From: Photobacterium sp. TLY01
Lineage (GTDB): Bacteria; Pseudomonadota; Gammaproteobacteria; Enterobacterales; Vibrionaceae
Assembly (NCBI RefSeq): GCF_021432065.1
Contig: NZ_CP090365.1
Span: 124,001-188,000 of the forward strand
Length of the DNA stretch: 64,000 bases
Direction: 5' to 3'
Made by a program: the position numbers and the translations under genes. Under the pieces are notes generated by a model. The model was given only the letters and a program-made list of their open reading frames with translations, searched no databases and was not told where the DNA came from. This document shows, piece by piece, positions 1-64,000 of the stretch; position 1 is the stretch's first letter, and the number at the start of each line of letters is the position of its first letter.

Positions 1-855
1 ACCACCAACCCTTCCCTGATACTGAAAGCCGCAGAGATTGAACAGTACGCTCCGCTCATCGACGATGCGATTGCTTATGCCAAAGCGCAAAGCAACGATA
101 AAGCACAACAAATCCAGGACGCGGGCGACAAGCTGGCGGTGAACATCGGTAAAGAAATCCTGAATGTGGTACCGGGCCGTATCTCCACTGAAGTGGACGC
201 GCGTCTGTCCTACGACACCCAAGCCAGCGTGGCCAAAGCCCGCAAGCTGATCAAAATGTACAATGATGCCGGTATCAGCAACGACCGTATCCTGATCAAA
301 CTGGCCTCGACCTGGGAAGGGATCCGCGCGGCTGAAGTGCTGGAAAAAGAAGGCATCAACTGTAACCTGACTCTGCTGTTCTCTTTTGCTCAGGCCCGTG
401 CCTGTGCTGAAGCCGGTGTCTACCTGATCTCCCCCTTCGTGGGCCGCATCATGGACTGGTACAAAGCCAAAGAAGGCCGTGACTTCGAAGCCTCTGAAGA
501 TCCGGGCGTGCTGTCAGTCACAGCTATCTACAACTACTACAAAGCCCTGGGCTACAACACTGTGGTCATGGGCGCAAGCTTCCGTAACACAGGTGAAATC
601 CTGGAGCTGGCCGGCTGTGACCGCCTGACCATCAGCCCGCAGTTGCTGCAGGAGCTGTCTGAAGCACAAGGCGACGTGGTGCAGAAACTTTCTGCTGACG
701 TAGCGTCTGAAGAGCGTCCGGCACCGATGACTCACGCTGAGTTCCTGTGGGAGCACAACCAGGATCCTATGGCGATTGAGAAGCTGGCGGAAGGGATCCG
801 TAACTTCGCCATCGACCAGGGTAAGCTGGAAACCATGATCGAAGCGCGTCTGTAA
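1..855 (+). CDS. tal: Transaldolase, copy 1 (5' end outside window)
   Basis: Transaldolase moves a dihydroxyacetone unit between sedoheptulose-7-P/glyceraldehyde-3-P and erythrose-4-P/fructose-6-P in the cytosolic non-oxidative pentose phosphate pathway. The reading frame is open from base 1 ([10 protein letters not shown]) and the 284 residues seen match residues 33-316 of the complete copy at 4585. The Schiff-base lysine lies in the [10 protein letters not shown] motif. The gene sits 80 bp upstream of tkt copy 1 and is clearly co-transcribed with it. Within the first 87 bases nine positions differ from copy 2, all at synonymous sites. From base 88 onward the two copies are identical to the stop codon. 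The start codon and promoter are not in the window. Confidence 0.97.
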
Positions 856-2922
856 TCCCGTTTCAATTTGAGAGCAGCACAACGCTGCTCTCACTCGTTT
901 TATGTCCAACCTGTATTGAGTAAGAAGAATTAATTATGGATCGTAAAGTATTAGCCAATGCTATCCGTGCCCTGAGCATGGACGGTGTACAACAGGCCAA
1001 CTCCGGCCACCCGGGCGCCCCGATGGGGATGGCTGACATCGCAGAAGTACTGTGGCGTGATCACCTGAACCACAACCCGCAAAACCCGAACTGGGCTGAC
1101 CGCGACCGCTTCGTGCTGTCCAACGGTCACGGCTCCATGCTGATTTACTCCCTGCTGCATCTGTCTGGCTACGACCTGGCGATTGACGATCTGAAAAACT
1201 TCCGTCAGCTGCACTCCAAAACCCCGGGTCACCCGGAGTACGGCTACGCGCCGGGTATCGAAACCACCACAGGCCCACTGGGTCAGGGCATCACCAATGC
1301 GGTGGGTATGGCGATTGCTGAGAAGTCTCTGGCTGCTCAATTTAACCGTGACGGCCACGACATCGTTGACCACTACACCTATGCATTCCTGGGTGACGGC
1401 TGCCTGATGGAAGGGATTTCTCACGAAGCCTGCTCCCTGGCCGGTACCCTGGGTCTGGGCAAGCTGATCGCCTTCTGGGATGACAACGGCATCTCCATCG
1501 ACGGTCACGTGGAAGGCTGGTTCTCTGACGACACGCCAAAGCGTTTTGAAGCCTACGGCTGGCACGTGATCCCTGCGGTTGACGGCCACGATGCGGCCGC
1601 TATCAACGCGGCCATCGAAGCGGCAAAAGCCGATCCACGTCCAACCCTGATTTGCACCAAAACCATCATTGGTTTCGGCTCGCCGAACAAAGCCGGCTCT
1701 CACGACTGCCATGGTGCCCCGCTGGGTCACGATGAAATCGCCGCCGCCCGTGAATTCCTGGGCTGGCAGCACGGTCCGTTCGAAATCCCTGCCGACGTTT
1801 ACGCGCAGTGGGATGCCAAAGAAGCGGGCGCAGCCAAAGAAGCCGCGTGGAATGAAAAACTGGCCGCTTATGAAGCCGCACATCCGGAGCTGGCTGCCGA
1901 GTTCAAACGTCGTGTAAACGGCGAACTGCCGGCACAATGGGAAGCAGAAGCAAGCAAGATCATTGCTGATCTGCAAGCCAACCCGGCCAACATCGCTTCC
2001 CGTAAAGCCTCTCAGAACGCGCTGGAAGCGTTCGGCAAGATCCTGCCTGAATTCATGGGCGGCTCTGCAGACCTGGCCCCTTCGAACCTGACCATGTGGT
2101 CTGGCTCCAAGTCGCTGACCGCGGATGATGCATCCGGTAACTACATCCATTACGGTGTGCGTGAATTCGGCATGACGGCCATCATCAACGGTATCGCCCT
2201 GCACGGTGGTTTCGTGCCTTACGGCGCCACCTTCCTGATGTTCATGGAATACGCCCGTAACGCCATGCGTATGGCTGCGCTGATGAAAGTGCAGAACATC
2301 CAGGTTTACACCCATGACTCTATCGGTCTGGGTGAAGACGGTCCGACGCACCAGCCAGTTGAGCAAATGGCGTCTCTGCGCCTGACGCCAAACATGAGCA
2401 CCTGGCGTCCGTGTGACCAGGTTGAGTCTGCCGTGGCCTGGAAACTGGCGATTGAGCGCAAAGACGCGCCAACCGCGCTGATCTTCTCGCGTCAGAACCT
2501 GGCTCAGCAAGAACGCAGCGAACAGCAGGTAGCTGACATCGCCAAGGGCGGTTACATCCTGAAAGACTGCACCGGCAAGCCTGAGCTGATCCTGATTGCC
2601 ACCGGTTCTGAAGTGGAGCTGGCGGTCAACGCTGCCGCTGAACTGAGCGCCGAAGGCAAGCAGGTGCGTGTGGTGTCTATGCCATCGACCGATGCATTCG
2701 ACAAGCAAGATGCGGCTTACCGCGAGTCTGTACTGCCATCAGATGTGACGGCCCGTATCGCGATTGAAGCCGGTATCGCCGACTTCTGGTACAAGTACGT
2801 GGGCTTTGACGGCCGCATCATCGGCATGACCAGCTTCGGTGAATCTGCACCGGCTGGCGAGCTGTTCAAGCTGTTTGGCTTCACCACTGAAAATGTGGTC
2901 AGCACCGCGAAAGAACTGCTGT
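1..2922 (+). repeat. Direct repeat unit 1 (tal-tkt block)
   Basis: This block recurs at 4681-7602, offset by exactly 4680 bp with no indels until the last codons of tkt. By eye there are 9 differences in bases 1-87, none from 88 to 1447, and about 31 from 1448 to the end, all synonymous. The identical tract includes the non-coding tal-tkt spacer, so selection on protein cannot explain it. Recent gene conversion is the simplest reading. Confidence 0.95.
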
Positions 2923-2924
2923 AA
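936..2924 (+). CDS. tkt: Transketolase, copy 1
   Basis: Thiamine-diphosphate enzyme of 662 residues, the usual length for bacterial transketolase. It transfers two-carbon ketol units in the pentose phosphate pathway and partners the transaldolase just upstream. Visible landmarks are the N-terminal SGHPGAPMG region, the TPP/metal-binding stretch around GDGCLMEG with the following DDN, and the pyrimidine-binding domain with [16 protein letters not shown]. The start ATG at 936 lies in a clean spacer after tal. The protein equals copy 2 except that it ends ...KELL while copy 2 ends ...KELLA. A strong hairpin terminator follows, so tal-tkt copy 1 forms a closed operon ahead of the SorC-type regulator. 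Confidence 0.97.
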
Positions 2925-2971
2925 ACCGATCGGAAACCATCATCACTATCATGGCGATGGTGCAATGATTC

Positions 2972-3002
2972 AAAGGCCTGGCATTCATGCCAGGCCTTTT
3001 TT
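2972..3002 (+). terminator. Rho-independent terminator after tkt copy 1
   Basis: An AGGCCTGGCA stem pairs with TGCCAGGCCT around a TTCA loop and is followed by a run of six T. It lies 47 bp after the tkt stop codon and ends the first tal-tkt operon. Confidence 0.9.
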
Positions 3003-3079
3003 ATCACCCCGGTCATCATCGGATCTCTCTCCGCAAACCCAGCGAAAAAAAGCCGGCAGATTAATGCGGCAATAAGAAG

Positions 3080-3136
3080 GCTGAACAAAGTGCATGGCGG
3101 CTAACATTTGTTTAGCACTTCTGAATCCATTACACT
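3080..3136 (+). promoter_or_regulatory. Candidate autoregulatory operator and promoter of the SorC-type gene
   Basis: The half-sites TGAACAAA (3082-3089) and TTTGTTTA (3107-3114) form an inverted repeat whose half-sites start 25 bp apart. A plausible promoter overlaps it: -35 TTGTTT at 3109-3114, a 16-bp spacer and -10 TACACT at 3131-3136, 30 bp before the start codon. The right half-site coincides with the -35, which would suit autorepression. The same repeat with identical spacing occurs at 4184-4216. TGAACAAA half-sites resemble those known for SorC-family regulators such as Bacillus DeoR; the assignment here is inference. Confidence 0.55.
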
Positions 3137-3165
3137 GACGCCTCATCTGTGTATGGAACACCGCT

Positions 3166-4152
3166 ATGACCACTTCACCGCCGACCGCTTCTTTTGATCC
3201 TCAGCTGGAAGATACAGACCTGCTCACTGAGATTGCCATCTTGTATTACCAGCAAAGTGCCACGCAGGAAGAAATCTCGAAAAAATTTGGGATCAGCCGT
3301 CCTAAAGTCAGCCGGTTGCTCAGAAAAGCGCGCGAAGAAGGTATCGTAGAAATTACCGTCAAGTTTCACCCGGTCCACAGCGCCCAGCTTGAACAGCGAC
3401 TCATGGACAGATTTCACCTGAAACGTGCCTTGATTGCATTGGATCAGCCCAGTGCGCAAGAGCAGCGAATGCAAGTTTCGACGCTGGTTTCAGCCTATCT
3501 CGACGGTTATCTGAGAGACGATGTCGTTGTGGCCGTCGGTCAGGGACAAAATGTTGCGGCTGTCGCCGATCACCCCGGTATTGTGTCCCATCGCAATGCA
3601 AGATTTGTGTGTGCTATCGGCGGAACCCACCGCAGCGGTGATACCATCAATGCGGATCATATCTGCCGTCGGCTGGCCAAAAAATTTGGTGGCACCAGCG
3701 AAACACTCTACGCACCCGCCTATGTCGACAGTGAAGTCACCCAGCAGGTGTTTATCACGCATCCCAATGTCAGTGAAACCCTGAATCAGGCCCGAAAAGC
3801 GGAATTTGCGTTAGTCGGTATTGGTGATATGGACGAAAACAGCCATATGGTGAAGTTGGGCTGTTTTACGGCGAAAGAGTTTGTGGAAGCCAGACTCAAT
3901 GATGGCATTGTCGGCGACATCGGCGGTTTTGACTTTTTCCGCCTGGATGGTCAACAGGCTGGGACGCTGATGCGGGGACGGGTTGTCGGGCTTGAGATGT
4001 CTGATTTGCGCCGCATCCCAAATGTGATCGCGATGGCCAGTGAAAGCCGAAAAGCACTGGCGATTCTGGGCGCGTTAAGAACGGGCGTGATTGATGTACT
4101 GGCGACCAGCGCAAGTTGTGCGATGGCATTGCTGAACATGTCAGATTCATAA
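3166..4152 (+). CDS. SorC/DeoR-type sugar-binding transcriptional regulator
   Basis: Regulator of 328 residues, typical of the SorC family. An N-terminal helix-turn-helix occupies about residues 20-60 (SATQEEISKKFGISRPKVSRLLRKA) and a SorC-type effector-binding domain fills the rest (VAVGQGQNVAAVADH, CAIGGTHRSGD, ALVGIGDMDENSHM). Proteins of this family sense phosphorylated sugars and act as tetramers. It lies between two tal-tkt operons and shares their strand, so it probably tunes pentose phosphate flux, with a sugar phosphate as the likely effector (inference). Matching inverted repeats flank the gene at 3082-3114 and 4184-4216. The start at 3166 places the HTH near the N-terminus as expected. 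Confidence 0.9.
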   Translation: MTTSPPTASFDPQLEDTDLLTEIAILYYQQSATQEEISKKFGISRPKVSRLLRKAREEGIVEITVKFHPVHSAQLEQRLMDRFHLKRALIALDQPSAQEQRMQVSTLVSAYLDGYLRDDVVVAVGQGQNVAAVADHPGIVSHRNARFVCAIGGTHRSGDTINADHICRRLAKKFGGTSETLYAPAYVDSEVTQQVFITHPNVSETLNQARKAEFALVGIGDMDENSHMVKLGCFTAKEFVEARLNDGIVGDIGGFDFFRLDGQQAGTLMRGRVVGLEMSDLRRIPNVIAMASESRKALAILGALRTGVIDVLATSASCAMALLNMSDS

Positions 4153-4584
4153 GTACAGCAAACAGCAGATCCGCTCTGCAGGGTGAACAAAATTACATCT
4201 ATACTATTTTTGTTCACCTTGAGCCTGATGCACTGAGACAGCCGATGCATCGTTCTCGCCTTCTCCCTGCGCTGAAAAGACGCCAAGCTTAACCTGAATT
4301 CTCCATCCTGCTGATAAATAGCAATTTTTCATTTCCCCTCTGTATCCTTACCGCTCAAGTGTATTGAATTCAGCACATTGACCTGCGTTCATCTGGGTCA
4401 GACGCTGTTACAAATCAGGCAAATTTCTCTGTGATCAACGGCAACGTAGGGTTTGACATTTGTATCAAAAAGCTCAACTATGAGCACTTCATTTGCTCAG
4501 GTGCATTACATTCGTTCATGAGACATGAACCGCAACAGAGCAGAAACGTCATTTCTTACCACATATCAAAAAGGTTTTACTGAG
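4153..4584 (+). other. 432-bp leader region between the SorC gene and tal copy 2
   Basis: This is the longest non-coding gap of the locus and presumably carries the promoter of the second tal-tkt operon. It holds the operator-like repeat at 4184-4216, a TTGACA at 4453-4458 that could be a -35 element without a good -10, and a small repeat TGAGCA/TGCTCA near 4481-4499. No ORF of interest or riboswitch fold was recognised. Confidence 0.5.
4184..4216 (+). promoter_or_regulatory. Candidate SorC-type operator upstream of tal copy 2
   Basis: TGAACAAA (4184-4191) and TTTGTTCA (4209-4216) form a perfect inverted repeat, extended to GGTGAACAAAA/TTTTTGTTCACC. The half-site start-to-start spacing is 25 bp, exactly as in the site before the SorC gene. 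It lies 32 bp after the regulator's stop. It could also be read as a weak hairpin, but it is AT-rich and lacks a T-run, so an operator fits better. Confidence 0.5.
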
Positions 4585-5535
4585 ATGAGCACCAAACTGG
4601 AACAGCTGCGCGCACTTACTACTGTTGTTGCCGACACCGGCGACATCGAAGCGATTAAGAAGTATCAACCGCAAGATGCCACCACCAACCCTTCCCTGAT
4701 CCTGAAAGCTGCTGAAATTGAACAGTATGCGCCGCTCATCGACGATGCCATTGCGTATGCCAAAGCACAAAGCAACGATAAAGCACAACAAATCCAGGAC
4801 GCGGGCGACAAGCTGGCGGTGAACATCGGTAAAGAAATCCTGAATGTGGTACCGGGCCGTATCTCCACTGAAGTGGACGCGCGTCTGTCCTACGACACCC
4901 AAGCCAGCGTGGCCAAAGCCCGCAAGCTGATCAAAATGTACAATGATGCCGGTATCAGCAACGACCGTATCCTGATCAAACTGGCCTCGACCTGGGAAGG
5001 GATCCGCGCGGCTGAAGTGCTGGAAAAAGAAGGCATCAACTGTAACCTGACTCTGCTGTTCTCTTTTGCTCAGGCCCGTGCCTGTGCTGAAGCCGGTGTC
5101 TACCTGATCTCCCCCTTCGTGGGCCGCATCATGGACTGGTACAAAGCCAAAGAAGGCCGTGACTTCGAAGCCTCTGAAGATCCGGGCGTGCTGTCAGTCA
5201 CAGCTATCTACAACTACTACAAAGCCCTGGGCTACAACACTGTGGTCATGGGCGCAAGCTTCCGTAACACAGGTGAAATCCTGGAGCTGGCCGGCTGTGA
5301 CCGCCTGACCATCAGCCCGCAGTTGCTGCAGGAGCTGTCTGAAGCACAAGGCGACGTGGTGCAGAAACTTTCTGCTGACGTAGCGTCTGAAGAGCGTCCG
5401 GCACCGATGACTCACGCTGAGTTCCTGTGGGAGCACAACCAGGATCCTATGGCGATTGAGAAGCTGGCGGAAGGGATCCGTAACTTCGCCATCGACCAGG
5501 GTAAGCTGGAAACCATGATCGAAGCGCGTCTGTAA
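4585..5535 (+). CDS. tal: Transaldolase, copy 2
   Basis: Complete transaldolase of 316 residues (E. coli TalB has 317), cytosolic, pentose phosphate pathway. The start at 4585 ([20 protein letters not shown]) matches the family N-terminus; an in-frame ATG at 4525 would add 20 unrelated residues. An AAAAAGG stretch precedes the start at a somewhat long spacing. The catalytic Lys is in [10 protein letters not shown] and the [10 protein letters not shown] strand carries the conserved early Asp. It lies 80 bp upstream of tkt copy 2 and 432 bp downstream of the SorC-type regulator, whose candidate operator lies in that gap. It is identical to copy 1 over the shared protein sequence. Confidence 0.98.
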
Positions 5536-7602
5536 TCCCGTTTCAATTTGAGAGCAGCACAACGCTGCTCTCACTCGTTTTATGTCCAACCTGTATTGAG
5601 TAAGAAGAATTAATTATGGATCGTAAAGTATTAGCCAATGCTATCCGTGCCCTGAGCATGGACGGTGTACAACAGGCCAACTCCGGCCACCCGGGCGCCC
5701 CGATGGGGATGGCTGACATCGCAGAAGTACTGTGGCGTGATCACCTGAACCACAACCCGCAAAACCCGAACTGGGCTGACCGCGACCGCTTCGTGCTGTC
5801 CAACGGTCACGGCTCCATGCTGATTTACTCCCTGCTGCATCTGTCTGGCTACGACCTGGCGATTGACGATCTGAAAAACTTCCGTCAGCTGCACTCCAAA
5901 ACCCCGGGTCACCCGGAGTACGGCTACGCGCCGGGTATCGAAACCACCACAGGCCCACTGGGTCAGGGCATCACCAATGCGGTGGGTATGGCGATTGCTG
6001 AGAAGTCTCTGGCTGCTCAATTTAACCGTGACGGCCACGACATCGTTGACCACTACACCTATGCATTCCTGGGTGACGGCTGCCTGATGGAAGGGATTTC
6101 TCACGAAGCCTGCTCCCTGGCCGGTACGCTGGGTCTGGGCAAGCTGATCGCCTTCTGGGATGACAACGGCATCTCCATCGACGGTCACGTGGAAGGCTGG
6201 TTCTCTGACGACACGCCAAAGCGTTTTGAAGCCTACGGCTGGCACGTGATCCCTGCGGTTGACGGCCACGATGCGGCCGCTATCAACGCGGCCATCGAAG
6301 CGGCAAAAGCCGATCCACGTCCAACCCTGATTTGCACCAAAACCATCATTGGTTTCGGCTCGCCGAACAAAGCCGGCTCTCACGACTGCCATGGTGCCCC
6401 GCTGGGTCACGATGAAATCGCCGCCGCCCGTGAATTCCTGGGCTGGCAGCACGGTCCGTTCGAAATCCCTGCCGACGTTTACGCGCAGTGGGATGCCAAA
6501 GAAGCGGGCGCAGCCAAAGAAGCCGCGTGGAATGAAAAACTGGCCGCTTATGAAGCCGCGCATCCAGAGCTGGCTGCCGAGTTCAAACGTCGTGTAAACG
6601 GCGAACTGCCGGCACAATGGGAAGCAGAAGCAAGCAAGATCATTGCTGATCTGCAAGCCAACCCGGCCAACATCGCTTCCCGTAAAGCCTCTCAGAACGC
6701 GCTGGAAGCCTTCGGCAAGATTCTGCCTGAATTCATGGGCGGCTCTGCAGACCTGGCACCTTCCAACCTGACTATGTGGTCTGGTTCGAAGTCGCTGACC
6801 GCGGATGATGCATCCGGTAACTACATTCACTACGGTGTGCGTGAGTTCGGCATGACGGCCATCATCAACGGTATCGCCCTGCACGGTGGTTTCGTGCCTT
6901 ACGGCGCCACCTTCCTGATGTTCATGGAATACGCCCGTAACGCTATGCGGATGGCTGCGCTGATGAAAGTGCAGAACATTCAGGTTTACACCCATGACTC
7001 TATCGGTCTGGGTGAAGATGGCCCGACGCACCAGCCGGTTGAGCAAATGGCTTCTCTGCGTCTGACCCCGAACATGAGCACCTGGCGTCCGTGTGACCAG
7101 GTTGAGTCTGCCGTGGCCTGGAAACTGGCGATTGAGCGCAAAGACGCGCCAACCGCGCTGATCTTCTCGCGTCAGAACCTGGCTCAGCAAGAACGCAGCG
7201 AACAGCAGGTAGCTGACATCGCCAAGGGCGGTTACATCCTGAAAGACTGCACCGGCAAGCCTGAGCTGATCCTGATTGCCACCGGTTCTGAAGTGGAGCT
7301 GGCGGTCAACGCTGCAGCTGAGCTGAGCGCCGAAGGCAAGCAGGTTCGTGTGGTGTCTATGCCATCGACCGATGCATTCGACAAGCAAGATGCGGCTTAC
7401 CGCGAGTCTGTACTGCCATCAGATGTGACGGCCCGTATCGCGATTGAAGCGGGCATCGCCGACTTCTGGTACAAGTACGTGGGCTTTGACGGCCGCATCA
7501 TCGGCATGACCAGCTTCGGCGAATCTGCACCGGCTGGCGAGCTGTTCAAGCTGTTTGGCTTCACCACTGAAAATGTGGTCAGCACAGCGAAAGAGCTGCT
7601 GG
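4681..7602 (+). repeat. Direct repeat unit 2 (tal-tkt block)
   Basis: Partner of the repeat at 1-2922. The perfectly identical tract here is 4768-6127, covering most of tal, the spacer and the first quarter of tkt. Differences cluster at both outer ends, the pattern left by a conversion tract inside an older duplication. Confidence 0.95.
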
Positions 7603-7607
7603 CATAA
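5616..7607 (+). CDS. tkt: Transketolase, copy 2
   Basis: Transketolase of 663 residues with the same TPP-binding (GDGCLMEG...DDN) and pyrimidine-domain motifs as copy 1. It differs from copy 1 in protein only by one extra C-terminal Ala. About 31 nucleotide differences from copy 1 lie after the first quarter of the gene and all are silent. It is the second gene of the tal-tkt operon, 80 bp after tal copy 2, and is closed by a terminator 21 bp downstream. Having two intact copies suggests dosage or differential regulation rather than new function. Confidence 0.98.
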
Positions 7608-7628
7608 GCCCAAAACAGGCAAACCCCC

Positions 7629-7654
7629 AAAGCCAGTCGCAAGACTGGCTTTTT
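7629..7654 (+). terminator. Rho-independent terminator after tkt copy 2
   Basis: AAAGCCAGTC pairs with GACTGGCTTT around a GCAA tetraloop, followed by further T. It differs in sequence from the terminator after copy 1, so the terminators are not part of the duplicated block. Confidence 0.9.
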
Positions 7655-7739
7655 GTTTATGGGTATCTCCCGTCACTGCGTCTGAAAACAGACTCCGTTT
7701 CAATTCGCTGTCAGTATGCGCTGCATCTATTTGCTCCAT

Positions 7740-7952
7740 CTATTTACCATCAGCCAACGCTTTTCGCAGTTCTGCTTCAACAATGTGCCTATCCAGCCCG
7801 ATATCATCCAGCAAGTAGTCTGGCAACTCACTCAAATGACGCAAGTCACGCTCACGCTGCCGCCAGCGTCGATAGGAAGAAAAGCCAGACTTAATCAAAC
7901 TCACCATGTCTTTGCGCCCGGTAAACGCAAGCTTCTCTGTTGTTATTCCCAT
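7740..7952 (-). CDS. DUF1127 small basic protein
   Basis: Seventy residues, rich in Arg and Leu. The C-terminal half carries the DUF1127 signature (YRRWRQRERDLRHLSELPD followed by YLLDDIGLDR). Family members are small proteins, some linked to RNA turnover or phosphate and carbon metabolism in alphaproteobacteria; the role here is unknown. A GGGGG-type ribosome site precedes the ATG at 7952. It is divergent from the LysR regulator at 8049 with 96 bp between starts, so that regulator may control it (inference from a common arrangement). Confidence 0.88.
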   Translation of the reverse strand: MGITTEKLAFTGRKDMVSLIKSGFSSYRRWRQRERDLRHLSELPDYLLDDIGLDRHIVEAELRKALADGK

Positions 7953-8048
7953 GACCGCCCCCTATTATCATTCAAGTACAGATTTATCTTCGTTCAGCAA
8001 CCGCAAGTGCTCAAACGATAGATCCTGACAGTCAGTTAAGGAAAACTA

Positions 8049-8987
8049 ATGTCACAACCCAATGAACTCCGACACCGTATGCCACCACTGCAAGGCCTGT
8101 ATTATTTTTATCAGGCCGCGCATTACGGCAGTTTTAAAGCCGCTGCCGAACACCTGCATGTCACTGCAGCTGCGATCAGCCAGCAGATCCGGCTATTAGA
8201 GGACTGGCTGGGCGCCGCCTTGTTTTATCGCCAGCACCGCCAAGTAGTGCTGACCCCGGAGGGACAAACGCTGTTTGAACACAGCCAGAAAGGCTTCAAA
8301 CACATTCAGAATGGGGTTTGGCTGATTCACAATGACCCGGAGCCCCAGCGTTTATCCCTGTCGACACTGCCCTCTTTTTCCGTCCACTGGCTGGTGCCGC
8401 GCATGACAGACTTTCGTTCTGCACACCCCGATATTTCTGTGTTAGTCGAATCGAAAAATGAACTGGCGGATTTTGAGCAGTCTTCGTTAGATCTTTGCAT
8501 TCGTTACGGTGAGGGAGTCTATCCGAACGTCACCAGCCAGTGGTTGATGGATGACTTGCTTTATCCCGTCTGCCACCCGATCTATCAAAAAGAACAGCAG
8601 ATTTTTACCCTTGAGGATTTGCAACGTGCTCATCTGATTGGTGACCTTTTACCGGATATGGACTGGGAGCGCTGGATGTCGCTTGTTGGGGTTCAGGGCG
8701 GCTCCACCTCATTGGTTTACGATGGTGCCAGTTATGTGCTTGAAGGGGCGCTGGCCGTGCAAGGCGTGGCGCTTGCCCGGCACAGCCTGGCACACAGATT
8801 TGTTGAAGACGGCACCCTGGTGCGGATTGGCAACATTGCGGTCCGGCCCAATTACAACTATTACCTGTGCGCGCCGGAAGGTTATTTTAAACGTGAAAAA
8901 GTCAGGTTATTCAGCGACTGGATTCGCCGGCAGGCAGAAGCGTTTCAGCACACCCGGCCTGTCGATCTGATCATCAAAGAGGCGTGA
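8049..8987 (+). CDS. LysR-family regulator (GcvA-like)
   Basis: Transcription factor of 312 residues, standard LysR length. The N-terminal winged HTH (about residues 14-72) reads GSFKAAAEHLHVTAAAISQQIRLLEDWLG, close to the GcvA subgroup. The C-terminal two-lobed effector domain begins near residue 98 with SLSTLPSFSVHWLVPRM. An AAGGAAAA ribosome site sits just before the ATG. It is divergent from the DUF1127 gene, its probable target. An imperfect hairpin after the stop (AAGGCAGC 8987-8994, GCTGCCTT 9022-9029) may end transcription between it and the convergent antibiotic operon. The effector cannot be inferred. Confidence 0.93.
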   Translation: MSQPNELRHRMPPLQGLYYFYQAAHYGSFKAAAEHLHVTAAAISQQIRLLEDWLGAALFYRQHRQVVLTPEGQTLFEHSQKGFKHIQNGVWLIHNDPEPQRLSLSTLPSFSVHWLVPRMTDFRSAHPDISVLVESKNELADFEQSSLDLCIRYGEGVYPNVTSQWLMDDLLYPVCHPIYQKEQQIFTLEDLQRAHLIGDLLPDMDWERWMSLVGVQGGSTSLVYDGASYVLEGALAVQGVALARHSLAHRFVEDGTLVRIGNIAVRPNYNYYLCAPEGYFKREKVRLFSDWIRRQAEAFQHTRPVDLIIKEA

Positions 8988-9051
8988 AGGCAGCAAACAA
9001 GTGGTCGTACTGACAGTGTTCGCTGCCTTGGTCCGCACAGTTTGCTCCCTG

Positions 9052-9627
9052 CTATTTTTTCAGCGCCGCCTGGATCAGGTCTATGACCACTTCAGGGGCC
9101 GGTAACGAGGGATGGCCAACCATCCGATTGAGCGACGCATCAAAATTCTCATGCCAGACTGGTTCAACGACGTCATAACCGTCTTCACGCAGTTGCTGAA
9201 CATTACGCTGCACCGCTGGCTTTTTCCACATTACAGCGCCCATCACAGGCAAAAAGTACACTGGGAAATCTGCCGTCAGAATTACAGTGGTGAGCCGGTT
9301 GGTCGCACCACCCTGTGCTGCAGTCGCGAGGGTGTTTGCTGTCGCCGGCATCACAAACAACACATCATGATCGGCAACGATCCGGGACGGTTTATCTGTC
9401 GGCCAGTCCCGGGGCTGCTCACCCTCAATCACCCGGTCACAATACAGTGCCATACTGGATGCCGGTATGAATGTTTCTGCCGTCGGCGTCATCAGAACGG
9501 TCAGCTCACAGTTGATCCCCCCTTTTATTGCCTGTAAATATTTTGGCAGCAGCATGATATCCACAGAACCTGATGCGCCGATCAGTATCTTTGGTTGAAC
9601 CGTTTGTTGCAGAAGAACCTTTTCCAT
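9052..9627 (-). CDS. hlmF: PPC-decarboxylase-like flavoprotein of the dithiolopyrrolone cluster
   Basis: Protein of 191 residues from the HFCD flavoprotein family (phosphopantothenoylcysteine decarboxylase, EpiD). The FMN-binding start GASGSVDI is at 18-25, PATANTLATAA at 94-104 and a PxMxxxMW motif (PVMGAVMW) at 127-134. In holomycin clusters such a protein (HlmF) is thought to carry out oxidative decarboxylation of the C-terminal Cys of the Cys-Cys precursor. By hand alignment the active-site His of EpiD/HAL3 (EpiD His67) falls on Pro80, and the Asn of PxMNxxMW is Gly130, so the chemistry may differ from classical family members. It is the last gene of the operon, 78 bp after the metallophosphoesterase. 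Assignment to HlmF rests on family and context. Confidence 0.75.
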   Translation of the reverse strand: MEKVLLQQTVQPKILIGASGSVDIMLLPKYLQAIKGGINCELTVLMTPTAETFIPASSMALYCDRVIEGEQPRDWPTDKPSRIVADHDVLFVMPATANTLATAAQGGATNRLTTVILTADFPVYFLPVMGAVMWKKPAVQRNVQQLREDGYDVVEPVWHENFDASLNRMVGHPSLPAPEVVIDLIQAALKK

Positions 9628-9705
9628 ATTGAATTTCCTTATCAGTCACTAAATTTTCCCCTGGCACAGCGCCATGAACCAGCCGACACGACCTGAGCCG
9701 GAACG

Positions 9706-10530
9706 CTACATCAAAAGCGTATCGAGCACCGTCAACATGCAGTACGCATCGCGGCCTTGCCTGTCTTTTGGGTAGCCCAAAGACACTTCAACGTGCGGTA
9801 TTCCGTCTAATACACTGTGCCCATGCCTGTGAAGATGTCCGTACACAACCAGACAAACCGGAAAACGGCTGAACCAGGTCTCAACCTGCCGTGTACCACA
9901 CCAGATTGAAAACTCCTGCGGTTGCACCGATTCAGTCAGGGTCTGCAGCATGGGAAAATGGTTAATCAATATCATAGGAAGCTGTGCTGAGACGGCATTC
10001 AGCCGGGCTTCCGTGTACTGAACACGTTCACTACACCAGCTTCGGATATCCGGATAGGGATACGTTTTCAGAAAAAACTCGTCTGAGCACACCGCACCGG
10101 CCCGTCTTGCTCTTTCCAACCCCTGTTGCGCTGTGAAATCAGAAGGGTGTCGAAACGAGTAGTCATACAGTGTAAAAAGCGGGGCAAGCAAAAATGATTG
10201 CCCGTTTTCAGCGGTATACACCGGATATTCATCCTCCGGGGTCAGGACGCCATATTGGTGGCAAATTTCGATAAGCTGTCGATACCGCATCTCACCCGGC
10301 AATGCCATTGGCTCTTTGGGCGTACACCAGAGCTCATGATTACCGGGTACCCAGATGACCCGGTAAAACTGCGCAGCCACTGTTCGGATAACCCACTCGA
10401 AATCGTTCAGATCATCAGCCACATCACCGCCCAGAATCAGCCAATCACTGTGGTATTGCGTACACATTGCCTCAACTGCCCGTCGGTTTTCCGGGTGAGA
10501 GACATGCAAATCACTGACAGCCACCAACAT
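9706..10530 (-). CDS. Calcineurin-like metallophosphoesterase in the antibiotic operon
   Basis: Protein of 274 residues with all metallophosphoesterase metal motifs in order: SDLHV near the N-terminus, GGDVADD, PGNHEL, INHFP and YGHLHRH. Two metal ions and phosphoester hydrolysis are therefore expected, but the substrate is unknown. The ATG at 10530 (MLVAVSDLHV) is chosen because an AGGAG ribosome site precedes it; a longer frame to 10611 would overlap the globin gene and lacks such a site. It starts 11 bp after the globin stop and is co-directional with the holomycin-type genes. It is not among the core hlm genes I can recall, so it may be a resistance, tailoring or salvage function specific to this lineage. 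Confidence 0.85.
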   Translation of the reverse strand: MLVAVSDLHVSHPENRRAVEAMCTQYHSDWLILGGDVADDLNDFEWVIRTVAAQFYRVIWVPGNHELWCTPKEPMALPGEMRYRQLIEICHQYGVLTPEDEYPVYTAENGQSFLLAPLFTLYDYSFRHPSDFTAQQGLERARRAGAVCSDEFFLKTYPYPDIRSWCSERVQYTEARLNAVSAQLPMILINHFPMLQTLTESVQPQEFSIWCGTRQVETWFSRFPVCLVVYGHLHRHGHSVLDGIPHVEVSLGYPKDRQGRDAYCMLTVLDTLLM

Positions 10531-10540
10531 GGTTTGTCTC

Positions 10541-11083
10541 CTAAAGTGTTCCCGGAGGCGCTTCTCCCCAGCCCCATCTGGGCACAGTATCCCGCTTGGA
10601 AGGCTTAGCATCCGGTTGTGAATTGGCCATGGCTCTGCGCGATCCCCACTCTATGTATGCCGTAAACGCGGAACGAAATTCCGGGTCGCTGGGTAATTCA
10701 ATTTCATCGGCACTTTGCATCATCAAAGAGACCCAGCGTTCTCGCTGCTCCGCCTGAATCGAACGTCCTCTGTGCTTACGGATCATATTTTTGAATCCGC
10801 CTCTGTCATTGGTATACAGAGGCTCACCACCGAAGACCTCTTCAAACCACATCGCCACATGGACATGGTGATCTGGCGGCATATGCTGAAAAAGAGGCTG
10901 AAGTAAGTCATCTTTTTCGACTTTGGCGTAAAATACCTGCAGCAAATGGCGGATCGCATCGCGTCCCCCCATCCACTCCAGTAATGTGGGTGTTGATGGA
11001 CTCGTCGCCTGGCCTTTTTCAACTTTCTCGACGTTCTCAGTCATGGTTTCTGTCATCGTTTCTGTCATCGTGTTTTCACTCAT
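10541..11083 (-). CDS. hlmG: Truncated hemoglobin (group II type) of the dithiolopyrrolone cluster
   Basis: About 180 residues. The core from LLEWMGGRDAIRHLLQVFY to the C-terminal WGSRRAMANSQ has the truncated-globin pattern, with the proximal His region MPPDHHVHVAMWFEEVFGG and a trailing RWGWGEAPPG. A globin (HlmG) is a recognised member of holomycin clusters, perhaps handling oxygen or redox during ring formation. The ATG at 11083 is only 2 bp after the stop of the GNAT gene (TAATCATG), which implies coupling. The N-terminus carries three tandem MTET/MTEN units from a 12-bp DNA repeat, absent from normal globins and possibly variable. Confidence 0.85.
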   Translation of the reverse strand: MSENTMTETMTETMTENVEKVEKGQATSPSTPTLLEWMGGRDAIRHLLQVFYAKVEKDDLLQPLFQHMPPDHHVHVAMWFEEVFGGEPLYTNDRGGFKNMIRKHRGRSIQAEQRERWVSLMMQSADEIELPSDPEFRSAFTAYIEWGSRRAMANSQPDAKPSKRDTVPRWGWGEAPPGTL

Positions 11084-11085
11084 GA

Positions 11086-11973
11086 TTAGCCAAGCTCCAA
11101 TGACGCAATGCACCAAACCTTGTGTTCCTGCTCTTTCGGTGGTTCACCGCGATACATGCGAAGTGTCTGGAAGATGGATTCAAATCCATGGGTTTCGGCC
11201 AGACTGATCAAAGTGCGATCTGTCTTTTCAGGGACATCCAAGGTGACTTTCCCCCCCTGTGGCACAGCGGATAATGCCGCGATAAACAGAGGTTCCACCA
11301 GGTCTGGGGAACTGGCGAACAACGGACCAACCCGGTAACCCTCTTGCGACTGACGAACGCCGATAATGCCAGTCACTTCCTGACCACTCCGGCAAATGAA
11401 GCCGTAACGTGTTTCCCCGATAAACCAGTGTTTCAGTAAGGCACTGCGGTCGATACCCGTACAGCTTTGATCGTATGCGATGAGAGCGTCGATATCCGCA
11501 GCCTGTACCAACGCAATATGATCGGGGCAGTGGTAATCCTGTTGTACCTGGCCCACCATGCGCAGATTATATCTGTCCCCGGCAAACCCCCATTTTGCAT
11601 AGTTATCAACCTGGGCCGGCATGCCATCCAGTCCCATGCAACGTTCCCCACCGTGGTAGAACGCACTTTGACATAACTTCAGGCCATAGCCTTGTCCACG
11701 GTACGCCGGGGAAACCAAGTAATGCCCGAGGAAACTAAAGCGGGACGAATAATTCACGACTGACATCGCAGCAACAGGCTCTTTACCCAGATAACCGATA
11801 AAGAAGCCTTGATCATCCACCTCAAAAAAGGCATTCGCATCACCGATGCCCATGTCCCAGCCTTCATCTTTTGCCCACGCAATCACCGCTTGCCACTCCG
11901 CCAGATTCGCGGATTCAACACGCCAGACGCTGTTTGATGTTTCCGTTTCCGTTTTGTTTTTGACGATATCCAT
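11086..11973 (-). CDS. hlmA: GNAT acyltransferase of the dithiolopyrrolone cluster
   Basis: Protein of 295 residues with a GNAT fold. The acyl-CoA pyrophosphate loop is YRGQGYGLKLC within LVSPAYRGQGYG, and a second, degenerate GNAT-like half follows, as in the acetyltransf_18 architecture. In holomycin biosynthesis HlmA N-acylates holothin, the final step. The start at 11973 (MDIVKNK) gives a good spacing to GAGAGG; the ATG at 11976 is too close. It lies 10 bp after the acyl-CoA dehydrogenase and 2 bp before the globin gene. Gene order E-D-C-B-A matches that recalled for the Streptomyces clavuligerus hlm cluster. Confidence 0.82.
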   Translation of the reverse strand: MDIVKNKTETETSNSVWRVESANLAEWQAVIAWAKDEGWDMGIGDANAFFEVDDQGFFIGYLGKEPVAAMSVVNYSSRFSFLGHYLVSPAYRGQGYGLKLCQSAFYHGGERCMGLDGMPAQVDNYAKWGFAGDRYNLRMVGQVQQDYHCPDHIALVQAADIDALIAYDQSCTGIDRSALLKHWFIGETRYGFICRSGQEVTGIIGVRQSQEGYRVGPLFASSPDLVEPLFIAALSAVPQGGKVTLDVPEKTDRTLISLAETHGFESIFQTLRMYRGEPPKEQEHKVWCIASLELG

Positions 11974-11983
11974 CATTTCCTCT

Positions 11984-13135
11984 CTAAAGCCCCATGGATT
12001 TACTGACGACTTCCAGCATGATTTCACTGGTGCCGCCATAAATTTTCTGAACCCGGCTGTTGACCCACAATTTGCCGATCGACGAATCGCTCATATAAGC
12101 ACTGCCACCATGCAGTTGCAGACATTCATCCGCCACTTTGTTCTGTACTTCTGTTGCCCACCATTTCAGCCGCGCCGCATCTTCCAGGCTGAGTGAGCCG
12201 GCATTAAAGCGCTCAATGGCGTCATTGAGATAACTGCGGGTCACTTTGATCTGGGTGTCCAGTTGCGCCAGCAAAAAGCGGTTGTACTGAAACGCCCCGA
12301 TCGGCTGACCAAACGCCTTACGCTGTTTCACGTAAGCCAGCGTCTCTGCCATCATGATTTCAGCGCTCACCACAGCCACGGTACTGATACTTAAGCGTTC
12401 GCGTGTCATCCCTGTCATAAAGTAATAGCTGCCAAGATTTTCACGCCCAAGCAGGTTACTTTTGGGCACAACACACTGGTCAAACGTTAAATTCGCCGTA
12501 TCGCTGGCATGCCATCCCAGTTTTTTCAGCGCTTCGCCCTGAGAAAAGCCAGCCATGCCTTTTTCCACCACTATCAGGCTGATTCCCTGCCCCCGTGGCC
12601 CGGCGTCAGTCTTCACCGCGACGATAAACAGATCCGCATTCACCCCATTGGTGATAAATGCTTTCCGGCCATTGAGCACATAGTTTTCGCCGTCTGCTGT
12701 CGCTTGCGTGCTCATCCCGGCCGAATCTGAGCCACCGCCTGGTTCAGTGATGGCAATAGCGGCTATTCGCCGGCCACTGCACAAGTCCGGTAACCAGCGC
12801 TGTTTCTGCGCTTCGGAAGCAAACTGGTTGAGATAACTGGCAATGACATCGTTGTGGGAAATCACGATTGGCGCTGTCATACCCACGGCCAGCATTTCTT
12901 CCGTGAGCGCCAGCGCAAAGCGGTAATCCGATTTATCTTGTCCGCCCAGCTCCTGGCTGACGCCCATCCCCAGCAAGCCATGCGCTCCCATGGTCTGCCA
13001 GAAATCACGATCCACCAGACCTTGCTCCTCCCATTTTTCAAGATGGGGCTTCGCGTAATGGTCAAAACATTCCCGGCAAGACAGCCGGAACTCCTTTATC
13101 TCATCTGTGGTTGTATTCACTGAAACACACTCCAA
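11984..13135 (-). CDS. hlmB: Acyl-CoA dehydrogenase-like flavoenzyme of the dithiolopyrrolone cluster
   Basis: Protein of 383 residues, full length for acyl-CoA dehydrogenases. Landmarks are ITEPGGGSDSAG (FAD/substrate loop), AFITNG, the R-K-AFGQPIGAFQ helix and the C-terminal KIYGGTSEIMLE, where Glu is the usual catalytic base. In dithiolopyrrolone biosynthesis an enzyme of this family (HlmB) is proposed to oxidise a carrier-bound cysteine side chain to an ene-thiol. The start overlaps the 3' end of the thioesterase gene by 19 bp, indicating tight translational coupling. Confidence 0.85.
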   Translation of the reverse strand: MECVSVNTTTDEIKEFRLSCRECFDHYAKPHLEKWEEQGLVDRDFWQTMGAHGLLGMGVSQELGGQDKSDYRFALALTEEMLAVGMTAPIVISHNDVIASYLNQFASEAQKQRWLPDLCSGRRIAAIAITEPGGGSDSAGMSTQATADGENYVLNGRKAFITNGVNADLFIVAVKTDAGPRGQGISLIVVEKGMAGFSQGEALKKLGWHASDTANLTFDQCVVPKSNLLGRENLGSYYFMTGMTRERLSISTVAVVSAEIMMAETLAYVKQRKAFGQPIGAFQYNRFLLAQLDTQIKVTRSYLNDAIERFNAGSLSLEDAARLKWWATEVQNKVADECLQLHGGSAYMSDSSIGKLWVNSRVQKIYGGTSEIMLEVVSKSMGL

Positions 13136-13893
13136 CTGTCCATTTTGTTTGTCTCCGCAAGCCTGAACGAGGCTTCGCTATCCATTGCCTGCTGAATCAC
13201 AGACCAGTGCCGGTAAACCGCAAAATGATCGCCATTCACCCGGATCATGCTTATCCGATCCACTGTGTGCCGCCGCCATTGCTGAAGCTGTTCCTCAGTG
13301 ACATGCGGATCGTCCGATGCGGCCACCAGCAGCAGGGGCTGCAAAACGCGCAGATCCCTGAGTGAAGGAAACTGGCTGCGCACCAGAAAATCACTGCGTA
13401 ACTGAGCCACATAGCGCCTGGCAAGCGCCGGTTCATTCAGCACCGTATTGGGTGTTCCCTGATCCTCACGCATTTTTTGCAGCAGGGATTCGTCCGACCA
13501 CAAGTGCAAATCATCAATATCTTGCTCACAGGGCGGAACGGATCCCGAAACCATGCTGTACGCAGGTTTGATCCCATATTTTTTATGCATGACGTCTGTG
13601 ACTGCCACACTGAGCACACCGCCAAAGCTGTGACCAAATGTCGCCCAACGCTGAATTCCCTGCAGCTGCTTTTGCCGAAAATCGCTACAGAGGGTATCTG
13701 CCAGTTTCTCAGCCAGCGTATGCAGGCAGGTCACCTCAGGTTCACGGCCCAGCACACCACGTCCGGGCATTTCAACCGGATGTAAAAGTGCCGTCCCCTT
13801 GTCCTGATGAAGCTTGCAGAAAGGTCGATAGACATTGGCACTGGCGCCGGCATGCGGGAAGGCATACACAACCAGATTTTTATTCGCTGACAT
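13117..13893 (-). CDS. hlmC: Thioesterase of the dithiolopyrrolone cluster
   Basis: Alpha/beta hydrolase of 258 residues, type II (external) thioesterase. It has the entry motif YAFPHAGASANVYRPF, nucleophile elbow GHSFGG and C-terminal GDHFAV with the catalytic His. In the holomycin system HlmC would release the dipeptidyl or cyclised product from the NRPS carrier or clear stalled carriers; the NRPS here lacks its own TE domain. It overlaps the GMC oxidoreductase by 14 bp upstream and the dehydrogenase by 19 bp downstream. Confidence 0.87.
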   Translation of the reverse strand: MSANKNLVVYAFPHAGASANVYRPFCKLHQDKGTALLHPVEMPGRGVLGREPEVTCLHTLAEKLADTLCSDFRQKQLQGIQRWATFGHSFGGVLSVAVTDVMHKKYGIKPAYSMVSGSVPPCEQDIDDLHLWSDESLLQKMREDQGTPNTVLNEPALARRYVAQLRSDFLVRSQFPSLRDLRVLQPLLLVAASDDPHVTEEQLQQWRRHTVDRISMIRVNGDHFAVYRHWSVIQQAMDSEASFRLAETNKMDSWSVFQ

Positions 13894-15526
13894 CCAGACC
13901 TCCTGTTCTCAATGCGTGCGAGATACGCTCTGCCAGCATGATGGTGGTTAAATTGGTCGGCATGGAGGGGATCACAGGAAACAGCGAAGCATCGGCAACG
14001 GTCAGGCCGGTGACACCGTACACCCTGCCGTTCTGATCTGCCGCGCAATCCGGGTTGTGTTCAGGCCCCATCCGGACGGTTCCGGATGCATGCCAGCCCG
14101 GGTTGAGCATGTTTTTGACCGCGCTGTACATCACCCGATCACTGTTGATCATGGCCTCAGACCAGAACTGAATCCCATCCAGAAAGCAGGCAACCGCCGG
14201 GTCATGCAGTGCGCGCCACATTTGCCGTACCGCCCCGACCATGCGGTGAACGTCCTGCTCGTTTTCACGTAAGGGAAGCTGTATGGATGGCAGCACTTCG
14301 GCCTCGCGACTGGTGATAAAAACCTGACCCCGCGCAGCAGGCTGCATCAGCATGGCAGAAGCGCCAACGATCATGGGATACTCAAGCCTGTGCCTGAATT
14401 TGGGCACGGTATGACTTTCGACATTATTGAGCAGGCCAATCTGGACATCGGTTTCCTTGCCTGCACCACTGCAAATTCGGGCTGCAATCTGACGCCACGG
14501 CAAGCCGCGACGACAGACACCGGCTTTGGGAAGCGCCCAGATCACCAGCGAGGCATGATCCTGCAGATTGCGGCCAACGGCAGGCCGGTCGACCCGTACA
14601 GGAATATCCAGAGACTGCAAATGCGCCGGATCGCCAATCCCGGAGCGCTGTAACAAAGCCGGGGTGCCGATGGCGCCTGCCGCCAGGACCACTTCACCGG
14701 CTTCAAAGCGATGAAAGCGCCCCTGATAAATGGCTTCAATGCCTGAGACCGTCGTCCCGCTGAATGTGATGGCGGAGACAAGAACGTCAGTCAGTACCGT
14801 TAAGTTCGGCCTGTCCTGAACCGGTGCCAGATACGCCTGATAGACATCCAGACGCCGGGCGTGCTGTTTGACATTGGAAGGTACAGGGCCGACACCGGGT
14901 GCTTCTCCGGCATTCAGATCTTCGGTATATGGAATCCCTTGTTTCTGGCAGGCGGCAGAGAAAGCCTGATCTAACGGATGCAGACTGTCAGCATCAGGAC
15001 GACGCAACACCATAGGCCCCTGATCGCCGTGCAAGTCATCGCCCGGAAAATCCGTATCGGTTTCCAGACGGCGATACCAGGGCAGGACGTGTTGCCACGA
15101 CCACTGCGGACACCCCATCTCAGCCCAACGCGCAAAGTCCCGGGGAAAAGTCCGCAGTGCAACGGCGCCATTCACGGCGGATGAGCCGCCCAGCACTTTC
15201 CCCACTCGGTAATCAAAGGGAGGCGGATGTTTATCCTTCGGTTGATCCGCAAACAACTGACGAACCTGATCACTGGCCGGGCTAAGGCTGCCTCTTAACT
15301 GCGCCTGATACGACCAGTTATAACCTTCCAGTACCAAACGGGATGCATCAGCAAGCGGACTGTCAGCAAGGTGGGCATCTGACTCGGGCCCGGCTTCGAG
15401 CAACAACACCCGTATGTGACTGTCTTCCGACAGGCGGGCCGCGAGCACACAGCCCGCAGACCCGCCACCGACAATGATGAAATCAAACTGGCTCTGAGCC
15501 AGTGGTTCTTCGGCTAGCGCACTCAT
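13880..15526 (-). CDS. hlmD: GMC-family FAD oxidoreductase of the dithiolopyrrolone cluster
   Basis: Protein of 548 residues related to choline dehydrogenase. The N-terminal dinucleotide fold reads FDFIIVGGGSAGCVLAARLSE, followed by VLLLEAGPES, the GMC signatures GKVLGGSSAVNGAVALR and ATLL-like GAIGTPALLQRSGIG, and the C-terminal HASGTVRMG with the catalytic His. Such an enzyme (HlmD) belongs to the oxidative set that makes the bicyclic dithiolopyrrolone. Its ATG overlaps the NRPS stop by 4 bp (ATGA at 15523-15526). The upstream IS insertion may reduce its expression by polarity. Confidence 0.87.
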   Translation of the reverse strand: MSALAEEPLAQSQFDFIIVGGGSAGCVLAARLSEDSHIRVLLLEAGPESDAHLADSPLADASRLVLEGYNWSYQAQLRGSLSPASDQVRQLFADQPKDKHPPPFDYRVGKVLGGSSAVNGAVALRTFPRDFARWAEMGCPQWSWQHVLPWYRRLETDTDFPGDDLHGDQGPMVLRRPDADSLHPLDQAFSAACQKQGIPYTEDLNAGEAPGVGPVPSNVKQHARRLDVYQAYLAPVQDRPNLTVLTDVLVSAITFSGTTVSGIEAIYQGRFHRFEAGEVVLAAGAIGTPALLQRSGIGDPAHLQSLDIPVRVDRPAVGRNLQDHASLVIWALPKAGVCRRGLPWRQIAARICSGAGKETDVQIGLLNNVESHTVPKFRHRLEYPMIVGASAMLMQPAARGQVFITSREAEVLPSIQLPLRENEQDVHRMVGAVRQMWRALHDPAVACFLDGIQFWSEAMINSDRVMYSAVKNMLNPGWHASGTVRMGPEHNPDCAADQNGRVYGVTGLTVADASLFPVIPSMPTNLTTIMLAERISHALRTGGLDVSE

Positions 15527-16303
15527 CCCAGACTGACTCCATCCAGTTGTTTCATCGATTCAATGATCTGGGCAAACTGACGGATGCTGGTATTCATGAA
15601 GAGACCTTCGATCAGATCCTGCTCCTGAACAGCCGTGACCTTGAATTCTTCACGCAGTGTGCTCAGCAGTGCCACAGCAATCAGCGAGTCGCCGCCAACA
15701 TCAAAGAACCCGGCATTCACATCCAGATCATCGTGTTGTAACAGCTCCCGCCAGAGATTGAGTAACCGGCTTTCCGTAGCAGAAACAGGTTTGGTCTCTG
15801 CTGTTTGCGTCTGCTCTTCCGGCCAGGGTGCCGGTAATGCTTTTCGATCGATCTTGCCGTTTGCGGTAAGTGGCATGTAAGGCAAAATAACGAAGTAAGT
15901 GGGCACCATATAAGGTGGCAAAGTGCTTTGTGCCTGCTCCCGGCAGCGCTGTTTCAGGGTTTCATGATCACAATCAGCGTTCTCGTGCAGTACCAGATAG
16001 GCCACCAGTTGCCTTTGTCCCGATTTAGGGTGAACCGGCGCATCTATCACAACATGATTCACGGCTTGCAGACTCAGCAAAGCAAATTCCACTTCACCCA
16101 ACTCCACACGGTAGCCATTGATTTTGACCTGGTTATCTTCCCTGCCCAGAATTTCTATCAAGCCATTTTGGATATACCGCCCTAAATCCCCAGTCTTATA
16201 CAGACGTTCACCGGTTTTCGGGTGAGTGAAAAATCGCTGCGCCGTTTTTTCCGGATCGGCCCAGTAACCTTGAGCAACCCCTTCACCCGCGATATTGTAG
16301 TGG

Positions 16304-17466
<1,163 letters not shown>

Positions 17467-20243
17467 TGAACACCTCTTTCTTTGGTGGCTACTTTACCAC
17501 CTTAAATGGTGTCCGGGTTCATTAAACCACTACATATACAGCTCACCGATCCCCCATTTGGGACAGTCTTCCAGCCACTCGTTCAGCACATGAAAGCGCT
17601 GGTTCGCCAGAGGTTTCCCATAAGGAATGCTGACCCAGTCTTTTTCCACATGCGCAATGGGATAGCAGATAGACCAGATGGAGCCTTCCGTGGCACCGCC
17701 CAGACTGATGACCTGAGCATCCGGCAGTGCGTTGCGGATCGCATCCGGCAAATCCACCGGAATCCAGTCGCCGCTCATTAAAATCAGTCTCAATTTGCTG
17801 CTGGCGAGCAGATCACTGGCCCGATCCACCATGACTTTGACCGGGGCAGGCACGCTATTCCAGATGGTGATGCCGTGATGAATCAGCGTCTCACACCAGA
17901 TTTTGGGATCGTTTTGGGCATCTGCGGCCAGGAACACCAAACGGCCGCCTGCCCCCAACACCCCGAAGTAGTCATAAACCGATAAATCAAACCCTGCCGG
18001 CGCAATAGACAGGACGGCATCGTCGGCTGTCACCCGAAAGCGGCGATTGATGTCATCAAGGGTATTGACGGCATTGCTGTGACTGATCATGACGCCTTTT
18101 GGCTCGCCGGTTGAACCGGAAGTGAAAATCACATAGGCCAGATCATCAGCGCTCTGAATAGGTGACACAGTCTCTAAAGGCGCGTCATCCGGCAGGATAT
18201 CCAGATCTACTCTTAAAAAAGGCTGATACTCTTCAGGATTGGTGTAAATCTCTGTGGTGGTCACGACCGCTTTGGCCTGACAGCGGTGCAACAATTGCAA
18301 TCGTCTTTGCTGCGGTAACGCGGGATCGATCGAGACATAGGCGCCGCCTGACTGCAAAATCCCTAAAATACCAAGAATCAACTCCGGTCCTTGCGGCAAA
18401 GACACCGCAATGATATCTCCGGCTTCAATATGCGCAGATTCCCTTAGTTTCGCCGCCAGATGGGTAGATTTTGCGACCAGTTCACCATAAGTGAGGCGTT
18501 TATCCCCCTGTTCTATGGCAACCGCATCCGGACGATTTTTCGCCGCATCCAGCAAGCTGTCATGCAGCAATCTGGGGCGGATATCGACAAATGTATCATT
18601 CGCCGCACGCCGCTCTGCCTTATCTGACTCAGGTATGCTCACCACAGCACCGGTTTTCTGCCAGATGGTTTGCTCTGAGAGCGCTTCATCTGAAATCACC
18701 TGATTCAGCAAATCCAGATAAGCGTCCATCATGTCTTGTGCCAGATTGGCCGGGAATAAGCCATCCACATAATTAAAATGAATGCCCAGCCCTTGCTGTT
18801 CAAGGGTGATCTGGTTTTCCAGCCAGATCTGTGGGGTTTGATTGCTGGCATACACCTCCCTGCTGCCGGGTCCGCGCCAGTCGGGCACCCACTCTGCTAA
18901 CTCAGGCGTCAATGTATTACTGAACACCACAGGCATTGAGATCGCGCGGTTTTCCTGTTTACGACTGGTCAGCTCGCGCAACACCTGAATACCATTAAAT
19001 GAAGCATGCAACTTTCCCTGATAAAGCAAGGTTTGCACTTCTAACATCCGCTCTGAGAAAGTACTTTCCGCAACACAAGAGACTGGTAACAGCTGAGGCT
19101 GAAGAAAATTTCCTACCGTCTGATCAATTCCCTCTTCGTAAGGCCTGCGCCCCATTTGGGTCAGTGTCAGGGTGAAATCCTGCCGTTTTGACCACTGACG
19201 GATAACCTCGGAATAACACCCCAGCAGCAAAGCTTCCGCTGTCAGGCCATGCTTATCAGCCGCTTGTTTGAATGACACTAAGGTCTGCGTCGGTAACAGT
19301 CTGGAAAGGCGTTGAATATTGGGGTGTTCAATTTGTTGCGGGGAAATATTGAGTGGCAGTTCAGGTGCTGGGGGAAGATGATGAATACGTTCAAGCCAGT
19401 ATTGCTGGTCGTTCTGGCCCTGTGCCTCCCCCTGAAGTATGCGCTCTGCGGCGACATAATCCAGGAAATCCGGTAACTTCACCGGTGTGGTATCTCCCTT
19501 CAGTTGATATTCACGCCAGATATCTTTCAGCACTAACCTGACACTGATCACATCAAGAAACATGAGATCGAAATGGCAGTGCAGCCGCCATGTGTTATCC
19601 GCTAACCGGGTGATTCGCATTTCAAATGATGGCGCTTCGTCTAGCGTCAGCCGTTGCTTTTCCATGCTTTGGCGCAATGTGGTGAGATAGGTGTCCTGAT
19701 CTGAAGCTTCCCAGGCACGAATATCTTTTGATTTCATGCAATACAAACTGCAAGCCGGCACAATTTTTTGTTTGCCGCCAGCAACAGCCACAGCCCTGAG
19801 CATGGCATGCCTGCCAATGGTCTGATTTACCGCATATTTGAAACGCGCTTCATCCAGTGCGTCGACATCCAGTTCCAGATAGTAACTGCTGGATAATCCG
19901 CCGAGTTCCAGACCCGTGTTTCGCCCAATCAAATACGCATACTGAATATCCGTTAATGGCTGTTCATGGGGTTCAGATACAGCCGTCATTTGCTCGGCCA
20001 GTGGCTGATGCAAAGGCAACTGGCCACGATACAGGGCATCAAGCGATGCTTCGTCCTGGCCTGTTTGGTGTAACACCTCTCCTCCGTGTTCGAACGTCAG
20101 GCGGCCGTTTAACTTAACTATCTGTTTTTCAATGATTAGTTTGCCAACTTGATCACAGTTCATAATGGGTCATGTGTCCTTAGTTTGTCTTTCAATCATT
20201 TGCATTTAATAAAATTGTTATTATCTAAAACGCAAAAACCTGC

Positions 20244-20268
20244 CTACTCGTTACTATGCAACAAGTAG
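20244..20268 (-). promoter_or_regulatory. Inverted repeat in the NRPS operon promoter region
   Basis: CTACTCGTT (20244-20252) faces AACAAGTAG (20260-20268), eight of nine positions pairing, about 80 bp upstream of the NRPS start in a 252-bp AT-rich gap. It is a candidate operator for the biosynthetic operon. It is unlike the ArsR-type site of the exporter, so a different regulator would bind it. Confidence 0.35.
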
Positions 20269-20415
20269 ACAGATTACAAACTAGAAGGCGATATATTATT
20301 CGGTCAAGCGATCAATTGATTGTTTTGTATTCACCTTAGGCATATATGATCAAAGACAATATTTACAGCAACTCAAGATGTCGCTCTATAAGCAAATTGT
20401 TGCTCATTGTCACAT

Positions 20416-21861
20416 TTATCCTGATTGCTCACTCGCTGTGCGTGCCGTTGCTTGATATCGATGCCTGGTGATCAACCAGGCCAGCAAAGCTGCCGCCACA
20501 TAAACACCTGCAGCTGTGGCAAACGCCAGGCTATATCCACCGACCACATCAGAGGCAATGCCCGTAATGGCCATCAAAGAAGCCAGCCCGAATGTGGGAC
20601 CTAATTCCATGGAAGTATTCATCACACCCCCTGCCAGACCGGCCTGATGCTGAGGGACATTCATGGTGGACAGCACAGCGGACCCCGAAAACATCAGCGA
20701 CGTCCCCAACGTCAGAATAACAATGCCCGGCAGTAGTCCTGACACATAGGCGACCTCCTGATGAATGCCCGCGAGCAGACTTAACCCGACAGCGCCAACC
20801 ACTAACCCACTGATTGTTACTTTCAACGGCCCCAACCACCCGACAATGCGACTTGCCGCCTGATTCATGATCAGTAAGGTTAAGGTGTAGGGCACAAAGG
20901 CACCTGCTGTTTCAAGCGGCGTCCAGCCTTGTTGGATCTGGAGAAACAAGGACAACAGAAAAGTGACCAGCCCCATACTGGCGGCAGCCAGAAGAATTCC
21001 CACCAGTCCCACGATACGATTCGGCTCTCCGATAAACCCTTTTGGCAGCAACGGATCACTGACACGTCGTTCAACCGCCAGAAACAGGACGATGAGGCAG
21101 AGACCCACCAGTACAGGAACGAGAACAACAGGGGTTGACCAACCCAGTTCGCCGCTGGCGATCAGCCCATAGCTACCAATAGAAATACCCAGTGTAGCCA
21201 GCAAGGCACCGAATGGATCCAGTCCAATCTTATGGCTGACCGCCTGGGCGTGCTCTTCTTTCGGTAAGACCCATTTCACGGCCATTAATCCGATCACGGC
21301 GATCAACACAGGCACAACAAACATCCAACGCCAGGAAACCCAAGTCGTTACCACGCCAGAGGCCAGAAAGCCCACGCCACCACCCAGCACGGACACTCCT
21401 CCCCAGGTTGCCATGGCTCTCATGAAAGCGCTCGGGTCCGGAAACAGTGTACGCAACACAGCCACAGCGGCGGGTGCTGTCAAAGCGGCGCCCACTCCCT
21501 GCAAAAAGCGCATCGCAACCATCATGTTGAAGTGGGTTGAAAAAGCCGCAATCGCAGAAGCCAGTCCAAAAACACACAGGCCTAGTGTGAATAATTTCAA
21601 TCCGCCAAATCTGTCTGTCAACCGGCCGCCGAATAACAACAATCCGCTGAAAGGCAGCCCATATGCCGTGCTGACCAGAAGCAAATCTGAAGCCTGCAGG
21701 CCGAATTCTCGTCCAATATCCGGCAGCGGAATGCCAATCATCACGATGGTGAAAATCAGTGTCGCCTGCACCACAGCGAGCAGGGGGAAAGCAAGTTTAG
21801 ATGCCGGCGACACCTGAGTACCCTGTGTCACCGGTTCATCCTGTTGTTCCTCGAGAGTCAT
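20416..21861 (-). CDS. hlmH: MFS multidrug exporter (DHA2/EmrB-QacA type), likely dithiolopyrrolone export
   Basis: Inner-membrane transporter of 481 residues with many hydrophobic segments and a long form suggesting 14 helices. The MFS motif A is GRLTDRFGGLKLF and the motif-C-like stretch is FLQGVGAALTAPAAVAVLRTLF. The ATG at 21861 (MTLEEQQ) is chosen because an AAGGA site lies 8 bp upstream; the longer frame starts only with TTG. HlmH of the holomycin cluster is an MFS exporter of the same class. The promoter carries an ATTCAAT-N6-ATTGAAT repeat shared with the neighbouring ArsR-rhodanese gene. Confidence 0.85.
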   Translation of the reverse strand: MTLEEQQDEPVTQGTQVSPASKLAFPLLAVVQATLIFTIVMIGIPLPDIGREFGLQASDLLLVSTAYGLPFSGLLLFGGRLTDRFGGLKLFTLGLCVFGLASAIAAFSTHFNMMVAMRFLQGVGAALTAPAAVAVLRTLFPDPSAFMRAMATWGGVSVLGGGVGFLASGVVTTWVSWRWMFVVPVLIAVIGLMAVKWVLPKEEHAQAVSHKIGLDPFGALLATLGISIGSYGLIASGELGWSTPVVLVPVLVGLCLIVLFLAVERRVSDPLLPKGFIGEPNRIVGLVGILLAAASMGLVTFLLSLFLQIQQGWTPLETAGAFVPYTLTLLIMNQAASRIVGWLGPLKVTISGLVVGAVGLSLLAGIHQEVAYVSGLLPGIVILTLGTSLMFSGSAVLSTMNVPQHQAGLAGGVMNTSMELGPTFGLASLMAITGIASDVVGGYSLAFATAAGVYVAAALLAWLITRHRYQATARTASEQSG

Positions 21862-21912
21862 CCCGGAATCCTTTTTATAAGTAGCCAACTAACATTGTTT
21901 GAATTTAAGAAT

Positions 21913-21938
21913 AACATTCAATTGAATTATTGAATGTT
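21913..21938 (-). promoter_or_regulatory. Candidate ArsR-rhodanese operator before the exporter gene
   Basis: AACATTCAAT and ATTGAATGTT form perfect 10-bp arms around a 6-bp spacer, 52 bp upstream of the exporter ATG. The inner ATTCAAT-N6-ATTGAAT is repeated with identical geometry upstream of the ArsR-rhodanese gene (22756-22775). BigR/SqrR-type sulfide sensors also use ATTC/GAAT half-sites. Confidence 0.65.
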
Positions 21939-22018
21939 GATTAGCATAGGATACGAATCACCTCTATGTCAACGTTAGACAGATATTAAAAATGCCTGAT
22001 CCGAGCGCCAGAAAGAAA

Positions 22019-22050
22019 GGTTCCTCACAGATAGCAATCTGTGAGGAACC
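22019..22050 (-). terminator. Hairpin terminator after the ArsR-rhodanese gene
   Basis: GGTTCCTCACAGAT pairs perfectly with ATCTGTGAGGAACC around a 4-base loop. On the minus strand the stem is followed by TTTCTTTCT, and it lies 22 bp after the regulator's stop. Confidence 0.8.
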
Positions 22051-22072
22051 CTCGCAAAAACGCTGAACTTAC

Positions 22073-22735
22073 TCAGAGAGCGTCGATTTTATAGCCAGCC
22101 GCTTTCCATTCGGGCACACCATCGTTTAAACGGCGGGCAGATAAGCCTTTTTCTTTCAGCGCATTCACCGCTGTAATCGATAAAGAGCAATAAGGGCCAC
22201 GGCAATAAGCGACAATCTCCTGCTCTTTCGGCAGTTCTGACAATCGCGCTTCCAGCTCGCCGAGGGGAATATTGATCGCACCGGGCAAATGCCCTTGCTC
22301 GAATTCTTCTTCCGGGCGTACATCCAGTAAGGTCACACTGTTTTCCTGCATCCGGACCAGTAGTTCCTCCCGCGAAATGGCTTCCACATCCTGCTGATGA
22401 TGCAAAGTGCCTTTTACCAGCTTTCGGATCTCAGAATGGTTGAACTCGGCAAACTGACGCAATGCCATCAAGAGCTCAACAACAGGTGCGTCTGCAAGAC
22501 GATAAAACACATGCTTGCCTTCGCGGCGGGTCTGGACATAGCCATTTCGCTTGAGCTGCTGCAAGTGTTGGGACGTATTGGCCACTGTCAGAACCGCCAG
22601 TTCTGCCAGCTTTTCAACAGACTTTTCCCCTTGGGCGATATGCTCCAGCAGTATCAAGCGGTGGGCGTTTCCTAAAGGTCGGGCAAGATCAGCCAACTCC
22701 GAATAAATATGATACTGATTGTTTATTGTTGACAT
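22073..22735 (-). CDS. ArsR-family repressor fused to a rhodanese domain
   Basis: Protein of 220 residues. The N-terminal winged HTH (about 15-90) contains LAVLTVANTSQHLQQLKRNGY and the wing RREGKHVFYRL. The C-terminal rhodanese domain (about 125-215) has LLDVRPEEEFEQGHLPGAINIPLGEL and an active loop YCRGPYCS with two cysteines. Such fusions are thought to sense sulfur or redox state, the rhodanese Cys reacting with persulfides or disulfides. It lies next to the exporter of a disulfide antibiotic cluster and shares an operator motif with it, so it probably derepresses the exporter on disulfide or persulfide stress (inference). Confidence 0.9.
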   Translation of the reverse strand: MSTINNQYHIYSELADLARPLGNAHRLILLEHIAQGEKSVEKLAELAVLTVANTSQHLQQLKRNGYVQTRREGKHVFYRLADAPVVELLMALRQFAEFNHSEIRKLVKGTLHHQQDVEAISREELLVRMQENSVTLLDVRPEEEFEQGHLPGAINIPLGELEARLSELPKEQEIVAYCRGPYCSLSITAVNALKEKGLSARRLNDGVPEWKAAGYKIDAL

Positions 22736-22755
22736 AGAAGATTAACTGCCCCATC

Positions 22756-22775
22756 ATTCAATCGATTTATTGAAT
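22756..22775. promoter_or_regulatory. Candidate ArsR-rhodanese operator, divergent promoter
   Basis: ATTCAAT (22756-22762) and ATTGAAT (22769-22775) with a 6-bp spacer, 21 bp upstream of the ArsR-rhodanese ATG and 102 bp upstream of the DUF2938 gene on the other strand. It could control both directions. It matches the exporter site at 21916-21935 in every half-site base. Confidence 0.65.
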
Positions 22776-22876
22776 TATATAGCATTATCAGTGGATTGAT
22801 ACCGCAGCCGTCTCATTTGCTGACATTGTTATAGTTAACCGCATGATTGTCCGCGCAAAAAAAGGAGAGAACCAAG

Positions 22877-23365
22877 ATGGAACCTGATTTCATACTACGC
22901 GCCATTGCTCTGGGTGTCGGTGCCACCCTGGTCATGGATCTGTGGGCACTGTTCCTGAAAGTCTGTTTCAAGATCCCTTCTCTGAACTATGCCATGGTTG
23001 GTCGTTGGATCGGTCACTTTCCTAAAGGGCAATTCACCCATGCCAATATCGGTCAAGCTCAGCCCGTTGCCGGCGAAACTTTGCTGGGCTGGACCGCTCA
23101 CTATGCGATAGGTATTTGCTTTGCTGCCGTACTGCTGTGGGGCTGGGGATTAGAATGGGCGGCCTCTCCGACCTTACTGCCCGCGTTAATTGTGGGTGTG
23201 CTGACTGTGGTTGCACCGTTTTTCCTGATGCAACCAGGCATGGGAGCAGGCGTCGCAGCATCAAAAACCCCTCAGCCCAATACCGCCCGATTACGCAGCC
23301 TGCTGGCTCATACCTCATTCGGTGTGGGGTTATATCTGACGGGAATGATATTGTCAGTTTTTTGA
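22877..23365 (+). CDS. DUF2938 family membrane protein
   Basis: Membrane protein of 162 residues with about four hydrophobic segments (ALGVGATLVMDLWALF, HYAIGICFAAVLLWGWG, LPALIVGVLTVVAPFFLM, FGVGLYLTGMILSVF) and the conserved NYAMVGRWIGHFPKGQF loop. The family function is not known. The ATG at 22877 has a GGAGAG site 9 bp upstream and is preferred to the ATG at 22847. It is divergent from the ArsR-rhodanese gene and may share its operator, so a role in sulfur or thiol stress is possible but unproven. Confidence 0.85.
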   Translation: MEPDFILRAIALGVGATLVMDLWALFLKVCFKIPSLNYAMVGRWIGHFPKGQFTHANIGQAQPVAGETLLGWTAHYAIGICFAAVLLWGWGLEWAASPTLLPALIVGVLTVVAPFFLMQPGMGAGVAASKTPQPNTARLRSLLAHTSFGVGLYLTGMILSVF

Positions 23366-23401
23366 ATACCATTTCAGGACGAGACAGACAGAGTCAGCAA
23401 A

Positions 23402-23426
23402 AAGCCCCCGAACCATTCGGGGGCTT
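23402..23426. terminator. Bidirectional terminator hairpin between convergent genes
   Basis: AAGCCCCCGAA pairs with TTCGGGGGCTT around a CCA loop, with T-rich flanks on the plus strand. It separates the DUF2938 gene from the convergent sulfatase gene, which ends at 23453. Confidence 0.85.
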
Positions 23427-23452
23427 CTTCAATTTGAATCAAACGGTTGCAT

Positions 23453-25432
23453 TTACGGTGTGACTATCCCGAAATCATTGGCGAAAGTATCGAAAACGCC
23501 CATCAGCTCATTCAGGGTCTCGCGGTTTGACACCTTGAATTTTCCGGCTTTGACCAGATCGTCAAGTGAGGCTTTCCGGGTAAGCAAGTCGGCCAGATCA
23601 GACTGACTGAACGTGAGCGTTAAATCGGCATGATCCAGTTGGCGATCCGGATATGTTTTCAACACTGAGTTCGACAGCAACATCGCGTATTCACCCGACT
23701 GCGTATTCTGATCATCCGCAACCTTTAAGTTCACTGCGATAGTTTTACCCGCGGCTTTTTCCGGGTTCACCCGAACGGTCAGGGACTCCAGCACAGAGCT
23801 TACCGGCATGTTCTTGGCGATAGCCGTGGTATCTGGCGTCGGTGCAGGTTTAAATCCTTCCCGTAACTCTTTTGCACCAATCAGGTAGTTATTGCGCCAC
23901 GGACCAGACTCAGACTGATATCCCAGCTGCTCCATCGCATCGGCTTCCAGATACCGGGCTTGGGTATTCGACGGGTCCGAAAAGACCACGTGATTGAGCA
24001 AAGTCACCGCCCAGCGATATTCACCGCGATCCACCGCTTTTTGCGCAATCTGAATGACCTGATCAGCCCCGCCCATGGCTTCGACATATTTCGCGCCGGC
24101 TTCTTCCGGCGGCAGCGGATTCAGATTGGCCGGGTTGCCATCCCACCAGGCACCAAAATAGAAGTCGTACGTTGCGCGGGCATTATGCGATACCGTGCCG
24201 TAGTAGCCACGGTTGTACCATTCTTTATCAAGCGACTCTGGCAGCTGAATGCTGGCTGAAATCTCATTGGGTGTGTAGCCCATATTCGCCAGACGCAGCG
24301 TCTGATCATGGACGTACTGATACATGTCACGGGTTTTCTCCAGCTGATCTTTGATCTTCGCTTTACCCCAGGTTGGCCAGTGATGCGATGCAATCATGGT
24401 GTCGGCTTTTTCACCATACAGCTGGATGGTTTCATCAATGTAGGCCGCCCACTTGCTGGCGTCCCGGGTCTGCGCACCACGCAGAGTCGAAATATTATGG
24501 ATGGTATGTGTCATCACCTCGGCCGCCAGCAGGGTTTTGTATTTCGGCATATACGCCATAAACTCTGCCGGGGCTTCTGAGCCGCTCGCCATCTGGAAAT
24601 CAAACTCGATGCCGTCAATGGTGTGCTTTTCACCGGTTTTGTGAATCAGCAAGGTCGGCTCAACAATTCCCGGAACGCCGGTCGACGTCGTCTTGCCTAA
24701 ACCGGCATCCACCAGACCCCGCGGTCCTGGCGCAGCGAGGTTACCGTACATGAAACTTGCACGGCGCGACATCAGATTCCCCGCAAGCACGTTTTCTGAA
24801 ATGGCGTGCTCATAGAAACCTTCCGGTGCAACGACCTCAACCTGACCGGCCTCGTAAGCTTCTTTGGTCGTAACCCCCCAGATACCACCAAAATGATCAA
24901 TGTGAGAGTGCGTGATCACAACGGCTGTGACCGGCAATTTTTCAACATGTTGATTCAGTAGTTCCAAACCCGCTCTTGCCGTTTCTTCAGAGATCAGTGG
25001 ATCGATCACGATCCAGCCTTTTTCACCCCGGATAAAAGACATCACAGACAAATCAAATCCGCGTATCTGATATACACCGTCGCTCACCTGAAATAAGCCC
25101 GCTTTATTATTCAGCTGAGCCATGCGGTGCAAAGATGGATTGATCGTGTCGATCTGCTTCTGCGCATTCACAAACTGATAGGCATTAAAATCCCAGACGA
25201 CATTGCCTGCTTTGTCGCGAATCGTTTTCTCCGGCCAGGTGGCAATAAAGCCTCTGCTTGCTGCACTAAAATCATCGCGATTCTCAAAATTCAGGTAATT
25301 CCTGAGTGCTTCATTTTTTTCAATGGTATAAGTGCTGGCAGGCTTACTGTCCGGCGTAATTTCCATGGAGGCCATGACGGATTGCGATATCAATGCAATC
25401 GACAAATAAACAACTGAGTTTTTCAACTTCAT
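23453..25432 (-). CDS. Alkyl/aryl sulfatase, metallo-beta-lactamase fold (SdsA/YjcS type)
   Basis: Secreted or periplasmic enzyme of 659 residues, full length for SdsA1-type sulfatases. A signal peptide (MKLKNSVVYLSIALISQSVMA) is followed by the metallo-beta-lactamase domain with the zinc motif THSHIDHFGG, later ASHHWPTWG, an alpha-helical dimerisation region and a C-terminal SCP2-like domain (from about residue 530, TVRVNPEKAAGK). The family hydrolyses primary alkyl sulfates such as dodecyl sulfate to the alcohol and sulfate. It is divergent from the LysR regulator at 25616, its probable activator. Natural substrates could be marine sulfate esters (inference). Confidence 0.93.
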   Translation of the reverse strand: MKLKNSVVYLSIALISQSVMASMEITPDSKPASTYTIEKNEALRNYLNFENRDDFSAASRGFIATWPEKTIRDKAGNVVWDFNAYQFVNAQKQIDTINPSLHRMAQLNNKAGLFQVSDGVYQIRGFDLSVMSFIRGEKGWIVIDPLISEETARAGLELLNQHVEKLPVTAVVITHSHIDHFGGIWGVTTKEAYEAGQVEVVAPEGFYEHAISENVLAGNLMSRRASFMYGNLAAPGPRGLVDAGLGKTTSTGVPGIVEPTLLIHKTGEKHTIDGIEFDFQMASGSEAPAEFMAYMPKYKTLLAAEVMTHTIHNISTLRGAQTRDASKWAAYIDETIQLYGEKADTMIASHHWPTWGKAKIKDQLEKTRDMYQYVHDQTLRLANMGYTPNEISASIQLPESLDKEWYNRGYYGTVSHNARATYDFYFGAWWDGNPANLNPLPPEEAGAKYVEAMGGADQVIQIAQKAVDRGEYRWAVTLLNHVVFSDPSNTQARYLEADAMEQLGYQSESGPWRNNYLIGAKELREGFKPAPTPDTTAIAKNMPVSSVLESLTVRVNPEKAAGKTIAVNLKVADDQNTQSGEYAMLLSNSVLKTYPDRQLDHADLTLTFSQSDLADLLTRKASLDDLVKAGKFKVSNRETLNELMGVFDTFANDFGIVTP

Positions 25433-25615
25433 TTTTCTTTCCTTATTTCCAGCAGCGCTTCAATCGTCTTGCTTCAAATAGGTCGGACATCCGTATTTCC
25501 CGATTCAATACCGCCAGGAAATCACGGATTCAGCCGAGGTTCTGTTGACGCTCTTATGATGTCTGTTTAGTCTATCGGCTCTTCGTTGAACTGTCGGAAA
25601 GGCGTAATTGACTGA

Positions 25616-26500
25616 ATGGAAAGTCATGTGGATTTAAACTTGTTAAGAACTCTGGTTCTGGTTTGCCAAGTGAAGAACCTGAAGCTGGCATCCGTCCGGC
25701 TGGGGATTTCTGAAAGCGCCGTCAGCAAGCAACTTTCCCGCCTGAGTGAACAGTTAGACGAAATGCTGTTTGAACGGACGCCGAGTGGACTGGAGCCAAC
25801 CCCCTATACGCAGCAGCTTTTACCACAGCTGCAATCGTCACTGTCTGCCCTTCAGACAACCCTCCGGAAGAAGTCGTTTGATCCGGCACACTGTCACGAT
25901 ACCCTGACGATCGCCTTACCGATGATCACGCTGGATAAATATGGCCAGCAAATTTATCAAAGCCTCAAACGCGCTTTGCCGAACAGTAAGGTCGTGCTCT
26001 CAAGCTGGAATCCGACCACGCTTACCGCCATGGCTCAGGGTGAAATTACACTGGGCGTGCATTACTGGAATGCTGAGGTTTCGGGTGAGATTTATCAGCG
26101 GCAGATCACCGGGGATGAATTTATCGTGGCGATCGCGCAGTGTCATCGCACGGCAGATTTCGATGAGGTTCGAAACTGGCCGTTTATCATGCTGCGAAGC
26201 AGTGGCTGGAATGATTACAAATCGCCGTATTATGAAAAATTCGTGGCTTTGGGGCATCACTTTGATTTTGAATATCAACTCGATAGCCCGCAGCTTGCTT
26301 ATCAGTTTATGAAGAATGAGCGTGTGGCGATTCTCACCACGCTGAAAAATCTGCCGGACGGTTTAAAGCGTATCCCGACACCAGACGCATCCCGTTTTCA
26401 GGTCAGGCTGTCCAGCTACACCCAACTCGTCAATCGTTCAAACCCTTTACACCTGTTTCTGCATCAGACGCTGGTTGATATTTTCACGGCAGCCGAGTGA
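25616..26500 (+). CDS. LysR-family regulator divergent from the alkylsulfatase
   Basis: Protein of 294 residues with an N-terminal LysR HTH (LKLASVRLGISESAVSKQLSRLSEQL, about residues 20-45) and an effector domain from about residue 95 (DTLTIALPMITLDKYGQ). The 183-bp divergent gap to the sulfatase gene suggests it controls that gene, as is common for LysR pairs. No good ribosome site was seen before the ATG at 25616. Its 3' end is convergent with the NicO-type transporter gene, 27 bp away. Confidence 0.9.
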   Translation: MESHVDLNLLRTLVLVCQVKNLKLASVRLGISESAVSKQLSRLSEQLDEMLFERTPSGLEPTPYTQQLLPQLQSSLSALQTTLRKKSFDPAHCHDTLTIALPMITLDKYGQQIYQSLKRALPNSKVVLSSWNPTTLTAMAQGEITLGVHYWNAEVSGEIYQRQITGDEFIVAIAQCHRTADFDEVRNWPFIMLRSSGWNDYKSPYYEKFVALGHHFDFEYQLDSPQLAYQFMKNERVAILTTLKNLPDGLKRIPTPDASRFQVRLSSYTQLVNRSNPLHLFLHQTLVDIFTAAE

Positions 26501-26527
26501 TTCCTCTTGCCGCGGGGCCAATTGCAC

Positions 26528-27613
26528 TCACACCGAAAACATCGGAGACAGACCGGTATCCTGCCCGTTCATGAGCAATGCGCCGATCGCCATCAGCAAC
26601 ACGCCGCCAAGTAACTGAAGATAATAACCGGTTAGTTGCCAGCCTGCCTTGCTGTGACTGTTGTCTGTCATCAGATAGCGCTGCACCAATTGTTTCCCTG
26701 CTAGTGTCATGATTGCAATCACAGACGTTGTGAATGCAGTCCCTGCGGCCATCACGATGGCACTGACAATCCCTATCCAGTAAAGCCCGGCAAGGTTGGC
26801 AAACAACAGCACCATCACAGCTCCCGTACACGGCCGGATCCCAATGGATGCCACAATCCCGACATACTCCCTCCAGGTTGAGGCCCGGTTGATCGCTTCC
26901 GCATCTGCGACATGGGAGTGTCCGCATCCGCAGTCCGCATGGTGATCATGACCGTGTGCTGCTTGTCTTGGCGCAGTGGCAAGAATCACCGGGCGGTGAA
27001 TCGCTGATGTGAATGCGGACTGGTGCGGCGTGGCTGAACGCACCACAGAGAACGCAGATGACACAGAGGACAAGGATGAAGCGTGACGCTGAGCACCACG
27101 TACTGAATGATAAATTTGCCTGATTGCTTTCCAGCAGATCAAGCCGCCCAGTACCGCAACCAACGTAAAGCTCAACGACACGAAAACGGTAGCCTGCTCA
27201 TTCACAACGCGCATCGACGCCTGAAAGCCCCAAACCAGCACACTCACCAGAGCGACTGCGACCAGGGCCTGAAAAAATGCTGAAATGGCAGTCAGCATCA
27301 AACTGGCTTTCACCTTTGTCGGATGTGTCGCAAGGTAGGTTGTCACAATCACTTTGCCATGTCCCGGACCCAGCGAATGCAACATGCCGTAAAGAAAACT
27401 GAACCCTGCCAGCGATCCGCCGGCGATCAACGGGTTAGATTTCGCATCGTATAACAAGTCAGCCAGCTGGGCGTTGACTTCCCGCTGCCACTGAATGCTT
27501 TCCACCACCAGGGTTGGCCACACAGACCACAACTGATAAAAGATAAGAGCCATGACGCATACAAACGTTGCGCTGACATACCAACGACGCGGGTCTATTT
27601 TGCTTTGTGCCAT
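26528..27613 (-). CDS. zevB: NicO-family metal transporter (ZevB-like)
   Basis: Inner-membrane protein of 361 residues. It has the NicO signature SLGPGHGKVIVTTYLATHPTKVKASLM in a helix pair, a cytoplasmic or periplasmic His-rich loop HGHDHHADCGCGHSHVAD, and a second metal-binding segment GIRPCTGAVMVLLFANLAGLYW. NicO proteins move Ni, Co or Zn. Next to a DUF1007 protein the pair resembles Haemophilus ZevAB, needed for zinc acquisition. It starts 68 bp after the DUF1007 gene and is presumably co-transcribed with it. A Zur-box-like sequence upstream of that partner favours zinc over nickel. Confidence 0.83.
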   Translation of the reverse strand: MAQSKIDPRRWYVSATFVCVMALIFYQLWSVWPTLVVESIQWQREVNAQLADLLYDAKSNPLIAGGSLAGFSFLYGMLHSLGPGHGKVIVTTYLATHPTKVKASLMLTAISAFFQALVAVALVSVLVWGFQASMRVVNEQATVFVSLSFTLVAVLGGLICWKAIRQIYHSVRGAQRHASSLSSVSSAFSVVRSATPHQSAFTSAIHRPVILATAPRQAAHGHDHHADCGCGHSHVADAEAINRASTWREYVGIVASIGIRPCTGAVMVLLFANLAGLYWIGIVSAIVMAAGTAFTTSVIAIMTLAGKQLVQRYLMTDNSHSKAGWQLTGYYLQLLGGVLLMAIGALLMNGQDTGLSPMFSV

Positions 27614-27681
27614 TTACTTTATCTCTTCAACTGACTCAAGGATTTCACCTTGCTCTGTATCCGGCTGCTTGATGAATCGAT

Positions 27682-28371
27682 TCATTTTCCGGCTGCAGTG
27701 TGCTCACAATGCATTTGCACGGTTTGCGTAAACAACTGCCCCAACGTGTTATCCGGATTCGCATCGGCTGGCAGAGACATGGCATAGCTCACCTGCTCCG
27801 GCGTCGGATTCGGCTCAATAAGTTCAACCCGGCAATCACGGGCAAGCGCATCGGACAACACAACATCCTCTGCACTATTCCATGTCATCCCGAGATAAAA
27901 ACTCGGCTCAAACACTAACAGTCGCAATGTATCGGGTGTCATTCGCTGAGGACTGGACAGGGGAAGCACGAAACTAAGCACCAGTTTTGCCCGGTCACGC
28001 GTCAGTTGCCCGCTATGCGCCGGTTTGTAGTGAAGCGGCTGATCACCGTCATAAAAATTAGTGAAATACTGTTCACCCTGAATATTTTCCAGCATGGATG
28101 CCGCCATCTTCCGGAAGGTGTTCTGCTCGTTTTCAGGGGAAGTATCCTCACCGTCCAGCATATAAGCGGACGTCATCGCATCAAACGTCCATTCCATTTT
28201 AAAGCCGGTGATCACGCCATCCTTTCCCTGGATGTGCGTCTTCATATCCGCAAAAGAATGAGGGTGCGCCTGTACTGTTGGCGCGACCAAAAGCGCAAAC
28301 ACCCAGAAGCACCGCTGGATACCTTGCCTGAATCCATCAAAATGTTGCCGTAATAAGTGAATGTGAACCAT
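27682..28371 (-). CDS. zevA: DUF1007 periplasmic protein (ZevA-like)
   Basis: About 229 residues with a signal peptide ending in PTVQA and mature protein starting HPHSFADMKTHIQG, the hallmark of DUF1007; this N-terminal His motif likely binds metal. It is the partner of the NicO transporter just downstream. The start at 28371 (MVHIHLLRQ) is chosen because it gives a normal signal peptide; a longer frame to 28455 lacks a ribosome site, but the chosen one is not strong either. A Zur-box-like palindrome lies 30 bp upstream. Confidence 0.8.
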   Translation of the reverse strand: MVHIHLLRQHFDGFRQGIQRCFWVFALLVAPTVQAHPHSFADMKTHIQGKDGVITGFKMEWTFDAMTSAYMLDGEDTSPENEQNTFRKMAASMLENIQGEQYFTNFYDGDQPLHYKPAHSGQLTRDRAKLVLSFVLPLSSPQRMTPDTLRLLVFEPSFYLGMTWNSAEDVVLSDALARDCRVELIEPNPTPEQVSYAMSLPADANPDNTLGQLFTQTVQMHCEHTAAGK

Positions 28372-28400
28372 GTGAGTACTGCTGATCGACCTAAAAAAAT

Positions 28401-28415
28401 TGTCATAACATAACG
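28401..28415 (-). promoter_or_regulatory. Zur-box-like palindrome
   Basis: TGTCATAACATAACG contains GTCATAACATAAC, one base away from a symmetric GTTAT-N3-ATAAC-type sequence similar to the gammaproteobacterial Zur box core. It is 30 bp upstream of the DUF1007 start, a position where binding would block transcription. The reading is by eye only. Confidence 0.45.
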
Positions 28416-28746
28416 CATGTGAATCACAAGATTGCCGAGGATGCATAAAAGGCACTGTCCACTTCGCCTTTAGCGAGACAATGCGCCAGACGCACAGCGT
28501 TTTCTGTGTTGATATGGGACTCGACCGCCCGGATCACCACGACGATATGCGAGATCCTTGCACGGAAAAAAACGTCATCACAATCTTTCAGTCAACTTCT
28601 GAAGAAAGGTAACAGATCGGGGGGGGATGTCGTGGGATTGGGAGCGTTCAAACGAATCAATCGTTTTTGGACATTTCCGAGTTAAAGCCTTAACTCTAAC
28701 TCGTCAGTTTCGGATTAAAACGTTAACGTTGCCAACACGCGCCGCT
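28416..28746. other. Gene-free stretch between the metal operon and the cassette region
   Basis: About 330 bp with no convincing gene. It holds an 8-base G run at 28619-28626, a GAGTTA/TAACTC inverted repeat near 28679-28696 and a stretch around 28720-28735 that could be a decayed attC of the acetyltransferase cassette, but no clear core sites were found. Confidence 0.4.
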
Positions 28747-29238
28747 TTAGCGGTCGCCGTGCTTGGCTTTGTTATGCGCTTCTTCGACTGCGATGTCAAA
28801 ATGGAGGATATTTTCACGCACTCCGAGCTTCGTATAAAGCGCGATCGCGGGTTCATCTTCGATGCCCTGATCGGCCTGAACGAAGATCACATAGGCGCCA
28901 CGTTTTGCCGCGACCCCTTTTAGGTTTGAGATTAGTTCTGTCGCGATACCCTCTCGTCGATGGCCTTCTAGTACAGCTAAGTCATAGATATAGACTTCGC
29001 TGCGCTCTTGCTCAAATTTTCTTAACTCATATGCGGCAATACCACCTACCACCTTCCCGCCCTTCAAAGCTGCCAGTGCGATGAAAGAGTCACCGCCCAA
29101 CAGTCGGCCCAGGTAGCTCGCGCGTGGGCGATTCCCGGTGTAAGTATCCATATCGCCGAAGGCTTCACCGAACATTACCAACATACTTTCCATCAAGCCG
29201 ATGTCGTCGGGGGCGAGATGGTGAATTACAAGCGACAT
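28747..29238 (-). CDS. AAC(3)-I-like GNAT acetyltransferase (gentamicin-type homologue) in a cassette
   Basis: Protein of 163 residues closely following the AAC(3)-I pattern. Shared features are FGEAFGDMDTYTGNRP near the N-terminus, FIALAALKGGKVVGGIAAYEL, FEQERSEVYIYDLAV, the acetyl-CoA loop HRREGIATELI and the ending ALYTKLGVRENILHFDI. AAC(3)-I enzymes acetylate the 3-amino group of gentamicin-type aminoglycosides; substrate use here is untested. The start follows a core-site-like GTTAAGC on the minus strand (near 29256), as expected for an integron cassette. The upstream attC-like site is split by an IS remnant. Confidence 0.82.
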   Translation of the reverse strand: MSLVIHHLAPDDIGLMESMLVMFGEAFGDMDTYTGNRPRASYLGRLLGGDSFIALAALKGGKVVGGIAAYELRKFEQERSEVYIYDLAVLEGHRREGIATELISNLKGVAAKRGAYVIFVQADQGIEDEPAIALYTKLGVRENILHFDIAVEEAHNKAKHGDR

Positions 29239-29335
29239 GGCGCTCTCCTAATCCGCTTAACGAATGACATGGACTCCCCCTCATCAGGCTCTGCCACACT
29301 AGGTAAGTCTGACTACGAAATTACCGGAGGCCACC

Positions 29336-29434
29336 ATGTCACATTCTATTTATGGCATTGATTTAGCCAAACATAGCGTCAGTGTCCACGGTGAAGATCA
29401 TCAAGGCAAGGTGTTGATTCACGGACCACTTTAA
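29336..29434 (+). pseudogene. IS110-family transposase, N-terminal 32 residues only
   Basis: MSHSIYGIDLAKHSVSVHGE and the next 12 residues are the start of the DEDD transposase (IGIDLAK with the first acidic residue). A strong GGAGG site lies 5 bp before the ATG. The frame stops after 32 residues at 29434, whereas complete family members exceed 300 residues; the rest has been deleted. Confidence 0.8.
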
Positions 29435-29839
29435 AAGGACATCAATTCTTGCTGATCATATGTCGCGCTTGAGTTCAGTGCTTCTCTCATCATTGTCTGA
29501 CGCGCGCCAGTTACTCTTTGCTGGCACAATGTATGGCGAAGCTTGGATCATCTGGTCGTGACTGAGAAATAATATTGAGTACCAAACGATTTAAAACGGA
29601 ACATTTTTTCAACTGAGTCATTTGCTTCACCGGGTCATTGCAATCACCAATGATGATGTAAGGTTCAGTCCTTTTGCGGGAAAACCTGATAGCGCGGCGG
29701 GCACTTTCGATGCCGTCTAACGAATGAGGAACCGCAACCGCGTAGTGTCATCAGGGTCATGGCATGAATGCCAGTTAACAGACCGAATGTAGAGCGGCAG
29801 TCCCAAACCTTGCATTACCTGACGCTGTTGTTGACAACC
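29435..29839. other. Unassigned sequence inside the IS remnant
   Basis: No ORF with recognisable product. The last 120 bp before the right inverted repeat look like the 3' non-coding end of an IS110/IS1111 element; the earlier part does not match its transposase and may derive from another insertion. Confidence 0.35.
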
Positions 29840-29853
29840 GGGGGAGTCCATGT

Positions 29854-29946
29854 AGCTTTGCTAAGCGGCAATAAAATAGCTGGCTAAAATTAGCGAGGAA
29901 CGAGCAAAAGCCAACTGTTTTTTGTCCATTTAAGCAACTTGTTAGC
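29854..29946 (-). repeat. attC-like recombination site, interrupted at its 3' core by the IS remnant
   Basis: Read on the minus strand it begins GCTAACAAGTTGC immediately after the stop of the small membrane protein gene. It contains imperfect inverted arms (CAGTTGGCT and AGCCAGCTATTTT) and runs to GCCGCTTAGCAAAGC, where the IS remnant starts. The missing core GTTAAGC is found on the far side of the remnant. The layout is that of a Vibrio-type attC. Confidence 0.65.
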
Positions 29947-29954
29947 ATTCAATG

Positions 29955-30365
29955 TTACTTGAACGGCATGTCGCCATAGCCCCAAATAACTGTACCTAAA
30001 ACAATGAAAAATATAGCTACACTTTGTTTTTGACTCTTTTGTGTAATAAGTTCATGAATTTCAATAGAGAAGTTACGAGTTTTAGCAAGCTCTTGATATA
30101 TGCCAGACATGCTAATGCCGTTACCTTGGGCTATTTTAGCTTCAAGCTCTAACATTTCTTTTTCTCTGCTTTTAGCTTTAGCCCAGTTACTCAGTATTGA
30201 TGAGTATTGTAATTCAGCACCCGCTAGAACAATTAATGCACCTGAACGTTGAAACCAAAAATTTGGATTTGAAGTTATAAAGTCAGCAATTAAAGAAATA
30301 ACCGCTATAAGTATCATTAAGAAAGAAAAAGACACTGAGAATCTATTGTTTTTAATTAATTCCAT
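29955..30365 (-). CDS. Small membrane protein, integron cassette gene
   Basis: Protein of 136 residues, AT-rich coding sequence. Hydrophobic segments are at about 9-29 (VSFSFLMILIAVISLIADFI), 37-52 (FWFQRSGALIVLAGAEL) and near the C-terminus (SVAIFFIVLGTVIWGYG), with a charged, coiled-coil-prone stretch between (KAKSREKEMLELEAKIAQG). No family recognised. It lies between two attC-like sites, so it is a complete cassette. Its upstream neighbour encodes another membrane protein with a nuclease-like core; whether they act together is unknown. Confidence 0.75.
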   Translation of the reverse strand: MELIKNNRFSVSFSFLMILIAVISLIADFITSNPNFWFQRSGALIVLAGAELQYSSILSNWAKAKSREKEMLELEAKIAQGNGISMSGIYQELAKTRNFSIEIHELITQKSQKQSVAIFFIVLGTVIWGYGDMPFK

Positions 30366-30388
30366 AGTCGAAAATATACTCTTTGAAT

Positions 30389-30459
30389 GCTAACGCCCGC
30401 AACACCGGACAATTTGGAGCGTAGCGGAAAATTGTTCCGCGTGCTTGCGTTTGTTAGGC
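30389..30459 (-). repeat. attC-like site (71 bp)
   Basis: On the minus strand it runs from GCCTAAC, which contains the stop codon of the upstream cassette gene, to GCGTTAGC. Two nested pairs of arms are visible: GCAAGCAC with GTGTTGCGGGC, and GGAACAATTT with AAATTGTCC, the two-box structure of an attC. It marks the cassette boundary. Confidence 0.8.
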
Positions 30460-31350
30460 ATGGATTGCCAGCTTTTCTTGAAGAGCTTGATCATCAATGC
30501 TCATAAGCTCCTGTTTTGTAATAATGCAAACTAGATCTTTTCCTTTTCGACCTTCTGACTCTCCAGACAGTCGATTTATTAACTGATTGTACTTTTCTTC
30601 ATTGTAAGCCTCCGAATCAATAACGATCAGGAGAAGTGTATTGGGTAATCTATTTGTCACCTGATAATATACACTCTTCGCATATATGTTCTTCAAATAT
30701 ACTTCGCGAAGCCAGCCGAAGTTAAACCCCTTTCTTATATATTTAACTTCAACTATATAGTCTTTGGTTAAAATGGCCTTACCACGAAGTAATATATCCA
30801 ATTCAACGTTAGCCACCATTTTGTTGTGACTGACGTCAAACTTATTCCCATACACCTTTGATAACTTGCCGTAGACAAGCTCTTCCACTTTTGAGTATTG
30901 CGATCTAAACGAATTAACAATGTAGGAATCCGAATTTCCAGACTCTGCAACCTGAAGACTCTCGTACTCTGACGTTTCTTTCTCTTCTATTTCATCTTTG
31001 GTTGCGTCGCGAAGTGATTGCTTCTTGATTTCGACATCGAGCATTGTTTGCTCGTCAAGATGAAGCTGGTTTTTCCGCCAGTTTTTCAGACCAAGGAAAA
31101 TGAATATCATTCCTACAGCAGAACCGATAGAGGAGAACCATGGAATAAAGCTGACGATAAACGAAACTGCGTACTGCCTTTTAATTACCACTGCCTTGGC
31201 CACATCTGACAGTGCGTTTATCTCTGATTCTGGTCGGAATAGATCGAAAGGCTCCCTAAGAAACATCCAAGGAGCCAAAATAGATAGGGTTATCAATACT
31301 ACACCCAGAGATACTATAAATTTATATAGATCTCCAAATTCAAACTTCAT
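30454..31350 (-). CDS. Membrane-anchored protein with a PD-(D/E)XK nuclease-like core, integron cassette gene
   Basis: Protein of 298 residues, not recognised as a named family. Two transmembrane segments (about 11-30 and 62-88) are followed by a charged coiled-coil-prone linker (about 92-135). Then comes a soluble domain with a helix containing Glu157, a strand VELDI with Asp185 and a strand IVEVKYI giving E201-V-K203. Helix-Glu, Asp, E-x-K in this order is the PD-(D/E)XK nuclease pattern. The last part (LLLIVIDSE) adds another strand. A core site GTTAGAC precedes the start and an attC-like site begins at the stop. Defence or DNA-processing activity is inference. Confidence 0.75.
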   Translation of the reverse strand: MKFEFGDLYKFIVSLGVVLITLSILAPWMFLREPFDLFRPESEINALSDVAKAVVIKRQYAVSFIVSFIPWFSSIGSAVGMIFIFLGLKNWRKNQLHLDEQTMLDVEIKKQSLRDATKDEIEEKETSEYESLQVAESGNSDSYIVNSFRSQYSKVEELVYGKLSKVYGNKFDVSHNKMVANVELDILLRGKAILTKDYIVEVKYIRKGFNFGWLREVYLKNIYAKSVYYQVTNRLPNTLLLIVIDSEAYNEEKYNQLINRLSGESEGRKGKDLVCIITKQELMSIDDQALQEKLAIHA

Positions 31351-32382
31351 CCTCGCTCCTTTTGATGTCTAACATTTTATTCAACGACACCATGTCGTAT
31401 AACTCTGTCATATAACTTTTTCAATCAGAAATAACTTAAGATATTGATTATATTTAATTAAATACGCTTAACCAGATGAATCTATCAGTAAGATACACGA
31501 CATCATGTCGTGTATCTTACTCAATCGACTTAAGCTATCCAATTGATATTATTTGTTTTTTTATTTCATGACTTACACCAAAAATCAGCGACGCATAAGC
31601 TTGTGAGAAAAGCGACATCGGTCACTTACCCTGCACAAAGAAGCCTCAGCATATCCACCCAGCTACAGAAACTGCACTCGTTGTATGGATTGCCGCCTGC
31701 GCGGCAATGCCAGAAGTGAATAATGAATGCCTAGCTGAAAACACACTGTACAATAACAACTACAAGATCCAAGAAATCTTCTTCCCCAGGGAAAAATTCA
31801 TGGACGAATTTTTAGGTTGTCGGCGCCGGGAGCGCCTACAACCGTCCCGGACCACACCAAAGAACAAAAAGGGCTTTCTGGGCACTCTTTGCCCCTGCAA
31901 AGAGTGTCTGGCGCGCATCCGGAAATGGTGAGATTGCTACTAAACGTAAGCGCGACATACCCGCAAAACCCTCAAAATTACCCCAAACCACGCTACCGCC
32001 AAAACGCTCTATCAAAACCCCCAAACATCCCGTTTCCAAGATGAAAACACGGTTTCAGGGTTGCTGTCTTGAATCACCACAGTGTGATTTCAGGCAAAAA
32101 ATCAGTACAACGGCTTCGTTTTGCAATGTCTTCACCGCAAACGAACGACCTGAACGTACGCTCGTCTGGGTTAACTCAACCTGAAAGGTTTGCCCGCTTT
32201 GCCGGGCCACAAAAAAATGCCCGGACAAGCACTGCACTGTCCCTCTAAACCAACAATGAGGCAAAAGCCAGTCACACATTCCCTCCCCAATACATGACTT
32301 ACTTCAACCGTTCAGGTTGTGCCTGGCACGGGACTCAGACCAGATGGAAAAATTTCGATTTTAATATCATGTAGTTAAGTCG
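31351..32382. other. About 1 kb without a supported gene, repeat-rich
   Basis: AT-rich from 31351 to about 31680. It holds a cassette-type core GTTAGAC (minus strand, 31367-31373) and two copies of a CGACA-Y-CATGTCGT motif. From about 31790 to 32280 the base composition changes. Short frames on both strands (for example 31836-32039 and 32055-32279, minus) look like non-coding dispersed repeat rather than genes, and a hairpin CACTCTTTG/CAAAGAGTG lies at 31883-31906. Confidence 0.45.
31487..31521. repeat. Perfect 35-nt palindrome
   Basis: Seventeen-base arms (AGTAAGATACACGACAT and its complement) flank a single C. The central ACGACATCATGTCGT recurs with one change at 31384-31398. There is no T-run, so it is not an ordinary terminator; an operator, recombination site or IS target are possible. 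Confidence 0.6.
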
Positions 32383-32485
32383 TCATTCCCGCGAAGGCGG
32401 GAATCCATATCGCTAGGTATCAGAAGCAAACGAAGATCGGATGCATTCATCCACCGTCACTGGATCCCCGCCTTCGCGGGGATGA
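32383..32485. mobile_element. MITE or REP-like dispersed element, 103 bp
   Basis: The 25-bp ends (32383-32407 and 32461-32485) are inverted repeats of each other with two mismatches, and each is itself a hairpin (CCCGC-GAAG-GCGGG type). Elements with TCATTCCCGCGAAGGCGGGAA ends minus the last base are widespread in proteobacteria. It has no coding capacity. Confidence 0.75.
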
Positions 32486-32569
32486 TAGTTTCCAGATAAA
32501 TATCAATCATTTAATCTTGGTCCATTGCAAGGAACGGATTCCATACGACTCAGCATCCAACGCTGGCCG

Positions 32570-33048
32570 CTAAGCCAGCTTAAAGCGGTTGATCATCTTC
32601 ATCAGATCCGCCGACACATGCAGCAGTTCATCGCTCGCCTGCGCCATCTGGTTCGACTCCGTCGCCACCGACAGGGACATATCCTTCAGGCTGACCACAT
32701 TGCAGTTAATGTCGTTCAGGGTCAGGGTTTGTTGCTCTGTGGCGGTGGCGACATGCTGGTTCATCGCCTGGATCGTCTGCACTTCAGCGTTAATATTATT
32801 GAGTGCGACGCCAGCTTCTGCTGATATCTTCGAAGCATTTGTGGCTTTTTCTGTCCCTGTTGCCATCACTTTCACCGCATTTTCTGCGCCGTGCTGAAGT
32901 TGCTCGACGATTTTCTGGATTTCCAGCGTCGATTCCTGAGTGCGCTGTGACAGCGTCCGGACTTCATCAGCAACGACGGCAAAGCCACGTCCCGCTTCCC
33001 CGGCACGGGCGGCTTCAATCGCGGCGTTCAGGGCCAGCAGGTTGGTCT
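32570..33048 (-). pseudogene. Methyl-accepting chemotaxis protein, C-terminal fragment
   Basis: The frame encodes the signalling hairpin of a chemoreceptor ([20 protein letters not shown], then [20 protein letters not shown]) and the C-terminal methylation helix, ending RFKLA. All upstream parts (membrane segments, ligand domain, HAMP) are missing because the sequence switches at about 33048 to a PAAR-like gene in another frame. It cannot act as a receptor. Confidence 0.9.
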
Positions 33049-33579
33049 ACCCAGCTCTGCCCCGCCTTCATCGGTGACAGTAAACGGTGCATTGGCCAGC
33101 GGGGCCCCCGTTGGGTATCGGCAACTCAAGGTGACGTCAAACGTCGCTGCTTCATCTGGCGGTACTTCGACGCTGGCTTGGGAGACACCCGACAGACACA
33201 TGGTATTGGCTTTGTTCATGGTCATCATGTCAGACAAGCGGGCAACCCCTTCGCCTTCGATTTTGACGGTTGCAGAAGCAGTAACGAAAGCCGCTTCACC
33301 CTGAATGACACCAGAGACGATGCCTTTTTTGTCTCCGCCTTCATCGCCGGTACTGGTCGAGAACTTACTGGGTTTGATCGCGATACTGTTACCACCGTCC
33401 ATGGTCACCGTCGTCGTTCCATCCACCAGATCGGCTGATTTGGCTTCATTGGAATACGGAATCGGCACTACGGGTGGCCCACACTGTGTCATACAGACAT
33501 CCGGAATATCGGCGTTGGCCACGCCCTCCGAGCCCTGGTGAACAATACTCAACCCATCTGCACTTACTGTTACCGGCAT
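33028..33579 (-). CDS. PAAR-like (DUF4150) T6SS protein, truncated by a deletion
   Basis: The DUF4150/PAAR-like domain (residues 1-130: [20 protein letters not shown], then [19 protein letters not shown] and later [11 protein letters not shown]) normally forms the tip of the type VI secretion spike and carries a C-terminal effector. After a short linker ([20 protein letters not shown]) the frame runs into the chemoreceptor fragment and stops after six foreign residues (RPTCWP). The effector part and any immunity gene are therefore lost. The start has a GAGG ribosome site. No other T6SS genes are in the window. Confidence 0.85.
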
Positions 33580-33946
33580 TACCCGTCCTCATCTCATCAA
33601 TAATCTGACTATTTTATCAACCAGACCGGATTGCTTTCTCACTGGAATTTCAGTGATTCAGACGGATTTCCCTGTCGATTTAACGGTTTAGCCCGAAGTG
33701 AGAACCGGATTCCGTTTCTGCCCTGCTGGCTCGCGTGTCTTTTTCAGGTCATTATTCTCGGCTTTTACTTTGCTGCTCATAGCGCAAAGGATGGCCATGA
33801 AACAGCCCGGTTATCCAGTACTGAACCAGGTGAAACAGATTTTAATTTTGCAGTTATGGCGGCTAAGTAGCGTGATTTCCTGAACTGATATGAAACAATG
33901 TACTAATCTTGTATGTGAATATGCTCTGTCAGGGAAGGCGAGGCCT
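33580..33946. other. Gene-free divergent region
   Basis: About 370 bp between the truncated PAAR-like gene and the response regulator, which are transcribed away from each other. It must hold both promoters, but no clear element, repeat or conserved ORF was seen. Confidence 0.4.
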
Positions 33947-35587
33947 ATGTTGTTATGCCACCACGCTTTTTTAATCATTGACGACAGCAATACCGCTATC
34001 GCACTGACGCGCTCCATGCTGAATAAAGCCGGTGTGTCCAACTCACACATTCAAACCACCACAGACAGCCTGAAGGCGCTGCGGCTGCTGCGAACTAACC
34101 AGTACGATGTGGTGCTTTGTGATTACAACATGCAGCACCATATTGATGGCGGACTTATTTTCGATGAAATCAAACATAACCATCTGTTATCACCCGGCAG
34201 CGTATTTATCTGTGTGACAGGCGATAACAGCCAGCAGGTCGTGACCCATTTTCTGGAACTGGAGCCCGACGATTACCTGATTAAGCCGTTTCGGTTTTCT
34301 GATTTTATTTCGAGGATCGAATACGTACTGGAGCGAAAAACGGCATTAAAAGTGTTGCTCACCGCCATTGACGAAAAACAGTACGAACAAGCTCTGCATC
34401 TTGCCTCGGCGCTGGCTCAGGACGTCCCCAAGTATAAAGGCTACATCACACGCTTACAGGGTGACTGCCTGTTGCGGTTGCAACGTCACCAGGAGGCTGA
34501 AACCTTTTATTTACAGGCCTGTGCGGAAACTCAGCATATCTGGCCCATGATTGGGTTCGGTAATGCACTTCAGGGTTTAGGCAAACTCAAGCAGGCAGAG
34601 GAGATTTTCCATGAAATTCTGGCAAAACATCCGCACCATCCCAAAGCCCGCCAGGGGCTGGCTAACTGTCTGATCAGACAAGACGAACTGCCGCAAGCCT
34701 TACAGCACTTTCTGATGCTGCATAAAATCAATCCGGCTAACCCGATCCGGGAACTGATCATTGCGAACCTGTACGCTCGCCAGCAGGACCATAACAAAGC
34801 CGCAACCGGCTATCAGCGTTTCACACGCAAAGTCACAGACACCAGCCAGTACAGTTACGGGGTGGAAGTGAACGCCTCCATCTCACTGCTGCTGGCCAGC
34901 ATCTATTCCCGTGATGCAAAACACGCCACAAAGCTGATTGATGAAGCCCGTAACGCGCTTGTCCAGCTTAATCAGAAAGCCGCGAAAGAAGATAAACAGC
35001 TCGAAAATCATCCCAGTCTGCTGGTTGGGCTGGCGATACTCGCCTGTATGCGCGGGGAGATCCAGAATTGCTACAGCATCGCAAGCCAAATTGACATGGA
35101 TAGCGTAGCAGCGGATGACTTTTACACCGCGCTGAACCTGGCACGTATGTATGGATTTTGCGGTATGCCGGACATGTATGAAGCAGCCATGGTCAAAGCG
35201 CGCAAAATCTGCGGCCAGACAGAAGACGAGGGGCTGATGCTCAGCCAGATTGAGCTGCTGAACGGCTTTCAGGATGAAATTTACCAACGGCTGAAACTGG
35301 GGGGCGCTCTGGTTAAGAAAGCGCAGTCATACCGGCAGCAGAACCTTGCCAATAAAGCCCTTAAACACGCTTATCGCGCCTTTTTCATTGTGCCGTTTCA
35401 CCATGAACTGTGTTTTTTAATTCTGGAGCTCACCGCGCTGGCTACCCCGGCCTGGCTGCAACATGATGAAGTCAATGAGATTCTGAAATCCTGCTACTGG
35501 CTTTACTGCCATGATAAACGCCCGACTGAACAGCAGAAACGACGCGCGCTGGATCTGTACCGGTTAGCGACTATGCGGGTGGCGTAA
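33947..35587 (+). CDS. Response regulator: receiver domain plus TPR repeats
   Basis: Protein of 546 residues. The N-terminal receiver domain (about 5-122) has the acidic pair at IIDDS (12-13), phospho-acceptor Asp59 in VVLCDYNMQ, and the switch Thr and Lys in CVTGDNS and DYLIKPFRFSDF. The remainder is tetratricopeptide-like helices (AETFYLQACAETQHIWPMIG, ALQGLGKLKQAEEIFHEIL and AKHPHHPKARQGLANCLI), a protein-interaction scaffold without DNA-binding or enzymatic domain. The ATG at 33947 has an AAGGCGAGG site; the ATG at 33890 has none. No cognate kinase is nearby. Proximity to the adhesin locus suggests a role in surface or biofilm signalling (inference). Confidence 0.88.
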   Translation: MLLCHHAFLIIDDSNTAIALTRSMLNKAGVSNSHIQTTTDSLKALRLLRTNQYDVVLCDYNMQHHIDGGLIFDEIKHNHLLSPGSVFICVTGDNSQQVVTHFLELEPDDYLIKPFRFSDFISRIEYVLERKTALKVLLTAIDEKQYEQALHLASALAQDVPKYKGYITRLQGDCLLRLQRHQEAETFYLQACAETQHIWPMIGFGNALQGLGKLKQAEEIFHEILAKHPHHPKARQGLANCLIRQDELPQALQHFLMLHKINPANPIRELIIANLYARQQDHNKAATGYQRFTRKVTDTSQYSYGVEVNASISLLLASIYSRDAKHATKLIDEARNALVQLNQKAAKEDKQLENHPSLLVGLAILACMRGEIQNCYSIASQIDMDSVAADDFYTALNLARMYGFCGMPDMYEAAMVKARKICGQTEDEGLMLSQIELLNGFQDEIYQRLKLGGALVKKAQSYRQQNLANKALKHAYRAFFIVPFHHELCFLILELTALATPAWLQHDEVNEILKSCYWLYCHDKRPTEQQKRRALDLYRLATMRVA

Positions 35588-35731
35588 TCATGGCTATCGA
35601 CACCTAAAGTGACGGTGAACTGTCCGAACATTCGCAGAAACCTCACAATTCCACACTGATGACCGCCTATGCCAGAAGACAGTCTGATGAAAGACACGTC
35701 TGATTACACGTTTTGGCAGACAGAGGTAAAT

Positions 35732-36034
35732 ATGCGAGTGTTAGCTATCCGGGCAATTCAGGGTTACCAAAGGTACCTTTCTCCTCACAAGGGTTTTCGC
35801 TGTGCGTATGCGGCGTTTCACAATGGACCCAGTTGTTCAGGGGCAGTCATCACGATTCTGCAAACCAGCCACTGGACAACAATCGGGAAAGAGATTTCCC
35901 AGCAATTCAAAGCATGCAAAGCCGCGTCGTTACAATTACAGGCCAGCAGATCCCGTCGCAAGCGCCGGCGCAAAGAGGATGACATTGATTGGTGCGACCC
36001 GATTGCCACGTCTTGTTTATGTTGGTCATGTTAA
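35732..36034 (+). CDS. Orphan YidD-family protein
   Basis: One hundred residues. The core IQGYQRYLSPHKGFRCAYAA followed by FHNGPSCSG is the YidD (DUF37) signature, a membrane-associated factor that assists YidC insertion. The usual yidD lies between rnpA and yidC; this copy is away from them. It also has an unusual Arg/Lys-rich stretch (SRSRRKRRRKEDD) and a Cys-rich end (CLCWSC). The start at 35732 follows AGAGGT closely. It is convergent with the giant adhesin gene, 42 bp away. Its role is unknown; a possible link is membrane insertion of exporter parts. Confidence 0.78.
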   Translation: MRVLAIRAIQGYQRYLSPHKGFRCAYAAFHNGPSCSGAVITILQTSHWTTIGKEISQQFKACKAASLQLQASRSRRKRRRKEDDIDWCDPIATSCLCWSC

Positions 36035-36076
36035 CTGCGATGACTGCGCTTCAGTGGCTTGCTTATTCATCAACCT

Positions 36077-39000
36077 CTAGGGATCCAGGTTAAACACATT
36101 ATTGTCGAACAGGGAGGTGACAATGTCTGTGGCGCTTGAGCTGATATCCAGTCCCAGACCACCCAGGTCCAGATTTTCCAGCACCACATTGTGTTCACCG
36201 TCCGCCGTGTTCAATGTGAGGTTAACGCTGTCGCTGGCATCAATACTGGCGTCAATGTTATCCAGCAGACGGGTGAGCTCATCAGCACCGTCGTCCGGCA
36301 ACACATCCGACAGGGTCAGCACATCTTCACCGGGATTCAGATCTGTAATCACATCGGTGTTGGCCGGTGTAGTGACAGAGGCAGTATTGATCACAAAATT
36401 ATCGGCGCCTTCCCCGCCGGTTAAGATGTCATCACCGGGGCCGGCTATCAGAGTATCGTCACCCGCCAGTGCGCTCAGGGTGCTGCCCGCCGTTTGTGCC
36501 GTCAGCACATCATTGGTTGCGGTGGCAAAACTGATATCCAGCAGCAGGGAACCATTGCTGAACAGGGTTTCCAGTTTTTCTCCGTCGGTTAATCCGGCCG
36601 GATCTTCCCCGAGTAAACTGGCCTGACTGACGCCTTCCAGCACTATGCTCTGCACAAGAGCGCCGCCGTCAAGAATATTGAGCAGCGTATCACTGCCACT
36701 GTCGGCCAGTTGGATCTGCGCAGCCAACTCATCAAAGGAGGTGCTGCCTGAGGTATCGACCGCTTCGGTCAGGTCAATCCCGTCAATACCGGATTCGAAA
36801 TCTTTCACTGTATCCGTTGCGGCACTGCCCGCGCTGCCCAAATCCGCCGCTATCCATTTGAACAGGTCGCGTACCCCGTCGCCAGAGCCGCCCTCTTCAC
36901 CGCCCCAGAGAATATCATCGCCTGCGCCGCCAATCAGAATGTCCGCACCTAATCCGCCGATCAGAATATCATCACTGTCACCGCCAAACAGGGTGTCGTC
37001 ACCGTCACCACTGATCACCAGATTCGGCTCGCCGCCATCACCAGCACCAATTTCACCACCAGTGGTTGCCGGATCATCGATACGAATTTCAATCGCAACC
37101 GGAGCTGATTCTGCCTGACTGCCGTCGACTTCTTCCGAGACAGCCACCGCCTCCAGATTGCTCGTGCCTTCCGGTAAACCAGCCACAAACAAATCGGCCA
37201 GCAAATCTGTGGTCACTGTCCAGCTGCCGTCCCCGTTATCAGTACCAATCACGGCACCTGTGCTATCGACCAACTGACCGGCGCCCAGATTACGAATTTC
37301 AACGGTCAGGGTTTCATTTGGATCAGCCGCAACTGCTTCCAGCCCGACTAAGGGGATCATCACGCCAAGCGCACCACGCATGACTGCCGTTTGCGGCACA
37401 GCAAGCGTCAGTGATGGCGGATTCGCCACGGGCGACACACTGATATTGACTGTGGTTGAAGCCGATTTCGGGCCATCTGTGCCCACATTGCCATTGTCAT
37501 TCACCGTCACGGTCACGGCGTCATCGCCATTGAAACCGGACTCGCCCTGATAACTGACCCCCGCCGCCAGAATGGCATTGATCTCATCCAGGCTGCCTTC
37601 CAGGGTGACATTGCCCGTACCGTTATCAGTCACGGATGCGCCTGACCCGCCTGGGACAGTCACGGATAAGGTGCCATTGGCCGCACTCAGGGTCACCGTC
37701 ATCACGCCGGTTGATCCGGCGTCATTAAAATCAACGTCTGTCACCGACAGGCCGTTAATCATCAATGGCGTATCTTCGTCGACCGTCTGATCCGGGATCA
37801 CTGGCAATTCAGGGGCATCGTTAATGGCCTGGACCTGGATGGTGACAGTATCCGTGTCTTCCAGCGCCCCGCCTGTGCCGGTATTGCCCTGATCATTGGT
37901 GGTCATCGTCAGGGTGACATCACCACTGAATTCAGCATCAGGAGTAAAATTGATGCCACTGCTCAGCAAGGCATTGATATCCGTGATAGAGCCTTCCAGC
38001 ACTAAGGTACCTGAGCCGTCGCCGGAAATACTCAACGCGCCGGTATCACTGCCGGGAGGGATCGCCAGTACGCCGTCAGTCACAGTGAGGGTCACTGTCA
38101 TCGTCCCTTCGGTGTCTTCATCGACATCGACGTCTGTCACCTGCAGGGTATTGATCAGCTGCGTCGTGTCTTCGTCGACGGTCAGCGGATCAGCAGGTAC
38201 GACATTGACCGGCGCGTCGTTGACGCTGTCCAGTGTCACCGTAATGGTTTCAAATACCGCCAGCTCATCCGTGGCTTCATCGTCTAAATCGACAGCGCGG
38301 ATATCCAGATCCAGCACACCGTTCCAGTTGCTGCTGTTGGCATCACCCGGCACGAAAATCAGGCTGTCCAGCGAGGAACTTTCCACCTGCACCGTCCAGC
38401 TGCCATCACCGTTATCCGTCACATTACCGGGTACACCCGGTGGCAGTTCAATGCTGCTGGAATCCGGCACGTTGGATACGATGATCTGCAGCATTTCAGG
38501 ACCGGTTTCATTGACATTGGGTGCTTCTGCCACGCTGAGTTCATCATCAATGGCCTGAATATTCAGGAGCAGCTCGACATTCTGATCTTCCGTGCCTGTG
38601 GCTGTGGTTGTAATGTCCGTATCCACCCCGTCAGCCACCGGGATAATCACCAGATTAAAGGTATCCCGGAACTCCACCGGATCAGCCAAACTGTCTTCTT
38701 TGGTGAACACCACAATGTCGATATCCACCACACCACTGAAGTCTTTGGGAGGAACAATGGTGATATTACTGCCTTGTCCTGCCGCAAATGACCACTCACC
38801 GTTCCCGTTGTTCGCCGCCCCCAGCACGACAAAACCTTCCGGTACATTCTCCAGCTTGGCCGACACAAACTGCTCTGAGCCATCAATATCCAGCGCCGCC
38901 CCGGAGATCCCCCCCAGAATAATTTCAGTTGCGTCTTCAAACTGCACGATAGGGATATCGGTTCCGACGAATTCGACCTGATCGTTGACGGCAATAATTT

Positions 39001-42000
39001 CAAAATTCAAACTGCCATTCACGCTGGCCGTATCCGTTTCAGTCGGTGCGCCCGGGGTTTCATCAAAAACCGCCAGATCCTGTACATCGGCGCTCACCAA
39101 TAATTCCACAGTACCGCTGTAATCTTCGGCGCCCTGGAACTGGACCGCACTGAGCTGGCTGGCATCGGTAATCGTGATGCTGGTCACCAGGTCGCCATCG
39201 GCATCCACCAATAAGCCCGTTGCCGGATCCGCGACCGTCACAGTGACCTGAGTAAAGGTTTCCAGGCCTTCTTCTGGTGTTGTGCTGATATCGCCGACCA
39301 CCCCGCCTAAATCCAGCGTAATCAGGCCGTCTTCATAGGCCGTGCCTGAGACGATGACTTCCGGCTCACCGGATTCCGACACCGGTTGGCGATCGGCATC
39401 CAGTCCCTGAGTGTCGACCACCGAAATATTGGTGCTTGGATTGTCCACCACAGGCGAGACACGGATAGGAATGCTGTCTGTCACCTGGTTGCTGTCACCA
39501 CTGACGATGTCTGTGTTGACGTAACGGACCTCCAGCATAAAATCACCGGCAAAATCCTGCGGCAGGTTGAGTGTTACGCCGGTCAAATCGACGGTTCCGT
39601 CCGGGCCAACTGTGGTTTTGATCTGGTACTGGCCTGTGGTGAAGTTGAATTCCATACCGGATATCGAGGCACCCGGCGGCAATAAACTGGCATCAATCAC
39701 CAGAGAGAATTCATCGTCGTCCTGATCGCCGGATGCCGTGTCTACCTGCACAATTTGCAGCAGGTAGTCGCCTAGTTCGACCTGTGTGTCTTCCGTGCCC
39801 AGCACCACAACAGAATCATCCACGACAATTTCACCGGCGAACTTATCAAAATCCCCCTGACTGAAATTTACGGTGATCACATCAGAGACAATCACAATGG
39901 CACTGGGATCGCCGTCATCACTGAGATCCTGGACTTCGCCGGCGATTTCAATTTGCGCCGAGCCGACAAAATTCGGTGGCGCAACAATGCGAACCTGGTC
40001 AATATCCCCGGCTGGCACGACCCAGCTGCCGTCCCCGTTGTTAATCCCGCCGATCACCACAAATCCGGCATTGGGCTGATCTAAAAAGGTAATGACCACA
40101 TTGGTGATCACCTCATCACTGCTGGGATCAAAATCTTCAAACGCGACGATGCCGACGGAATCCGGGCCGCCGGTTAGGTCCAGTTCGCCATCGACGGTAA
40201 TTTCGTTGTCCTCAAAGATCGGATTGCCGCTGCCGTCCGTGCCAATCTGAACGCCAATGCCGGCATCCGGTTCGACAACCGCCCTGATATTCAAGGTGAG
40301 CGTGCCCGTAACCTGACCGGTTGCCACAGCAGGCGAGTCAACATCATCTTCCTGCAGGTCCACCACTGTGGTCAGGGTGACATCCAGATCTGAGTCTTCC
40401 GGTGCCAGCAGTTGCAGCTGTGCCCCGCCCTGCAACAACGCAAATTCTGCCGCGCTGAGTGTCACCGAGCCACTGCCATCCACAGTCAGAGTCGTGATGC
40501 TGCCGCCATCATTGATTTGCAGTGAATAACCCGGGTCTGTCGGAATGTTCTGAATCGTCAGACCGGTGGCAAACTCCTTGCTGTCTGCCAGCACCGGCTG
40601 CCAATTGATTGTGACCGCTTGATCTTCCAGGCCCTGACTGGTTCGGGTGTAATCACCGCTGTTGATGACAGGTTCAATATGAATAATCAGATTGGTGTCA
40701 TACACCAGTTGATCGCCATCGTTTTCTGTCACCACATAACGCACATCCAGCACCACATCTTCAGTCGCATTGGGTGGCGGCTGAATCACAATTTCGCCAG
40801 CGGTCACTGTACCGTTCAGGCTCAGCTGATACCTGGGCAAGCCGGTGACCGGGTCTGTCCCGGCAAAAATCAGGGTTTGTTCATTACCCGAGGCATCAAA
40901 GATCACCGTACCTTCAGGAATGTTGGCCACCAGAACCGACAAAATCTCAGAGTCGTCATCCGGGGCATTGGGTTTTTCTCCCGACGACACCATGAAATCG
41001 ACCGTAGCCTGACCGCCTTCCTCTATGGTGGTCTCAAGCGCATCCTCGCCGGGCACTTCAGTCCAGATGGAACCTGTGGTGTCAATGAACGGCTGATCAG
41101 CCACACCGGTGAGCGCAACATTGATGGTTTGCGCCGGGATCACCCGCTCATCGGTCGCCGTGGTGGTGGTGCCGTCTGCCAGCGTGATCGTCACTTCGTC
41201 CCGGACAACCCCTTCCACAGTGAAAGAAAAATCGACATTGCTTTCCGGCACCGGCTGTAACGCAATCTCGCCGATATCGGTGTAAGCAAATTCATAGACG
41301 CCATTGGCATCCGGGCTGAGGGGTGTACCGTTTTGCAGCAGGACAGCGCCATCCGGCAGGCCAGAAATACGGACAAACAGGGTTTCTACGCCAAAATCAT
41401 CGGCGGTGTCGTCCAGCTCGGTCAGCGTAATATGATCACTGAGCGGAATCGGTTCATCTTCCAGCCCTTCCACCCGTGTCACTCTGAGCTGTGCATCATC
41501 AGCCACCGGCAGCACGTTGATCACCACTTCCTGAACCACAGACTGGGCGGTTTCCGAACCGGCCAGCGGGTTCAGGGTTTCCGTACTCTGGGCGATCAGT
41601 TCGAGGCGGATATCGCCACTGAAATTATCCGCCGGATCGACAGCCACAGTATTGATCTGGCTGACCGGGACTAAGAAAGACCCGTCGCCCTGATCAATCA
41701 GCCCTTCACCGACGATCTGGCCTTCCCCTTCGACAATACGCACGATATACACCAGCTCTTCGGAGCCGTCGGTATCTTGCAGCAAGGCATTGAATGACGG
41801 GCCGATATTGATGTTATCACCGTCTTCCTGCCCGTTGCCGTAATGAACCTGTGCCGCGCCGTCCCAGACAGGCACATCGGCAATCCCCTGCACATCAACG
41901 GACAAAGTACCGGTCAGTTGAGCCGGCGGCGTGCCTTCTGTGACATTTACCTGAGCGGTCACCGTGAAATCCAGCAAAAAACCAGGCTCGGCAGCCGTCG

Positions 42001-45000
42001 AATAATCGGGGTCAGGCACAAAGGTGACCCCTTCCAGCTCAAACACGCCGTCCCCGTCGGGATCCGTAAAGGCGCTGGCCGGAATTTGGACCTGACCGCC
42101 GGTCGGGGTAATCAGCACGCCATTAAGGTAAAAGTCCCCGTGCGGCTCAGCAGGCAGCACGATAAAAACATCCCCAATGGTTTCGCCTCTGTCCTGATCG
42201 CCCAGATCGATCGACATGGAGACAGGAATCCCCAGCGTCGGATCGGCCAGACTCTCGTCCGGGTCCGGATTGCGCCCCTGCTCTTCCACGCCTTGCGCAG
42301 GATCGACCGTGAGCACAGGGCTCTCATCTGTGATGGTCAGGTTGATCAGGCTGGTATCCAGATCGTTATCGCCATCCAGCACTTCGAACGTCAGCGTGCT
42401 GCTCAGGGCGGTGTCGGCATGATCGATATCAGGTTGCGAGACAAAAAACGCATCGCCTTCGGGATGCACGAATAGCTGGCCAATCAGCTGGCCGCTTTCA
42501 AATATATCGACCGCGATAAATCCGTTGGCATCCGGCGTCCCGCTGGCCAGCTCAGTCCGGTTGCCGTCTGCGTCAATGATAGCCGTCACTTGCGCATCAT
42601 CGGCCCCTTCCTGACTGACGGCCAGCAGATCCAGCGTGCTGCTTGTCTGTCCTTCCACTAAAGTCCCGAAGGTGATATCAGTCGTGATTGGCGTATCATC
42701 ATTGACAGTCACAGACAGCGTCACCGCAGCGCTGGGATCCTCATCCTGATCGACAGCGGTCACCGTGAAATCCAGTTGCAGACTGGTATCGTCATCCGGT
42801 TGCTGGTGATCAAGCGCCCCCGTCAGGGTAAAGGTATAGCTTGCTGTCGCTACATCAAAATCCAGAATGAAGACGGTGACGCCATTGGCCTGACCCAGAT
42901 AAGTGTCTGTCCCGACATCATAGACCAGAGTCACAGGATTGCCGCCTGAGGTGAGTCCGGCATTGGCCGCATTGAAGGCATCGACATCGACAACAAATTG
43001 CGTCACTTGATCCGAGCCGGAATCGAGCGTGATCTGACCGGTCGCAGATTCGCCGTCACCGCCGGGATTGGTGCCCGGATGGACGCTACTGCCGCCATCC
43101 AGATCAGCTTCTGTCACAGTGACCGCTTCAATCGCAGTCAGCACCGGATCATCGCCGTCTTGAATTGTCACATTGACCGGCACCAGATTATCGAGAAAAT
43201 CACCATCAGTGTCCTGCACCTGAACCGGTAACTGGAATTGGATCTGATCATTCTGCGACACCACCAGGTCTGAAGTGTCTGTCCCTTGATGATCCAAAGG
43301 AGCAAGCTGCTCAACCACCAGACTGACATCCAGCCCTGCGCCATCAGCGTTCTGGGTCGCCACCAGCGTCGCGGTCAGTACAGTCGCCCCACCGGCAGTC
43401 AGGGTCAGTACCTTGGTTGCATCGTCCCAGTTTGCCGTCACAGGCTGGCCGCCTGCGGTGATTTCAGCCTCCAGTTCACTGATTAGTTGTGCAAGCGTGG
43501 CAGTGTCCAGGGTGACTGTGGCCGGGTCGAGCCGGTCAACCCCCGGATTGATCGTGAACTCTGTCTGTCCCGAGACCGGATAACCATCGGCCGGATCAGC
43601 CGGGGTGAGATCGCCTTCCGTCAAGACGATGTCAGTTACACCAGTAAAGCTGCCGTCGGCGTTAGTCCCGTCGGCGATAGTGAGCGTGATGGTAGCCGGC
43701 GCACTGGTATCACTATCTCTGTCCTGCGCCAGGACCGTCAGAGTCAGGTTGTTGTTATCCGGCGCATCAAACTGATCGAGCGGCTGAGTCTGGTTCACCA
43801 CATAATTACCATCGAGATCAATCGTGATGGTCAGCACAGTGATCGCAGGGTCATCAGTACGCGTGACAGTAATGGTATCGCCAGTCACGGCATACTCTGT
43901 CTCAAAGCCATTGCTGGTCAGATTGTCCAGCGCAGCCTGAACCGGATCGAAAAAGACACTCACCACATCGTCGCTGCCGGTATCGATCTCTATCGTACCG
44001 TTCGCTGATGCGATGCCGTCATCACCTTCATTGAGACTGGCGCCGGAATCGCTGCCGAATGCCGGCAGATCCCCGTCAATAATCGCAATCCGGGTCACAT
44101 CCGGCGTGGCCAGTAAATCGCCGTCACTGTCGGCGACCTGCAACGGCACATCGATGCGAATATCGCTGCCATTGGCCAGCACGATCTCGCCATTGAGATC
44201 GACATGCTCTAAAGGACGGAACTGCTCCACGCTGGCGGTGACATCGACATCACTGCCATTCTGGCTGGCCGTAAAGGTCACGGTGAGTACCGGGTCATTC
44301 CCGCCCGCTGTCACCAGGGTAATCGTGACCACGCCATCGACGGATTCGTCGACAAGTGCCGTTAACGTTTCACCGTTTGAGGTCAGTGCAGCAAGTTCAG
44401 TTTGCAGCGTGTCTGCCGCACCGGCTTCCAGCATCAGGGTACTGGCGACTAAATCATCCGTAACCGCAGCAATCGCAAAAGTGGTGGTGTTATCCACCGG
44501 ATAAGTCTCTGCCGGATTCGCGGTTTCCAAATCGCCTTCGGTGATACTGAGGGTACGGTTGCCGCCTTCCGCATCCGGACCGTCGGTGATATTAATGATC
44601 AGGTTGCCCTGATTGCTGCTGTCTCCATCCTGATCAACCGCAATCAGCGGCAGCACCAGCTCGGTGATATCGCCGTCATCCAGCTGCTCCAGCGGTAAAT
44701 GCTGCACAACCGTGTAGGTGCCATCGCTATTCACGGTGACCGTCAGCACAGGCGTGCCGTCTGTGTCTGTCACCAGCTCAATGACATTGCCTGTCACCGT
44801 ATAACTGGTGTTTACCCCGTTGGAGATCAGATCCTCCAGCGATGGCTGATTGTCGGCAAATTCCAGCGAGGCGATCGCATCACTGCCGATGTCCAGCGGT
44901 ATACTGCCGTTGACTGTCTGTTCATCCAGAGTTTCGGTGAAGTTGGTGCCGCTGTCTGTCCCGAGTGATGGCAGAACGCCATCGGTAATGGTGACTTGTG

Positions 45001-48000
45001 CATTGACGGGCTGCTGCAGCGGATCGCCGTCCACATCTGCCAGCTGAACCGGAATACTGACCACCAGATCTGTACCGTTCACCGAGACCAGCCCGGTGTC
45101 ATTGCCGGCTTGATCATGATCCAGCGGTAAATGCTGAGTGGTTGAAAAACTGACGGTTACATCCTGGCCGTTGGCAGCCTGCGCTGCGGTCAGGGTGATT
45201 GTCAAAGCAGGCGTACCGTCAGTCAGCGCACCGGTCAGTTCGCCCGTGGCGGCGTTATAAGTGAAGGTCAGTGCCTGTCCGCCGGATGTCAGCTCGGCTT
45301 CCAGCTCATCAATCAAATCCTGAAGCTGGGCAGGGTCGATTTCAATCGTAGACGGGTCAAGCCGGTCTTCCCCTGCCACCACATCTGCCGTGGTTGCGTT
45401 GGTGGCCGGGTAACCGCTGGGAGCCAGATCGGGCTCGGTCAGCGACAGGGCAATGGTGCCGCCACCGGCGGGATCATCGCCATCGGTGACCGTAATGGTG
45501 ATAGTGCCGGTATTGGTGTCCCCATCTTGATCAGTAATGATGAGATTGAGCGGCAAATCAAGACTATTGCTGGCATCCTGATCCAGCGTGCCGGTCAGCA
45601 GTGTCTCGTAGCTGCCGTCTTCCGCAATGGTCACCGTCAGAATCAGGTTACCATCGGCATCACTGACTGTGATTTCATTGTCATTGACCGCAAAGGTGAC
45701 TGGCTCGCCATTGCTGTTAATCCCCGTCAGGCCGGGCTGGTCAGGCGAAAAATTCAGGCTTGCCAGAGCATCAGAGCCAATATCCACACGGATGCTGCCC
45801 GCGTTGTTCACCACACCGCTATCGGTGGTTTCATTCACGGTCACCCCGATTTCGTCGAACAGTAGCGGGATCTCGCCATCGCTGATGGTGACGGTTGCCG
45901 CCACCGGTGCGATCAGGCTATCGCCGTCTGCATCGTTGGCCTGGACGTTAAAGTTGATGGCAATACTGTCACCGCTGACAGACACGAAACCGTCGCTGTT
46001 GCCAGCCAGGTTATGATTAAGCGGCAGATTCTGGGTGACGGCAAGATTGAGCGACACATCATTGCTGTCAGCGACCTGAGTGGCCGTCAACACAATACTG
46101 ACAGCGACGGTGCCGTCAGCCAGTGCGCCCTGTAACACCCCCGTGGCCGGGTCGTACGTAAAAGTCAGCGGCTCTGTACCTGAGCCCACTTCTGCATTGA
46201 GTTCAGTGATCAATGCCTGCACGTCGGCCGGATCAATTTGTACTGATTCCGGCACTAACCGGTCGGCACCGGCGGTAATCACCACATCCTGGCTGTTGCT
46301 TTCCGGATATAAAGTCGGATCTGAATCCGGCTCTCTTATAGCAACAGCGACACTTCCGCCACCAGCGGCATCACCGCCGTCGGTGATATTGACAGTGATC
46401 GTGCCCGGCGTGCTGTCTCCGTCATCATCAGTCAGCAACACATTCAGCGGGATCACCAGCGGATCAGAATCGGTCTGATCAAAAGTGCCCGTCAGGGTGA
46501 CATCGTACGCACCACTCTCGTCAATATTGACCGTCAAAATGACAGTACCGTCTGCGTCAAGCACCTGTAGCGTATCGTCATCGACCAGATTCACCGTGAC
46601 ATCTTCGCCATTGCTCTGTATACCCACCAGGCCTGGCTGAGTCGGCAAAAATGTCAGACTGGCAACCGCGTCACTGCCGATATCAATCCCGATGCTGCCG
46701 GGCAAAGTCGCACCCTGATCATCGGTTTCATTCACGTTCACCTGGGTATCGTCAAGAAAGGCCGGCAGCTTACCGTCAATGATGGTCACAGTCGCAGCGA
46801 CCGGTACTGCCAGTGGGTCTCCATCGACGTCGCTGGCCTGAACAGGCAAGCTAATCAGAATCGTTCCCCCGTCGACCGCGACAAAGCCGTCGGCATTCCC
46901 GTTCAGGTGATGATCAAGCGGCGCATTCTGAATCACCGCCAGCGTCAGGCTGATATCATTGCTGTCCGCCACCTGCACTGCCGATGGCAAAATACTCAAC
47001 ACGACCGTGCCGTCTGCGAGCGCACCTTCCAATGCGCCCGTTGCCGCATTGACAGTGAAGGTCAACGCTTGACCGCCTGAAGTCAGCTCCGCATCCAGCT
47101 CAGTAATCAGCGCCGCCAACTGACTCGGATCGATTTCGACGGTTTCTGGGACTAATCTGTCTTCTCCTGCTGAAACCGCCACCGTTGAGCTACTTTGTGC
47201 GGGATAATTACTGGGATCCAACTCCGGCTCATTCACGGTCACCGCAATCACTTCACCGCCCGGAGGATCATCGCCATCAGTCACACTCACAGTGATCTGC
47301 CCCGTATCCTGATCACCGTCATTATCAGTAATGACCAGGTTCATCGGGATATCCAGCGAATCGCCGCTCAGATGATCTAAGGTGCCGGTCAACACCACGT
47401 TATACTGACCATCAGAGGTGATCGTGACCGTCATGATCACAGTGCCATTACTGTCTTCCAGCGTGATCTGATCGCCATTCGGAACCAGGGTCACCGGATT
47501 ACCGTTACTGGTGATCGTTAAGGCTGGCTGGGTATCATCAAACACCAGCGAATCAATGCCGTCGCTGCCGATATCCAGCCCAATCGATCCGGTCAGGGTC
47601 TGGCCGTTATCCGCCGTTTCATTGGCCGTCACCCCGGTATCTGCCAGAAACGCAGGAAAATCGCCGTCATTGATCACCACAGTGATCGCTGCCGGTGTTA
47701 CTAAGCTGTCACCGTCCGTATCCTCGGCATTCAGCGGCAGGGTTAATGCAATCGTCTCGCCGTTGGTGGTGACGTAAGGCGAGGTGACTGTGCTGTCAAT
47801 ATGATCTAAGGGCACATGCTGGGTTACTGTGATGCTGACCGCCAAATCTTTCTCGCCGGACTGCGCCGTGGTAAAGCTGACTTCTAACGCCAGTGAATTG
47901 TCGGGCAAACGGCCTTCCAGCACACCGGTTGCCGGATTAACCGAGAAAGTGATGGTCTGCGTATCCGAGGTCAGAACCGCGCCCAGATCAGCCAGAATCG

Positions 48001-50461
48001 CTGATAATTGCGCCGGATCCAGCGCCAGTGAATCGGGCACTAAGCGGTCAGCACCAGCCAGGATCACAATGTCATCCGTCCCGGTCTGCGGATAGTTATC
48101 CGGATCGGAATCCGGCTCGGTGAAGGTAATGCTGCCCGCTTCTCCGCCTGCGGCATCGTCACCATCCTGAATCGTCAGGGTGATCTGCCCCTGCGCTGTA
48201 TCGCCGTCGTCGTCGGTTGCCAGCACATCTACCGGCAAGATAATCTGGTCATCGGCGCTCAGCTCATCAAACGAGTTGGTGATGGTTACTTCATAGCTGC
48301 CGTCTATGCTGATGGTCGCAGTCAGGATGACAGCGCCGGATGCATCCAGTATCTGCAGTTGGTTGTCACTGATGCTGTAAGTCACCGGATTGCCATTACT
48401 GGATAGCGCGCCGATTGCGTCAGCCAGTGCCTGATTATCAATGATGGTAACAGAGGCAAGATCATCACTGCCGATATCCAATGCGATCTGGCCGGTGACG
48501 GCATTACCATCGTCTGTTGTTTCATTGACAACCACCCCACTGTCATCCCCAAACGCTGGGAACACGCCGTCGGTAATCGTGCTGGTCACTAATACAGGAT
48601 CATTGAGAAAATCGCCGTCTGTGTCGCGTGCCTGCACCGGGACAGTGATCACGATCGTGTCGCCGGACACAGCAACCAGCCCTTCGCTGTTACCGCTCTG
48701 GTTGTGATTTAAGGGAAGATATTGGGTCAGCGTAGCGTTCACCGTCATGTCCAGACCGTTGGGCGCCTGAACAGCAGACAAGGTGATTTCAAGGGCCAGA
48801 GTGCCATCAGGCAAACGCCCTTCAATCGCATCGGTTTGCGCGTTATAAGTAAAAATCAGGGGCTGATCGCCCGACTGCACTTCGGCGGCCAGTTCCGCCA
48901 GCAAGGCATCAAGCTGCGTGGCATCCACCTCCAGTGTGGTCGGATCCATGCGATCAGCCCCGGCGATCACTGTTACTGAATTGCTGTTGGAAACCGGGTA
49001 ATCATCCGGGACCAAATCCGGCTCAGTCACCGCCAGGCTGATGGTTTCTCCGCCGGGAGGTGTATCGCCATCAAATATCCCGATCAGGATAAACCCCTGA
49101 CTGCTGTCACTGTCGAAATCAGTCGCGGTGACACCTATCAGCAAAATCGCATCCAGCAACGATGCCTCATCAACGGCCAGAAACTGGGTCACGGTATAAC
49201 TGCCGTCCGTATTGATGGTAATCGTCAGGACATCGGCGTCCGACGAATCGAGCAAGGTCAGTTGATTGCCATTGACCACCAGTGTGGTGGGATTCCCGTT
49301 ACTGGTGACATTGGCGAGAAAAGGCTGCTCGGCATCAAACACCAGGGTGTCAATCGCGTCACTGCCGACATCCAGCCTGACCTGTCCGGTAAGCGGAATC
49401 CCCAGCTCAGAGGCTTCATCAATAATGGTGATGCCGGCACCCAGTTGCGGATCCGCACCATCCAGAATGGTGGCGGTTACGCTGATCGGCGCATCAAGCG
49501 CATTGCCGGCCACATCGGCCCCCTGAACATCGGCCCGTATCGACAGGGTATCCCCGACAATCGATACCCTGCCGCCCGCGCCGCCATCAAGGTGATCCAC
49601 CGGGCCTGTCAGCACAGTTGTCACCGTCACCGTTACATCGCGGCCACTGGATTGCGCCGCCAGAGACAACGTAACAACCGTCTGCCCCTGACTTTCACCA
49701 ACAATGGCATTCTGGCCAGCATCAAAACGGAAAGTCACAGGCTGACCGCCAGAGGTGACTTCATTTGCCAGTTCTGCCAGTAAGACATTCAGGGTGGCCG
49801 GATCAAAAGTAAATGCCGCAGGGTCAAGCGGTAAGGTGCCTGCTTCCACCAGCACTGTGGCTGTTGTTTCGGTTGGATACGTGGCAGGGGCTAAATCCCC
49901 TTCCGTGACAGAGACAGAGACGCTGGCGCCGCCGCTCGCGGCATAGATAACATCGGTTTCATCCTCGGTGTCTGCCTCGGCGAATTCGTACTCAGTATCA
50001 AAACCGGTTTCAGTCAGCACACTGTCGCCGTCATAATCAATCACCACAAAACCGCTGTTGGCAGCGACACTGGCACTGCTGCTGCCCAGGGCGGCCGCCT
50101 CAAACACTTCCGTCGGGTCTTCCCCGGCCAGGATCAGCGCCTGCAGCTGTTCAATATCCAGCGCAACCGGCGGTGGCTGCTCGCTGTCGGGCTGTTCAAA
50201 CTGAACATTATCGGCCAGATCTGACACCCAAACCCCGGCGCCATCAAGCAAAACACAGGTTGGACAGGGACGATCGATCAGCACTGGCTCACCGTTTTGC
50301 ATCATGACATAACGGGCATAGCCGTTCGCGACCACCAGTTCATCTGCCTGAACCTGGTAGGCGAAGTCGACCGGTTTTACCGATCCATCGGGTTTGATAA
50401 CAAACACCACCCCGTTTTCAACGGTCAGGGTTGCAAGACCGCCTGAGACAGACTCTGCCAT
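36077..50461 (-). CDS. Giant LapA/BapA-type RTX biofilm adhesin, 4794 residues
   Basis: Cell-surface adhesin secreted by a type I system. Residues 1-150 form a LapA-like retention module containing EDPTEVF and then EAAALG at 121-126, a likely LapG cleavage site, before SGFVVIDYDGDSVLTETGF. Residues about 187-2450 contain eight tandem units of about 295 residues, each opening with a TEPDLxPxxYP-type motif. Bacterial Ig/cadherin-like domains follow, including two VNDAPxxxxxDPLTVDEDT-type ones near the end. RTX nonapeptides (GDGDDTLFGGDSDDILIGG) begin near 4480, with a second set (GDDTLIAGPGDDILTGG). The C-terminal 250 residues carry the type I secretion signal region (DLFKWIAADLG). The whole sequence is acidic and has only two Cys, a CPTC at 66-69. 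It is divergent from its exporter operon. Comparable proteins are Pseudomonas LapA, Shewanella BpfA and Vibrio FrhA/CraA. Confidence 0.93.
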   Translation of the reverse strand: MAESVSGGLATLTVENGVVFVIKPDGSVKPVDFAYQVQADELVVANGYARYVMMQNGEPVLIDRPCPTCVLLDGAGVWVSDLADNVQFEQPDSEQPPPVALDIEQLQALILAGEDPTEVFEAAALGSSSASVAANSGFVVIDYDGDSVLTETGFDTEYEFAEADTEDETDVIYAASGGASVSVSVTEGDLAPATYPTETTATVLVEAGTLPLDPAAFTFDPATLNVLLAELANEVTSGGQPVTFRFDAGQNAIVGESQGQTVVTLSLAAQSSGRDVTVTVTTVLTGPVDHLDGGAGGRVSIVGDTLSIRADVQGADVAGNALDAPISVTATILDGADPQLGAGITIIDEASELGIPLTGQVRLDVGSDAIDTLVFDAEQPFLANVTSNGNPTTLVVNGNQLTLLDSSDADVLTITINTDGSYTVTQFLAVDEASLLDAILLIGVTATDFDSDSSQGFILIGIFDGDTPPGGETISLAVTEPDLVPDDYPVSNSNSVTVIAGADRMDPTTLEVDATQLDALLAELAAEVQSGDQPLIFTYNAQTDAIEGRLPDGTLALEITLSAVQAPNGLDMTVNATLTQYLPLNHNQSGNSEGLVAVSGDTIVITVPVQARDTDGDFLNDPVLVTSTITDGVFPAFGDDSGVVVNETTDDGNAVTGQIALDIGSDDLASVTIIDNQALADAIGALSSNGNPVTYSISDNQLQILDASGAVILTATISIDGSYEVTITNSFDELSADDQIILPVDVLATDDDGDTAQGQITLTIQDGDDAAGGEAGSITFTEPDSDPDNYPQTGTDDIVILAGADRLVPDSLALDPAQLSAILADLGAVLTSDTQTITFSVNPATGVLEGRLPDNSLALEVSFTTAQSGEKDLAVSITVTQHVPLDHIDSTVTSPYVTTNGETIALTLPLNAEDTDGDSLVTPAAITVVINDGDFPAFLADTGVTANETADNGQTLTGSIGLDIGSDGIDSLVFDDTQPALTITSNGNPVTLVPNGDQITLEDSNGTVIMTVTITSDGQYNVVLTGTLDHLSGDSLDIPMNLVITDNDGDQDTGQITVSVTDGDDPPGGEVIAVTVNEPELDPSNYPAQSSSTVAVSAGEDRLVPETVEIDPSQLAALITELDAELTSGGQALTFTVNAATGALEGALADGTVVLSILPSAVQVADSNDISLTLAVIQNAPLDHHLNGNADGFVAVDGGTILISLPVQASDVDGDPLAVPVAATVTIIDGKLPAFLDDTQVNVNETDDQGATLPGSIGIDIGSDAVASLTFLPTQPGLVGIQSNGEDVTVNLVDDDTLQVLDADGTVILTVNIDESGAYDVTLTGTFDQTDSDPLVIPLNVLLTDDDGDSTPGTITVNITDGGDAAGGGSVAVAIREPDSDPTLYPESNSQDVVITAGADRLVPESVQIDPADVQALITELNAEVGSGTEPLTFTYDPATGVLQGALADGTVAVSIVLTATQVADSNDVSLNLAVTQNLPLNHNLAGNSDGFVSVSGDSIAINFNVQANDADGDSLIAPVAATVTISDGEIPLLFDEIGVTVNETTDSGVVNNAGSIRVDIGSDALASLNFSPDQPGLTGINSNGEPVTFAVNDNEITVSDADGNLILTVTIAEDGSYETLLTGTLDQDASNSLDLPLNLIITDQDGDTNTGTITITVTDGDDPAGGGTIALSLTEPDLAPSGYPATNATTADVVAGEDRLDPSTIEIDPAQLQDLIDELEAELTSGGQALTFTYNAATGELTGALTDGTPALTITLTAAQAANGQDVTVSFSTTQHLPLDHDQAGNDTGLVSVNGTDLVVSIPVQLADVDGDPLQQPVNAQVTITDGVLPSLGTDSGTNFTETLDEQTVNGSIPLDIGSDAIASLEFADNQPSLEDLISNGVNTSYTVTGNVIELVTDTDGTPVLTVTVNSDGTYTVVQHLPLEQLDDGDITELVLPLIAVDQDGDSSNQGNLIINITDGPDAEGGNRTLSITEGDLETANPAETYPVDNTTTFAIAAVTDDLVASTLMLEAGAADTLQTELAALTSNGETLTALVDESVDGVVTITLVTAGGNDPVLTVTFTASQNGSDVDVTASVEQFRPLEHVDLNGEIVLANGSDIRIDVPLQVADSDGDLLATPDVTRIAIIDGDLPAFGSDSGASLNEGDDGIASANGTIEIDTGSDDVVSVFFDPVQAALDNLTSNGFETEYAVTGDTITVTRTDDPAITVLTITIDLDGNYVVNQTQPLDQFDAPDNNNLTLTVLAQDRDSDTSAPATITLTIADGTNADGSFTGVTDIVLTEGDLTPADPADGYPVSGQTEFTINPGVDRLDPATVTLDTATLAQLISELEAEITAGGQPVTANWDDATKVLTLTAGGATVLTATLVATQNADGAGLDVSLVVEQLAPLDHQGTDTSDLVVSQNDQIQFQLPVQVQDTDGDFLDNLVPVNVTIQDGDDPVLTAIEAVTVTEADLDGGSSVHPGTNPGGDGESATGQITLDSGSDQVTQFVVDVDAFNAANAGLTSGGNPVTLVYDVGTDTYLGQANGVTVFILDFDVATASYTFTLTGALDHQQPDDDTSLQLDFTVTAVDQDEDPSAAVTLSVTVNDDTPITTDITFGTLVEGQTSSTLDLLAVSQEGADDAQVTAIIDADGNRTELASGTPDANGFIAVDIFESGQLIGQLFVHPEGDAFFVSQPDIDHADTALSSTLTFEVLDGDNDLDTSLINLTITDESPVLTVDPAQGVEEQGRNPDPDESLADPTLGIPVSMSIDLGDQDRGETIGDVFIVLPAEPHGDFYLNGVLITPTGGQVQIPASAFTDPDGDGVFELEGVTFVPDPDYSTAAEPGFLLDFTVTAQVNVTEGTPPAQLTGTLSVDVQGIADVPVWDGAAQVHYGNGQEDGDNINIGPSFNALLQDTDGSEELVYIVRIVEGEGQIVGEGLIDQGDGSFLVPVSQINTVAVDPADNFSGDIRLELIAQSTETLNPLAGSETAQSVVQEVVINVLPVADDAQLRVTRVEGLEDEPIPLSDHITLTELDDTADDFGVETLFVRISGLPDGAVLLQNGTPLSPDANGVYEFAYTDIGEIALQPVPESNVDFSFTVEGVVRDEVTITLADGTTTTATDERVIPAQTINVALTGVADQPFIDTTGSIWTEVPGEDALETTIEEGGQATVDFMVSSGEKPNAPDDDSEILSVLVANIPEGTVIFDASGNEQTLIFAGTDPVTGLPRYQLSLNGTVTAGEIVIQPPPNATEDVVLDVRYVVTENDGDQLVYDTNLIIHIEPVINSGDYTRTSQGLEDQAVTINWQPVLADSKEFATGLTIQNIPTDPGYSLQINDGGSITTLTVDGSGSVTLSAAEFALLQGGAQLQLLAPEDSDLDVTLTTVVDLQEDDVDSPAVATGQVTGTLTLNIRAVVEPDAGIGVQIGTDGSGNPIFEDNEITVDGELDLTGGPDSVGIVAFEDFDPSSDEVITNVVITFLDQPNAGFVVIGGINNGDGSWVVPAGDIDQVRIVAPPNFVGSAQIEIAGEVQDLSDDGDPSAIVIVSDVITVNFSQGDFDKFAGEIVVDDSVVVLGTEDTQVELGDYLLQIVQVDTASGDQDDDEFSLVIDASLLPPGASISGMEFNFTTGQYQIKTTVGPDGTVDLTGVTLNLPQDFAGDFMLEVRYVNTDIVSGDSNQVTDSIPIRVSPVVDNPSTNISVVDTQGLDADRQPVSESGEPEVIVSGTAYEDGLITLDLGGVVGDISTTPEEGLETFTQVTVTVADPATGLLVDADGDLVTSITITDASQLSAVQFQGAEDYSGTVELLVSADVQDLAVFDETPGAPTETDTASVNGSLNFEIIAVNDQVEFVGTDIPIVQFEDATEIILGGISGAALDIDGSEQFVSAKLENVPEGFVVLGAANNGNGEWSFAAGQGSNITIVPPKDFSGVVDIDIVVFTKEDSLADPVEFRDTFNLVIIPVADGVDTDITTTATGTEDQNVELLLNIQAIDDELSVAEAPNVNETGPEMLQIIVSNVPDSSSIELPPGVPGNVTDNGDGSWTVQVESSSLDSLIFVPGDANSSNWNGVLDLDIRAVDLDDEATDELAVFETITVTLDSVNDAPVNVVPADPLTVDEDTTQLINTLQVTDVDVDEDTEGTMTVTLTVTDGVLAIPPGSDTGALSISGDGSGTLVLEGSITDINALLSSGINFTPDAEFSGDVTLTMTTNDQGNTGTGGALEDTDTVTIQVQAINDAPELPVIPDQTVDEDTPLMINGLSVTDVDFNDAGSTGVMTVTLSAANGTLSVTVPGGSGASVTDNGTGNVTLEGSLDEINAILAAGVSYQGESGFNGDDAVTVTVNDNGNVGTDGPKSASTTVNISVSPVANPPSLTLAVPQTAVMRGALGVMIPLVGLEAVAADPNETLTVEIRNLGAGQLVDSTGAVIGTDNGDGSWTVTTDLLADLFVAGLPEGTSNLEAVAVSEEVDGSQAESAPVAIEIRIDDPATTGGEIGAGDGGEPNLVISGDGDDTLFGGDSDDILIGGLGADILIGGAGDDILWGGEEGGSGDGVRDLFKWIAADLGSAGSAATDTVKDFESGIDGIDLTEAVDTSGSTSFDELAAQIQLADSGSDTLLNILDGGALVQSIVLEGVSQASLLGEDPAGLTDGEKLETLFSNGSLLLDISFATATNDVLTAQTAGSTLSALAGDDTLIAGPGDDILTGGEGADNFVINTASVTTPANTDVITDLNPGEDVLTLSDVLPDDGADELTRLLDNIDASIDASDSVNLTLNTADGEHNVVLENLDLGGLGLDISSSATDIVTSLFDNNVFNLDP
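42700..49905 (-). repeat. Eight tandem ~895-bp repeat units within the adhesin gene
   Basis: Unit openings are near 49900, 49030, 48130, 47235, 46330, 45440, 44540 and 43620, with a partial ninth near 43120. Each encodes TEPD..YP, an EAGxDRLxP-like stretch, a TEPLTFTYNAATGxLEGxLxDGT-like strand pair, QxxPLDH, and an ITDGxxPxxxxDxGxxxNET segment. Units are diverged at DNA level, so recombination-driven copy change is possible but not recent. Confidence 0.8.
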
Positions 50462-50782
50462 AACGCCTCACTGACGCAGGGAAGCAATGACCTCACCGTG
50501 AGCAACAAACATGTCGCATTTGCGTGTTCACCGGCGGTCATTGTTCCTCATCTGATAATTAAGAATTGTAGAATAGAAGTGATACACATCACCTTTTCTT
50601 GTTCTATCCTTGTCAATATTGGGCAATTCAGTGAGTTAGTCTCACTCTTTTAACGATCTCGAATCAGGACTGATCACCAAACTACTGAAGTCGAGCCGGA
50701 AAGTTGAGTGCTGAACCGGGTTAATGATTCCCAATCTTGCTAATGAGACAATTTCGCAGCGACAGCAAGAGCGCCGACAACT
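50462..50782. promoter_or_regulatory. Divergent promoter region of adhesin and exporter operon
   Basis: A 321-bp AT-rich gap between the adhesin ATG and the HlyD gene. It contains a TTGTCA (50610-50615) that may be a -35 element and an AGTGAG/CTCACT inverted repeat (50630-50646). It should carry the control sites for biofilm regulation of both transcripts; no known binding site was identified. Confidence 0.45.
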
Positions 50783-52153
50783 ATGAAGACGCCGTCAGTG
50801 GATCGTAAACATCTTGATTTTGTGGATGATAAAACCGCCGCCCTGCTGCTCAACACACCGGGCAGCGCCAGAGTGATGCTCTGGGTGATTGTCATTTTCT
50901 TTATTGTGGCAGGCGTCTGGGCATCCCGCGCCCAGCTGGAGCAAGTCACAACTGGCAACGGCAAAGTGATCCCTTCCTCTCAGCTTCAGGTGGTCCAAAA
51001 TCTCGAAGGCGGCATCGTTAAAGCCCTGATGGTCAAAGAAGGTGAACAGGTACTCAAAAATCAGCCTCTGCTGCTGATTGATGACACCCGTTTCCAGTCT
51101 GATTTCAATGAAAGGGCGCAAGAACTGGCCAGCGCACAGGCCGATGCCATTCGGCTGGATGCCCTGCTGGACAATGTCAGCGTGAATCAGAAAAACAAAG
51201 CCGTGTCTGTTTCCCGCACGCCCCTGGTTTTTCCTGATACCTTTCTCAGTGCCTATCCGGATTTGGTCAAACGTCAGCAGGCTGAATACAGCGATAATCT
51301 GTCGACCCTTGAAAGTCAGCTTGCTGTGGCCGCACAACAGATTCAGCAGAAACAGCAGGAACTGGTTGAAGCCCGCTCAAGGCTCAGCGGACAACGGCAG
51401 GGTTACAACCTTGCCAGCCGGGAATACAAGATCACCAAGCCGCTGGCCGATGAAGGCGTCGTCCCTGAGATTGAACTGCTGAAGCTGCAACGCCAGCTCA
51501 ACGATACCCGCAAAGACATGCGCTCGACTGAGCTGCAAATCCCCGTGATTCAGGCAGCCATCCGGGAAGCCGAACTCAAACGGCTGGATGTCGCACTCAA
51601 ATTCCGCTCAGACATTCAGGCCGATCTCAATCAGGCCACGGCTAAACGTGATGCCCTGAACCAGTCCAGCGTGGGTCTGGAAGATAAAGTCGAGCGAACT
51701 CTGGTGCGCTCACCGGTCAATGGCACAGTGCAGACCCTGTATGTGAATACCATCGGTGGTGTGATTCAGCCCGGCATGGACATCGTCGCCATCGTCCCGA
51801 CAGAAGATAACCTGGTGATCGAAGCAAAAGTGCTGCCACAGGATATTGGCTTCTTACGCCCAGGTCTCAAGGCAATGATTAAATTTTCGGCTTATGATTA
51901 CACAGTCTATGGTGGTTTAGAGGGCACACTGGAGCAAATCAGCGCCGATACGATTCAGGATGAAGAAGGCAATAGTTTTTATCAGGTAAAAATTAGAACA
52001 GAAAAAAACAATCTTGCGGATAACAGCGGTGAGCAGCTGCCGATCATACCGGGAATGACCGCGTCGGCCGATATCATCACCGGCAAACGTACCGTGTTGC
52101 AGTATTTACTGAACCCGATACTGAAAGCCAGCAATTCCGCCCTGAGGGAGTAA
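50783..52153 (+). CDS. lapC: Type I secretion membrane-fusion protein (HlyD family)
   Basis: Periplasmic adaptor of 456 residues. A short cytoplasmic N-terminus and one transmembrane segment (VMLWVIVIFFIVAGVWA, about 31-47) are followed by the lipoyl half-motif QVVQNLEGGIVKALMVKEG, a long coiled coil (about 150-290) and the second lipoyl half and beta-barrel (VRSPVNGTVQTLYVNTIGGVI), ending in the HlyD C-terminal region KIRTEKNN. It links the ABC transporter LapB to the TolC-type outer membrane channel encoded next. It is the first gene of the exporter operon. Confidence 0.93.
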   Translation: MKTPSVDRKHLDFVDDKTAALLLNTPGSARVMLWVIVIFFIVAGVWASRAQLEQVTTGNGKVIPSSQLQVVQNLEGGIVKALMVKEGEQVLKNQPLLLIDDTRFQSDFNERAQELASAQADAIRLDALLDNVSVNQKNKAVSVSRTPLVFPDTFLSAYPDLVKRQQAEYSDNLSTLESQLAVAAQQIQQKQQELVEARSRLSGQRQGYNLASREYKITKPLADEGVVPEIELLKLQRQLNDTRKDMRSTELQIPVIQAAIREAELKRLDVALKFRSDIQADLNQATAKRDALNQSSVGLEDKVERTLVRSPVNGTVQTLYVNTIGGVIQPGMDIVAIVPTEDNLVIEAKVLPQDIGFLRPGLKAMIKFSAYDYTVYGGLEGTLEQISADTIQDEEGNSFYQVKIRTEKNNLADNSGEQLPIIPGMTASADIITGKRTVLQYLLNPILKASNSALRE

Positions 52154-52157
52154 ACCC

Positions 52158-53465
52158 ATGCACTATCTGTACACCAAGGTATGTACTGCACTGACCCTGG
52201 CGCTGTTCACCGGACTGGCCTCGGCACAATCGCTGGAGCAGGCGGTTGCTCAGACTTTGTCTTCCAACCCGGAAATTAAAGGGGCCTATAACGATTTCAT
52301 GAGTCGCTATGAGTCAATTCGGGCATCGAAAGGGCAATATCTGCCTTCTGTCGATCTGGAGGCTGGCATTGGCTACGAAGACTACGATGACACCACCAAT
52401 AGCACGGGCGATTATAATCCGTCAGATGCCACCATCAGCATCAGCCAGCTCATCTGGGATGGCTCCATCACCTATCACGATATCCAGCGCAATAAGTCCG
52501 AAGCCGAAGCACAGCGCTACCAGCTACTGGCCGATGCACAGGACAAAGCGCTGCGGGTGGCTGAAGTGTATCTCAATGTGCTGCAGGCGCAGGAAGTGCA
52601 GTCTCTCTCGGAATCGAATTACCAGATCCACCAGCGAATTTACACCGATATCAAAAAACGCACCGATGCCGGTATTGGCTCGATTGCCGATCTGTCACAG
52701 ATCGAGGGCCGGCTGGCCCGGGCAGAGTCCAACCTGATCGCTTCCCGTAATAACGTACAGGACAAGGTGACAGAGTTTTACCGGGAAGTCGGCGAACAGC
52801 CGGTCAATCTGGTTCAGCCGGAAGTGGATATCAATTTCCTGCCTCCCTCGCTGGATCGGGCCATTGAAATCGCCAGGGAAAATAACCCGACCCTGAAAAC
52901 CGCCAGCAATGATGTTGATGCGGCCCATTATCAGTACAAGCAGGAGCGCGGTGATTTCTGGCCAACGTTCTCCATTGAAGCCTCTCAGGAATGGGGCGAA
53001 GATCTGGAAGGCACACCCGGCCATACTGACGAATTAAAAGCCGGGTTACGGATGCGGTATAACCTGTATAACGGCGGTACAGACATGGCCGAAAGCCGCC
53101 GGGCAGCCTACCAGATCAATAAATCCAAAGACATCCGCGACAGAGCGCACCGTCTGCTGGATGAAAGCACCCGGCTGGCCTGGAGCGCGCTGGAACTCTC
53201 TGAACGCCAGACCCAGTATTTACAAAAACATGTGGATGCCTCGGCCCGTACCGTGATCGCCTATGAGAAACAGTTTCAGATTGGGCAGCGCACCCTGCTG
53301 GATGTGCTGAACACGGAAAACGAGTTGTTCGATGCCCGTAAAGCCTATTTACAGGCCTTTTATGACGGGATTCTGGCAAGATACAGAGTCCTGAATGCCA
53401 CGGGTAAATTGCTGGATGAAATGCGGGTCGATATTCCGGATAAATGGGCTGAGTCGGTACGCTGA
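52158..53465 (+). CDS. lapE: TolC-family outer membrane channel of the adhesin exporter
   Basis: Protein of 435 residues with a signal peptide ending GLASA and two OEP repeats: the first with QAVAQTLSSNPEIKGAYNDF and the second with RAIEIARENNPTLKTASNDV. The helical barrel stretches include LRMRYNLYNGG. The family forms the trimeric outer-membrane tunnel of type I exporters. The start codon is 4 bp after the HlyD stop. Adhesins of the LapA type are retained in this pore by their N-terminal module. Confidence 0.93.
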   Translation: MHYLYTKVCTALTLALFTGLASAQSLEQAVAQTLSSNPEIKGAYNDFMSRYESIRASKGQYLPSVDLEAGIGYEDYDDTTNSTGDYNPSDATISISQLIWDGSITYHDIQRNKSEAEAQRYQLLADAQDKALRVAEVYLNVLQAQEVQSLSESNYQIHQRIYTDIKKRTDAGIGSIADLSQIEGRLARAESNLIASRNNVQDKVTEFYREVGEQPVNLVQPEVDINFLPPSLDRAIEIARENNPTLKTASNDVDAAHYQYKQERGDFWPTFSIEASQEWGEDLEGTPGHTDELKAGLRMRYNLYNGGTDMAESRRAAYQINKSKDIRDRAHRLLDESTRLAWSALELSERQTQYLQKHVDASARTVIAYEKQFQIGQRTLLDVLNTENELFDARKAYLQAFYDGILARYRVLNATGKLLDEMRVDIPDKWAESVR

Positions 53466-53481
53466 CGAGTAAGGAGGTGAC

Positions 53482-54075
53482 ATGCAACGACAAGTGATGT
53501 GTTTCTTACTGATACTCGTGCTGGCCAGCTGCTCAACCACAGTAGAGGATCCGCCTGTCGCCGAGCAATCGCGTGATCTGCTGGATCAGGATTCAGACGG
53601 TGTAATCAATGCGCGGGAGCGATGTGCTGACACACCGATCCCTGCGGTCGTCAACAACGATGGTTGCCCGCAACTCGTTGAAAGCAAGCGCACCAATCAG
53701 CTGCATATCCTGTTTGCCAACGATTCTGATGTGATCCCGTCCGGTTTTCGCAGCCAGATCCAAAAAATGGCCGCCTTTCTGAAAGCGTACCCGGAAACAG
53801 CGATTGAACTGAAAGGCTATGCCAGCCCGGTGGGAGCATCGCCACATAATCTGGATTTATCCAAGCGCCGCGCTGCAAATGTGCGCACACTGCTGATAGA
53901 TGAAGGTATCGCGCCTGAACGGGTCAGAACGGTTGGCTTCGGTGATAACGAACCGGTACGGGGACAGACACGGGAACAGACCAATATTCTCAGCCGTCGT
54001 GTGACGGCAACCGTGACAGGCGCCGACGCCGGGGTACTGGAACGCTGGACTATCTTTACCACAAGGAATCAATAA
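53482..54075 (+). CDS. OmpA-family lipoprotein of the adhesin operon
   Basis: Protein of 197 residues. The signal peptide ends in the lipobox LASC, so it is a lipoprotein. A calcium-binding thrombospondin-3-like motif (DQDSDGVINARERCADTP) follows, then an OmpA C-terminal peptidoglycan-binding domain (HILFANDSDVIPSGF, IELKGYASPVG, LSKRRAANVRTLLIDEGI and VRTVGFGDNEPV). It may anchor the secretion machine or the adhesin to peptidoglycan. An AAGGAGGTGA ribosome site overlaps the intergenic spacer. Similar OmpA genes accompany the Shewanella bpf locus. Confidence 0.9.
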   Translation: MQRQVMCFLLILVLASCSTTVEDPPVAEQSRDLLDQDSDGVINARERCADTPIPAVVNNDGCPQLVESKRTNQLHILFANDSDVIPSGFRSQIQKMAAFLKAYPETAIELKGYASPVGASPHNLDLSKRRAANVRTLLIDEGIAPERVRTVGFGDNEPVRGQTREQTNILSRRVTATVTGADAGVLERWTIFTTRNQ

Positions 54076-54120
54076 CAGTATGACACTAGGGTTCACTCAG
54101 ACTCCCGACCGACAACGCCA

Positions 54121-54786
54121 GTGACGCGGTGGCTGTTGATGACATGGCTATTCCTTTCGCCCCCGCTGAGTGCCTTCAATGAACAGGAACAAGCGGCGTT
54201 TGATCGCGTCACGGCTTTTTATGGTGAGCGCGCAGGCAAGCGGATGATCGCCTGGCGGCAACTGCTGACTTCCGTATCCCATCAGCAGGAATGGCAAAAA
54301 CTGGAACAGGTCAACCGCTTCTTTAACCAATTCACGTTTCTGAATGATATTGAAATCTGGGGAGAAAATGATTATTGGGCGACGCCCTCTGAGTTTCTCG
54401 GCGCGGCAGGCGGCGACTGTGAGGACTTTACGATTGCCAAGTATTTTTCGTTGCGGGAACTGGGTATCGACGATCAGAAACTGCGCCTTGTCTATGTGAA
54501 GTCGCTCAATCTGAATCAGTTCCATATGGTCCTGGCCTATTATGCCAGCCCAAGTGAGGTGCCTGTCCTGCTGGATAATCTGGTTCCTGACATCAAACCC
54601 GCGACCGAACGCGCCGACTTGCTGCCCGTTTACAGCTTTAACGGCAGTCAGTTATGGCTGATGAAACAACAGGGACAAGGGCAACTTGCCGGTCAGTCTT
54701 CACGCCTGAAACGCTGGACCAACCTGAGAGAGCGGTTTGAAGCGCAGACACTGGCGCGCCCTGTCATCAATCTGGACCAGCCATAG
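54121..54786 (+). CDS. lapG: LapG-type periplasmic cysteine protease (BTLCP)
   Basis: Protein of 221 residues with a signal peptide (WLLMTWLFLSPPLSAF). The catalytic triad of the transglutaminase-like protease is visible: Cys100 in GGDCEDF, His135 in QFHMVLAY and Asp152 in VLLDNL. LapG cuts the adhesin after an Ala-Ala site in its N-terminal module and so releases it from the surface. The start is GTG at 54121, overlapping the stop of a 14-codon frame that begins with ATG at 54080; an ATG at 54139 would shorten the signal peptide. The gene precedes its regulator LapD. Confidence 0.92.
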   Translation: MTRWLLMTWLFLSPPLSAFNEQEQAAFDRVTAFYGERAGKRMIAWRQLLTSVSHQQEWQKLEQVNRFFNQFTFLNDIEIWGENDYWATPSEFLGAAGGDCEDFTIAKYFSLRELGIDDQKLRLVYVKSLNLNQFHMVLAYYASPSEVPVLLDNLVPDIKPATERADLLPVYSFNGSQLWLMKQQGQGQLAGQSSRLKRWTNLRERFEAQTLARPVINLDQP

Positions 54787-54799
54787 GAGGAAGGGACGC

Positions 54800-56734
54800 A
54801 TGACACTCTACCGGCAACTCATTCTCTGGTTATTCCTGGTCTTTGTGCTGCTGCTGGTGAGCGTATTCTCGGTTCAAATCCACAATACCCGTGCCTATCT
54901 GCTCAACCAGCAAACCATCGAGACAGACAATGCCGTGAATGCCGCCGGACTGGCTTTAACCCCCTATCTGGCGATGAAGGATTTGGTTGGGGCGGAATCT
55001 GTCATTAACGCCATGTTTGACGGTAGTTTTTACCAGCGGGTTTCTCTGAGTATCATCACGCCTCAGAGCCAGATTCTGAGGGAATACCCGCCGGGTGCCT
55101 TTGCCGTACCTGAGTTTTTCCGCCGCTGGCTGCCTATCGAGCCGCAGTCACGTTCAGTGACACTCACCAGCGGCTGGATGCAAACCGCCGAGCTGTCGGT
55201 GACCAGTAATCCGGCTGCCGCTTACCAGCAGCTCTGGCAAAGCGCTGTTCAGTTGTTTCTGGTTCTGTCCGCCATACTCGGGCTGGGCGCAGCGGCTTTA
55301 CTGCTGGGCCTGAATCTGATTATCCGCAAACCGCTGAACCGGCTTCGGACCAAAGCGCAGGCCATTTCCCGCAATGACTTCGGAGCGCCGCTGCCCTTAC
55401 CGGCCACCAAGGAACTGCGCGATGTGGTGGACGCGTTTAACCACATGAATCAGCAGATACGCCACCATTTCAGACAGCAAGCCGAAGCTGCAGACAGACT
55501 TCGTATCCAGGCTTATCAGGATCCCGTTTCCGGGCTGGCAAACCGCCGTTTTCTGCTCTCAAAGCTCGCTGCGCTGATCCCGGATAAGGGCCACGGGGGG
55601 ATTGTCCTGTTGCGGGTCGACCTCATTAAAGAGACCTATCAGCAGCAGGGATTCCGCGCTGGCGACAGCCTTGTCTCAGCCCTGTCGCGTCAACTGACAA
55701 CATTGCTTGGCCCGAAGGCCACCCTGGGCCGGCTCAGTCAGTCAGAATTTCTCTATGTCGGACCGGTTCGGTCGCGAACAGACCTGACTGACATTGCCGG
55801 ACGCATGCTCGCCATCACAGAGAAATGTCATCCGGTGCCGGAGGGCGTGGCTGAACACAACAGCAGCGTAGCCGTTGTCATGAAAGGAAAAATGCAGACA
55901 GTGTCTGATTTGCTGGCAGCGGCAGACAATGCCGTGAATCTGGCATCTGCCCAGACAGACTTTCCGCTGTGCGTTATCGGCGACGATACCCATTTACCCA
56001 CTTTTGGCCGCCAGCAATGGCAGTCGCTGGTTGCTCAGGCAATCAAGTCAGATCAACTGACATTCAGTTTTCAAACGGCCATTGATCAGAAACACCAGCC
56101 TTTATTCAGAGAAGTGTTTACCAGTGTGGAACATCAGGGCCAGTCTTACCGGGCGAAATTTTTCCTGCACGCGCTGGATACGCTGGAGGATGGCGCCAGC
56201 CTTGACCGTTATGTACTGAGCAAGATGGCAAAACACTTAGGCTATCGTGACGATACCTCATTGGTGCCGTTAACCGTCAACCTCAGCCTGAGCAGCATTC
56301 GCGCCGCAGGTTTTCTCCGCTGGCTGGCAGGGTTTATGGCAATGCACCGTCACATTAGCAGCAAACTGTTGTTAGAAATTCCTGAGGCTGCTTTTGTTCA
56401 TCATTATGAATTTTCCAGCCTGCTTTGCAGCATCATTCGTCATTACGGATTTCGTTTCGGCATTGATAACTACGGCCATCATTTTAGTACTTTAGGCTAT
56501 CTGCAGCGATTTAAGCCCTACTATGTCAAGCTGGACTACGCCTATACCGGCCAGTTAGATCAGGAAATAAAAACCAATGTCCTTCGCGCGGTTACCCGGA
56601 CCGCAGATAATCAGAATATTCTGACCATAGCCACCCGGGTTGAAACACAAGCGCAGATGAATAAACTGGCAGCACTTTCAGTCACGGGCTTTCAGGGTTA
56701 TGTGGTCGACAGTCTGTTAAGGGCATCTCCATGA
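54800..56734 (+). CDS. lapD: LapD-type c-di-GMP receptor with degenerate GGDEF and EAL domains
   Basis: Inner-membrane protein of 644 residues. It has TM1 (about 7-26), a periplasmic LapD_MoxY_N domain with GWMQ at 125-128 (the family's LapG-binding Trp), TM2 (about 150-172), HAMP, then GGDEF and EAL domains. The GGDEF signature is replaced by RLSQSEF. The EAL motif is REVFTSV and the DDFG motif is DNYGHH, so no enzyme activity is expected. In the model, c-di-GMP-bound LapD holds LapG and protects the adhesin. The ATG at 54800 has an AGGAGG site just after the lapG stop. Its end overlaps the ABC gene by 4 bp. Confidence 0.93.
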   Translation: MTLYRQLILWLFLVFVLLLVSVFSVQIHNTRAYLLNQQTIETDNAVNAAGLALTPYLAMKDLVGAESVINAMFDGSFYQRVSLSIITPQSQILREYPPGAFAVPEFFRRWLPIEPQSRSVTLTSGWMQTAELSVTSNPAAAYQQLWQSAVQLFLVLSAILGLGAAALLLGLNLIIRKPLNRLRTKAQAISRNDFGAPLPLPATKELRDVVDAFNHMNQQIRHHFRQQAEAADRLRIQAYQDPVSGLANRRFLLSKLAALIPDKGHGGIVLLRVDLIKETYQQQGFRAGDSLVSALSRQLTTLLGPKATLGRLSQSEFLYVGPVRSRTDLTDIAGRMLAITEKCHPVPEGVAEHNSSVAVVMKGKMQTVSDLLAAADNAVNLASAQTDFPLCVIGDDTHLPTFGRQQWQSLVAQAIKSDQLTFSFQTAIDQKHQPLFREVFTSVEHQGQSYRAKFFLHALDTLEDGASLDRYVLSKMAKHLGYRDDTSLVPLTVNLSLSSIRAAGFLRWLAGFMAMHRHISSKLLLEIPEAAFVHHYEFSSLLCSIIRHYGFRFGIDNYGHHFSTLGYLQRFKPYYVKLDYAYTGQLDQEIKTNVLRAVTRTADNQNILTIATRVETQAQMNKLAALSVTGFQGYVVDSLLRASP

Positions 56735-58857
56735 CAGATCCTTTACTGCTCGCCCTGATTGTCGTCAGCCGCCACTATGGGGTGGCCAACACACCCGATG
56801 CGTTAATTGCCGACCTGCCGCTGCCAGACGGACAGCTCACTCCCTTTCTGCTGCCCAGGGCCGCAGAAAAAGCCGGGCTAGAAGCCAAAGAAGAAAAACT
56901 GGCAATAGAAAAACTGCCACCCATGTTGCTACCGGCCATACTGCTGCTCAAGGGCAACAGCGCCTGCGTAGTCGCCAGCATCGATCATGAAAAACAACAA
57001 CTTGCTGTTATATCACCTCAGTTTGACAGTGAAGAGCGCTGGATATCTTTTTCAGAATTCAATGAGAGCTATACCGGCCATCTGTTTCTGCTCAAAAAGC
57101 GGTTTCGCTATGACGAGCGATCACCTGAGCTGCTCAAACCGACAAAAGGACACTGGTTCTGGGGAACGCTCTGGTTATCGAGAAATATCTACCGCGATGT
57201 ATTTATTGCCTCCATTCTGATCAACTTGTTTGCTATTGCCACCCCGCTGTTTACCCGGCTGGTTTACGACAAAATTGTCCCTAATCAGGCCTTTGATTCA
57301 CTCTGGGTGCTGGCAAGCGGCATCACGCTGATCTTTGGCTTTGACTTTGTGCTTAAGTTAATGCGCAGTTATTTCATTGATGTGGCGGGCAAAAAATCTG
57401 ACATTCTGATATCTGCCAAGCTTTTTGCCAAGGTCATGGGCCTGCGGATGGAAGCCCGGCCACCATCAGTCGGTGCCCTGGCCCGGCATCTGCAAGAATT
57501 TGAAGCCATCCGGGAGTTTTTCACCTCAGCGACCATCACTTCCCTGATTGACCTGCCCTTTGCGATATTGTTTCTGGTGGTGATCTGGCTGATTGCCGGG
57601 CCGCTGGTGATCATTCCGATTGTCGCTCTGGCCTTTCTGATTCTCTACAGCCTGCTGGTGCAGCGGCCTTTGCGAAGAAGCATCGAAGAAGGCTCGCGCC
57701 TGTCGTCGCAAAAACACGCCAACCTGATTGAAAGCCTGTCCGGACTGGACACTATCAAACGGTTCGAAGCACAAAGCCAGTTTCAGTACAAATGGGAAGA
57801 AGCAGTGGCGCACATGGCCAACTGGAGTATCAAATCACGGCGCCTGACCGATTCAGTACAGAACACTGCCGGATTCTGCCAGCAGTTTGTCACAGTCGGC
57901 ATGATCGTGTTCGGCGTGTATCAGATTGCCGCCGGCGAGCTCACCATGGGCGGTCTGATTGCGGTCTCTATGCTCAGCAGCCGCGCGGTCGGGCCCTTGG
58001 TGCAACTGGCGTTGCTGTCGACCCGCTACCATCAGGCAAAATCGGCCAAGACCATTATCGAGCAGCTCATGGCCTTACCGGTCGAGCAAGAAGCTGATAA
58101 GCGGTTTCTGCATCGCGCCGCCTTACAGGGCCGGATTCAGTTCAGCCAGGTCAGTTTTCAATATCCCGGCCAGCAGCGCATGGCGCTCAAAGATCTGGAT
58201 CTGACCATAGAACCGGGTGAGAAAGTCGCCATCATTGGCCGGGTCGGCTCAGGCAAAACCACCATAGAGCGTTTGATCATGGGGCTCTATAAGCCCTCGG
58301 CAGGTTCGATCAGCCTTGATGACACGGATATCGGTCAGCTGCACCCCACAGACATCCGACGCAATATCGGCAGTGTGCCGCAGGATCTGATGCTCTTCTA
58401 TGGTTCCGTCCGCGATAACATTGCATTAGGCCGCTCGCAAGTCAGTGACGAGGCCATTCTTCGTGCCGCAGAGCGGGCCGGTGTCACCGCCTTTACCCGG
58501 CAGGATGAAGCCGGGCTGGATCGCCAGGTCGGCGAAGGCGGGCAAGCACTCTCCGGTGGCCAGAAACAAGCCATCGCCATCGCCCGTGCCCTGCTCACTG
58601 AGCCCAAAGTCCTGGTGATGGATGAGCCCAGCAGCAGCATGGACAACAAAGCCGAACAGGTACTCAAACAGGTATTAAACAGGCTCGACAATGACGAAAC
58701 CCTGATCCTGTTCACTCATAAAACCAGCATGCTGGATGTTGTCGACCGCATCCTGGTTCTGGAGCAAGGCCAGCTCGTCGCCGACGGACCCAAAGAGCAG
58801 GTGCTGCAGCAACTCAGGAAAGGCAATTTAAATGGCGGAAAAATGGGCGCTGGGTAA
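56731..58857 (+). CDS. lapB: Type I secretion ABC transporter with C39-like N-terminal domain
   Basis: Inner-membrane exporter of 708 residues. The N-terminal C39-like domain (1-130) lacks the catalytic Cys, so it recognises but does not cleave substrate. An ABC-type membrane domain (about 160-430) and an ATPase domain follow, with Walker A GRVGSGKTT, the ABC signature LSGGQKQ, Walker B VLVMDEPSSSMD and H-loop LFTHKTS. It energises export of the adhesin with the HlyD and TolC partners. Its ATG overlaps the lapD stop (ATGA), so the two are translationally coupled. Confidence 0.94.
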   Translation: MTDPLLLALIVVSRHYGVANTPDALIADLPLPDGQLTPFLLPRAAEKAGLEAKEEKLAIEKLPPMLLPAILLLKGNSACVVASIDHEKQQLAVISPQFDSEERWISFSEFNESYTGHLFLLKKRFRYDERSPELLKPTKGHWFWGTLWLSRNIYRDVFIASILINLFAIATPLFTRLVYDKIVPNQAFDSLWVLASGITLIFGFDFVLKLMRSYFIDVAGKKSDILISAKLFAKVMGLRMEARPPSVGALARHLQEFEAIREFFTSATITSLIDLPFAILFLVVIWLIAGPLVIIPIVALAFLILYSLLVQRPLRRSIEEGSRLSSQKHANLIESLSGLDTIKRFEAQSQFQYKWEEAVAHMANWSIKSRRLTDSVQNTAGFCQQFVTVGMIVFGVYQIAAGELTMGGLIAVSMLSSRAVGPLVQLALLSTRYHQAKSAKTIIEQLMALPVEQEADKRFLHRAALQGRIQFSQVSFQYPGQQRMALKDLDLTIEPGEKVAIIGRVGSGKTTIERLIMGLYKPSAGSISLDDTDIGQLHPTDIRRNIGSVPQDLMLFYGSVRDNIALGRSQVSDEAILRAAERAGVTAFTRQDEAGLDRQVGEGGQALSGGQKQAIAIARALLTEPKVLVMDEPSSSMDNKAEQVLKQVLNRLDNDETLILFTHKTSMLDVVDRILVLEQGQLVADGPKEQVLQQLRKGNLNGGKMGAG

Positions 58858-58917
58858 TATTTGCTTGGGTGTGTGGTAGAGTACTGATCAATTGCCGGAC
58901 ACCAACATATTGAGAGA

Positions 58918-59244
58918 ATGATGAATGACCTACAACGATTAATCTTATTATACAGGACGTTAGACAATGCACCTGAAGAGGAATTAATCAGTACATGTCG
59001 TCTCGCGAGTCATATTGAATCTCTGGTTACACTGATCCCTGATACACAAGATGATTTTCAGCAATCGTACTATCAATTGTGGGATGCACTGGAAGTGGCT
59101 TATGTTCAGCATACTGAGTTGGCAATACCATTCAACGAATCAGTCAAAATGGACTTAATACATTTCCTGGATATTTTCAAAGTTCACGTGCTGCATGAGA
59201 TCAATCGACGGTTTTCTGTCTGTTTCAGAGTAATGAAAAATTGA
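58918..59244 (+). CDS. Small hypothetical protein after the adhesin exporter operon
   Basis: Protein of 108 residues, no recognised family, predicted mostly helical and acidic in its first half (MMNDLQRLILLYRTLDNAPE). Its coding sequence is more AT-rich than the lap genes. It starts 60 bp after lapB with a GAGAG site; ATG-ATG leaves the exact start open by one codon. A strong hairpin follows. It could be the last gene of the exporter operon or an independent unit. Confidence 0.6.
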   Translation: MMNDLQRLILLYRTLDNAPEEELISTCRLASHIESLVTLIPDTQDDFQQSYYQLWDALEVAYVQHTELAIPFNESVKMDLIHFLDIFKVHVLHEINRRFSVCFRVMKN

Positions 59245-59260
59245 GTGAGTTAATAGTTAA

Positions 59261-59296
59261 CAACTAAAGCCCGCCATCTCTGCTGGGCTTTAGTTG
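59261..59296. terminator. Hairpin terminator between convergent genes
   Basis: CAACTAAAGCCC pairs perfectly with GGGCTTTAGTTG around a 12-base loop, 16 bp after the small hypothetical gene and 20 bp before the end of the convergent lasA-like gene. It can act in both directions, although T-runs are weak. Confidence 0.7.
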
Positions 59297-59315
59297 CTAA
59301 TTAGAGCGTACCCAT

Positions 59316-60434
59316 TCACATGACCGGATTATCTATCCGACGCCAGAAACAAATTTTCTGATTGTTGCGCTGATCCACCAGCCAGGTATAGCTGCAGTTA
59401 TCGTCGTAGCTGTAACGCCCGGTCTGAACCTGATATGGCCCAAAGCTGGTGCCTTGCATCGACTGGAAACGCCCCTGATACAGCAGTGAAAAATGCAGAT
59501 GCGGCCCGGTTGACGAACCTCCCTCACACAAAGCGGTCGAGCGATTATTGGCGTAAGTACCCAGCTTGGTATTTTTGTTGACCCATTGGCCGTTGGAGAC
59601 CTGAACACCATCCATGTGATAGTAATTGGTCGCCCAGCCATTCGGGTTGGTGACCCGCACCTGACAGCGTGATAACACAGTCGCATAGCCATCATGGGCT
59701 GCGGTGACGCTGTAGGTCGCTCCGCCCCAGGCCGGCCAGTCGTACGAGACATCTATCGAAGAAAGCGGAAAGCCTGATCCACTGTGCGCATGCGGCCCGT
59801 TGGGCACCCAGCTGTACCCCTGATACCAGGGCATCTGCATAAAGCCGGCAGGGGGAGCGAGCGTACTGGCGACACGAGATTCCGCACGGCTCTGGCGTGT
59901 TGACGCCGGTTCACCGAACCAGGCCACATAGTGCTGCGACCATTCTGCTGCACGCTGCGGATCATTGAGTGTACTGAGAATGGCCAAAGTAGACGTATTG
60001 GTCGGAATGGCGGTATCAGCCTCATACCGGTAAAAATACTGCGAAAGATGATTAGCAACGCGTTTGATCGCTTCTTTGAACTGAATGTCTTGCGCTTCGT
60101 TAACATCCGCGTCCGGTTGCCAGTCTTCCGTCAGCAGGACAGTGACCAGGATGACTCTGGGATCAACCCCAGTCGCGCCGCTCCAGTGCATCAGAGTTTC
60201 TTTCAAAGACGTCCAGTTCGGGGCAAAACTGTCAAAGAACGCCTGTTCATCAAACGGGTTCTGATAGGGTCTGAACACAAAGTTTTCGTCAGACACCAAA
60301 GGCTGAACGTCCGTCCCCTGATCAATGATTTGCTGAGTTACCGGTGAACTGGGTACCGCAGGATAAAGGTCATGAGCCAGCGCGACAGAACTGGCAATGA
60401 AAGGAAAAGCCATGAACAGTATCGATTTTTTCAT
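59316..60434 (-). CDS. LasA-like staphylolytic metalloprotease (M23)
   Basis: Secreted zinc endopeptidase of 372 residues, similar in layout to Pseudomonas LasA preproenzyme. A signal peptide (MKKSILFMAFPFIASSVALA), a propeptide to about residue 190 and a mature M23 domain starting near LAPPAGFMQMPWYQGYSWVP are visible. Zinc ligands lie in HAHSGSGFPLSSIDVSYDW and GPHLHFSLLYQG; ALCEGGSSTGPHLHF closely follows LasA. Such enzymes cut pentaglycine bridges in Gram-positive cell walls. The ATG at 60434 has a GGAG site 9 bp upstream; the longer frame starts with TTG. It may serve predation, competition or nutrition. Confidence 0.92.
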   Translation of the reverse strand: MKKSILFMAFPFIASSVALAHDLYPAVPSSPVTQQIIDQGTDVQPLVSDENFVFRPYQNPFDEQAFFDSFAPNWTSLKETLMHWSGATGVDPRVILVTVLLTEDWQPDADVNEAQDIQFKEAIKRVANHLSQYFYRYEADTAIPTNTSTLAILSTLNDPQRAAEWSQHYVAWFGEPASTRQSRAESRVASTLAPPAGFMQMPWYQGYSWVPNGPHAHSGSGFPLSSIDVSYDWPAWGGATYSVTAAHDGYATVLSRCQVRVTNPNGWATNYYHMDGVQVSNGQWVNKNTKLGTYANNRSTALCEGGSSTGPHLHFSLLYQGRFQSMQGTSFGPYQVQTGRYSYDDNCSYTWLVDQRNNQKICFWRRIDNPVM

Positions 60435-60449
60435 CACTATTATCTCCAA

Positions 60450-60690
60450 TTGCTTATATGCAAAGTGGAGTTTGGCAGGCTGAGTTTACTTCAGAAAAAT
60501 AATCTGTCGGTTTGCGAGTTAACAGAAGATTGAATGTAAGTATGTGCAATTGACAGACAATACAATTTGACTCTGCGTGATTAGTAACCGCAAGTGCGGC
60601 CACGTTTCTGGCTGGACAACCGCGACTGGATCAGCCCTTACAAGCGCATTACCATTCGCAGTGTCCTTCTAATCATGCTCTCTATGGCAA
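60450..60690. other. Short gene-free stretch
   Basis: About 240 bp between the lasA-like gene (reading away) and the zinc-ribbon gene. It must hold the lasA promoter; no clear element was recognised. Confidence 0.35.
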
Positions 60691-61062
60691 TTACAGACGC
60701 TCTTCAACCAGGAAGCGTTTGAAGAAGTCCGACAAATCGATTTTTGCCAGATCCTTGAACTCTCCGGCATCGTAAAAACGGCCTTTACAGGTCGGGCAGC
60801 TCTCAAACCAGATATGAGGCTGTTTCGGGTCGACCAGCCTTAGCAACTTATTGCTTGGACAGACAGGGCATTCGATCTGATCTATACCGTTAAAGGTTTT
60901 ACCGATCCCGGCATCCCCGATATCGACGGCATCAGCCAGCGGCTTCATTTTTTCGATTTCATACGCATCCAGCCATAAACCTTTGCAAGCGGAACAGCGC
61001 TCAATATCACCCAGCGGGGTATTAATATGCTCAAACTTCGAATGACACTTAGGACATTGCAT
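60691..61062 (-). CDS. Zinc-ribbon protein (zf-TFIIB family)
   Basis: Protein of 123 residues with two CxxC...CxxC zinc ribbons: MQCPKCHSKF...RCSACKGLWLD and IECPVCPSNK...SCPTCKGRFYDAGEF. The CxxCxGxWxD pattern is that of the TFIIB-type zinc-finger family of small bacterial proteins, whose role is unknown. An AAAGGAG site precedes the ATG. It appears to be a single-gene unit. Confidence 0.85.
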   Translation of the reverse strand: MQCPKCHSKFEHINTPLGDIERCSACKGLWLDAYEIEKMKPLADAVDIGDAGIGKTFNGIDQIECPVCPSNKLLRLVDPKQPHIWFESCPTCKGRFYDAGEFKDLAKIDLSDFFKRFLVEERL

Positions 61063-61229
61063 TCGAGACTCCTTTTATTATTGTCTTTCAATTCAGTTGC
61101 ATACTACATTCATGCCGCAATTGAATCATAGACAATTTGTTTTATATCCTTCTGTTTTGTGATTCTCATGGAAATGTCACCGATTGAGAGCGTCAACGGT
61201 ATGATGCTCGTCCGGCAACCACCCCAAAA

Positions 61230-61253
61230 AAAACCGCTCAGGCGAGCGGTTTT
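61230..61253 (-). terminator. Rho-independent terminator of the UPF0303 operon
   Basis: AAAACCGCTC pairs with GAGCGGTTTT around an AGGC loop; on the minus strand it is followed by a T-run, 5 bp after the UPF0303 stop codon. Confidence 0.9.
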
Positions 61254-61258
61254 CACTG

Positions 61259-61732
61259 TCACTTTCCCTGTCGGGGCTGGAGAATTTGCTGCAACGCATC
61301 CGTCACCAGTTGATGATCTTCTTCCTGGGGTAAGCCAGATACTGTTACCGCGCCCACCAGCCCGCATCCTTGAATGCGCAGCGGAAAAGACCCGCCATGC
61401 GCACAGTATTCACGCGCATCGATATGGGGCTGGCTCTCAAACTCACGCTGCTTGCGGGCGTTGTACTGTCCAAGGTAATAAGAGCTTTTACCAAACCGCA
61501 GTACGCTGTTGCGTTTACGGCGAATCCAGTCCTGATGATCCGGGTTCGTTCCCGCCATTGCATAGCTAAACAGAATCTGGCCAAACGCGTACACTTCGAT
61601 CGCAACAGAGGCTTGTTTCGCTTCTGCATGGTTTTTTAGCAACGATCCCAGCGCCCAGGCGGTCTCGTGATTAAACTGCTCAAGCTGCAAATCTGCTTCC
61701 TGTTGTACCAAAACGTCCAGTGTCAGGCTCAT
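61259..61732 (-). CDS. UPF0303 / GlcG-HbpS-like (DUF336) protein
   Basis: Protein of 157 residues of the UPF0303 group, related to the heme-degrading HbpS/GlcG fold. The conserved core is IEVYAFGQILFSYAMAGTNPDH, followed by WIRRKRNSVLRFGKSSY, and the C-terminal HGGSFPLRI...GAVTVSGLPQEEDH. The function is not established. Its ATG overlaps the stop of the Gfo/Idh/MocA oxidoreductase gene by 4 bp, so it is the last gene of a three-gene operon closed by the terminator that follows. Confidence 0.87.
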   Translation of the reverse strand: MSLTLDVLVQQEADLQLEQFNHETAWALGSLLKNHAEAKQASVAIEVYAFGQILFSYAMAGTNPDHQDWIRRKRNSVLRFGKSSYYLGQYNARKQREFESQPHIDAREYCAHGGSFPLRIQGCGLVGAVTVSGLPQEEDHQLVTDALQQILQPRQGK

Positions 61733-62769
61733 GCATCCACCTTCATGGTTTGCCCTAACCGGCTGCTTTCCAGCGCCAGTTGAATCAGCTTAATATTCAG
61801 CAACGCTTCCTGTGCCGGTACCGGATTCGGTGTGCCGAGGCGAATCGCGTCTGTTACGCCGGCAAAGTAATGCTGATAGCCACCCAATTCAGTAGGAATG
61901 ATTTGCGAGCCGTCTTCCTGATGAAGCTGACCAGAATGGGCTGCGTCTTCTGCTGCCCATGCTGGCTGCTCGGGTTTTACGCCGGCTTTCAGGTAATCTT
62001 CTTGCGGATCGAGACCATATTTCTCGTATTTACCCAGTGAACCCAGCACTTTAAAGCGCAAATTCGGCTCAGGACTGTACAGGTTCGAATGCAACTGAAC
62101 CAGATGCTCAGGGTACTGAAGGATCAGGTTGTAATAATCAATGGTTTTCGCACCCGGCCGCATAGCCATACACTGGGCCGTCAGGGCCTGAGGTTTGCCA
62201 AACAGTGCCAGGGCCTGATCCAGCAGGTGCGGCGCCAGATCAAACAAAATGCCGCCACCGTCTTCGGCCATTTCACGCCAGCGCTGACGGACTACAGGGC
62301 GAAAACGGTCAAAGTGTGATTCAAAATACTTCACCTCGCCCAGCCTGCCGTCTTCCACCAGCTTTTTCACGGTCAGGAAGTCGCCATCCCAGCGGCGGTT
62401 GTGGAAAACACTCAGCACCAACCCTTTTTCTTCGGCTAACGCAATCAGGGCTTCGCCGTCTTCCACTTTGGTGACAAAAGGCTTTTCGACGATGACATGC
62501 TTGCCGTTTTCCAGCGCCAGTTTCGCCAGACGGAAGTGAACATCGTTGGGCGCTGTGATGATCACCAGTTCGGCGTCACTGTCGGTCAGCAGGGAATCGG
62601 CATCGCTGAAACAGGTCACGTCAGGGTAATCGGCTGTAACCGCCGCCGTCTGGCTGCTGCTGATAGCGGTCAGCACAAGCTCATCCATCGCTTCAATGAA
62701 AGGCAGGTGAAAGGTTTTTGCAGAAAAACCGTAGCCAATGACGGCTGTTTTTACCGGAGAATATCGCAT
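61729..62769 (-). CDS. Gfo/Idh/MocA-family NAD(P)-dependent oxidoreductase
   Basis: Protein of 346 residues. The N-terminal Rossmann fold starts AVIGYGFSAKTFHLPFI and includes VIITAPNDVHF and the catalytic-site EKPFV (Lys of EKP). The substrate domain contains GILFDLAPHLLDQAL with a conserved Asp and His. Members oxidise or reduce sugars, inositols and related compounds; closest by eye is the YdgJ/YhhX group, substrate unknown. It starts 1 bp after the DeoR regulator's stop and overlaps the UPF0303 gene, so the three act as an operon. Confidence 0.9.
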   Translation of the reverse strand: MRYSPVKTAVIGYGFSAKTFHLPFIEAMDELVLTAISSSQTAAVTADYPDVTCFSDADSLLTDSDAELVIITAPNDVHFRLAKLALENGKHVIVEKPFVTKVEDGEALIALAEEKGLVLSVFHNRRWDGDFLTVKKLVEDGRLGEVKYFESHFDRFRPVVRQRWREMAEDGGGILFDLAPHLLDQALALFGKPQALTAQCMAMRPGAKTIDYYNLILQYPEHLVQLHSNLYSPEPNLRFKVLGSLGKYEKYGLDPQEDYLKAGVKPEQPAWAAEDAAHSGQLHQEDGSQIIPTELGGYQHYFAGVTDAIRLGTPNPVPAQEALLNIKLIQLALESSRLGQTMKVDA

Positions 62770-62770
62770 A

Positions 62771-63538
62771 TCAAAGCTGTCCTTGTGTGGTGGAAGCCAC
62801 GATCACTTGAATATCGTGGCTGTCAAAACGTTCGGCGTAAGTGTTTGTAAGTGGTTGGTCTGTGATTAATACATCAATGCCATTCAGGTCGCAGACATGA
62901 TGAAAATTATTCTGGCCCAGTTTGTGCTGCTCGCACACCACAACCACTTGCTGCGCCTGCGCCATCATCGCCTTTTTCAGCGAGGCTTCCTGTTCATTAT
63001 TGGTCGACAAGCCATGTTCTGATAAAGCACAGACGCCGATAAAAGCTTTATTCACCCGATAGTCAGCCAGCTGCTTTTCGGCCTGATGGCCTAACACGGC
63101 GCGGTGGAAAGCATCAAATTTGCCGCCCAGCAAATGCACGGCAACATGAGGGTTGTCCGCAAGTTGCTGCAAAATATCGACGGAGTTCGTAATGACAGTC
63201 GCAGGCCGGTGAATGTAGCGCGCCATTAATGTCAGTGTCGTGCTGGTATCGAGTAACAGATGATCATCGGCGTCAATCAGTTGTGCCGCGCACTGAGCAA
63301 GCTGTTGCTTGGCTTCACTGATCACTTTACCGGAATAGGGTTCAAGACGGCCCGATACCGAGGTTCTGACTGCGCCGCCACGGATACGCTGGATACCCGG
63401 CTGCTGAGTAAGCTTCACCAGATCGCGACGGGCAGAATCGCGCGAGACGGTAAATTGCTCGCAGATGTCATTGAGGGTCACCTTTCCTTGCTGTTCTATC
63501 AGCGAAGTCAGGTGAATAAGGCGTTCTTCCTGGGTCAT
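62771..63538 (-). CDS. DeoR-family transcriptional regulator
   Basis: Protein of 255 residues. The N-terminal DeoR HTH reads LIEQQGKVTLNDICEQFTVS with RDSARRDLVKL as recognition helix, followed by IQRIRGGAV. The C-terminal sugar-phosphate-binding (ISOCOT) domain contains LLDTSTTLTLMARYI, VITNSVDILQQLA, LLGGKFD and AFIGVCALSEHGLST. It is the first gene of the operon with the Gfo/Idh/MocA enzyme and probably controls it in response to a sugar phosphate. Confidence 0.92.
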   Translation of the reverse strand: MTQEERLIHLTSLIEQQGKVTLNDICEQFTVSRDSARRDLVKLTQQPGIQRIRGGAVRTSVSGRLEPYSGKVISEAKQQLAQCAAQLIDADDHLLLDTSTTLTLMARYIHRPATVITNSVDILQQLADNPHVAVHLLGGKFDAFHRAVLGHQAEKQLADYRVNKAFIGVCALSEHGLSTNNEQEASLKKAMMAQAQQVVVVCEQHKLGQNNFHHVCDLNGIDVLITDQPLTNTYAERFDSHDIQVIVASTTQGQL

Positions 63539-63629
63539 ACACTCAAAACCACTTAAGTAATTTTAAGTTATTCTGACAGAGACTCAGCCAAATGCCAATC
63601 AAATACTGTCTCGAGTCATGCGTCACTGC

Positions 63630-64000
63630 TCATTTTATCTGTGTTCTGTCACCTACGTTTCGTCTGTATTCATCCGGTGTAACGCCCATCAGGCGACGAA
63701 ACATAGCGATAAAAGCTGACGCACTCGCATAACCCAGATCGTGTGCAATATTTTCTACTTTCTCGCCTGCTTCCAGCAGTGGCATGGCCCGAACGACCCG
63801 TAATCGTTGACGCCACTCCGACAAAGATATCCCTAAATCGCGCTGCGCACGGCGCATCAGTGTGCGCTCAGTGGTATGAACCCGCTTTGCCAGCTCAGCC
63901 AGCGAAGCGTTACAACCTGGAGCAGATTCCAGCCAACCCAGCACTTTTCGCAACAGAGGATCCGTCGAAGTTGGCAGATAGCTGCCCAGAGTCGTCGCCC
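63630..64000 (-). CDS. AraC-family regulator, C-terminal part (5' end outside window)
   Basis: The frame is open to base 64000 and continues beyond it. The visible 123 residues contain the AraC DNA-binding domain: linker LPTSTDPLLRKVLGWLES, first HTH ASLAELAKRVHTTERTLMRR, and second HTH VENIAHDLGYASASAFIAMF with RRLMGVTPDEYRRN. This matches the cupin-AraC group, but the sensor domain is outside the window. Confidence 0.9.
   Translation of the reverse strand, partial: ATTLGSYLPTSTDPLLRKVLGWLESAPGCNASLAELAKRVHTTERTLMRRAQRDLGISLSEWRQRLRVVRAMPLLEAGEKVENIAHDLGYASASAFIAMFRRLMGVTPDEYRRNVGDRTQIK

Follow-up and report, generated by a model that had tools for sequence, protein, structure and literature searches.

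The window, that is, the whole stretch of 64,000 nucleotides of Photobacterium sp. TLY01 DNA that was analysed, carries a dithiolopyrrolone cluster at 9052-20163, in which an hlmA-hlmE block with a Cy-A-T synthetase is accompanied by hlmF and hlmG. These hlm genes have orthologues in P. galatheae and others. The genes are arranged in the order hlmF (9052-9627), metallophosphoesterase, globin, hlmA, hlmB, hlmC, hlmD, hlmE, MFS transporter and ArsR-rhodanese, all on the minus strand; a plus-strand DUF2938 gene comes next and is divergent from ArsR-rhodanese. The features beyond hlmE are the following.

20237 to 20275, minus strand: terminator-like hairpin from a scan, 18 pairs and then T-rich, between the MFS gene and hlmE
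20416 to 21861, minus strand: MFS transporter of the DHA2-like drug-efflux type, 481 aa, probably HlmH (MFS_1, 6.6e-44; ATG at 21861)
21916 to 21935, no strand: operator 1, ATTCAATtgaattATTGAAT / ATTCAATTGAATTATTGAAT, a perfect copy upstream of the MFS gene
21943 to 21972, minus strand: MFS promoter TTGACA-18-TATGCT, from a consensus scan
22073 to 22735, minus strand: ArsR-rhodanese fusion, predicted repressor, 220 aa, probably HlmX (Pfam HTH_5 at residues 26-68 and Rhodanese at 122-213)
22187 to 22204, minus strand: rhodanese-loop codons C178-R-G-P-Y-C183, the only cysteines of the protein and the proposed dithiol sensor
22729 to 22757, plus strand: DUF2938 promoter TTGACA-17-CATCAT, from a consensus scan; its -10 shares 2 bp with operator 2
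22756 to 22775, no strand: operator 2, ATTCAATcgatttATTGAAT / ATTCAATCGATTTATTGAAT, a perfect 7-6-7 palindrome between the ArsR-rhodanese and DUF2938 genes
22774 to 22779, minus strand: ArsR-rhodanese -10 hexamer TATAAT, read from the sequence; 2 bp overlap with operator 2
22877 to 23365, plus strand: DUF2938 membrane protein, 162 aa (PF11158, 1.7e-62)

Judging from gene order, the ArsR-rhodanese and MFS genes are very probably those listed as "transcriptional regulator, HlmX" and "MFS transporter, HlmH" in Photobacterium hlm clusters (PMC9456166); a regulator and an MFS gene lie beside hlmE in P. galatheae, P. halotolerans, P. arenosum and P. salinisoli. The sequence-only reading knew of no description of this regulator type in hlm clusters. 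That statement was too broad, as both genes had very probably been listed already, but it holds for their function: for HlmX and HlmH, the accessible part of that paper says nothing of the domains, of an operator or regulon, or of what might be sensed. No description of the operator, regulon or sensing mechanism of HlmX was found in the literature searched. The best NCBIfam neighbours of the MFS protein were the LmrA and EmrB-type efflux families, with scores below the cut-offs of those families.

A pattern scan identified exact copies of ATTCAAT-N6-ATTGAAT at both operators, 820 bp apart; that is, the same half-sites and spacing precede the MFS and ArsR-rhodanese genes, as had been proposed. 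Operator 2 lies 20 bp from the ArsR-rhodanese ATG. The proposal omitted the divergent DUF2938 gene on the other side of this site, which is predicted to be co-regulated with ArsR-rhodanese. The genome also holds 44 look-alikes with two mismatches, counted irrespective of gene position, as would be expected if the two sites were a product of chance or recent duplication in AT-rich spacers without a regulatory role. We regard this explanation as extremely improbable. The entire genome (4,715,124 bp, 2 contigs) contained these two perfect copies only, with no third copy and no site with one mismatch. In addition, their places are conserved at 70–98% gene identity, and the operator also occurs in other genera and before an unlinked MFS gene. 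The reversed pattern, used as a control, gave no perfect copy in 18 other genomes scanned. The observation therefore stands, because the motif is not frequent in AT-rich spacers; a chance origin of the palindrome was rejected on genome rarity, the reversed control and conservation before relatives. One relative (G005) carried five extra identical copies of the perfect site, which resembled a repeated element, so an exact match does not by itself establish an operator.

Operator 1 begins 7 bp past the -10 hexamer of the MFS promoter, on the expected start region, and the TTGACA of this promoter is conserved in all Photobacterium relatives. A good -35 element was not found for the ArsR-rhodanese promoter. 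The operator position at all three promoters is repressor-like as judged from the predicted promoter elements, and a repressor sign of ArsR-rhodanese was assumed from this position. The terminator-like hairpin lies between the MFS gene and hlmE; therefore, hlmE and the other biosynthetic genes are probably transcribed separately from the MFS gene. Given this hairpin, we considered it less likely that the biosynthetic operon is controlled by transcription reading through from the MFS gene.

We then compared 80 regulator relatives taken from named genomes, of which 68 non-redundant upstream regions were used for the operator count. The palindrome was located approximately 40 bp upstream of the ArsR-rhodanese start codon in alpha-, beta- and gammaproteobacteria, with ATTCAA-N8-TTGAAT as the conserved core. 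It was perfect in 19/68 regions, had at most one mismatch in 43/68 and at most two mismatches in 50/68, compared with 0.007%, 0.06% and 0.47%, respectively, in first-order Markov resamples of the same regions. On this comparison, the operator almost certainly belongs to the ArsR-rhodanese subfamily, to which its binding is predicted. Such fusions are widespread under the annotation "metalloregulator ArsR/SmtB family" and have the same architecture and Cys loop, with the same operator in most relatives tested; the literature searched yielded no experimental work on them. DUF2938 was the divergent neighbour of ArsR-rhodanese in 46 of the loci examined in relatives, and hlm genes were mostly absent there. 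As regulator, operator and DUF2938 are linked across Proteobacteria, mostly without hlm, they form an old module, and an hlm-specific origin of the operator was rejected because the operator is widespread without hlm. For the same reason, the module is better described as portable protection that was added to clusters than as an hlm-specific invention. Holomycin cannot be the general inducer of a module that is present in many hlm-less bacteria. The conjugative Enterobacter cancerogenus plasmid pCFSAN086183 (L153:6634-8630) carries a mobile form in which the MFS belongs to a different family; there, the MFS gene is divergent from ArsR-rhodanese, the operator is perfect and a Tn3 transposase adjoins the module.

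The proposal had suggested examining the motif in other Photobacterium hlm clusters. Among 53 Photobacterium genomes, six were hlm-positive (hlmD at E < 1e-60), and all six carried MFS, ArsR-rhodanese and DUF2938 genes and kept both sites. The regulator site was perfect in 6/6, and the MFS site was perfect in four and had one mismatch in two (P. halotolerans and P. arenosum). P. salinisoli, G103, GJ3 and G109 each contained exactly two perfect sites per genome, in the same two places. The regulators at hlm clusters were 85–98% identical to that of the window in other Photobacterium, 61–62% in Photorhabdus and 52–54% in Xenorhabdus. In Photorhabdus australis, the module adjoins the cluster with the MFS gene inverted and a perfect site before it, and in Xenorhabdus griffiniae, X. 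bovienii, X. hominickii and G475, DUF2938 and ArsR-rhodanese lie beside dithiolopyrrolone clusters. A thioredoxin gene (WCGPC) in the cluster is preceded by the operator in X. griffiniae (exact) and G475 (one mismatch; the two sites are L096:8460-8479 and L139:15547-15566), which suggests that redox defence may belong to the same regulon. X. griffiniae and G475 also have operator sites before a different MFS gene elsewhere. Operator-like matches within the Xenorhabdus hlmE coding sequence were set aside as a probable coding coincidence. Overall, 11/12 HlmH-like MFS genes carried the operator with at most one mismatch. The exception was Photorhabdus asymbiotica, in which the hlm cluster is decayed and the MFS operator has lost a half-site with the -35 unchanged (L045:12140-12330).

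The module is not confined to strains with hlm genes. Photobacterium sp. GJ3 (G068, L146) lacks hlm genes, and its tal-tkt-LysR is followed directly by MFS, ArsR-rhodanese and DUF2938, each of the two sites being perfect. This is the same chromosomal place as in the window (4582-29505), where hlmF-hlmE intervene. G109 likewise has the module and both sites, with the hlm genes absent. In the regulator tree, GJ3 and G109 fell into a group with the window that left out P. galatheae. This fits a loss of hlm with retention of the module in both strains, although one gene tree cannot prove it. A single clade of all hlm-linked regulators was not rejected (p-AU 0.39), and the regulator tree did not decide between single and repeated recruitment to hlm clusters. 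The arrangement in GJ3, together with the lack of hlm in most family members, could also mean that the sites are bound while the link to holomycin is one of neighbourhood only, with the MFS serving another toxic compound and hlm having landed beside an existing module. We consider this doubtful, as ArsR-rhodanese and DUF2938 stand beside hlm clusters in three genera with differing gene orders, and in X. hominickii, the sole perfect site of the genome precedes an HlmH-like MFS gene, which thus retains its operator approximately 0.46 Mb from the ArsR-rhodanese/hlm locus.

Not every producer needs the module. The holothin genes of pTML1 (thiomarinol) have a DUF2938 gene nearby (L138:1929-2447) with no annotated ArsR-rhodanese gene or operator near them, and the Streptomyces dithiolopyrrolone cluster examined contained neither DUF2938 nor ArsR-rhodanese. 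DUF2938 itself may have a dithiolopyrrolone-related function.

In the strain studied here, an intact synthetase gene was not found upon comparison with related genomes. An insertion sequence of 1239 bp occupies 16296-17534 and interrupts hlmE, and the target duplication is 3 bp long (ATA); the ends of the element are TGTAGTGG...CCACTACA, and its two transposase ORFs show an IS3-like layout. The hlmE frame is intact in P. salinisoli, P. halotolerans, P. arenosum and P. galatheae (1131–1145 aa). Because the insertion sequence breaks hlmE, the strain is probably a non-producer of holomycin, with its protection module retained. These results bear on the earlier suggestion of a direct self-protection circuit. 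The shared operator does overlap the promoter region of the exporter, and every hlm-positive Photobacterium found retains it, as do other dithiolopyrrolone producers. However, the circuit cannot be regarded as a design of the hlm cluster itself, as the module is widespread, mostly without hlm, and was recruited; moreover, the regulon adds DUF2938, and hlmE is broken.

The ArsR-rhodanese protein was assessed for both of its domains. Its helix-turn-helix matched PF01022 above the cut-off and NF033788 at 65.7 bits (cut-off, 55), with a fold match to ArsR structures. The rhodanese fold with its catalytic loop cysteine was recognized by PF00581 (69.9 bits) and by matches to rhodanese structures, and Cys178 was invariant. 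The predicted structure (mean pLDDT 87.6) consisted of an ArsR fold, a long helix and a rhodanese fold, and it matched solved ArsR and rhodanese structures; its pTM of 0.49 leaves the relative placement of the two domains uncertain. The sequence and fold matches of the ArsR part were BigR (3pqj), SqrR (6o8k) and HlyU (4k2e/4ooi), and a solved structure of an ArsR-rhodanese fusion was not found in the structure search. The two rhodanese-loop cysteines noticed earlier are C178 and C183 of CRGPYC. Both were present in 89/89 relatives and were invariant in a 40-row alignment at 50–98% identity. The Photobacterium hlm-linked proteins, as in the window, have no cysteine besides this pair.

Characterised ArsR persulfide sensors (BigR/SqrR/HlyU) sense through a Cys pair within the ArsR domain, in helices alpha2 and alpha5 (PMC10509353). 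The window protein shares the ArsR winged helix with BigR, SqrR, YgaV and HlyU; in contrast, its ArsR domain is Cys-free, and a C-x4-C rhodanese is fused at the C-terminus. No cysteine was found in residues 1–110 of the window protein and most relatives, that is, the alpha2/alpha5 pair is absent, and the curated BigR equivalog scored 49.8 bits against a cut-off of 155. Membership of BigR/SqrR was rejected on the cysteine test. Therefore, the sensor is likely the rhodanese-loop dithiol rather than an ArsR-domain pair, which indirectly supports placing the sensing part of the suggested repressor in this loop. Rhodanese domains act on sulfane sulfur, and the role of this domain may be purely sensory.

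The match to the ArsR/SmtB model NF033788 would also suit an ordinary metal or arsenic sensor that answers zinc loss caused by reduced holomycin, with C-x4-C as the ligand. Dithiolopyrrolones disturb metal balance, and zinc starvation has been reported to activate holomycin production in P. galatheae (PMC11317636). Nevertheless, we judge this reading to be improbable, since the ArsR domain lacks cysteine in the window protein and most relatives, the cysteines occupy the rhodanese active-site loop position, and the neighbours are sulfur and transport genes, not metal pumps or arsenic genes.

Neighbouring genes pointed to sulfur species as the signal. In one relative (L061), ArsR-rhodanese faces an ETHE1-like metallo-beta-lactamase gene, and in sulfur-oxidiser lineages (L087, L089, L113 and approximately 20 more loci), the gene it faces codes for a fatty-acid hydroxylase, and a VTT-rhodanese gene comes next. 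BigR/SqrR-type relatives are also reported near rhodanese and sulfur-transport genes. One could thus envisage a general persulfide/sulfane-sulfur stress regulon, in which the rhodanese would take sulfane sulfur from cellular persulfides, sulfur-rich hlm biosynthesis would raise these persulfides, and the MFS would export a sulfur compound that is not necessarily holomycin. Photobacterium strains without hlm keep the module, and the known activity of rhodanese domains would suit such a role. In contrast, the operator-bearing HlmH-like MFS was restricted to dithiolopyrrolone-producing genera and two hlm-less Photobacterium, and it was found in 0 of 394 other genomes of the Enterobacterales order (395 sampled; E < 1e-90). 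A general regulon of this kind is possible, though we think it rather unlikely.

We consider it reasonably probable that ArsR-rhodanese represses the exporter, DUF2938 and itself, that modification of the loop cysteines releases this repression, and that an older thiol/sulfur module was recruited beside dithiolopyrrolone clusters. At rest, a dimeric winged-helix ArsR-rhodanese would sit on the ATTCAA-N8-TTGAAT operators over the -10/start regions and keep three genes shut: the one that encodes it, the divergent DUF2938 and the MFS exporter. C178 and C183 would then be modified by a persulfide (sulfane-sulfur donor), by the cyclic disulfide or dithiol of a dithiolopyrrolone, or by the resulting thiol imbalance. 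Upon release of the repressor, the exporter, DUF2938 and the repressor itself would be made, and in Xenorhabdus, thioredoxin and further MFS genes as well. The older thiol/sulfur-responsive module would thereby have become a protection regulon next to dithiolopyrrolone clusters. Operator identity and rarity, promoter overlap, conservation, co-occurrence with the HlmH-like MFS, the Cys pair and separability from hlm were computed; we infer binding, repression, cysteine chemistry, the inducer and holomycin transport, with the signal and the direction of the response drawn by analogy from family knowledge of ArsR repressors and rhodaneses and from gene neighbourhoods.

More speculatively, the rhodanese could act as a one-component sensor whose C-x4-C reacts directly with a holomycin-type disulfide or dithiol, or with mixed disulfides, freeing a portable regulon of exporter, DUF2938 and, in Xenorhabdus, thioredoxin that was recruited in several genera and kept as stand-alone immunity. 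We put this forward tentatively. Direct disulfide reading would be new chemistry, because the known ArsR persulfide sensors are reported not to react with disulfides (PMC10509353).

The dithiol oxidases HlmI, GliT and DnoP similarly protect against reduced dithiolopyrrolones or related toxins but do so by enzymatic re-oxidation, and DnoP is induced by zinc starvation, not by ArsR-rhodanese (PMC11317636). For a large ArsR subfamily that has apparently gone unstudied, the present analysis supplies an operator and a regulon that can be tested; sensing in this subfamily seems to have shifted out of the DNA-binding domain and into the fused rhodanese. The analysis further proposes a way in which organisms that make disulfide antibiotics could time their export and redox defence, implicates DUF2938, whose function is not known, in this defence, and yields a search motif for resistance modules without an antibiotic cluster.

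Two side observations involve Xenorhabdus. A transaldolase gene lies close to the hlm clusters in Photobacterium (window 4525-7607) and in Xenorhabdus (L096), possibly as a shared insertion spot or by coincidence. In addition, Xenorhabdus contains a second ArsR-rhodanese paralogue (L076, L078, L079, L080) with the loop CGGRYC and diverged, partly ATTCC-type upstream sequences; this paralogue probably has a different operator.
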